NCBI GenBank assembly: GCA_030549495.1
Contig: JAUIRK010000735.1
Coordinates: 62,001 to 126,000, forward strand
DNA: 64,000 bases
Direction of reading: 5' to 3'
Origin: Nectonema munidae
Lineage: Eukaryota > Nematomorpha > Nectonematoida > Nectonematidae
Shown here: positions 1-64,000 of the stretch, one piece after another
Numbering within the stretch: the first letter of the stretch is position 1
Layout of the letters: each line of letters starts with the position of its first letter
The notes under the pieces: model-generated
The model's database searches: none
What the model was told of the DNA's origin: nothing
The model's input: only the letters and a program-made list of their open reading frames with translations
Position numbers and translations under genes: made by a program

Positions 1-821
1 AAATTCGTGTTCCTCATAAAATCATTCACAATCATCATTTTTCAATTACAAAAAGTTTTGCACCCACACAAAAGGAAAAAAATGGTCAAATTGAATTCAC
101 ATATATAAAAATTTTTTTTGAGAAAGTTATTGTAACACTGTTTGATTTATCCTATGTTAGTGAATTGATGATAGAATTGACATCTTAGCTAATAAGCTGG
201 TTTAAAAATTTTTCATTCACAAGGGAGGAGCTCCTTCTTCACAGTCAAGATTGAAGTACTCAATAGTAGATTATTACACGATCTTCTGGTTCATTAGAAA
301 AAGGTACATCTTCCGCGTAGACAAGTTACATAGTAGTTTATAAAAACTATATAGCTCCTCAAAGGATTACTATATTGACAATGTAAAGGCCTTTTGTTAA
401 ACGAGTTACTATTCCATTTTTCTTAAGATCACGCTTTCTCATTTCAATGTGCGCCCAGGTCCCTCCCTTACTTCTCTCATATTCATATATTTGTACTATA
501 TAAACCATAAAAGACAAATATAAGAAAAAACTTGAGAGAAATCATTTTTTGGAAAAAAAGTTTTACTTTTACCTATTCGATTCACACTTTTCGCCAACTT
601 TTCACTGTAATGGCCAAAAAGAAGTAGTACAAAAACTGTATTAATGAATTATATTAAATTTGAAGAATATTTTTATTGAGAATTTTATCTTCAAATTCCA
701 CACATTCTTACAAACTAAGTTCTGAGATAAACTGAGAACTGTAATAAAAAAAATTGTACAAAATTGGAAGAATTATATCACTTCAAATTTTGTGACTTTT
801 CCTAAAATCGCTAGCTGCATC
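1..821. other. Gene-free AT-rich stretch
   Basis: No open frame with recognisable protein similarity on either strand. Stretches at about 20-60 and 170-240 look like a diverged copy of 42110-42420: both carry a run about hAT-like 'TTCAATTACA(A/G)AAAGTT' followed by 'ATCTTAGCT' and 'TTTTTCATYCA'. This is probably an old dispersed repeat, judged by eye only. Confidence 0.4.
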
Positions 822-945
822 TGATGGGAGCCTACGATATATTTAAAAAGAATAAATATTTTTTGATTTTTTAAAGAATATTTTTCGATTCTTTGATTAC
901 AGAATTTTATTTTGATTATTTGACAAATATATTATTTAATATATA
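822..945 (+). repeat. Dispersed direct repeat, copy A
   Basis: About 120 bp that recurs in the same orientation at 7649-7755. Shared blocks include AAGAATAAATATTTTTTGAT and ATTCTTTGATTACAGAATTT. A few indels separate the copies. No coding capacity; probably the end of an unidentified transposon family. Confidence 0.65.
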
Positions 946-1162
946 GATGTTATTCAAATAGAAATGTTTTTAAATCATCAGCATTGAATTCAAGGCGTCT
1001 AGTAAAAAGTGTTTTGATATGGGATCCGAATATGAACATGTTTTAAATCCCTTCTGTCAGGAGGCTATCACGAGAAAAAGTGCTTCAGAGGGGGCTTTAC
1101 ATGCGTGCAGAGTTTGAAATCTTCCTAAACGGAAGAAACATGTAGAGAACCAAAGTGGTTGC

Positions 1163-1286
1163 TTAACCCGTTAACGCTCAGAGTCAACTTTAGAAAAATA
1201 AAATCGTCTGCGTTTATCAAAGCTCTTTAATACAAATCTTCTTTACATTAGATATCGTCTGATTATTCTGGTCGTTAACGGGTTAA
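1163..1286. mobile_element. TTAA-flanked MITE, copy 1
   Basis: A 116-bp insert flanked by TTAA on both sides (1163-1166 and 1283-1286), with inverted ends CCCGTTAACG / CGTTAACGGG. A TTAA duplication is what piggyBac-type transposases make. Removing the insert plus one TTAA rejoins the hAT frame on either side (KWLLKLAYL). The interior carries the repeated word CGTCTG. Related copies lie near 28739-28868, 49547-49684 and 49914-50043. Confidence 0.85.
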
Positions 1287-1683
1287 ACTGGCATATCTGA
1301 CAGACAAATTTTCACAGTTGAATTTGCTGAATATGTCCACGCAAAGGAAAGATGAGACTATAATTTTTGGGTCAGAAAAGTTCAATGCTTTCAAAGCAAA
1401 GCTGAGGGTGTGGATAGGAAAGATTGAATCAACAAAAACTGGGTCCTTTCCACTTTTGAACCTTTTTCTGGAAAATGAAAAAGACGCCTGGCTCTCTTGT
1501 GTCCGTTCAAAGTGTCATTGTTGGGTACCTTGAAAAATTGAGTGAATGCACGAGAAATACAAATGTTGCGAATACTCTTCGATATCCAAGCCGAGGATCT
1601 TTCAGAAGAGTCTTCTATCCAAAATCTTCAAGAGCTTATATCAGGAAACTCTTCGTTTTGACTTTTAGCGACATACTCTAAGT

Positions 1684-2134
1684 TAGTGGTTCCCAACCTT
1701 TTTTATCCCGTTCCCCCTTTTTCAATCACTTTTTTACCTGTGGACCCCTACAACTGAATAGTTTGAGCCAACAAAATTAATCAATGATTTTTATGCAAAA
1801 AATGATTGTAGTCATCTGATTAAATAGTATCCTTATTCATATGAAATCAGAGAAATCGTAAAGCCTGACATAAAATCTGAATAAAATTTTTTTTCCAATT
1901 AAAATATAAATTTTTCAAAAATATTGTAACTAATAAAAAGGATATATAAACATTGAAAATATGAAACTTTAAAAAAGTGAAGAAAATATTTATTTAAAAA
2001 AGCTCTAAATATATATATTTATATTGATTTAGAAAATAGAAGTATACTAAAGGAGATTCAGCATAAGTAGTTTGAAGTAGAATTTCCATGGACCCCTTGA
2101 AATTCTTCCATGGACCCCCGGTTGGGAACCAATG
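1684..2134. mobile_element. Non-autonomous hAT MITE (451 bp) with perfect 8-bp TSD
   Basis: Inverted ends TAGTGGTTCCCAACC (left) and CATTGGTTCCCAACC (right, reverse complement), flanked by CTCTAAGT at 1676-1683 and again at 2135-2142. Eight-base duplications are diagnostic of hAT elements. Inner halves also pair: 'CGTTCCCCCTTTTTC' and 'ATGGACCCC'. There is no coding capacity. It is inserted in the ZBED5-like remnant, and removing it with one TSD copy rejoins a frame reading RHTLSVLTWWG. Confidence 0.9.
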
Positions 2135-2639
2135 CTCTAAGTGTTCTGACCTGGTGGGGAAAAACGAAACCAGTCCTTGGATTCGAGGCTGTGAAAGTGT
2201 TATTGCCTTTCCCTACAATCTATTTGTGTGAATCACGATTTGCAACTCTGACTGCCATCAAAACTAAAAGCTAATGTTGAAGTTCTGGCTGCAACTGAAA
2301 CTTGATTTGAGGGTAGCACTTTTCAAGACTGAATCACGAACAGAAAAACTTAGCAACATGATTCAAACCCAAGGCTTCAATTAAAATTAATTCATTTTCC
2401 ACCTTTAGCTCGTTTTTTAAAGAATGTGAGAGAATATTATTCCAGAAGTGGTTGTTTTAATTAATGTCAAGCTTTAAAATTCATAATGCTGTGGATATAA
2501 TACATTTTAAAATAATGTTCATTTCGTCTTCCATAACCTTAGAGTACCTCTCTTACAAATATATTCATTACAACTGTCGTCCCTTACTTTTACAGCCAGC
2601 TATTCATATATAATTTTAGTAAGGTATATGCAACTAAAT

Positions 2640-2707
2640 TAGTGAGGTCGCGGTCATATTTTGAGAAATATGATTGAGGTCGCCTAAAAAAAGGGTTGGG
2701 AACCACT
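2640..2707. mobile_element. Right inverted end of a hAT element
   Basis: The segment ends in GGTTGGGAACCACT, the inverse of hAT ends such as AGTGGTTCCCAACC. It follows the ZBED5-like remnant and is probably its 3' terminus. I could not find the matching left end or a target duplication within the window. Confidence 0.5.
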
Positions 2708-4807
2708 TCTGTTCTAGAGGATAGATAAATATATTTTGTTTATAATTTAAATAATATTCTTGGGAAAATTTTCATTAATTGACTCAAATGTGATAAAATT
2801 TATTTTATTTTTTGTATATATACGATAATGTTCATAAATTCCCCTTTCAAAATTACGAATATTTTTGTTAATTTCAATTAACGTTAACTAACGAAATAAA
2901 ACGAAAACAACTCTTCAAAAATATCCATCGTTATCGTTTTCGTAAATGTAAAAATATTTAGTTCGTTATCGGTGTCGCTTAACGATAGTACATCACGTTT
3001 GGTGACATTTGATGAACTAGAAATGTGAGACGATTACACTACGTTTTTTCAGAAAAGACAGGTGGAAACGCAATCAAAGACATTTTATGACATACTATTT
3101 GGAAACATTTGTTCACAAGTCAAACATTATATACCTTCAATAAATTTACGTTGAGTTTTCAAACAGTTTTTCGAAATCTTCCAGTAGACTAGTATAGAAG
3201 ATTAAAATAATTTTTTTGAAGAGAGGTGAAACAATTTAATTATCAAATTAATTAAATATACATGTTTTTTATATGGCACATAAAATTGCGGGTTCTCTAT
3301 GTACTTATAATAATTGTGCGTAGAAGGAATGTAATGTACTAATTTTAAATCTAGTATATAGATAAGTAAATAACGATCATTCAACGTCTTGTTAGCTTAG
3401 GGTTGGCAGATGTCCAGGTTTCCCGGAATTCCCAAAATTGACGTCACTAACAATGAGATCCTTGTTCCGTTAGTCGAAACTTTTGTTCTAAACTTTTTTC
3501 AATATCATTTTGTCACTGTTTAATGTCATAATATGGCAGGCCAAAGTTAGTTGGGACTCAAGCCTATCATCTCAGGCAATTTTCATTTCTTGACAGACGG
3601 GTGTCACGCTGGTACTCAAAGAGAGGTAAAACTTCTAAAGCAAGTTCGCTCTGTGTTATCAAATGTTTAAACGGAGTAGCAAATGCCTTTTGTACGCAAG
3701 CTCAAATATGATTAATAATGAAGGAGAGAAAATTACGATCTTCTTCAATGCTTTCAAAGAGAAGGGGGTTTGTCGAAGATCGTGAATGATGGAGAAAGGG
3801 AGTTTGTGCTTCAAGACATCGTCTCTTCGTCTCTAAACTATCTTCTACGCCTTCACTGGAGTGGGTTGGGATGGTGTGCAGTTCGATGCTGTGCTTGCCA
3901 AGCTGAACTTGGCCGTAGTTTCCAAGCATTTTGGCAAAAGAAGGAAAAGGCAAGCAGAAGAAGAGGTAAGGAAGCAAGTGCAAAAAGTGAAGAATGATCA
4001 CTGCTCGCTCATCCTTTGTCTCCATCATTGCGCTTTATGGCGAGCATTCATCATCCTCATTTCTTGCTTTGCCATGATATTCATGAATATCATCATCGAT
4101 CACCGCTCATCATCTCCACGTCACATACACGTTACCACAACTTTCTGAAGAGGAGATAGCAAAAGACTACTCCTCCACTTCTACTACTAATCAATTTTTA
4201 TTGATCATCACAACAACATATCAATTCATCCCTTTGAATAAAATTACTCTCCTCATATCTACTGAAATGATGATAACACGCGATGCCTTTCCTCTAACTC
4301 ACGTGTTTCGCCTTCTTTTTCATTGAAATTCGCAACAAGGATCCTAAGTTTGTATTGCAAGCATTCATTGTATTTTGTGCATTCATAAATATTTATGTTT
4401 CAATTAGCGGAATAAGTGCATTTCCACGTCTTCCGCTTTGTATAGATAGGACATAGACTAGTAATAATCACAATTCCCTTTTTTATTATTGTTTGTTGGA
4501 AGTCATGCAATTTTTCTCCTTTTCAGTATTGTCTCATCAATCCTTCAATGGAAGCAATAATAGTTGTAACACGGTTTGTCGCAATGAATCTGGGAGATAC
4601 ACCTATTTTTCAGATAAGTATACTAATGTTTTACAGTAGTTCGATAATATATTTCATTTTAAATAAAACAAGAAATCAAATGAAATTTTCATTTATGAAA
4701 ATAAATTGGTAAAGTCAAAAAATTTAACTTTTTGTTCAAAAGATGTTCGGCAAACAACTCCAACGTGTTCTAAATACTAAGGGCTTAATCTTCTATATAC
4801 TTCCTAC
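2708..4807. other. Intergenic; coding-like island at 3700-4150
   Basis: Mostly AT-rich with no recognisable gene. A GC-richer island at about 3700-4150 has overlapping short open frames on both strands. One plus-strand frame (3861 on) reads GWDGVQFDAVLAKLNLAVVS and then reaches a plausible splice donor, GAG|GTAAGG, near 3963. No family is recognised and no partner exon is seen. 4151-4800 holds nothing I can name. Confidence 0.3.
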
Positions 4808-4923
4808 CAGTGGCGTAGCCAAAAAATGGAAGTTGGGGGGCATGCAAGGAATTTAGGGGGGCAAGCATATTGGAAATAAAATTATTTGGCGTGATAGCCC
4901 CCCCCCCTCTGGCTACGCCCCTG
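4808..4923. mobile_element. Short hAT MITE (116 bp)
   Basis: Inverted ends CAGTGGCGTAGCCAAAAA (left) and CAGGGGCGTAGCCAGAGG (right, reverse complement). Flanks CTTCCTAC (4800-4807) and TTTCCTAC (4924-4931) match at 7 of 8 bases, as expected for an aged hAT duplication. The interior has G- and C-runs and no coding potential. The ends resemble those of the larger hAT at 56362-59904 (CAGTGGCGG), so that family may have mobilised it. Confidence 0.85.
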
Positions 4924-4931
4924 TTTCCTAC

Positions 4932-6299
4932 CTTCTTAAAATTCGCGCTATCTACCCATCCTAATAATAAATAGGATTTTTCTACACTGGTTATTTCCAC
5001 GAAATCTATCAAGCTTTTCATCGTCGTAAGATAAAAAAAATCCAAAAAATCATCCTCACATTTTCACTCATTGAAAAGAGTTTTCACAATCGTCCACCAA
5101 CTTTTAAATCACCTTACGGATCGGAGCAAGGCGGTTCAAGTTCTCTTTTCTTCTAACGTATCACATGAGAATGAAAACGTAAAGAGTGCATTAAATTTCT
5201 AAAACCTTTCCAGTTCATGAGCAATTTATATTTTTCAATTAACTGTCGAGATATCATCAAGATTTCGTCTTCTATTATTATGTTACGAGCCAATGCAAAA
5301 AGACCTAAAAAAAAGCTTTCAATCAAACGATATCTTGTTCAGTGTCTCTTTCTCGAGAAATTTTTTGAGAATGTGTTCTTATATGTTGATTTGTACGCTC
5401 CACTATTTCATTTATTAAAAATTTGCATGTGAAATAAACAGTTCTAAATTTCCAAAGCATTTCCTACATTTTTTTCACAAACACAAGGTAAGTGAACTGA
5501 TATATTGTGTGCACTTTATCTAGTTCGGTTTTTTAACTTTTTTCCATGTAATTTCTTTATTTTTTCCAATGTAAATATTTTTTTACCCTCATCATCATGA
5601 AAATTCATTTTTTCAAAATTTTCTTCACTATGAGAACCATTATTCTGAACTTCTATATTATCAATGTCATCTGAATCAATTTCTTAAAAATGTTTTTTAT
5701 TTTCACTTTCATTTTGAAGAGACTTTCAAATTTAGTCACCTACATTTTCTTTCATTTTAGGTAAAAAAAAATTAAATAAGCACTATTTTTGTTCCTGGCA
5801 AACAAGTCTTATTTCCCAACTCTTTTTATTGCAAAGCAATAGAAAACAGCAATTACTTTATTTTATAATTTGCTTTTTGATCGAGAAAAATTTTGATTTC
5901 ACTATAATTGGAGATAAAACAAAAAGAAAAGATGATTTATATTTTGAACTGTCAGAGACAAATCTATCAAGTTAAATCAACAGTTGCTATTATCCATTTG
6001 TCGAATAAGAGTCCCTGAGATATCGTCGACAAACCAGAAAATCTAAAATTTTCATAATTTTATTTAAAATTAAATTTATATTCGGAATGGATTTTATTTG
6101 TCAACTAAATCTCTTCTTTACAAAACTTAAAATTGTAAATATTAGAATTTATTACTCGTTGTTCTTGTGTTTTAGTAACTAAAAGTAGTCCTTATGAAAA
6201 AAAAAATTAAAAAGTTTTTCAACTCAAATTAATAATTTATCATATGTCCTATTACAATATAGCGTTATTATAATTCTAAAAAATATACTAAGAAGATTA
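4932..6299. other. Gene-free stretch
   Basis: AT-rich, with only short unconserved open frames. Nothing recognisable on either strand. Confidence 0.5.
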
Positions 6300-7593
6300 C
6301 AAATTAAACGTTTTGCTCCAGACCTTCAGGTTCCATTATCGCTAATGCTTTGCTAGGTTTTGGCACACTCCCAAATTTATTGAAGAAGTCAAAAATTTGT
6401 CTTCTAAAAACCAATTGATCAGGTTTATTTATCTGCATGTGACAACTTATACAAAATCCAAGCTTGATTTATAGTCGTATCGATTAGGTGCGTAAAAATA
6501 GGCCAGTACCATTTCTTACCACGCACACAGCAACGATATTGTGCTATATTCTGATCCATTTGGTTGACCCACCCCATTTCATTATATTTTCTTTTCTTAA
6601 GAAGAGTATCTTGAAGTCACTCTCAAAGTTCCGGCATTGAGACAATTACTAATGCCCAGTGCAGACCTGTTGTCTAAACATTGCCACCTATTGCTTCCAC
6701 CTTGACTACTTAATATTTTATGAAATTCTCTTTTTTCATTTTTTAAGTCTTTCAAAGAAACCTTTGGAAAGGAAAAGTAATTGTCTGTGATGATGTGATA
6801 ATTGTTTCCCAAACACTTGTTATGACTTTCAGCAAATTTCAACAATATTGAAGCTCCAACTCCAAATTCAGAACTATCAGGGCTTTTTCCTTAATACATG
6901 TCAAAGTTTACGCAGTATCCAGGTGAGACACAGTGAGACCACTGTTTGTATCTGAACCTCATCGGCTTGCCTTTGATAAACTGCTTGCTACAATGATTTC
7001 TAAAGTACGGTATCATTGTTTCATCAATTGAATGAAATTCTTTTATTGGCATATACTTTTTAAAAGTTTCCTTCAAATTTTTAAACACCATTCTAATTTT
7101 GGTAAATTTGTCAGTAGCATCAAGCCTTGTGTCATGACAAAAATGCAGATATTTCTTTATTCCTTCAAACCTTTGTCTTCTCATAGATCCTGAATTGAGT
7201 GAGTTGAAACAATCTTCTTTCTTCTCAAAATACATTCTTGTTCTTGACAAACTCGTATAGTCGTCACACAATATCAAAAAGCCTATAAAGCAAAGCATTT
7301 CTTCTCTTGTTACGTTCAAAAGATCATTTTTTATGTAGCATAGACATTAGTAAAGACAACGATCGTCTCGATTAATTCAGGCAGAACAACTTGGAAGGAC
7401 ACAAAGGCTGATCATAATAAAAAAGTCCGTATACTGGAAGAAATTCTTTTTTCAAGTTGAAATCAGTGTTCAAAGCACTCCAAAAAACTTTAGAATTTCC
7501 TTTTTGATTTTTCAGGTTCCGTATTATCCTCCTCTCTTTCATATTCGTACAAATTAACAATAATCCCAGATGCAGCAAGTTTCGTATATGCAT
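6300..7593 (-). pseudogene. Degenerate piggyBac-type transposase
   Basis: Reading on the minus strand, 7593 to about 7372 gives the N-terminal PLCPSKLF/ELIETIVVFTNVYA-like block in broken frames. 7319-6891 is the best-preserved part, with HSIDETMIPYF (first catalytic Asp) and the RYKQWS block. 6845-6597 continues with TDNYFSFP (second Asp). Below 6597 the frame reads WVNQMDQNIAQYR...RGKKWYWPIFTHLID, the usual third-Asp region. There the expected GVD appears as WVN, so the third catalytic Asp is lost. Frameshifts and stops separate the blocks. I found no clear TTAA termini. PiggyBac enzymes cut and paste at TTAA, and this copy is inactive. Confidence 0.85.
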
Positions 7594-7648
7594 GATTTGA
7601 TAAAAATTATTAGAGACTAGGTTTACCTTTCTATTCTAAAAGTAAGGG

Positions 7649-7755
7649 GAGCCAACGATATATTTGAAAAGAATAAATATTTTTTGATTTGAGCATTTTT
7701 CGATTCTTTGATTACAGAATTTATTTTGATTATTTAAATATATTATTTAAAATCG
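7649..7755 (+). repeat. Dispersed direct repeat, copy B
   Basis: Same family as 822-945, same orientation, slightly shortened by indels. It begins right after the 5' side of the piggyBac remnant, so it may be part of that element or its old flank. Confidence 0.65.
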
Positions 7756-9275
7756 TGCAAATTGCAAAATATAGGTAATAATAACTTTTGTAACATCGTA
7801 TGAGGTAGCAAAATATGAACAGAAAGCTTTTATTTTTTTGATAACTGGACTTTACCTCAAAAAATTTGGTCTAAATTTTAGTAAAAAAAAGTAACCACTT
7901 TTTGTTAAAAGCATAATGTGAAGATTTAAACAAAAATTTTTATTGAAAATTGTATCATTGGAAAGCTATACTCTTTGTGCTTAACATATGCTAGGTTAAA
8001 ATAATGTTTTCCCTTTAGCAAAATCTGCTTTTATTTGAGGTCAGTCAAATTTATTCTAGTTCGAAAAAATACCAATAATAATTAACGTGATGAGTTTATA
8101 TACTTTTTTTTCAATATTTCATATTAACATAGGTAGAATATAGTTTTTTCCATTTTAAAATGTCATATATCGTGGAAAATACATATATATTTTTTACTTT
8201 TTTGTGCCATTATAATGTTTTTCTAATACATTTTAAATTACTTTTTGAAATGAAAAATGTCGATTGAATCTAAAAGTTGTGTTGATTAATCATAGTCCAC
8301 TTTTATTTCGAAACAATTTTTATTTAGTTTAGATACAACCTTTCTAATTTTTAACGAAGGGCATTCGTTATATTTATACCGACAGTGAGCAGAAAATAAT
8401 AACAATCCACTACTATCACCCTTGTTATTGATTATACCCCAACTATGCGAAGAAAGATTAACACATGTTGCATTACGCGTTTGTGAGCGCAGTGAATTCC
8501 TATCTCGCATACGCTTCACCACATCTTTAGCACGCGTGTGTGGTTTATTTTATCGGGCTAGTGTACGCTTAGTTTATTTGTAGTGTTCCTAGCTTAAATC
8601 TTAGTCAAATATTAAAACGCTTATAACTTTCACATTTCTCAACAAAATGCATCATGCGATATACCAAATAAGAGCATTTTTTATGGGCTTTCAGACTACA
8701 TTACTTATATCATAAGTACTTGAGAAATAGCAGTTTACTATTTTTTAACGAAGAGTATTTGTTATATTTATACCGACAATGTGCGATAAAGAAATCACAC
8801 ACGAACGCTATCTATCTCACATCATAATTAATATTTAAAAGTTGCATCACAGGTCATTTTCAAATAACATATAATAGTTCATTATTATAGTTTGACATAT
8901 ATATATGTGATCATAAAGCAGCCTATTTATTTATTTTTTTGATTCATTTATTGTTTTATGTTAACGCAAGTAGATGTCGCAATTCAGCGCATGCATTTTA
9001 TCACATCTTTCCGTGAGCCTAATGCCCGTTGTCTATTGCAAGTTTTCAACATGTTTTTATATTGCTTATAACTTTTGAATTATTCGACCATACATCCTAT
9101 CAAATTGATGCATATTCTATGCGGTTCATTACCATTGTAATTACAAATAAAATTGGATTTTTTTTATAATTTTGTATTTTTCAGTTTTCTTCGTAATTAG
9201 CAGATGAGATGCATATTTTTTATATTTGCTAATTTTGAACTTTAACGCTTGTTACATTTTGAGAAATTACTCAGG
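7756..9275. repeat. Degenerate interspersed/tandem repeat region
   Basis: No genes. Two related blocks near 8350-8400 and 8745-8795 share GTTATATTTATACCGACA. Three further places (near 8621, 9061 and 9543) share CTTATAACTTT(T/C) followed by an A/T-rich run. The pattern looks like diverged tandem or nested copies about 0.4 kb apart. Judged by eye, so copy limits are approximate. Confidence 0.4.
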
Positions 9276-9419
9276 GGGTGTGAGTAAGGTTGGTTAGGTA
9301 CTGGGTTTCGATAACTTAAGGTCTTGGGTTCGAACTCGCATCAAGCCTACTTTTTCATAGTTCGATACAAGCGGCGCAATTGTGCCTTTTCGATGAAAAC
9401 ACCCCCGGTACCTTTACCA
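9276..9419 (+). mobile_element. tRNA-like SINE, copy 1
   Basis: About 144 bp, with an A-box-like GGTTGGTTAGGTACTGG and a good pol III B box (GGGTTCGAACTCGC). Closely similar copies lie at 31711-31857 and 52567-52685, and a distant one at 35471-35608. All share the tail GCGGCGCAATTGTGCCTT and a final CCTTTACC. No target duplication was confirmed. Confidence 0.75.
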
Positions 9420-10109
9420 TTAACATTTAATCTCTAACAATTTCCAACACAATTATAAAACCACTCTACTATGAAAACATTTGTAGATTTTTATAAAGTA
9501 ATTTTAGTTTTCGGTTTTTTATAAATTAACTTTCGTTTTTATATTACTTATAACTTTTGAATTATTCGTCAAAATTTTAAGTGCTGGTTTAATTTACACT
9601 TTGATTTCTCAAAAAAATAAAATTTTGGATTGCGCTTTGATAAGTTCACTGAAAAAAATGAGAAGAGAAAAAGATGTGTTTTACTAAATTTTTCTCAATA
9701 ATTAACCTCATAAATTTATATTATTTTTTTCATTATAAACAAAAACCAAAATTTATTTGTAGATTTTTAAAAAATAATTTTAATTTTCGGTTCTCACACG
9801 CGCCCCACAAATATTGAAGAAATATTTTTCTGTATGAAGTTTTAGGAAATTCTTCTTTATTATGTAATGAATATTCTCATAACATTCGGTTGAACGCGGA
9901 TATACAACTTAATTTTTATCTACAATCTTTACTACGATGTTTTCTATTCCATTGAAAGATTTTTTGAGGGTATAAAATGTTAATCTTACTAGATGAATAT
10001 TTTTAATAGCATTTATAAATATTTATATTTGAAAGGTGTCTTCTGGATGAAAATAATTCAGTTTTAAGTGTCAGCGTGATTTTAACAAGTCCTTCAAAAT
10101 CTTAAAACA
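9420..10109. other. Gene-free stretch
   Basis: AT-rich with no recognisable feature apart from another CTTATAACTTTTGAATTATT block at about 9543, related to the repeats before it. Confidence 0.45.
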
Positions 10110-11723
10110 CAGCAATCCCTCGTTTATCGAGGGGGATGCTTTCCGAGACCCCCTGTGAAACAGGAATTTCCGCGAAGTAGAGGCACCATATTTACCCTAT
10201 TTATTTAACGAGGATTTGGACTTTTAAAACCCTTTACATGGCCATTCTATGACTTTTTCCATAGCTAGAACTACGTGTGATATCCTACCAATTTTACAGA
10301 GATTCGTGAGCTGTGATTTTGCCTAAGTAGATCTCACTCCGATGTGGACAACATGAAAAATACGCCCAAAAAAAGGGTATTTTTTATTCCAGAAAAAACA
10401 CTCGCCTAGGCTACGTAACATTAAAAAATGATATTGTTATAGTACTCACCACGAAGAAAGCTGAAGTACTAAAACTTGAATAATGATGATAATGAATTTG
10501 CTGTGCAGTAGAAACGATGAATATGCTAATGGCGATTTTTACTGAATAGGCCATTATTATTTTACGTCTCTTGGGTGCATTTTCCTCTTCTACTTCTCGC
10601 TCTTTTTTGCGAGGCTGGTAAATCATCGTGATCGGAAGTTGTTGTCGCTGCTTCTTTTTCCCATCAAAGAGCACCTTGTAGGGTTACATGACTTTGTCGA
10701 GCTTGTTACAAAATTGTAAGCAACGAATCATTTTGTTGTTCCATTCCTGTGAAGACACTTTCGCTTTTTTAATGCAACTGAAGATTTTGGCAAGACATTC
10801 CAAAGTCAAACCAGTGGTCGTCATTTTCGTTAGTTTTTGCTGTGGGTCTGCTTCTTCGCGAGTTAGCGGCTGGGAGTGACAGGCTAGCAACTTGTCGACG
10901 TTTCCCGTGGTCATGTCTGCAAAGCCGCCACCTTCAATCATTGCGGCCAAATGCATAGCTATTTGTACTGCGGAGTCTTGGATTTCGGCAGGTGTAAATC
11001 CCTCGTCGTCCTAAGCTTCTTCCAATAGTAGCAGGCGTCAAGTCTTGCAATGCCTTCTGGATATTTTGAAGGCACGTAGCAATTGTGTCCTGCCGCCAGT
11101 ATGCCTTCATGTTGACGTTTTCTCCTTCTTATGCGGCATCAACGTAAGCAACAAGGTTTGGCATGGCATTCCTCATGTATTGGGCCTTGAAAGCCCTGAT
11201 AATCTTTTTGAAAGTTTCGTTCACACTTTTGCGCTTTGTCCCTTTTAATTTTTAGAAAACTCACAAGCCGTCTTATTAAAGGTGAGAGAAGCCGTCTTCC
11301 TTATGTCAGCCTCATACTTCTTGATGGAGCGAACGGTAGATTCGTTAACGCTAAAATGGCGCCCCACGCAGCGCAACTTCTCCCTTCCTTCAACATAGAC
11401 AAAAGTTTGATCTTCTCAGCAATCGACATCATTTTTCGTTTGCGTTTAGGCTCAGTACCAGCCTGGGACGTAAAAGAATGTTTGGGAGCCATTGCAGGGG
11501 TAAAATACGCAAAGAAACCAAAAAAATTTCACTGCACAAAGTAAAGTTCAACTACGTATAACCACGAGCTTAGTAAACTAAAATAATATTTTAATGGATT
11601 TAATGAAATATCTTAGGTTTTCATCTTTCGCGATTTTTCTTGAATTTTCCTTATCCCCCTTTGAAAAACACGTGAAGTAGCGAACCTGTGGAAGATGAAC
11701 CGCGAAGTAGCGAGGGATTACTG
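10110..11723 (-). mobile_element. Internally deleted Tigger/pogo transposon (minus orientation)
   Basis: Inverted ends: left CAGCAATCCCTCG, right (reverse complement) CAGTAATCCCTCGCTACTTC, the typical Tigger terminus. The right flank is TA; the left dinucleotide has mutated. On the minus strand 11492-11301 encodes the Tigger N-terminus (PKRKRKMMSIAEKIKLL helix-turn-helix). Then 11240-10684 gives the C-terminal part (AFKAQYMRNAMPNL, and GFADMTTGNVDKLLACHSQP). The DDE catalytic core that should lie between is missing. It is therefore a deletion derivative that could move only with a helper enzyme. Confidence 0.85.
10684..11492 (-). pseudogene. Tigger transposase remnant lacking the DDE core
   Basis: Starts MAPKHSFTSQ at 11492 on the minus strand and loses frame after the helix-turn-helix near 11340. 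It resumes with the post-catalytic region, and 10956-10684 is an open C-terminal piece. Compared with full Tigger proteins of about 500-600 residues, all three catalytic acids are absent. Confidence 0.8.
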
Positions 11724-12519
11724 TAAACTAAACACTCAAAACAGTTTAAAATGTTTCCTATTTTTGTATCATTTTGCCTTATATCATGGTTGTTACAAAT
11801 GTTTAGGACATTTATTTTTTTATGGATTTAAATCTGTTTTGAGATGTTTTGGAAAATTTTGGGGTGTTTAGTTTGACCGCTAAAATCATGTTTTTCTATA
11901 ACTGTGTTCTAAAAAAATTAATTAATATGCTGAATAACTTTTTTGCAGTAAGGCAAACTTATAAATTTCAAGGCAAATTACAAAGACAAAAATAATTGTG
12001 AAATGTTTAGATCTTTTTGATTAATCGTTATTTCCAAAAAAAAACTACATGTAGAAAACTTCGTAGAAAAGGGACAAAGAGCCGGGACTAATCAAATATG
12101 TGCCTCCTTGTGGCAAAAGCCAGGATATTATTAATTACGAGATCAAGCTCCTCTAAATATGTATGGCCTCCTTTGACCTAGAAGACTAGCTACGACACTC
12201 GGGTTATAAAAGAATGAAATCAATATAATTTCATAAAATAATTGTTGCTGAAGATTTGATGCCATAAAGAAAATTTTGTCACTGCGAAAATCTAGTTTTA
12301 CAAAATGTAAGTCTAAAGCCATGATTAATATCTAATAAAAAATATTCGACATAATATAAATTTGAATCAAATAGGATTCGTATTGATTTTGTGGATCAAG
12401 CATGCTCAGTTTGCTGGTGATGTTCATTTTTTATCATCAAATGATTTAGATATGACAGCCCATGTCAAAATTAAAATTCTCTTATAAATTTTTTTTATAC
12501 ATATACAGTGCTCACCGTC
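11724..12519. other. Gene-free stretch
   Basis: AT-rich. 12395-12480 contains two short words (GATGTTCATTTTTT and CATGTCAAAATTAAAATT) that recur in reverse order at 41630-41700, suggesting an old dispersed repeat. Confidence 0.4.
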
Positions 12520-13330
12520 ATAAAATTATGTAGACCCAATTTTCCACCAATTATAATTCCCCCGATATGACGCCCCTACTGTCCGCCATTGGCGGAACGG
12601 ACATGCTATTTCCATAAAATTACCCCCGATCTTACACGATGTCTCGCTGGCAAAATGTCCGCCTAAATGATTACACTTCCTTGCCTAGCAGTGCAAGTAG
12701 CGTCACGCCTTGCGAGTATGTTTAGTTGACAGACACCCCTGCATTCACCACGTTCAACCATTAGATGCTGGTATTATACAAAACTTCAAATCATATTTTA
12801 GCCGACACCACTCAACCAAATTATAGAGCAGTTGGATTCAGACAGGACTCACAACATCACTGTTGCCAATGCTAATCGCTACGTGAAAAAAGCCTGGGAC
12901 AATCGCAAATTGCTGGCAACAGACGGTCTTACGAATTCAGCGAGTTCAACCATATCCCAGAGTCCCAGACTGATGATGATGAAGACATCCCACTAGAACT
13001 GACCCCACTCTTATGATGTCCTCAGATGAATCTGTCTCTATAGACAATTCACACAAGACATTTACCGAGATGACAGACCAAGAGATTATTGACTGTGTCA
13101 AACCAGTACCATTGGAGGAAAGTGACGAGGAGGAAAAGTCTGCACCAAAACCAAAACCACTAATGAAAGAATTCAAAGCCGCCCTTGGTGTTTTTCGGGA
13201 TTTTATTGAATCGGAAGAGTGTATGACTGAAAATGATTTTTGAACAGCTGGAAAAACGTTTCAAAAAAGGTGCAAGTTCCAAGTGTAAACAAGAACATTG
13301 ATGAAATATTTATCCAAGTAATAAATGATA
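12520..13330 (+). pseudogene. Tigger/pogo-like transposase C-terminal fragment
   Basis: A possible left terminus, TACAGTGCTCACCG, lies at about 12525. The coding remnant reads VKKAWDN and then, after a frameshift, IANCWQQTVL, DDDEDIPLELTPLL, and at 13013-13240 TFTEMTDQEIIDCVKPVPLE with an acidic stretch. That is the usual order at the C-terminus of Tigger/jerky-type DDE transposases. Several frame changes make it non-functional, and no catalytic residues remain. Confidence 0.7.
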
Positions 13331-13699
13331 GTTTGAATAAAATTCTCAGTAAATTGTATTTATTTTCTCTAATTCATTATATGCGTCATGATACCACCTG
13401 GCAACTACATTATGACATCGCCAATATACCGCTGGTTAATAATGACATGCCCCAAAGATTATACACATTTTCAATTATGTAGAATTTAGTGCTTATTTCA
13501 GTTTGTGGCAAATTTTATACTAAAATGGTGAGAAAAATGACAGTGAGAAGGGTTTTCAAAACAAAGGCAGATAATGTACCTGCCTTATCTATAATTACAA
13601 AAAAAATGTAAATTACTTTTGAAAATAAAATATTGCATTCATTTCGAATTAAAGATTAATAAAGAAAAGTTGCGTTCTAACGACTTTCAAAAGGAGATA

Positions 13700-13800
13700 T
13701 GCTAAAACTGGAATAAAGGGGTTGGCACGCGCAATGCTTTTGCCAGATCCATTGAGCACTTCATTACCAAAAGGTTGTCGACCCCTGTTCTAGTCTTTAT
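13700..13800. other. Possible hAT terminus fragment
   Basis: GGGGTTGGCACGC and GGTTGTCGACCCCTG resemble ends of non-autonomous hAT elements. No target duplication was found, so this is weak. Confidence 0.25.
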
Positions 13801-13872
13801 GTTTTGTTTGTTTTGTTTACAAGAGTCATAAATACTATATCAAAAACAGAAAATAAAAAAAGTAAGAATGTT

Positions 13873-13878
13873 TTTATT
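13873..13878 (-). promoter_or_regulatory. RTCB polyadenylation signal
   Basis: AATAAA on the minus strand, 23 nt after the RTCB stop codon (13901-13903). Confidence 0.7.
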
Positions 13879-13900
13879 CGATTGAAAAATCTTTTGTATT

Positions 13901-14178
13901 TTATCCTTTGATAACGGCGATGGGCTTTAATTTGATACATTTTTTGCTGATTCCGGCGAGGTGACACGTGTTGACCACGTCATCAACATTTTTATATGAC
14001 TCCGGGGCTTCTTCCATGATGAGTTTGGGGGAGGCGACGCGAATCGAGATGTTCTTCTTCCTCAACTCATCTAAGATACTTTGGTAGCTGATGTTTCGAC
14101 GCGATTTGGCACGCGACAACGCTCTTCCTGCACCATGACATGTTGTCCCAAACGTTTCCTTCATTCCAACTTCTGTTC
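13901..14178 (-). CDS. RTCB: RTCB exon 5 (last)
   Basis: Begins after TTGCTTCAG at the second base of a glycine codon. Encodes [18 protein letters not shown] with the catalytic His, then the conserved C-terminus ending AVIKG and TAA at 13903-13901. Confidence 0.96.
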
Positions 14179-17100
14179 CTGAAGCAAAGCAAAAGATTCA
14201 AATGAAAAAAATATGCAAAAAGTAAACTCTCACAAATCCTCAATTTTTAAATCAAAATTCGTTAGGGCGGTGAAAAATCGAATTATGAAAAAATTAATTA
14301 TTTTGGCTAAAAGTTTATCCATCACAAACACACCACACATATATTTATTGTACAAAGTTACTATATGTGGTTATTTCACGAATTTTTCTCCAAATTTATT
14401 TCTTCTTTTAGCAAGATGTACAGGTTGATTAGTTAGTCAATTACTTGCTAAATTGACAATTGAATTAGCATTCTATTTGATAAAGACAACTTTTTTGTCT
14501 GTACAAAGTCATATGTACCTCTATCGATCTTCTTAAGTATAAAAAAAGAGCTCTAATTGTCTGTTAGATCTAATTGTACCAGCTGCACGAAAACCTTTTT
14601 TCCTCAAGTAAATCATCAAGTCATAACTGTTAAAAAATGTCAAAATAGAGTTGATGTTTTTCGGGAGTTGAAACTTGAAGAATTTATTGTCAGTTGATTC
14701 ACTACTCTTGTACTCAAGGGCATTTTTGAAATATTTTCTTCTCAACCTTCATATATTTTCAAGTAGTAAGGATATTGACTTGGTATGTAATAAAAAATTA
14801 TGCCGCTTTAATTTAAAGGAACATTAAAAGCAAAACGGATGAAAAAAATATGCAAAAAATTTAAATACGAGTTATGAAAAGATTAATTATTTTGTTTTTT
14901 CAATTTTAAATATGAAGGTCTGTTGAGATACAAAAAAGTTAGGATAAGCACCTCGTAGAAATATCTGAGTGGAAAATGTCATCGTTATATGTTATAGCAG
15001 ACATGTGAAGGATTAAAAGTGCAAATGAAAAAGTAGATTGTTTAACAGAATGCCCCAGAAAAATCTTAGGGGTCCATGGAGACTTTAAAAAAGCGCATTG
15101 AAGACACGCTTATATGTTGATGTCTTCTTATTTGGGGTTGCTGGTATTAAAATTTACTTCACATAACGGTAGTTTCATTCGTAAATAAGTAATGACTTGC
15201 TGTCATGGGAACTTTTAGCGTGACTAAACTCTCATATAAAGAATGCAACCCTTTTTGAAATACTATTAAGGGACTATTTTAGTAAAATAGCATAAAAACT
15301 TATGCTGCACCTCACTCATCCAGAACTACGAATATCACTTCTGAGTTGGTATAAAGCAAGCTTATATTCTCTTTAGTATTCGTATAACCAGGGGGGGGGG
15401 GGTGGGTATACATGAATGTGAAAAAAAAATTTTAGTACCCTACCTTTAATAAATAGTATACAACAAAAAATACAAAAAAATACAATAAATTTAATACAAT
15501 AAAAAACATTTTTCAATTTCAATATTGCAGTAATTTAATAATTAAAAAATTAAAAAAAAAATTATTTTTTTTTATCAAAATTTAATAAATTTAAATTACC
15601 TCTTTGAACATTTTCAATCCTAGTTATGGACGTGATAAAAATTTTCGAAAAAATTTGAAAGTATATTGTATTATAGAATATTGATTCAAGGTTCCTTTTT
15701 TTTTGTTTTTTTTCTAATTTAATTTAAAGCAATAAAAAACTAATTTAATTAGTTTAAACTATGTATGCTTATCTTACACATAATGAAAAATCAATATTTT
15801 TATATATATTATCTAAGAAATCTAGACATTTTAAATGTAAATTTTATTGGGAAATATTTATTCTAAATTTTTTCTTTTATTTTTTGTACTTAATTTTTAA
15901 ACTTTAGTATAACGTTGTATTTTTTTAAGCATAATGGAAAGTTTATGCCGATACTGTGGGAGAAGCCTTTGCAATTTGAATAAAACTAACAAAGAAAGGC
16001 ATATTGAATCATGTTTTGAAAAAAGTAAGCAATCTAAAAAAGAAAAAGTGTTGGGAATATTGAAAAGTTTTTTGCGAAGAAAAGTAAGAAATGTGAAAAC
16101 GTTTCCAATACCTGTTTACAAAAAAAGAAACCATTTTCTGCATCCGTAGAAATATTAAACATAACAAAAAGCATAGTTCAAGAAGTTGTACAAAGAATAG
16201 ATAGAGGATTTCAAACGAAAAAATCGATGAATTTGAACAACTTGAAAATAGACTTTAACAACAATATTGTACCGTTAAAAAAAGAAGAATCTATCCAAGT
16301 GAATAAAATTAAAAAGTGTGGAGGGTTTAAAGTCGGAAAAAACAGTGATGGTCAATCTTTATCTATTCACAAGTTTGAAGAATGTGGTTTTATATATGAG
16401 AATAAGAGCTTTCATCACGAAGATTGTGCAAATAATAATTATATTTTGATTGATGAAGAAACAAAGTTAAATATTAATGTTAAATGTTTCGATTTACAAT
16501 ATGAAAAAAAAATTATTAAATTGATTGAGAATTCTTCCAAGTCCCATGATGGAATGATCAGTTATAACTTTACATATTTTTCGCACTTTCAGTTGAATGA
16601 AAGACTGAAGTGTGTTCAAAACGAAAAAAGATCATTGCGACTGCAACTTCTTAAAAAAAGTCATAAATTATCAGGTTTAAATAACACGCTATCATTATAT
16701 CAAAGGTTTTTACTGTCTCTATCTGAAAACAATTTACCAAGACTTGGTATCATACTTGAATCCGTTTTTAGAAAGAACAAGAATATAAAAACAGTCATTG
16801 AAAAGTTTCAAATGGCAATAAAAAATGTTTATTCTTTCAAGTATTCAATGGACAAAAAAAATTTAGCACTCTTGGTTTTAAAGTTTGGTGGTCCAAGTCT
16901 TTTAGGTATTTTGCATAATGCATGAGTTTTTCCAAGTGTTTCGACAGCATATAGAATGTGTAACGGCTACAATGTTATAACTTCATCAGTTAAAAGTTCA
17001 GCTACAGAATGTTTTGAACAGAATTTTAATTCACAAAGACTTTTTGGATTATCACTCAAAATTGATGAAACCTTCCTCGAACCTACTCTTTCATATAGTT

Positions 17101-20100
17101 CTAATGATAATCTTGTATACGGACTTTGTAAACAACATTCAGAATGCAAAAATCTTTTTATAAATGATTACGAAGATATCGAACAAATAGAAAACTGGCT
17201 TAAAAATGGAGAAATTCATGTACCAAGTGAGTGTTTTTCTGTTGGAGTGAACTGCTTGAATGCTGCTAAATCTATTACTCCTATTTTGTTCTGGCCAAGT
17301 TGCAAACGCAACAATTATGATTTTCTCTATAAAACAATCAATGCCTTTTTGACTACTTTGAAGTCAAAATTTAATGCAAGCTTGTACAATTTTTGTACTC
17401 ATGGAGATCCTTGTAGGAGGAGATTTTTTTCACAATTTTTGAATAAACCTTTGGATTCCAGATTTGAATGGTTTCATTACATATCTGATTTACCTTTCAT
17501 CGATTTAATTGCTGGAATGAATAAAGAAACTTGTAACTACGATCCAAAACATGGTTAAAAGAATGTGGCACTATGTTTTGAAGGAAAAACTGTGCTTCAA
17601 GTCTACAAATGTAAAAAAGGAAGAGATACAAAATTTTTTCCATGGAAAAAATGATGTTAGGTCTTTGACCATGCCATCTGATAAGCAAAATGTCTCTTGT
17701 GCGACTGAATTCCTCTTGACACTCAAAGAAAAATCGAAGAAGGAAATTTAAATTTCCGATTAACGCAAATACAAAAAGAACTATATCAGTTTTCCAAAGT
17801 AATCGATGGCTTACTAGCATGGTACGTTTACACAGATATTGATATTTCAGAACAACTTCGAAAGTTCTCGTGTGCTTCGTACTTGCTCTTATTTTTACCA
17901 CAAGCAAACAATCTTTTTATTCCTTCTCAGCTTTATCATGATATACAAGCATCCTTTCAAGACGCCATATTTTGTGCCGCCAAGTCAAAAATTTTTTACA
18001 CCAACAGAACCTCTTTATTTTTTATTAAATGGTACTGATCCTTTAGAATAGTTATTTGGAAATCTCAAAATGAGATTTAATGGTTTACACATGTCTCATC
18101 TAGAAGCCGTTAATGCGTGCTCTTCTCTTTCGGTTTGTGATCAAATACTTTCACAGGATTGTTTTAGGGGTAAAAAATCTAGAACGATGAAACGATTATG
18201 CTTAGATTATTCTAATCCTAACTCTTGGAATGCTGATTTATTGACGCTTGAAAATGTGAATATTAAAAGCTGTTGGATGAAAGGCTACTATGAAGCTTGC
18301 TACCTGTCTGAAGCTGATGTTGACAGTTTGGTCAATAAGAGAGTTACGTTAAGGTGTCCATATCGAGAAGGCTGCTTAATTGGAGTTAGACTTTCAACTG
18401 AAGATCCTTTTCTATTAGAAGAAAATAGAAATAGTGCTCTGGTGTTTCGTCTGAATGAAAAAGATTTTACTTCTATAGAAGCTGTCAGAAGTAATAAAAG
18501 AGAAGCACGAACCAACAGTATATATAGATGGAACCAAAGTTTATAAATCAACTTGTCTAAAAAATTTAATCAGGAAAACTCCTTTGAGCAAAGATAGGTT
18601 GAAAAGAGTCAGGGGTCTCTCTTTAGAAACACTGAAGGATCCAAACACAGAAGAGATTTTGGACAATCTCCTTTATATTAATGACTGTGATATAGTCGAA
18701 GATAAAGTTGATGTTTTTTTAGTTAAACAAATTTTTGATTCTGAAAAAAAACCTTTAAATTATGTAGAATACGACAAAGAAAAAGGCAATTTTACTTTAC
18801 TTTTATTAAAGCTGAAAACTAAGATAGTCAATGAAAAGATATATTGGACTGAAAATTCCCAAGAGGAATTTAAATCGTGCTTACAAAAATGTACACCCAT
18901 CAAGCCATCAATTGACTTGGACCCTCCTGTTGGGTGCAGCAAGTTTTCTTTTACTAAAGAATATAAAGAAATTCTTTTTGCAGAGGAAGAAATAAAGAAT
19001 GGAAATGAAAAAAAATGCAAAATTTGTATGAAAAATGTTAATGATAAAAAACTTATTGAGCATATTGCTGGGCATTATATAAGAAAAGAAACCTTTGATA
19101 CAATTATTTGCGGACTCTGTGGTCTCAAATCAGAAAATTGTTCAACAAAGGTAGAATTCAGCTCAAAAAAGGGAAAAGAACATTGTTTTAAAATTGTCAT
19201 GTCAGATTGTACCAACTACAGTAAAAGCATGAACATAAAGTCAACATACAATAAACCTATAATATGTCCTGAAAATAAGTGTAACTGTGTTGTTTGGACA
19301 TTGTGCTTAGAAGAGCACTATAAAAGTTTACATGGAAAAAGTGTTCCTCCACAATATGTGGTAGATGCAAAAATAAAAGATAAAATTTTAAATAAAAAAT
19401 GACTTTACAACATGTTTTTCATAAAAAACAGATACATATATTCAATTTCTCAAAGCTAAATATGAAAGCGACAAATAAATATAGAGTGACAAGGGTGGTA
19501 TATCCAAAAAAGGACAGTTTTTTTAAGTACCAATACAGTTATAAAGGGTAGGTGGTGTCTTGCAAACTTTTGAAACTTTTTCAATCCAGTACCCTATGGG
19601 CCTGTATTTTCCCATATTGAACCCTCCCCCTGGTATAACTATGTTTACGCGTTAGGGTTAGTAAAATAAATTTTATAAATAAAATTTCAAAATAAAGAAA
19701 AATATTTTTCTGAATGAAGAAGTTATCGTTCTGTATCTGTTTGGGGTATTTTAATTTGTCAGGAGGTCTAGAGCAAAAAATGCTGGGAAGTCCGAAATGG
19801 AATACTAATTTATCTATAAAAATAATGCATCATACGGTGGCTGGGAATTGAGTTAATGCGGTATTTGAGAACAACCAATCAGATTCAAACGCATCTTTTG
19901 GCCATTCAAAGAAGGCTCTTTTGACACATTTTTACAGCATTTTGAATTCATTTTTTCATGAATAATTTTTTGAAATTGAGTTTAATTTCGTTTTAAAAAT
20001 GTTCAATTATTTGTGATATATAATAGTTATTTATAAAAATAATATTTATGCATAAATCAGATATATGTTTTAAACAATTAAATGACACTAAATGAGATGT

Positions 20101-23100
20101 GAGCAAAGTTTAATTTCCAATTCAATAAAAATTAGCTTTCTTCAAATTTAAAAATAAATATCACTTTTTTTAAAAAATGCAAATAATCCTGGATTGCATA
20201 AATTTGAAAGGGAAATGCAAATAAGTGCGTTTGAATTGCAAAAGGGTGGGATAGAAATAAAAATGGTAAGTTCAATGGATAAACATTTTCCAAGGAAAAT
20301 AACACAAAACTTTAGCTTAATGTTTAACCTAGTAGACACGTTTTAGTAAAGGTAATATCGATAAGAAAAATCAATTTATGAATCTGTCCATTTTGATTCG
20401 AAAAAAGACCTAGGCATTTCTCACCTGTTAAGACATAGCTAGATGTGCCCATTGTACCCCCAATCAAAACAGGTTGGCCAGTCAATTGGTAGTCAACGGG
20501 AATGAGAGGGTGGTTGGGTGGAAAAGCGCGGGTTGAGCCTTTTCTATGAACAAGAAGAGATCTGGGATGTCCATCGACCATGTGTTGCTCAATCTTGGCA
20601 ATGTTGTGCGAAACGTCATATATGAGGTGCATGTCAAGGTCATCGGGCGAGCAGGCGAACTGCTTTGCAAACGCTTGTCTGCACAAAAAGGTCATGGTGG
20701 TGCGATTGACCCAGGCAAAGTTGGCGGCACAAGCCATGGCTGACATGTAGTCAGCGCCTTCGCTGGAACCGATGCGCGCACACGCGAGCTGCCTGTCATT
20801 GACGTCAATGTGATCTCGCTTCATCGCTTTCTCCATCGCCACCAAAGCATCTGTGGCCACTTGATGGCCAAAGCCTCGACTTCCTGAATGCACCATCACA
20901 CAAACCTAAAATATAGAATAAACACAATTGATATACAGTGAAACCTCGAGTATCCGAATTTTCGCGTATCCAAACAACGAATGTGACCATTTAAATTCTA
21001 AAGGAAGAAAGAAGGAAAAAAAATTTCACGTATCCGAACACTCCCTCACCTAAAAAATTTCTTTTTCTACGAGCATGTTCGGATACTTGGGGTTATTTGT
21101 TTTCGCGCATGAAGGAAATATTTAGTCGAAGATCGTTACTAATATTCATATTCATTCAGATATTTACATTTTAAATTTTTTGAAAATTCTTATCATGTAT
21201 AAATAACAAAATGATGCATATTCATTCAGATATGTTATAAATTGTTCAAAAATTTTTGAAATGTGGGGATTTAATTTAATTTCATTTTTTGATTAGTAAA
21301 TTCTTACTAATTTTTTTTTATCTAATATTATATTTTGACACCCTTATAACGTTTTTTTTAATTAAATTGTATCGCTTTTCAAAAAAAGTATTAAAATTTA
21401 CAAATCAAAAAACGGGTATAACAAAAGATGAAAGTAAATAATTATCTAAAAAATTAGTCAAATTTATCCAAAAACTCTCTATGACTATAGATCATGAGTA
21501 GGGTGATACTTTGACAAAGAAAAAATGTCCCAAAAAGAGTAAAAACAGCAAAAAAAACTGATATTTCTTGTCATATAAGCTGTTCTTTAAAAAGGTTCAT
21601 TCTTATTTTTTGTCATTTTGCACGCTTTTAAAATTCTGAAATCTTTTCCTATCTTTTAAAATTATATAGGAAAATTGAGCAAACTTTTATGTCGACTTAA
21701 AAGGGATCCGATCCGTGTATCTTGGGTATTAATGATCTTATACCACTTGACATGAACAAATCTGCGAAAGAATATGCCTCATTAAAAAAATAAAACGTGG
21801 GGTATAGAAATATTTTAATATGGAAATTCAAAGGAGACAAAAGAAATTTCAGAGAAGCAGGCATAGCGTTGAGGAGGCGAAATATCACATCCTGATGAAA
21901 TATTTGTGTATTCATCAATAGTTTTTTACAACTTGTTTACTATATTTCATAATAACATTTTGATCGCTTGTCAGCACCACTTTGTTTATTTTTTACTTTT
22001 TAATAAATAAAAATAATGTAACTATATAAAATATAATTAATTAATATAGACAAAATAAACGCTACTACACCAAATGCATAGCAAAATAAGATGAGCTGAA
22101 ACTTAAACAAAATTAAAGAAACAATGTAAATAGCAAAAGGGAAGCATACTCAACGAAAATAATGAAAAGATGATTGCGATTAAATGCAAAATCTGGTAGT
22201 GTAGGACTTCTCATGTTTATTTTGTCATACTTTTTTGTTAGGTAAGTCACACCCTGAAAATTTGATTTAAATATGTATAATTCCGCTGAAAATGAAAGCT
22301 GATGATTTTTGTCTTTCAATTTTATATTGATGCGGAATTTTTCAAGCAAAATGGCACAAAAATCTTTAAGTTCCACCGAAAGGCTGGAATATATATAAAC
22401 CGTTTGGGTAAACTTCTCAACTGTGAGCGAATTATTAAACAAAAGTGGCTGTAATTAGACATTTAATAACACTGGTAACAAATTTTTATTTTTTTCTTTG
22501 GCAGACCATCTAGGAGTGTTTTCTGGGGTTTTGAAGGTCGCTGATTACGAATATAACATTGGTTTTGTCTGATTGGCTCTAGTTTAGAAGATACTGATAG
22601 CCTCAAATAAGCCTAAACTGCTAAAATTCTCCCTGAAATACTTCAATATAGAAGCAGTAAATAATAATATCAGAAAATACATAATAATTATTATGTATGT
22701 AGTGTTTTTAAAACAGTATTTAAGAATTTTCTTTTTAATTCTTTTCCTTTTTTATTCCAGAGTTGAAAATGAGTTCCAGAGAGAAAATGAGTTCTTCTAA
22801 AAGACGTTGTAGATATGAACCGATGTCTTTTGTTACATCTGTGGACAGTATATGATGGCACAACAAAAGAGGAATATTACAGACTTTGTCAAGAGGGCGT
22901 ACAAAGCATACTTCGATATGAAACTAGGTGACCAAGATAAGTCTTGGGCCCCACATATGGTGTGCAAAACCTGTGTAGAAAGTCTCCGCGGTTGGACCAA
23001 TGGTAAGCTGAAGTTGAAGTTTGCTGTACCAATGGTGGAGAGAGCCCAAGAATCATTTTGATGACTGCTACTTCTGTATCAATGATATGACGGGGTTTAA

Positions 23101-26100
23101 CAAGCACAAGAAAGCAAATTGGCAGTATCCGAGCCTGGATTCTGCTATCCGTCCTGTTGCGCACTCTGAGGATCTACCTGTGCCTGTTTTCACCAGTCTG
23201 CCTGAAATCGATGAAACCGAAGAGATTCCAGCTGATCTTTCAATATCAAGTGGTGATAGCTGTAGTGACTATGAAGAACCCTCAAATGGCCCTCAGCTTT
23301 TCAATCAATCTGAACTTAATGACCTAGTGCGAGACCTTTGTTTGTCGAAGGAGCAGTCTGAAGTTCTTGCATCACGACTCCAAGAGAAAAACATTCTTGA
23401 TTCTGGCACAAAAGTAACATACTATAGGACAAGGGAAGGCAGCTTGCTTCGTTTCTTTTCTAAAGAAGATGACCTGGTCTTTTGTAATGACGTTTCTGCA
23501 CTTCTTAACTGCATGGGGATCTCGTCATATGACCCAGCAGATTGGCTCTCTTTATAGATAGCTCGAAATCAAGTCTAAAAGTTGTACTTTTGCATAATGG
23601 CAATAAGTTTGCTCCTGTACCAATTGGCCATTCTACCAAGATGAAAGAAGAGTATGATGGTATCCAATTTGTTCTTGAAAAACTAAATTACAACACTCAT
23701 AAATGGCTGATTTGTGTGGACTTGAAAATGGTGAATTTTCTGCTTGGTCAGCAAAGTGGGTACACAAAGTATCCCTGCTTTCTTTGTTTGTGGGATAGCA
23801 GAGCAAGAAACCAGCACTGGAGAAGGGAGAACTGGCCAGAACGAGAAAGTCTCGAAGTCGGCACAGCCAACGTCATCAATGAGCCTTTGGTACCCAGGGA
23901 TAGAATCATCTTCCCTCCATTGCACATAAAACTAGGGCTCATGAAGCAGTTTGTTAAGGCGTTGAACAAAGATGGGGATTGCTTCAAGTACATATGCAGG
24001 CAATTTCCAGGTCTTTCCATCGAAAAAGCTAAAGGTGGCATCTTCGATGGACCTCAGATTCGAACGCTCATGAGGGATTCTGACTCACTAATCATATGAA
24101 CAGGGTTGAGTAAATGCTTGGGTGTCCTTCACAGATGTAGTGACAAACTTTTTGGGAAATCACAAAGCTGATAATTACAAGCAATTGGTCCGTAAGATGC
24201 TAACTGCATATGAAAAACTAGGGGCAAATGTGAGTATTAAAGTTCATTTCTTGTTTAGCCACCTCGACAGATTTCCTGGTAATCTTGGTGATTACAGTGA
24301 GGAGCAAGGAGAGAGATTCCATCAAGACATCAAAACAATGGAAGAGAGGTATCAAGGCAAATGGGATGAGCACATGATGGCAGACTACTGCTGGAACCTT
24401 TTGAGAGACTGTCCGAAAGTTGCTCACAAGCGAAAATCGTATAAACGTCAATTTCACTTTTGTGAATAAAATATTGTTTTGTGTGTTCATTGTAACTAAG
24501 AATCTAGTGTATAATAAATGCTTTGCATTAAAATTCAGTAAATTTTTAGCAAATTTTTTGTATATTCTCGAAATCTATGAAAAGTGTTCAGTTATTATAG
24601 GATAAATGAAATGATGTTATATCTAACTTAACTTGTTAGATTGAGATTTTACACTGTCTTTGTGGTTTTAGATTATCATAAAAATCAATATCTGACATTT
24701 TTGCACTATTTAGCCGTTTTTTGTACGTTTAGTTATGGTCGCGAATGGGTGATTTCAGACGAACGACCCCCCTGTGATATCTCCAAAACTAGAGCCAACT
24801 TGAAAAAACAAATGTCAGATTCGGATTCAGCGCCCTTGAAAACCCCAGAAACCAGTCTCACTTTGCCTGCCAAAAATATTGTGTTGACCAGTGTAATTAT
24901 TACGACTCCAATTTCAAAAAAAAATTAGGATAACTTTTTTCAATGTTAAACTGTTCGTTATGAATACAAAAATAACAAAAACTTAACTGATGCCACATGT
25001 AGAATTTGACATTTGTGAAAACGCAATATGAAACATGGTATGTAATACTTAGTAAACTTTATGATTTTGCAAAACAGAATTTGTGAAATAACCTTGAAAA
25101 ATCTTTATCCAGCGATCAATCTTAAACGTGACCAACGGCCTTATTTTGATTTAAAAAAATTGACATTCTATAATTACTCGGAGAGTGAAGAAAATGATAA
25201 CGAGAAAAGTATGTGGAGTCGAAGTCGGAATCACAAAATATTTTCCAACTTCGCATCCCTGATATAAATAACCAAATATTATTCTTAAAAATTTGCCGGG
25301 AGATGGCTTAGTGGTAAGAGTGTGGGTTCTCGATCCGGATGGTCTGGATTGTGACTATCGTTACCGTCTGTCCAGCTATGTAAATTTATGCTTTCTTTGG
25401 ATGCAATACCGACAACTTAAAAAAATATATACCCTTTTTACTTCTAAATTATCTGTTTTTCAAATCTAAATACTCCTTTTTCAATTTTATTTTGTATTTT
25501 AGAAAGAGCGTTTAGAATTTAAAAAAACAATTTACAATTTTAAAAAAGAGAAATTAGAATTGAAAAAAGATCATTTAGAACTAAAAAAAAAGATAATTTA
25601 AAAGTAAAAATGGTATATACACTCAAAAAATTTTTAAAAACTTACTTCTTACATAAGAATTTCAATCAAAGTAAACATTTTTCTTATTAGAAATCTCAGC
25701 TGAAAGATTACATATTTTTCAGAATTGAGGATTTATTGGAACTATAAATAAAAGAATAGGTGATGAATCCTTTTTCTTGTATTATGGAATGTGTAAAAGA
25801 GAAAATTTTTAGGAAGAAATAAAAAAGAATACAAATTAAAGTTTGGAAAAACGTGAAGGAAATTAGCGACTTAGACAAAAAAAACTTCTCATGATGAGTC
25901 AAAAAAGGATACCTGTCCAATGTCTTGAATGCCCATTTTGTTGGCAGCGAATTTGTCAAAGATTTCCTCCACAACTTGGATCTCAGCGTAGTGGTTTCCA
26001 GCACCAAGAGTTCCGAGCTGAGGCAAGCCCCTCTTCTTCGCCTTGAAGCCCACTTTGCGACTATCAGCTGCCAGCATCCTGCCATATTCCTCACAATGCT

Positions 26101-29100
26101 CTTTATCCTCCGGCCAAGCATAACTGGTATAAAAAATTATCAGATACATTCATCAATTTCAAAATACGAATTACAAATACTTTTACATAGATGCTTATAC
26201 TACACATGTAATAGCGAAGCGTACCAAATTAGTCATATAAGTATATACATCAATCAATTCGATATACACAATGATTATAGCTCATCTTCACTGATAAACA
26301 AAAATTCTCGGAAGTGATTTTTGAGTTGCATTTATTGATATCCTGTAGAGTGGTCTAAAAAAATTTTTTTTTAAATCTTCAGATTAGAACCCAGAATTCG
26401 ATCCCATATCTGTTCCAAATATTCAAAATTTCATGCAAAAAAATATTTTTTAAAGGTTGCACATGACACTTGAAAAAAGCTTAATGCAATAACAAACGAG
26501 CTAAAAAGAAAAAATATGTTGTAATAATTTGTGTTTTTATTTATGAAAAAATTAACTGAAACACACATAAATATGTTACTTAGAAAGTCCAGCAACCAAT
26601 GTAACTTTATTGAAATCAGAAAACAGATGCCTATGCTCTTTGACAACTTGCAGTAAGTACTGGAGCTGTGAAGTCTTGAATCAGCTTGATTGCCCTTTTA
26701 GTTCTGAATACTCCTAAATTAATTTTGTGTTCAGGATTTTGAAGACACACTACTTGATATTCTTCAAGTTTTTTTTTAATCATTTTTATTAACTAGCAAT
26801 CTTTTGCCGTCAAAATGTTAGCAAATTTCCAAGATTTTTTTAACTTCATTGATTCACCACTTTTAAATATTCCAGATTGTGTTGGAGTTGGCAAGTTTAT
26901 TCCCTCTTCAAAAATACTTGAACATACTTTTGATGCCTTATTTGTAGAAAGAGATAGACTTGTCACAAATTTAAGGAATTGTGATATAGAGCATTTATTT
27001 TTTCTTTTTTTGCAGTTTTTTAAATTAAACTCATATTCACTGGAATCAGAGCTGAATGATAATTCACTAGAGTTTTTGTCATATTGAGAATGCATAAAAA
27101 CTTTGTTGTTTGAATCTTTCGTCTTTTTGATGGGTGAATATAGGAAATAGAAGCAAGTTTATTTGTCGCATACCCTATTTTTCCTTTTGATTCAATTCGT
27201 TTATTATAAAGAGCTTTATTTTCTTTGCCCAACCAGTTTCCATTTACTTTTGTTATATCAAATAAATTTAATATAGCTTCATTAAATTCTTTTTTAGAAT
27301 ATTTTTGATTTTTTTCATATTCTAAAATAAATTTTTTACTTTAGCAACAATTGCTTGTTCACTAAGTTGAAGAAAACTCATTTTATGCCATAAGCTAGGC
27401 AATTCTTTAAAATTTTTTTTAATCCTTACTTGTTTAAATTTTTCTTTCTCAAATAAGGTATGGTAGACCAAGAATATCAATTTTTTTAGGTAATCTTGTA
27501 AATTTTTTTAGTCTTCAATTCTTGGTAAAGTTCTTGCATGGTTTGTTTTGGATAATAAATTTTTTTCTCCAAATTTGAGAATTTTTATTTAACAGAACTG
27601 GATTTAAATTCAGACATTTTTAGTAGGAAAAAAGAAAGTAAAAAAAATGTGTGTTTCTAAAAATAAAAAACTGTAATATATAAATAAATTTTTATAAATA
27701 ATTTAATTACTAAATATCCTTTTTTAAAAGCCATTTTAATTTAACAAAAGTTGAAGTTTTTATTTGTTTTTTAATTGTCAGTCTCTCATGCAAGAAAAGT
27801 AGATTTTAGAACCTGGGGAAAGTTTTTTTGTTGAAATTCAGAATTTTTTTATTTTTGTTTTTTATAAAATTGTTCACTTGAAAAAACGCCAAAGCAGTAA
27901 AAATAAAATTTTTGAAGACATAACCCTAGTGTGCACTAAAACAATCTTCCAAAGAGCAAATCTGTCAAAACCCGCCCACTCCAAATTTTGTAAACGTGGA
28001 GGCAGAAAAAATTCATCTAGAGCAAAGTTTATCTTAACCAACCAAAGTTTAATTTTATTGGAAAAGAAAGATAAAAGTGATCAAAAAAGTTACCCCTCTC
28101 GAAGAGACCAATCCACGCCCAACTCAATCACATCGTCTAGATCTGATGCCCCCATTGGAATGATCCCCTTTGATCCAACGCCCACAGGAATGTAATTGAA
28201 TAATCTTTGGCAGAGCTCTTCCTTTATCGGCTGTACATCACGCTCAAAGAGATTGGTGCGAATGAGTCTCACGCCACAATTGATGTCAAAGCCTACGCCA
28301 CCAGGAGAAACGACAGACAGCGGATTGGCCATGTCAAAAGCTGCTAAATTGCCAATGGCGAATCCATATCCGGAGTGAATATCGGGTAGGCCTATCGACT
28401 TTGACACGATGCCCGGCAGTGCAGCAACATTGCCTATCTGCTTGACGGCCGGCAAAAAGCCTCCCAAGCCTCCAGCAGCGGCCAGTTTGCAGTGGTTTCG
28501 CAGTTCTTCGAATATCAAGGCTTCAAGCGCTTTATTCACGTAAAACACGCCATCTACCTAAACACTCAACAGATGCAAAGATTGAAAGGAATGTCTCATT
28601 AAAATAGTGCAGGATTCAGAGTGCATCCTTACACCCACTCCCTGAAACTCTAATTTTTAAGCATAACAAAAGTTAAAACAAAAGTTGCTTAACGCATGTA
28701 TTCCACACTCATCTTAAATAGACGCAATCAATTTCTTGATTTAGTCCCAATGCTCCCATTTGGGAACATAAGTAATTTCATCTTCGTCTGCTTTTTTCAA
28801 TGACTTTGCATATAAATCGTCTGCGTTTTTTAGATATCGTCTGATTTCTATGGTACTTAATGGGTTAAGGTACTTTAACAGTCGTCTGCTTTTTCTGGAA
28901 TCAAATTAAAATCGGCTAGTTTTCTGAAAGAGGAGTTGTACTTCAGAATGAACCAATATTCTTTGTGTAAGACATTCATTCACGCTACAATGTGTATATA
29001 TATTATTCAGAAAGGGTTTATTTTATAAAAAAAATAAATTATCCATGGGAACATTTTTTCTACGCCCGCTTATGCATAAATATTCTAAACGCCTATTTGA

Positions 29101-32100
29101 TTTTAGGTTACTTCTTTGACTGTTTTTTCAGAGAAGTACAGCCATGATAAAATGTTGTAGTTTTGATGTAAGCTCTGCAAAGCTCTAACTCCTCCTACTT
29201 AATTGCTTGATAACCTAAAACTTTCTCCTATGATTTTTTATGCTAGAAGCCGAAATGTACTTGTTGAATGTTTCAATACACCTCACACCCGTTTTCAATA
29301 CACCTTATATGGTCAAGTGAAACGATTGGTGGAGCATTTAAACGAATTTGGAATTGAGAATCGTAAGAATGTTGATTTTTTAGTATCGTGAAAATTTACC
29401 TTTGCCAATTCTTTTATTTCGATGCCTCGAAATGAATCATGCTGGGAACGGTTTAATAAATATGGCGAATGAGAATTTAAAATCTAAAACGTTTCTTTTT
29501 ATGAAGTCAAATTTTATGTTTAAAAATTTTATTTGAAAAAGAAAAATTAGTCATTTTGAAGTTTTAAGGTATTTATTTGAATAAATTGATCATATAAGTA
29601 CAGGCCATCCAATTCCAAACACAAGAGTTATATTATATAATGTCTCATTTATTCTTCAAACAGATTAAATTTTTACACTTTACACTTCTATTTCAATATA
29701 TATGAAAAAAAGAAAAAATTTTTGGAAATAAAACAATTGAACATATATCAGTTAGGAATAGTTTGTTTATGTTGACAATACATAAAAATATCATGTTATA
29801 TTTATATAATATATACATCAAAGAGCAAAGCTGCTGATAGATGCTTATAAAAGAGATCATCAATGGAGGAGAGAAATTAAATTTCTATATATAGTAGATA
29901 GATAGATTTATGTGATAAATATAATATTATATGATGCAGACATAACAAAAAAATATAGGTGCATACTGACAGAACATGATTTAAGATTTTAATGATTATT
30001 TTATGAGTCTATAAAAAATAACTCACGATTTTACAGAAAGCACAGTTAAGAATATATGATGAAGGATTAAAAATAATCGAAAACCTCGGGTAAGTATAGT
30101 TAAGCATAGTGGTGTGACGATAACAAACCTTTGAACGATTCCCATAGTTACAAAATCATTTAAATTATTTTGTGTGTTTAGATTTGAAGCACCGAGTTAA
30201 ATAAATTTAAAGTTAATTTATTTAATGTAGATAAAATCGCGCTGAGTCTTCATAAATAAAAGTTAATATATAATGTATAATGTACTTGAACATTCACACA
30301 AATTTATCAAGACATCTTCATTATAACACTGTAAATATATATACTATATGTGTCATGAACCTAAAGTTAATATCATTCACACCAATTTATCAAGACATCT
30401 TCATTATAACACTGTAAATATACATACTATATATGTGATTAACCTAAAGTAATCTCTTTACGATCAGCACCAATAATCCCTCTCAACACTCAGCAAGCAA
30501 GGCACTCCACGCTTTCATTTTACGTCATATATATCTGAAGAAGGTCATAGTGACCGAAATATTATTGCTAGTATCTTGTTAAATAAAAGATTTATTCAAC
30601 GTTTTTAATTTATTTAAATTTTAAATAGGTTTAAAATTTTAATTTTTTTAAATACTACTAAAAATAAAAAGAATCCGAAGCTAATAATGCTTCCGATTCT
30701 GATATTTAAAAAAACACGAATATCACGATTCCGATTAGTGGTCCGATGACCAGTTAGGTAAGTCACACCCTGAAAATTTGCTTTAAATATGTATAATTCC
30801 GCTGAAAATGAAAGCTGATGATTAGTTTTCCCATTTTAAAACCCATTTAGTACCAATGTTCTCAAAGGAGAGGCATACGACTTCAGTAATCTCTATATAA
30901 TTCTATTCAAAACAAGAGTTCGTCCGGGTTTCCTTTGGGAAAATTGGTACTAAATCGGTTAAATCATAAAAATTGTGTTATCAAGGAAGGACGGTGAATA
31001 TTTAAGGGTAAATTTTTATTAACTAGCACATATAATTTTACTAATAAAATTAGGGCATTGAAAAGACGCAAGTACGTGTTATGCTCTTAAATCCAAGCGC
31101 TAGGCACCGAGGACCATATACAAGCGAGACGCTAGATCCTTCTCTCCTTCCCGAACATAGAATACTGAAGATCAAGTTAAAAGTTTTTTTCACTGTTCCA
31201 AAATTCAGATTCGTTTTCCCTTCCACATATACATGTTGGAGGAAACGATGTATGTACACGACACATTGTACTACACTCTTTACCAATAAAGCTTATGATG
31301 AGTACGCAAGATTGTTATTCTTCGCAATTAGTTCATAATTTAGCTATATGTTGCTGGTGCAACTAAAATGTCATTTAGCTCCGCCACCAGCTAAGTAAGC
31401 CCGGTCTTATTTGCAATAAAATTTACTAACATTCTTATTCTTCATCTCTAATAACAAATCATCAAGCTAACATTTACCACCCTTCACATTTTCTACGTTG
31501 GCACAACAGTAGAACCATTATAACGCGGAATCCCATTTAACGCGTAAGGAGTATTCGCATGCAAACATTTTTACATCCTCATCAGAGGATTATTTAAGTT
31601 TCAACATCTGCATACGTAATTTTCAGACATTTTTGTTTTTTTCGGAATTTTAAAATTTTTATTTTATCCAAACTTTTTATAAGCACTTCTTTATGAACCA
31701 ATATTCATTTGTCTGAGTAAGGTTGGTTAAGTACTCGGTTTCGATAACTCAAGGTCTTGGGTTCGATCCCGCATCAAGCCTACTTTCCTCATAGTTCGAT
31801 AAAAGCGGCGCAATTGTGCCTTCTCGATGAAAACACCCCACGCTACCTTTACCTTTATGATAACATTATGCATAAGCAAATGCATCTAAATATGTCTAAA
31901 TTTTTAAGAAGTATAGAACTTGCGTTTGCTTAGAATGTCAATTATGATATCGGCATCCGCATTCGCTAAAAAAATTAATTCCGACACTCGCATTTGCTAG
32001 GATGTCAATTTTGATATTCGCATTCGCATCTGCGGATACAAAATTTTATATACGATATATCTTTAGTAAGGAGACTTTTGACTAACCATTTTTATGGTCA

Positions 32101-32380
32101 TATCACGTGTTCCTGTAGATCCGTTATGACACGGACCAGTTATAACGCGGATTCGTGGCTTGGATTCCGCCTTCCGCGTTATATAAAGGATCTACTGTTT
32201 ATTTTGTAATTTTTCAGAAAAATATTTTGCAAAAAAACAGGTGAATAGAGGAACAGCAAAAAAGTAATGGAACTTAGAGATTAGTACGTTCATGTTCGGA
32301 ACAAAACCCTTTTTAATCTTCCATGAGTGTGATGAAATTTTTTCAATGAATTGACTTTCCTCTTGAAATGTGCGCACCAT
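13901..32380 (-). CDS. RTCB: RTCB, RNA-splicing ligase (tRNA ligase catalytic subunit), complete gene
   Basis: Joins the 2',3'-cyclic-phosphate and 5'-OH ends of tRNA exons, and of XBP1 mRNA in the unfolded-protein response, using GTP and Mn2+. In animals it is the core of a nuclear and cytosolic complex with DDX1, archease and others (family knowledge). Five exons join in frame: 32380-32288, 28557-28094, 26123-25913, 20905-20425 and 14178-13901, all with GT-AG introns, giving 508 residues (human 505). Visible signatures are KKGFVPNM near the start, the DINCGVR metal cysteine (about residue 125), [16 protein letters not shown] and DVSHN metal histidines, and [14 protein letters not shown] with the guanylylated His at about 431. 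Introns are crowded with transposons but the exons are intact, so it is very probably functional. The start was chosen by alignment to the family N-terminus. Confidence 0.97.
14179..15387. other. RTCB intron 4, 3' part
   Basis: AT-rich intron sequence between the last exon and the large transposon. No recognisable feature apart from short A/T tracts. Confidence 0.5.
15388..19633 (+). mobile_element. 4.2-kb DNA transposon of unusual superfamily (mushroom-type transposase)
   Basis: Inverted ends CCAGGGGG (left, extended by a G run) and CCAGGGGGAGGG (right, reverse complement). TATAA at 15383-15387 and again at 19634-19638 looks like a 5-bp target duplication. The words GTACCCTA near 15436 and near 19592 add subterminal similarity. 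It carries one broken plus-strand gene (15934-19402) and sits wholly within RTCB intron 4. The protein does not match hAT, Tigger, piggyBac or mariner patterns. Confidence 0.8.
15934..19402 (+). pseudogene. Broken transposase-like protein with N- and C-terminal zinc fingers
   Basis: Reading through the breaks gives one long protein. It starts with a zinc finger, [20 protein letters not shown]. The middle has [14 protein letters not shown], a [12 protein letters not shown] block, [10 protein letters not shown] and [14 protein letters not shown]. Then follow [50 protein letters not shown] and [10 protein letters not shown]. It ends with Cys/His clusters [25 protein letters not shown] and [11 protein letters not shown]. 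From memory this order matches an uncharacterised family abundant in basidiomycete genomes; I could not search. Breaks: frameshifts near 16121, 17555, 17750, 18020 and 18495, mostly at A/T runs; a CGA-to-TGA-type stop at 16923-16925; and TAG at 18049-18051. The acidic residues in IDE and HGD are candidate catalytic residues (inference). Confidence 0.75.
19634..20424. other. RTCB intron 4, 5' part
   Basis: AT-rich intron sequence directly downstream of exon 4 on the minus strand. No recognisable element. Confidence 0.5.
20425..20905 (-). CDS. RTCB: RTCB exon 4
   Basis: 481 bp. Begins after ATATTTTAG with [15 protein letters not shown] and ends SYVLTG with donor G|GTGAGA. It carries metal-binding histidines in VHSGSRG and DVSHN, and the [14 protein letters not shown] block of the guanylate pocket. 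Confidence 0.97.
20936..21090. mobile_element. Short Tigger/pogo-type MITE next to an RTCB splice acceptor
   Basis: Left end CAGTGAAACCTCGAGTATCC preceded by TA. The inverse block GTTCGGATACTTGGGGTT lies near 21077. The terminus CAGTRRAACCTCG...TATCCG is typical of pogo/Tigger MITEs. The right end is approximate. It begins only 30 bp from the exon 4 acceptor. Confidence 0.65.
21091..22236. other. RTCB intron 3, gene-free part
   Basis: AT-rich with no recognisable gene or repeat. Confidence 0.45.
22237..22307. repeat. 71-bp repeat, copy 1
   Basis: Almost identical (one mismatch seen) to 30753-30823 in RTCB intron 1, same orientation. On the minus strand it lies in an open frame (22442-22113) and encodes [21 protein letters not shown]. 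The other copy encodes the same peptide with S changed to A. Confidence 0.8.
22470..24893 (+). mobile_element. Unclassified DNA transposon with ~120-150-bp inverted repeats
   Basis: Left end starts CACTGGT; right end (reverse complement) CACTGGTCAACACAATATT. Matching inner blocks run for well over 100 bp, for example TTTCTGGGGTTTTGAAGG against TTTCTGGGGTTTTCAAGG, and TTGGCTCTAGTTT on both sides. Flanks are AT-rich and no clean target duplication could be decided. It contains one broken plus-strand gene (22852-24469). It lies in RTCB intron 3. Confidence 0.8.
22852..24469 (+). pseudogene. Broken ORF of an arthropod repeat family, function unassigned
   Basis: A cysteine-rich start (near 22970, [13 protein letters not shown], then CYFC at 23070) is followed by [72 protein letters not shown], and at the end [20 protein letters not shown] and [13 protein letters not shown] know this pattern as a very common uncharacterised protein of arthropod and cnidarian genomes, almost certainly transposon-encoded. 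The D in CVDLK and the EEQGERFH block are candidate active-site residues (inference). Frame changes near 23058, 23545 and 24100 break it. The minus-strand frames over the same DNA are shadows. Confidence 0.75.
25296..25420 (+). mobile_element. tRNA-derived SINE (second type)
   Basis: Starts GCCGGGAGATGGCTTAGTGG and has a textbook A box (TGGCTTAGTGGTAAGAG) and a degenerate B box (GGATTGTGACTATCG). The tail is AT-rich. Mature tRNA folding is not preserved beyond the head, so it is a SINE and not a tRNA gene. It lies in RTCB intron 3. Confidence 0.65.
25913..26123 (-). CDS. RTCB: RTCB exon 3
   Basis: 211 bp. Begins after TATACCAG, completing a glycine codon, with [16 protein letters not shown]. 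It includes [15 protein letters not shown] (metal-binding His) and ends GIQDIGQ with donor CAG|GTATCC. Confidence 0.97.
26430..27620 (-). pseudogene. Degenerate transposon-like ORF of unknown family
   Basis: On the minus strand a low-complexity, lysine-rich reading frame can be followed in pieces. It runs from [20 protein letters not shown] near 27570, through KRKNRVCDK near 27180, to a clean open piece 27095-26793 ([20 protein letters not shown]), then [20 protein letters not shown] and [15 protein letters not shown] near 26700. Frameshifts are frequent. I do not recognise the family; the layout suggests a mobile-element protein. It is confined to RTCB intron 2 and its 3' edge. Confidence 0.4.
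27621..28093. other. RTCB intron 2, 5' part
   Basis: AT-rich intron sequence directly downstream of exon 2. No recognisable feature. Confidence 0.5.
28094..28557 (-). CDS. RTCB: RTCB exon 2
   Basis: 464 bp. Begins after GTGTTTAG with [14 protein letters not shown] and ends VDWSLREG with donor GG|GTAACT. It carries [15 protein letters not shown] and the DINCGVR metal-binding cysteine. Base composition is about 50% GC, against about 30% in the introns. Confidence 0.97.
28739..28868. mobile_element. TTAA-type MITE, diverged copy
   Basis: Right end TACTTAATGGGTTAA, and internal words CGTCTGCTTTTTTCAA, AATCGTCTGCGTTTT and AGATATCGTCTGATT match the family at 1163-1286. The left end is poorly preserved. 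It lies in RTCB intron 1. Confidence 0.6.
28869..30290. other. RTCB intron 1, gene-free part
   Basis: AT-rich. 28880-28895 repeats the word GTCGTCTGCTTTTTCTGG once more, perhaps another scrap of the neighbouring MITE. Otherwise nothing recognised. Confidence 0.45.
30294..30455. repeat. Tandem duplication (~83-bp unit, two copies)
   Basis: ATTCACAC(A/C)AATTTATCAAG and then CATCTTCATTATAACACTGT occur twice in direct tandem, starting near 30294 and 30377. Each is followed by TGTAAATATA(T/C)ATACTATAT and AACCTAAAGT. Few differences, so the duplication is fairly recent. Confidence 0.85.
30456..30610 (+). other. Retroelement-like tail with CTGAAGA...GAAA hairpin
   Basis: ATCTGAAGAAGGTCATAGTG followed by ACCGAAATATT forms a short hairpin (GGTCA-TAG-TGACC) between CTGAAGA and GAAA, then AATAAAAGATTTATTCAACG. 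This signature is common in tails of Penelope-like and other metazoan retroelements (from memory). No reverse-transcriptase frame is left here. Confidence 0.35.
30753..30823. repeat. 71-bp repeat, copy 2
   Basis: Near-identical to 22237-22307. Same orientation, with one mismatch (GATTTAA against GCTTTAA). Confidence 0.8.
31507..32197. mobile_element. Tigger-type MITE/remnant containing a SINE
   Basis: Inverted ends: left CAGTAGAACCATTATAACGC, right (reverse complement) CAGTAGATCCTTTATATAAC followed by GCGGAA on both sides. Inner ATAACGCGGA blocks also pair. The flanking TA has decayed. A SINE is nested at 31711-31857. It ends 90 bp from the RTCB exon 1 donor. No coding region. Confidence 0.75.
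31711..31857 (+). mobile_element. tRNA-like SINE, copy 2
   Basis: Near-identical to 9276-9419: GAGTAAGGTTGGTTAAGTAC, then B box GGGTTCGATCCCGC, GCGGCGCAATTGTGCCTT, ending CTACCTTTACC. Nested in the MITE at 31507-32197, hence younger than it. Confidence 0.8.
32288..32380 (-). CDS. RTCB: RTCB exon 1 (coding start)
   Basis: 93 bp. [20 protein letters not shown] then [11 protein letters not shown], ending at donor AAC|GTACTA. The ATG at 32380 fits the family N-terminus. Just upstream lies TTTTTTTGTTTAATTTAG|GA, an acceptor-like site 2 nt before the ATG, so the 5' UTR is probably spliced. Confidence 0.95.
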
Positions 32381-32807
32381 TCCTAAATTAAACAAAAAAA
32401 GTTTTCCATTCATAAAAGCTTTGAACAAAACAGGAATAAGAAAAACAAATTAGATTTACTTTAATACACTACAAAATGAGATCGGGAACTCAATGAAAAC
32501 TATTTATTAATATTTGCCTTGAATGTAAATTATACATTTAGAAGTTATGGTTTTTTCTTGTCACGGGAGGGGTGAGTACACAAACTATGTCATCTGATTG
32601 GATAAAATATTTGAATATATTTCTTATTTTTAACCAATCATATTACGCGATAGAATGGAATCAATTATTTTGACTTTCTTAAAAAAAGCTTTGATATTCA
32701 AATGAACTGCCAAAAATTTCAGATCTGATTAGATATAATTCCATTATTTTCAACCATTCCAATATATTATATTGAATGCGTGAGTTGCCCGTTATAGCTA
32801 GTATATA
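32381..32807 (-). promoter_or_regulatory. Region upstream of RTCB (5' UTR intron/promoter candidate)
   Basis: The 427 bp between the RTCB start codon and the Tigger element. An acceptor-like tract directly abuts the ATG. No obvious TATA box or initiator can be assigned. If a 5' UTR exon exists in cis it lies here, inside the Tigger or beyond it. Confidence 0.35.
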
Positions 32808-33621
32808 CAGTAAAACCTCTCTAAACCGGCCAATTAGAAAAGTCCCTGCAGATCTATATCTTTTTACAAGCAAGTTTGACTCCCAAAACCGGCCACCCCT
32901 CTAAACCGTACACCGGCCACTTATCTAAACAACTGTTATATATATTTGAATAAAAAACCTTTACAAACCGGTCATTTTTTATTAATTATAACTTTTGTTT
33001 TTATCGCTATATTTTTCTTGTACTATTTTATTTTTATGTTGAGATTTAAATTTTAAACATCAAAGCCTCAATTTTAACCTTTTTCAACATTTATATTTAT
33101 CTTAAATAAATGCAAAATAAAATACCTTTAAAAGTCTGTTAGTTAAAACATAATCAAATTAGTGATATGTAAATCTAAATGATGTTTAATTCATCATAAT
33201 CCTTAAAAGTTTCTGCATTTATAAATAAAATTTTTCTAATTTCATTATAAACAAGGTTAAGTATTTGTATGAGTGAGTTGGTGTGCGTATGTATCCTAAC
33301 ATAATGTCGCGCTATGAATTTGACTTAATCCTTTGTTGCCTAGCTGAGCTCATATCGTTCATGTGTTTCTCATTATAATTTGCAGGAATGATGAGTAAAA
33401 TAGCCCTAATGTTTACCTAACCTTAATGCTTTTGAAACATTTTACCTACTCATCATACTCGATTGCACAAATTATATTAATCACTAACACATGATGTGAA
33501 TGACAAGACGTGACACATTAAAATAGAAACATATATCATACGAACACGACAGACAAATCAAAAACATAAGTTTATAACACGCTTAGATTGCACATCATTA
33601 ATTCTTAAATATTCTCAATTT

Positions 33622-35258
33622 ATGTCAAAATCAAACAAACGTTTACGTCTAGAGCTTACACTTGAAGATAAAATTAAGCTAATAAAAGATTCTGATAGTG
33701 TTCCAGGATTTTCTCAAAGGCAATTTGCTGAAAAATACAATATTGGCAAATCAACCGTCGGAGATATACTCCGTAAAAAAGACATTTACATAAAAAAAAT
33801 ATGAAACTAATTCAAGTTTGAAAAAAAAAGATTTGATACTAAATGCAAATATGCTGACATTGACGAAGTGTTATGGAAATGGTTCTTTACAGCACGGAGT
33901 AAAAACATACCGATTTCAGGACCTATTTTACAAGAAAAAGCGCTTTTTTTCGCAAATGAATTAAAAATGAATGAATTCAGAGCCTCAAACGGATGGCTTG
34001 AAAGATGGCGTGCTAGATATTCCGTAAATTTCTATAAAATTAGTGGAGAAAAAACCCCTGAAAATACAGAAAATGTAATATCTGAATTTAAAGTGCGTCT
34101 TCAGGCTATTACAAAAGGTTATTCATCTTCTGATATTTTCAATTGTGATGAAACCGTCTTGTTTTTTCGTGCTTTACCAGAAAAAACTCTTTCAGTAAAG
34201 AATCAAAACTGTAAAGGTGGAAAGAAAGCAAAAGAGAGATTAACTGCTATGCTAGCATGCAGCTCAAGTGGCGAAAAACTTAAGCCGGTAGTGATAGGTT
34301 AATTTTTTACGTTTAAATCATGGCCTTGAAATTTAATATTTTTGTTATTTTAGGAAAATCAATTAACCCCAGATGCTTCAAAGGTATTGATAAAGATAAT
34401 TTACCAGTCATATATTTTGCTAATAGAAAATCTTGGATGACGTCTACCTTGTTTACTAGTTGGATAAACAATATTAACAAGGAAATGAAGCATAAGAAAC
34501 GTAACATATTAATGTTCTTAGATAATGCTAAATCCCACTCTACAGATTTAAGATTAAGTAATGTTACTCTCAAATTTTTGCCACCAAACACTACGTATTC
34601 ACTCCAACCTCTTGACCAGGGAATTATAAGATCTTTCAAGTCTTGCTACAGAAAACTGATGATAACTTCACTTCTCACAAAAATTAACGATTCAAGTTCA
34701 GCTAAAGAACTTTGCCAGAGAATTACAGTATTTGATGCTATTCACTGGATTTCAACAGCTTGGGGAAATATTACCCAACAGACAATCAAAAAATGCTTTT
34801 CTTCAGCAGGTTTTAGCTATTTAAATTAAATACATATAGATGAGAGTATTGAAGATAATCTTGATAAGAATGAAAATCAAGCTCATGAACTGGCTAAAGA
34901 GCTTCAAATAGATGAAGTTGATATATATTTTGACAAAGACTTACCAATTGAAGAAGATTCTGATGTCTGGGAAAAGAACTTAGTCTCTGGTCTCCTTTTG
35001 GATTCTGAAAACATGAAAACTAGCAGTGATGATGAAAAAAATGATACTAGTAATGCATTAGTGAAAAATGTAAAAGATTTATCTCTTATTGAAACTCTTC
35101 AACTTCTTAGAAATATTCATGAAAATACTACAGCAAGATCAATATTGCCACAAGTTTCTAAAATCATTACAGACCTTAAAGATTTGATTGTTCAAAAAGG
35201 TAAAAAAAAAATACAAACTACGATGGATCAATATTTAACAACATTTTTGTTTTTTTAA
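33622..35258 (+). pseudogene. Tigger transposase, two lesions and one short intron
   Basis: CENP-B/psq helix-turn-helix (LTLEDKIKLIKD...FSQRQFAEKYNIGKSTV), then the second DNA-binding domain (MNEFRASNGWLERWRARY), then the DDE core: NCDETVLFF (D1), LMFLDNAKSH (D2), LQPLDQGIIRSFKSCYRK (D3). A 56-bp intron (34298-34353, donor GTTAAT, acceptor TTATTTTAG) interrupts KPVVIG|KSINPRC; splicing it restores the frame exactly. Lesions: one extra A in the A8 run at 33792-33799, and an in-frame TAA at 34827-34829, after which the frame stays open to 35258 (acidic C-terminal tail). In Tigger, D1-D3 cut and rejoin DNA at TA. All catalytic residues are present, so decay is recent. Confidence 0.92.
34298..34353 (+). 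other. Intron in Tigger transposase
   Basis: 56 bp, GTTAAT...TTATTTTAG. Splicing joins ATAG to GAAAATC, giving IGKSINPRC, the conserved Tigger sequence at this place. Without splicing both flanking frames stop. Confidence 0.85.
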
Positions 35259-35470
35259 TAAATTTATTAAAAAGCGCACGTATTTTTTAATATAACAATC
35301 GTAATATACTCGAAAATTAGCCCTTGCTATTTTTTGTATCATAAAATAAACTTTTCACCTCCATAAACCGGCCACCTCTATAATCCGGCCGTTTTTTCAG
35401 GTCCCTTAGCTGGCCGGTTTATAGAGGTTTTACTGTATTTACAAAAAAGGCAAATAATCTTTATTTTATC

Positions 35471-35608
35471 GGTGTGAATGAGGTTGGCAAGATTCCTTGA
35501 TTCGGTACCACAAGCTCTAGGGTTCAAATCTAGTATCGAGTATTACATGTTCATAATTCAACACAAGGGTGTAAGTGTGCCTTCTCAATGAAAAAACCCT
35601 AAGGTACC
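35471..35608 (+). mobile_element. Diverged tRNA-like SINE
   Basis: GAGGTTGGCAAGATTCC (A-box-like), TAGGGTTCAAATCTAG (B box), then GTGTGCCTTCTCAATGAAAA and AAGGTACC, matching the 9276-9419 family at the same spacing but with many changes. Confidence 0.6.
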
Positions 35609-38600
35609 TAATGCATACACTGGAGTACAAAAACATAGCAACAATTAGCAAGACATGATTGATGAAAAATTCATAACCAGGATCTTTAGACAGCCTTACT
35701 GGAATTTTATAAAAAAAATTCTTTATATATTATGAATAAAAAATAAATAAAGTTTTTTTTAAAAATAGAATAAATTAACAAATATTGCAAATTTAATTTA
35801 TGTTAACTTGGAATTCAAAATATAGAAAATATAAAGATACCTTTTCCTTCCTTGTGAATATATTTTCTGTCCTAGTTAGATGCTTGAACGAGTTTCAAAA
35901 TTCTGCTTTAACAAACAAAAATTAAATGGTTAAGTATATATAAAAAGAAAACAAAATAATTTATCTGAAAAATATTATGGTTGCAAATTTTTAGATTAAA
36001 ATCCTTCAACAAGTGGGAAAACATTATTGGTGATAACTTAAATAAAAAACATGAAAAGGAATAAAATTAAATATATATGAACAAACAACAAAACCTATTA
36101 ACTTCTGAATATAAAAGATTTTATATTTCATATATATATGAGTCGTTATCTTATTGAAATTTCCACATATATAGAATCCCCATTTTTAAAAACGCATCTT
36201 TTTTTACTATAAAAATATAATTTCTACTTTAATATATTTTTTATATTACTTATTTCTTTTTAAGCGATTGTCCGAAAGTAGCAATAGCTAATTCGCCCCT
36301 AAAAAATTATAAGTTTGTGGAAGCCATATTTTGCATTTTACAGACTATTTTATTTTGAAAAACATTCTAAATTATTGATAATTTAATATTTTTAATATGA
36401 AAAAATAAAATAAAAAAATGATAAACCTATTCTTAAAAATAAAGAATGTTAAATTAATTTCAATTTGTTTAAAGATAAAGTAGATCATCAAAACGGTATG
36501 AATATAAAAATATATTTAATTATAATACAAAAAAATAACAGATAAAATTAAAAAAGTAGCGGATAAAATAAAAAAAGTGGAGAGTAAAATTAAAAAATAG
36601 TGGCTTGTAAATAACGAAACATGATAATTAACAAAAAAGCGCTTAAAAACATAGAAAGAAAGAAATCTTAAAATTACTACTATAATATCATCGTTTGAAA
36701 TTAGTACACTCCATCTCCATTTAACTTTTTAGAATGATACAAATTAAAAATAAAACAATAAAAAATAAAACATTTTATTTTTATTTTTTTTTGTGATCCT
36801 TAATATACTTTTGCACTCTCAATAGTTGTGTTTTTTATAAAGTTATGTTTTTAAGAGTTATTTTCAAAGGTAACAAATTTTCTGTTTTTATTTTATATTT
36901 TTTTAATAAAAGGACAAAACAACAGCTTTCAAACTGTGTCAATTTCAAATCAATCAAAATAATAGCAATTTGAAGCATGTTGTGTTAAAATAAATAAACA
37001 ATGGTAGACAAAATTAATTGATAGTAATTTCGAATCAATTGATAGTTCAGATTCGGGTATTTAATCTATTCTTACAAGATCGCTAACTAGATTGGTAAAA
37101 TAAATTTAAAAACTTTTACATACACATTGTATTTTAACTCTAATGATATATATTATTATCTTTTTATGGACTTCATTTTCTATATAAAAATTTTCCAAAA
37201 TACAAAATCTTACTTTTGCTAATATTAGATTTCCCATTTAATATTTTTAATATAGTTCATTTTGATTTCATTTCTTAAAAACTTGTTTTTCTTGCTAATT
37301 GTCAACTAAAATCATATTTAATCAGGAATAACTATTATATAGGAGAAACTTGCTAATTTTATAGATAGAGAGTGTAAACTGAATTCGTTTTAAATACTTT
37401 TTATCACATTCAAATAGCAGCAATGGTTTCCACTAGATTTTTTAAATCAAATATAGGACAAATCTATATATTTTCTGGTTATTCTATATAACACGCAGTG
37501 AATAAACTATTTTTGAAATTTTCATATTGAATCGCTTGTTCTTATAAAAAGTTCAAAATTTTTGTAAAAAATGAAAAGATACATTTTACGTTTTATCACT
37601 GGAGGTCAAAATATTCTTTTATCATTATCAATATTTTATAAATAAGATACAATATTTTAATTAAAGCGAAACATAGTTTTACACCTCAATAGGTATAAAA
37701 TTAAATTTATTCAAAAATTAACTGCTTTCATATTTTAAGAATCACTTAGGGCAAAACTAAATAATGCTAAGTTGTATAAGCATAACATTTTTGATATTTT
37801 CCCATTCGACATAAATCATCTACGATATTATTTATGGTAAAATGACAAACCATAAAAATAGAACAACGCACAAAGTAAGAGGCCACATGTTAAACACTAA
37901 ATTACAACACATACAAACAACAGGCCTATCTTACAATTTAGTTCAAATTACTACATATGCATAATTTAAAATTGAAAAGCTTGTGCCCCAAAATTTAATA
38001 GGTAGCGCGGGCTATGGTTTATTTTGTCGTACGGTTATACTAAATAAATAATAAATAATTTGTTCTAACCAATGCATGTAGACAATTAAAGCAGATTATA
38101 GGTGGACAATCATTTGAAATATATAAATGACCAATGTGAAGACATTCGTAGTGATATGTAAAATTACACATAAGACATGTGATGTTTTCATATCTAAAAG
38201 GTATAGTTTTAGAATATTAAAATATAGCTTTTAAATTAAAATTGCCTTTTTTTTGAACTGTAATGAAAGGTAATGATAAGTATGAACTGTAATGAAGATT
38301 CTTTTCAAAATTTTAAATAAGTTAAATATTAAAAAAAAAAGATATCAAATTATTAAAAAAAGAAAGATACAAGTTTTTACTTGAAATTAGTTTGTGCCCA
38401 CGAATTACAGGCAGCGTATAATTTAACCGGTATCGCATCGCATTTTGCGATGCAAAATCGGAGATTTGCTATGCAATTTTCAAATGTGACGCGGGCTGAG
38501 CGTGGTGTGTGCGCGACTGTGATGATCGATCAGCTGTTCAATGCATATAGCCTTGATTATCTGTTGTTTAAATTGTTTTCATTTTTTTAAAGACATTATT

Positions 38601-38640
38601 TTTAGTGTTTATTTGTATGTGGATTATTTCGAACAAAATG
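35609..38640. other. Gene-free stretch
   Basis: About 3 kb of very AT-rich DNA. A less AT-rich patch at 38381-38560 has a short open frame and the word GCATCGCATTTTGCGATGC, a perfect short palindrome; it may belong to the hAT element that follows. No other feature is supported. Confidence 0.4.
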
Positions 38641-40440
38641 ACAAGTGGTGTAAAATTGTATAATGTTTAAAAATGGGCAAAAGAACTTGATCCTAAGAAA
38701 GAATGGCTAAAGTATTCAGAGACAAATGGCATGGTGCACACAATATCTTGTGATTTATGTCAAAAACATGAGACAAAGTTGAACGCACTCAAAAATTTTA
38801 GTCCCTCTTTCATAGTAGGCATCAACAACACTGCCAGAAAGACAATGTTGTCAAACATTCAAAGTCCGATATGCATGGCAAAGCTTTAAATCTGAACACA
38901 AACCTGCATCCATCATAGATATTACTCCTATTTGGAGATGTGTATCCTCTGCTTTTGTTGAAGAGGAGCAAAAAGTTGCAAAACTGATAGATATTAGCTA
39001 TGATTTGGCAAAAGAAGAATTGCCGTTTAGTAAATATCAAAAAATTGGAGAACTAGAACTACGTCATGGTGTACAGTTAAGCCAGACATACTTGAATGAA
39101 CCAAAGTGTCAAGAATTTACTCACTGTATTGGTGAGACTATGCAAGATGAACTTGTGCAAAGCTTAGTCAAAGCTAAATACTTTCCTGTGATGCTTGATA
39201 GTGCCACTGATGTTAGCACCATTGAATAAGAGGTGATCTTTGTTTTGTTTATTGATGAACAAGGTTGTGTGCAAACTAGGTTCTTGTGATTAAAAAATGT
39301 TAGCCATGCTAATGGCGAAGGCTTAAAACATGCGCTTGAAGACTATTTTATGAGTCTTGGTATCAAAAATTGTGATTCTCAACTGGTTGGCTTTGCCGCA
39401 GGTGGTACAAGTGTGAATTTTGGTTACAAAAAAGGATTAATTTCTCTGCTTAGACTAGCTAGTCCGTGGCTAATAACCATCCACTGTTTGAACCACAGAC
39501 TTGAACTGGCAGCAAGAGATGCTTTTAGTGGCACTTATATTGATGAGATTCTAACTATGCTAAATAAGCTCTATGCTCTATACCATAGAAGTCCGAAACG
39601 AATCCGTGAGATAAAAACGTTTGCTGACATCATGGATGAGCAAATTATTATGCTACAAAGGGCAAATGGTACCAGATGGTTGTAACACAAGAGACGTGCT
39701 TGTGAAAGTCTCATCCCAGGGTATTCAGTCGTCGTTGCTCACTTAGAAAATTGTGCTGAAGATGCCTCAACTCCAAAAGCTGAACAGGCTAAACTGAAGG
39801 ACCATCTTCGCAGGTTAAAAAGTGCCAAGTTTGTTCTCTACCTTATTTTTTTCAAAGATTTGCTCATACTTTTGTCCAATCTGTCTCTCTATCTTCAAAA
39901 AGACAGTGTGGATCTTTTGCAAGCCCAAGCTTTACTCGACACTTTTTACAATAAACTGAATTCAGATGATACGTCTCCACTACCACCTGCCATTCAACAT
40001 ATTGACACCAGTCTCAATGAGAAATCTCCGCCAGCCTTTAAAGAAGTTATCCTAACATCTAATGGCCTTTCTGGTGACAACCTAGAGGACAGAAATGTCA
40101 TTTTCGAGTCAATCTCAGATTGTGTTCATAGAAGTTTTGATGATCTAAAGATAACCCTGTTCTTGGGTCACTGGCAATATTGGATACAGGCAGTTGGCCT
40201 ACTAGCAGTGATGAACTCAATTTATTTGATCATAATGAACTTTTTGTTCTGTTCAAACACTTCAAATTGTTGCTTGAGAAAAAAAGGGTAGACATTGACG
40301 GTGTGTTCTTAGAATGGTATCAATTTAAAGCTTTTCGCAGCAAAACGTTGTCACATCTCAACAGACAGGATCTTTGGAAATCCTTTCTCTCCACATACAG
40401 ATACAATTACCCCAATCTAGCCCATATCCAACGCTAAAGT
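38641..40440 (+). pseudogene. hAT-type transposase pseudogene (BED-finger, ZNF862-like)
   Basis: Reading pieces in order: KWAKELDPKKEWLKYSETNG, ISCDLCQKHETKL (zinc-finger cysteines), HSKSDMHGKALNLNT (finger His), ELVQSLVKAKYFPVMLDSAT (first catalytic Asp region), CLNHRLELAARDAF (conserved CxxH of hAT), RANGTRWL (conserved RW), and a helical region to about 40440. The layout fits hAT proteins of the ZNF862/KIAA-like type (from memory). In-frame stops at 39227, near 39288 and at 39683, plus frame changes near 38820 and 40200, make it inactive. I could not find its terminal repeats. Confidence 0.7.
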
Positions 40441-43084
40441 ATCCAACGCTTTGACCACTTGCTTCGCATATCCATGAAAGGTCCAGAACTCACCAACTTC
40501 AACTCAGCACCTGCAGTAAAATGTTTTTTTCAACAAAAAAGTCGTCATCCCCAAGTGCAACCGTATGGAGAAAAGCGCAAAGCAGAAGAGAAGGAGGAGC
40601 AGCAACTTACTAAAAACCTTGTGTGTAGACTTTAAAATCATCTTCTTTAAATGTAAATTTTACCCTGATTACAGGAACCCTCAATTAACATGGTTGACAA
40701 AATTAGGTATAAAATTTAAATTAGTCACAATAAAATGAAATTGTGAACACTAATAAATGTAATAATTATCCTTCCCTCAAACTAAATTCAAATAAGATCT
40801 TAAACATTTCTCCACCACAGAATCAAAATAAAAATGTCAACTACACACAAACTAATCAAGGCTGAATAATCACTCTTCTTCATATTCTCATAAAATCAGC
40901 CCTGGAACACATATTTATCCCTTATGAAATCAACAACACAAAACGTTACTTTTTTCATTTATTTTTAAAGAATTGACTATAGTTTCCAAATTTCCAGCAA
41001 CCAAAGCTGGTTAAAACATTTGAAACCAAACTGGCTTAAAATCAAAAGAATCGGATTTATAAGTTGAGTTTAGGTTTACAATTAGTCTTAGGATAAGCAT
41101 CAGGGTTATTTATCTTAAAATTTAGTAAACTTAGTCCCTGCCGTTTTGATTTTCGGGTTTTTGAACAAGAACCGCTATTTTAATATTGAAAGCAGCAAAC
41201 TATTAATTTTGAAAGTGTTTATAGAATTTTTACTATTGTACATTTGTCAAAAGTTTAAGTACAGTTGAAGACTCGTTAGGCTTGACACTAGAAAAGCCAT
41301 GGGGTCGCATAGAACCTCAAACCAAGCATTTTTTATTAAAACTATTTATTATCAAGGCGTAAGATTTTCCGACAAAAAATATTTTCCAACAATATTATTG
41401 ATCCCTTGTATATCATTATGGAGAAAAAATATAAAGAAATTATAATAGACGTATGGTGCGACCCAGAAATTAATTCTGAGAAAGTTGATTGCTACACGAG
41501 TAAATAAGGTAGCTATTAATATTTAAAATATATCTCTTACTTATATTTGTTATGAGATAAAACAAATATTATCTATAAATTTAAAATCACACATGGTGTT
41601 CACATGTTATCTTAATATGAATATGACAACTCATGTCAAAATTAAAATTTTTAACACATTTCCAAGTATGCTGAATTTAGTGAGATGTTCATTTTTTTTA
41701 ATAAAAATCAATCAAACCTCTCAAATATATACTTCAAAATAAATTCTATTTACAGTACTTCTCTGCCAACTAACTTATTTTTTTTATTTATTCGGTAAAC
41801 CGGCTTTTGATATTTAATCCACTCAAAATATTTCACCTGTCACTAAACGGCAGGTTGGTAGTCTCCATACTTCATTTTTTCTATACTTTATAAACTATGT
41901 AATTTTGCTATTCATTGTAGAATTAATCGTTCATATAGTTTTACTTCCATCAAAAATTAACTTACTGCAACATAACCTTTTTTAAAAATTTATTTACAAC
42001 AGACTTAGTCGAATCACAGAGATTTCCTATTCAAAATTTTATCATGTGCTTTTTTATCAGATGATATGAACAGATACTCAGTTTAAATATTTGTCAACCA
42101 ATCCCAGTTCAAAAAAATTTTCATCATGAAATCGTTCGTGATTTTCATTGTTCAATTACAGAAAGTTGTCGATCTTCATAATCTAGAAGATTCTCTTTTT
42201 CAACCCAAAGAAAAAAGATGACAAATTAATTTCAAATTCTAAAATTATCTTGATAGTGACTAAATCTTCACATATTGCCATCTGTGACACTATTAATAAA
42301 TCAGATCGATTGGAAATTTTCAGATTTTCTATCGATCTTAATGAAATGATTATTGTAATCTTAGCTGTTAGGCTATAGATTTAAAGATTTTTCATCCAGT
42401 GAAGAACTTCTTAAAATTTTGTAGCTCTCCATAAGTCTATTACTCTGATCATTTAAAGCGAAGCCCTAGGAGTTTATATTAAGTTTCTTTTGATCAAACG
42501 TCCTCCTCTCTTATATTTGTTTTCAGTTTATTATTATTTTTTCTAAATAATTATTTCATACTAAACAGGATTGAAAATTATATGTGTACAAATTTAAGTT
42601 TTATTAAAAAATTATGTGTACTATTTAACAACTAATAGCGATTTTTCGAAAAAATTTAACATAAGTGTTTTTTTGAAAAATACTTATTTTGAGACAACAT
42701 AACTAATAGATATTTTCTTATCGTATTATCTAAAATTTAGTATAAAAATAAAAAAAAGCATAATCGATTTAGTTAAAAAATTGAAGGATATTTTAGAAAC
42801 AAATTTATCGACAATCAAAATTTTGATTGATGATTTTTATCAATAATATAATAGATATAAATGCCTTATGCGCTTGAAGCTGTATAGAAATATACATTTT
42901 TAAAACTGTATTTAAATTAGACGCTGTTATAAATTATACAGGGATAAATAGAATTTTAGTTTGATTAATTGCTATATGAATTATTTTTAGTATAATAGAT
43001 CAATACAAAAGATGATTTCATAAGAAAATTTTTATTATAAACTGAATCTATAATAATGATTCCAATCAAAAAGTTGCACACTCT
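40441..43084. other. Gene-free stretch
   Basis: AT-rich with only short unconserved frames. 41620-41700 shares two words with 12395-12480, and 42110-42420 is similar to the first 240 bp of the window. Nothing coding is recognised. Confidence 0.4.
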
Positions 43085-44185
43085 GATTTCAGAAATGTCA
43101 AATTTGCTTGATAATTGCACATGTTCTTATAGTCTAATTACAAAAACTAAGTCCATATCATAGTAGATTTTTCGGGATAATTTTCAGGCATACATGACTC
43201 ATTTGATTTGCTCTTTTAGAAATTTTTAAACTCAAATTACAAAAACTGAGTCCAGAATGAAACTAGTATGGCCAATTTGATATAAAAACAGATATTTTAT
43301 TTAAAATTTGGATAATATTTTTAAAAACAGATTTTAGAGGTAAAACGCAAATTTGGTTGAAACTTTGAAATATTTTCAAAACCTGAATGCAAAAACTGAG
43401 TCTAGAAATGAAACGAGCATGGTCGATTTGGTATAAAAAGAGACATTTTATTTAAAATTAAAAAAAGATTTAGAAACAGTCTTCAGACATAACCTATAAT
43501 TTGATTTCAGATATTTTCAAAACCAAAATGAAAAAACTTGCACCAGAAATGAAACCAACATGGTTGATTTGGCATAATAACTTATATTTAATCTAAAATT
43601 TGATAAAATATTTTTGGAGACAGTTTTCAAACTTAAACTGCAAATTTGATTAACAGTCAGATATTTTCAAACTTTAAATGTAAAATCTTAGTCTAGAAAT
43701 ATAACCAGCATGGCCGATTTGAAAGAAGGGAGATACTTTATTTTAAATTTCAAAAATATTTTGTAGAAAGTTTTTAGACCTAAACTGGAACATTTATTGA
43801 CAGTTTCAAATATTTTGACACCATATTTGCGAAAAATGAGTACGGAAATGAAATCAGCAAAATTGATATAGCATAAAATATATATTTCATGTAAAATTTG
43901 AGAGAACATTTTTGTAGAGTTATCACTTATCAGACATAAACCACAAATTTGATTGACACTGTAAGATATTTTCAAACCTTAAATGGAAAAACTAAGTTCA
44001 GAAATGAAACCAACATGGTCGATTTAGTATAGAAACATATATTTAATGTAAAATTTGAATGAATATTTTTGGAAACAATTTTTAGATGTAAACCGCAAAT
44101 TTGATTGATACTTTCAGATATTTTCAAAGTTAAATGCAAACATTAAGTCCAGAAATGAAACCAGCCATGTCCGTAATCCTCCCCT
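43085..44185. repeat. Degenerate tandem array, ~148-bp unit, about seven copies
   Basis: A block containing AGAAATGAAACCAACATGGT-like sequence then CGATTTGG(T/C)ATA recurs near 43254, 43402, 43543, 43692, 43838, 43999 and 44151. The spacing is 141-158 bp. Between blocks, ATTTAAAATTTG, a TTTTTAGA-CTAAACCGCAAATTTG stretch and AGATATTTTCAAA recur in the same order. The copies are considerably diverged. An outlying 1.5 copies lie at 45930-46175. Confidence 0.85.
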
Positions 44186-45544
44186 TTCAATACTCATAAA
44201 TTCAAAAAATTTGAGGACTTTTAAGCAATATTATTTTTATCAACTTTCAAGTTAAAATATAACAAAAAAGGTTTATATTTAATAACCTCTATTTATAAAA
44301 AAAAGGTGTATATTAAAATATGTAAAAATTGTTGCCTCCTAATCTAATCAAAGTGAAACTTTTAGTGAAAATAATATTTTTTTATAGCTTTTGCAATAGT
44401 GTCGCGACTTTTTTCGACATAAAAAATTATAATATCAAAACTAATAATTTGTTTAAAGCGATATATAGTGTTTATAAATAAAATATACTACAAAAAGACA
44501 TTGACAAATAAAAGTTATAAATTAAAAAAATTGTTTCAGTATTTATTTAAAAAAATATTTACACCGCGACTCATAACTGATCTTTTAATATTTACCTGCC
44601 AAACATTATGTTCCCATTAGCTTAGTAGCATCGAATTACTTACAATCCATTCCTTTTATTGTAACATGAAACAAGATATAACACACAAATGAATTAGGTA
44701 TCATCTACAAAAAGGTATCCATATTTCAGTTGAAACAAACGTAAACTAATAAACTCAAATCAATTACCCTTTGCGAACACAATTCTTCAAAAATTACTTC
44801 AGCACACACCACCAATGCCTTTAGATTAGCAACACATATTAAACACTCATAATTCTCGCCATCATTTTATCACGGAGATACACACATTATTCACATGCTA
44901 TATACTTTGCACCGATCCGAAACGTAAGGATTCATGGATCCAATCTTCAAAAACTTTCGAAGAAACAGAACCAAGTATAAAAAATTTGTTAATATAAGAT
45001 AGTAATTAATAAAGAAAATAATTTATTGAGAAGAATAATATACATGGAAATAAAATATCAAATGTGTAAAACAATATACTTATAGCTGAAAAAAATTTGA
45101 CGGTATTGATTTCTATATTTTTTGTTTATATCGGGATAAAAATGTTTTGGAGTTTTTTGCACAATAAAAATTTGTCTCTTTCTTACATTTTTGAATAATT
45201 AAGTAAATACTTAAAAATTTTAACAAATTATTTAAAATTTATAATTAAAAAAATTGTTTTAAAAAAGACTTATTTTTTGTCAAAAAAAGAAATTATCTTA
45301 ATCCTGATTAATTTCTTCAATCAAATCTAAGATACTTTTAAGCTTCTCATTATTTTATTTTATCAATCAAAATCAAATTAATGAAGTAAAGTGAATTCAA
45401 TCAAATGTTCAGTTTTATTGATTTCATGATGTGAGGCGGTTGAAAAAATACAAAACTTAGGCCTTTCCTGATAAACATTAACAGAAAATACTTGATGAGA
45501 GGAGATTACAAATCCTTTAGTGTTTTGTAAATAGATAAGATGTA
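44186..45544. other. Gene-free stretch 3' of RAD51
   Basis: AT-rich, with no recognisable gene. The RAD51 3' end is just to the right. Confidence 0.45.
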
Positions 45545-45550
45545 TTTATT
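45545..45550 (-). promoter_or_regulatory. RAD51 polyadenylation signal
   Basis: AATAAA on the minus strand, 21 nt past the RAD51 stop codon. Confidence 0.7.
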
Positions 45551-45570
45551 TATAAATGTCATTATTTTTG

Positions 45571-61031
<15,461 letters not shown>

Positions 61032-61699
61032 TATGCTAATTTTTTAGAATTTCAAAAGTTTACATCTTAAATATACGAAAAAAAATTTAAAAATAACTTG
61101 GACAAAATCAACCCCAAATTAAAGTAAAAATATCATTTTTTATCCATTATTATAAAAGATAAAAATATCAATTATAAAATTAAATAAAATTGTTTTTAAA
61201 TATATTTTCATATACTTTACACAAGAGTTTGTTCTGAAACCAATTTTTACATATTTTTGGAAGAATTTTTGAATAAAAGGACTTTATATTTGTCACATAA
61301 AAATGTCTTTACATGATTAAATAATTATTTTAGTGATTTGTAAATTTGGTAACAACCTATTTTTTATCTCTACATGGCTACTATTACTAAAAATTCGTTA
61401 TAATTTAAAATTAAACAAGCTTTAATTTGAATTTTTGTCTTTTAAATAGAAACATGGTTGACAAAGACTTATTTTTCTGCCACTTAATTTTTCAAAAAAT
61501 TTGAAATTGTAGCTGTTGATGAAGGGAGTTACTAATTTATGCTAAGAAACTTTCTTAAAATTCAATTATCTATGTTTTTGATTTATAGATTATTTAAATC
61601 TTATTATATATTTGTAATTCATATAAGGAATTGGAATTTAAAAATAAATTTATTTTACACTATCTGACAAATAGATGTCTAATCCTTCAACACAAAAAA
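61032..61699. promoter_or_regulatory. Region upstream of RAD51
   Basis: AT-rich with no recognisable motif I can defend. It must hold the RAD51 promoter unless a non-coding first exon lies further away. Confidence 0.3.
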
Positions 61700-62600
61700 A
61701 TCATTTATAAAAATCTTAAGGCTAACAACTCCTCCTCGAGGTTGTCTATCACACATTCAATCGCTTTTCCTAATAAACCCTATACTTGACACAATTTCAA
61801 TAGGTGCTCTTTTGTTCTTTTTTTCTCTTTCTCCAGCAACAATGAATGTATAAATATTTACAAATCAAAATCACTTTTAACATCGCTCTTTCCCATATCA
61901 TCCACATACAAATTTCATTTTAACTATAACAGAACGTAACTCATATACTTAACTCATAATCATATCGCTCTTCTTAGCTATAGACTTCATTCATAAAAAC
62001 CTTCATTAACTTCAAAAATTCCCTAATAAAGGACTCTTCTTTTCTGACTTGCAAAATCTCATTAACAACTTCGCCTTAATCGTGAAGTTCCACTATCAAC
62101 CTTTAATCTCCCATCAAAATTTCCGATATATTTGAAATCAAAATATATTGGTGTCCAGCGCATAGCGGCATCCTAGAGAATGAATTTATAGATAACTTTG
62201 ACAAAACCCCTAAATGAGATCAAACTCTCCCTAACCCAGTAAGATTATTCTATTCTCCCTTTCACAAAGAAATCATAAACAACTTATATAAGCAAAGGCA
62301 ATGATTTGCATAAATAATATCATCCTCTTTCCTCCCACTTCCTTATAACACTCTGTTTTATAAAATTTGGAGAAAGCATAACACTACCTTTTCACGTCCA
62401 ATTATATGATGGTTTATTTGACACAGCCCATGGAAAGCATATCTAAATCGAATATCACTTGCATCTGACACTTATTTTGTCCTCATTGCCCATCACATGA
62501 AACTATTTTATTGCCCCATTCTTCAAAGAACCTTTGACAGCTTCATATCCGAATCAGAATCTACACTAAACATAATACCTACTATAATCTTCATCTCACT
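61700..62600 (+). pseudogene. LINE 3' remnant (RNase H domain and terminal Cys/His region)
   Basis: Frames on the plus strand contain YWCPAHSGILENEFIDNF (the WxPxHSGxxxNExxD block of retroelement RNase H) near 62149. Further on are FYKIWRKHNTT, SRPIIWWFI-like, SLASDTY and CPHCPSHET (the C-terminal zinc knuckle of Jockey/R1-type LINEs). Stops and frameshifts are frequent. No reverse-transcriptase core is visible upstream in readable form. Confidence 0.6.
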
Positions 62601-63129
62601 CACTTCATCCATACTTCAAAATTTGCTCACCAAACATATCCTTACAATAAAATAAACTCTTTTACTCCATCCTTGAACGAACTTATACAAATAAAGGGGC
62701 GGGTCTTTTGACCGAAATAAATCCAAATACACGTTAATACACATATATACACTTAAAAAAAACTGATTTTTTAGTTGATTTTTTAAATCATCATTTACAT
62801 CATTTACAATTTTTTTCTTTTTTTTGATAAAAAGGAAAAGAAAATTTTTTATTTTCCTATAAGAGGTGTTGACCATATGACGTCACAAATTATAGAGCTT
62901 GGGAAGATGTAGATCATCATCTAGGATTTGCGGAACTTCTCCATATTCTAAAAATATATTGTATGTGTTTATATGATCGTTGGTTATTTTTCTTTAACCA
63001 AAAACAAAGAAGAGAACTTTTGGATGGGTGTTGCTGGGTGAGAGTATAACGTGAAAAACTTGAAGAAAAGAATAATCTTCCCCAAAAAAATCTATTCTTT
63101 GTTTTTCGTAAAAGAAAAAAGAACAAACG
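62601..63129. other. Gene-free stretch
   Basis: AT-rich with short frames only. The border to the GC-richer DNA after 63130 is sharp. Confidence 0.35.
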
Positions 63130-63164
63130 AAGATATAATCACACACAATTGTCTTGGTTGATTT

Positions 63165-64000
63165 CTTCGGATCTTCCTCTTTAACATCGTTGAAAGGCTT
63201 GCCTTCTTTGAGAGGAGGGCCTGTTTCATTTCTGGGAGCGTCACTGGGCTCAGAACCAATTTTAGTTGGGGAGCTAATACTCTCCAAACTTCTGCAGAAC
63301 CTCCCATCGCTCCCACAAGCTCAATAGGCGACTACTTCGTTTCACCAACTTTCATTCCCGTCCAAGCTTTAACTGGATATCCACTAGGCTACAGAACGCT
63401 CTATCATGGCGATGTTGAAATTTACAACAACCCGCCCACTGATCTGGCTGCCCAACGCAACCGGATAATTCAAGATATGGCTCGGTGAAAAGAGCTACAT
63501 ACTAAGGGTGAGGTCTTACTAACTTACCTCGGCCTTGTCGCTAAGCATCTGGAGGTCCTGTCAATGGACGAGATCACTATCTTGCATAATTTGTTGCGAA
63601 CGAATATATTGGCACTTCACAAGAATTGGTCTGCGGCTGGAAATTCGGCTTCGTCAACTTTGCCAGCGGCACACATAACTGGACTACCTCAAACTCCGGC
63701 GCCAGTTTATTCTTTTCGACAGAGAAGAGCACCTCCCGCTCTCCGAGCGAGAGGTACGAAGAAATAAGAACGATTCGTAGGCTGTTGCTGGATGAATCGA
63801 CTACTTGGGTGGAGACACCGTTAACCCGACAACTGCAGTCTCCCCGCACTCTTAGCGTACGGAAACGCTCCAAAGATATATATCTATCCAAAGATATATC
63901 TATGCCTAATCCCTGCCGGCAGACTATCCTTGAGATCCGTGGGAAAAGATTGGCCTTCGCTTCGGACGTCGTACGTCCCGCCATAGCTCCAACGGTTACT
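63165..64000 (+). pseudogene. Unidentified coding-like region of higher GC, running off the window
   Basis: One plus-strand frame is open from about 63165, with a single TGA at 63486-63488, to 63767. It reads GDYFVSPTFIPVQALTGYPL, YHGDVEIYNNPPTDLAAQRN, then KGEVLLTYLGLVAKHLEVLS and SASSTLPAAHITGLPQTPAP. A second frame takes over near 63730 (ERYEEIRTIRRLLLDESTTW) and stays open to the window end. Codon-like composition and length suggest a real protein with a frameshift, perhaps a gag-like retroelement product, but I do not recognise the family. Minus-strand frames here may be shadows. Confidence 0.4.

What the first reader, a model, noticed from the sequence alone, without database searches (positions are those of the whole stretch)
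15388..19633. Animal transposon carrying a mushroom-type, unclassified transposase
Seen: inverted CCAGGGGG ends, TATAA flanking both ends, and one long broken gene. Recalled, not searched: the motif order IDE / SCKR / HGDPxRRRFF / YDPKH.VKRM / FIPxQLYxDI / LLxGTDPLE.LFG / NPxSWxxDL / [10 protein letters not shown] / HxxGHYI / CGLCG / CP.C follows an uncharacterised protein family present in hundreds of copies in basidiomycete fungi. Finding it between transposon ends suggests that family is a DNA transposase and gives its termini and duplication size. It also raises horizontal transfer between kingdoms. The IDE and HGD acids may belong to an RNase-H-like fold (inference).
Basis: partly seen in the sequence, partly recalled or inferred. 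Interest (0 to 1): 0.85.

Follow-up and report, generated by a model that had tools for sequence, protein, structure and literature searches.

The report
Decayed P-element-like transposon in an animal
A broken jumping gene in an animal genome belongs to a large, little-described protein family shared with mushrooms, and its predicted shape shows that the family is a distant branch of the fruit-fly P element rather than a new kind of transposase.

Summary
Window 15389-19632 is one copy of a multicopy DNA transposon. Copies share CAGGGG...CCCCTG ends; the target duplication is 7 bp (GTATAAC here), not TATAA: of 15 insertions scored, 10 have exact 7-bp duplications and 14 have at most one mismatch. 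The window copy is dead: broken frame, two in-frame stops, His at the second catalytic acid position, and a left end shortened between two G runs.

The parts
15382..15388 (.). left 7-bp target-site duplication GTATAAC
   Evidence: sequence; 7-bp rule from 15 insertions
15389..19632 (+). the transposon copy (4,244 bp), P-element-like, dead
   Evidence: ends fixed by comparison with 20 other copies of the same family, one-ended ones included
15389..15402 (+). left terminus CAG + G run; shortened relative to other copies, which carry TTCAAAGCTAGGAAAAAATAGCC between two G runs
15934..16149 (+). N-terminal part of the transposase frame with a CxxC...H...C zinc finger (weak Spin-doc zf-C2H2_12 resemblance, below cut-off); no THAP match
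16038..17558 (+). transposase frame: coiled-coil/helical region and first half of the RNase-H domain, interrupted by an in-frame stop at 16923-16925
17064..17066 (+). first catalytic acid (D of KIDET); matches D337 of P0001, aligned with D230 of the P element
17400..17402 (+). position of the second catalytic acid; reads His here (THGD)
17541..17552 (+). DPKH, the D(2)H motif of the P-superfamily signature
17521..18546 (+). insertion-domain and third-acid region of the transposase, in overlapping frames
18046..18048 (+). third catalytic acid (E of GTDPLE), followed directly by an in-frame stop
18479..19402 (+). C-terminal part: [10 protein letters not shown] segment and Cys/His-rich zinc-finger-like motifs (HIAGHYI, CGLCG, CPENKC...H)
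19610..19632 (+). right terminus TCCCATATTGAACCCTCCCCCTG
19633..19639 (.). right 7-bp target-site duplication GTATAAC

Best explanation
This is a dead copy of a cut-and-paste DNA transposon whose transposase is a deep, THAP-less relative of the P element transposase. Shown: shared ends, 7-bp duplications, recurrent internally deleted derivatives of which 9 of 12 have their own duplication, homology to the mushroom family, a P-like predicted fold and the P signature motifs. Inferred: a dimer held by a long N-terminal helix binds the CAGGGGG ends through its zinc fingers; the RNase-H core (D, D, E) cuts the element out and joins it to target DNA with cuts 7 bp apart; full copies moved the deleted copies in trans. 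A GTP-dependent insertion domain like that of the P element is possible and untested.
Against: The sequence-level link to P is weak: best single stretch E 0.013, no P hit up to E 10 with the animal-type or the fungal profile alone, and no match to the Pfam P-type profile except one of 13 fungal members at E 0.26. No THAP domain was found. The two models are not independent: the 39 rows of the second alignment are all among the 67 of the first. No activity is shown. TM-score to P is 0.37 on the model's length (0.62 on the P chain's).
Confidence: 0.87

Rival explanations
1. A truly separate, new transposase superfamily whose likeness to P is only the common RNase-H-with-helical-insertion plan also seen in RAG/Transib and hAT.
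For: Weak sequence link to P; no THAP domain found; C-terminal zinc-finger-like motifs; hardly any Pfam P-type match. Pieces of ordinary P elements of the same genome align only weakly with the family profile: best P-value 2e-4, 6 of 10 pieces at 0.08 or above, five controls at 0.09-0.49.
Confidence: 0.1
2. A member of hAT or of KDZ (Kyakuja-Dileera-Zisupton), better known mushroom transposon groups.
For: hAT families with 7-bp duplications exist in rust fungi (PMC12730594, passages); KDZ transposons occur in mushrooms (same paper, abstract).
Confidence: 0.02
3. The animal copy came from a mushroom by horizontal transfer (or the reverse) in recent times.
For: Same family in both groups.
Against: 22 fungal rows form one side of a branch with support 100, separated from the other 19 rows by stems of 1.36 and 1.02 changes per column; the window's family groups with animal-type proteins, one of them from Clytia hemisphaerica.
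Confidence: 0.02

Closest known systems
Drosophila P element transposase (PDB 6p5a, 6pe2)
   Same: Best fold match by far in both models; D..D..DxxH..E signature; helical insertion of similar size between DxxH and E (179 residues from D498 to E677 in P0001; 192 from D339 to E531 in P by the published numbers); inverted ends of about 30 bp; P makes 8-bp duplications, this family 7-bp.
   Different: No THAP domain found; another N-terminal zinc finger and C-terminal zinc-finger-like motifs; the long animal-type members have 1,217-1,392 aa; identity 13-16% on the structural matches; GTP use unknown.
Galileo (P superfamily, Drosophila)
   Same: 7-bp duplications; consensus GTAGTAC resembles GTATAAC and GTTTAAC seen here (PMC2775673, passages).
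   Different: Galileo's transposase has a THAP domain and the element has inverted ends of 0.5-1.2 kb (PMC3688188, passages).
'P-Fungi' class of repeat libraries (recalled as a RepeatMasker/Dfam class)
   Same: The name implies a fungal branch of P; listed for the mushroom Pleurotus ostreatus with 10 copies over 46,557 bp, a mean of 4.7 kb (PMC12387193, one table passage), and for Daphnia magna (PMC8594854, one table passage).
   Different: Its sequences could not be compared here; identity with this family is a guess.
Ordinary P-like elements of the same genome (L048-L052)
   Same: By eye the same motif order in these decayed copies: FDEVKL, CDNC, DYIH, DEVLEKFFG.
   Different: They match Pfam PF21787 above its cut-off, some carry a segment that by eye looks like a THAP domain, and they lie at other places in the genome.

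Membership tests
P superfamily (broad) | D (b1), D (b4), E (helix) catalytic triad in an RNase-H fold | tested here: met
   65/65, 62/62, 57/58 of rows with a letter (67 rows), on or beside the expected elements of the model; no residue-by-residue superposition was available
P superfamily (broad) | [C/D](2)H motif right after b5 (P: D339) | tested here: met
   DPKH after strand 494-497; D 63/63, H 59/64; definition from PMC8230255 passages
P superfamily (broad) | Fold nearest to P transposase over core plus insertion | tested here: met
P superfamily (broad) | 7-8 bp target duplications | tested here: met
   7 bp: 10 of 15 exact, 14 of 15 with at most one mismatch
P superfamily (broad) | Match to the Pfam P-type profile (PF21787) above cut-off | tested here: not met
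   0 of 10 animal-type members at E<=1; 1 of 13 fungal members, E 0.26
Canonical P element / THAP9 | N-terminal THAP domain | tested here: not met
   no THAP in the answers; a CxxC..H..C finger instead in 8 of 10 members looked at
Canonical P element | GTP binding by the insertion domain | not testable with these tools
   needs biochemistry
hAT | hAT dimerisation domain (PF05699) | tested here: not met
   not in the answers; the same kind of scan finds it in a hAT fragment of this window
KDZ | KDZ profile match | tested here: inconclusive
   not in the Pfam answers; no KDZ reference was aligned directly
P-Fungi (repeat-library class) | sequence match to the library's consensus | not testable with these tools
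   no repeat library on hand

The most novel reading that the evidence does not exclude
Animals and mushrooms share an ancient THAP-less sister lineage of P elements, present before or soon after the two kingdoms parted, and well over a hundred mushroom 'hypothetical proteins' are its transposases; it shows that the P-type machine does not need a THAP domain and may once have been general in opisthokonts.
Probability: 0.45. Interest if true: 0.6.

Novelty: new variant of a known kind. Interest (0 to 1): 0.5.

Why it matters
It gives a likely function, a fold and catalytic residues to a large mushroom protein family that databases list as hypothetical, and termini and duplication size to its animal side. 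It widens the P superfamily to a branch without THAP domain in fungi and animals, which makes it testable whether THAP binding and GTP use are original to P-type transposition or later additions.

Tried and rejected
Rejected: 5-bp TATAA duplication (0 of 15 exact at 5 bp). Rejected: a known Pfam family by sequence; my first guess, DUF6589, gave no paper and no Pfam hit. Ends of older relatives: of 18 such loci fetched (L023-L028, L036-L047), 14 were scanned and none has a CAGGGG...CCCCTG pair with a 7-bp duplication; an open scan of 7 of them gave pairs that I take for chance, mostly AT-rich; L044-L047 were not looked at. So the 7-bp rule rests on one family in one genome. Relatives in viral contigs: none confirmed with either profile; in bacterial and archaeal genomes: none confirmed with the animal-type profile (two peptide patterns per scan). 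Empty site: the left flank lies in an old repeat (34 matches, itself included), but none of the other places is among the 11 right-flank matches, so no paralogous empty site was found. HzTransib, RAG, ISCth4, Tn5 and Hermes stand below P in the fold lists and were set aside on Z. hhalign of the family profile against single pieces of ordinary P elements of this genome was weak: P 2e-4, 0.0088, 0.02 and 0.065 for four of 10 pieces, 0.08-0.57 for the other six, against 0.09-0.49 for five control pieces. An animal-marker search (PF00110) of the own genome did not complete. P0003's gene model lacks the region of the second D, so that Mycena protein looks incomplete there; the other fungal rows shown have it.

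Full report
What is there. The window is G000:C448:62001-126000 of a 211.6-Mb, 748-contig genome. Two host genes have best PDB matches that fit an animal: an RtcB piece (297 bits to 'RtcB homolog' against 173 for the best of the others; that these are animal and archaeal is recall) and a RAD51 piece (259 bits to 'RAD51 homolog 1' against 224 for 'RAD51' entries such as 1szp, recalled as yeast). A formal animal marker test did not complete. At 15389-19632 lies a 4,244-bp element with one coding strand, broken into eight stop-to-stop stretches in three frames; two of the breaks are stops with the frame continuing behind them (16923-16925, 18049-18051).

Ends and duplications. A 492-bp piece of the gene gives 32 matches in the genome, itself, fragments and older relatives included. 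I fetched 20 places, then 19 more; 21 loci, of 20 different copies, belong to the same close family. They agree at the ends they have. The fuller left end is CAG, a G run, TTCAAAGCTAGGAAAAAATAGCC, then a second G run; the right end, read inward, is CAG, a G run, TTCAATATGGGAAAATACAGGCCC, so the inverted ends are about 30 bp and imperfect. The window copy lacks the stretch between the two left G runs, which is why its repeat looks like a bare CCAGGGGG. There are 16 independent two-ended insertions (L011 shares the flanks of L009, and L015 is a cut view of L035, so neither is counted; L022, L032, L033 and L034 lack an end). L017 was dropped because its left tip is lost. Of the 15 scored, 10 have identical 7-bp duplications and 4 more have one mismatch; L031 has a decayed tip and only a 6-bp match. 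No other length from 4 to 10 bp gives an exact match apart from that one; of 210 cross-copy pairings 0 match exactly and 2 with one mismatch. The targets tend towards GT...AC (GTATAAC, GTTTAAC); position 2 is never A in 14 sites.

Life cycle. The 21 loci are 94.5-96.8% identical to the window copy over the aligned parts. Three classes of internal deletion recur with the same breakpoints (3, 5 and 4 insertions); 9 of these 12 have a 7-bp duplication with at most one mismatch, all different (the other three are L017, L031 and L032). So deleted copies moved after they were deleted, the usual pattern of a cut-and-paste element with non-autonomous followers. The longest open frame seen in the genome with the two window pieces searched is 539 codons, in copy L009; its core was used for searches as it stands.

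Protein family. The L009 core finds three proteins at E<=0.01 (7,995 candidates): P0001 (E 9.9e-95), P0002, and a Mycena rebaudengoi hypothetical protein, P0003 (E 9.6e-13, 23% identity over 96%). A three-sequence profile finds 30, two of them of Clytia hemisphaerica and most of the others from ENA records without a name. P0003 alone finds 161 at E<=0.01, itself included, 120 of them listed; every listed row that names an organism is a mushroom-type fungus such as Mycena, Favolaschia, Schizophyllum or Coprinopsis (the class is my recall), and no animal-type protein of the two earlier searches is among the 120. Animal-type and fungal profiles align over 998 columns with probability 100. A tree of 41 rows puts 22 fungal rows on one side of a branch (support 100) and 18 animal-type rows plus the window's family on the other, with stems of 1.36 and 1.02 changes per column (quick method, 19 of 38 inner branches starred; L009, P0011 and P0020 have an unusual letter make-up). 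That speaks for an old split, not for recent transfer.

How it most likely works. Zinc fingers bind the ends (inferred), the transposase dimerises (inferred), cuts out the element with its D, D, E core and joins it to a target with a 7-bp stagger (the stagger is shown by the duplications; the chemistry is inferred from the fold). The helical insertion sits where P binds GTP; whether GTP is used is unknown.

What is known. P has 8-bp duplications and a THAP domain, a domain said to be absent from fungi (PMC7776569, passages); Galileo has 7-bp duplications with consensus GTAGTAC (PMC2775673, passages). Ordinary P-like elements also occur in this genome at five other places, with the same motif order by eye. 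A repeat-library label 'P-Fungi' appears in a table for a mushroom (10 copies, 46,557 bp; PMC12387193, one passage) and in one for Daphnia magna (PMC8594854, one passage). I recall it as a RepeatMasker class; its sequences are not on hand. In ten paper searches I saw titles and starts of abstracts of the listed rows only (capped at 8, 20 or 40; the larger answers were longer than their lists), and none of those describes this family; most subscription papers are not in that library and repeat-database reports may be missing. I therefore call it a new variant of a known kind: a THAP-less P-related lineage, perhaps already labelled on its fungal side, not described in the listings I saw.

Noticed in passing
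window 6891-7346 (-): Fragment of a piggyBac-like transposase by eye; Pfam PF13843 DDE_Tnp_1_7, E 1e-27.
   Followed up: partly
window 20324-28557 (-): Host RtcB RNA ligase gene in pieces (20324-20905 and 28090-28557); the transposon lies about 0.7 kb beyond its nearest piece.
   Followed up: partly
window 23018-24099 (+): Two overlapping open frames of an uncharacterised protein, without Pfam match at E<=0.001, between the RtcB pieces; perhaps another mobile-element protein (impression only).
   Followed up: no
window 33811-35258 (+): Pogo/Tigger-like transposase remnant by eye; Tc5-type DNA-binding domain PF03221, E 4.6e-17, in 33811-34299.
   Followed up: partly
window 57404-59680 (+): hAT-type transposase remnant with DUF4371 (below cut-off) and hAT dimerisation region; a second similar-looking stretch at 38819-40291 has no Pfam match in the one piece scanned.
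   Followed up: partly
L048-L052 (G000 C51, C606, C366, C154, C525): Decayed ordinary P-like elements in the same genome, so two P-related lineages coexist here.
   Followed up: partly
window 15090-15388: The left flank is itself an old interspersed repeat: 34 matches in the genome including itself, the others 66-85% identical over parts of it.
   Followed up: partly
L023-L028, L036-L047: Older relatives of the same transposase family (L023-L028 at about 63-81% DNA identity), whose ends were not found where looked for: probably more than one wave of invasion.
   Followed up: partly
L009 and L011: Two copies share 1.3 kb of left flank at 96% identity and the same duplication GTTTAAC: one insertion later duplicated, or assembly haplotypes.
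   Followed up: no
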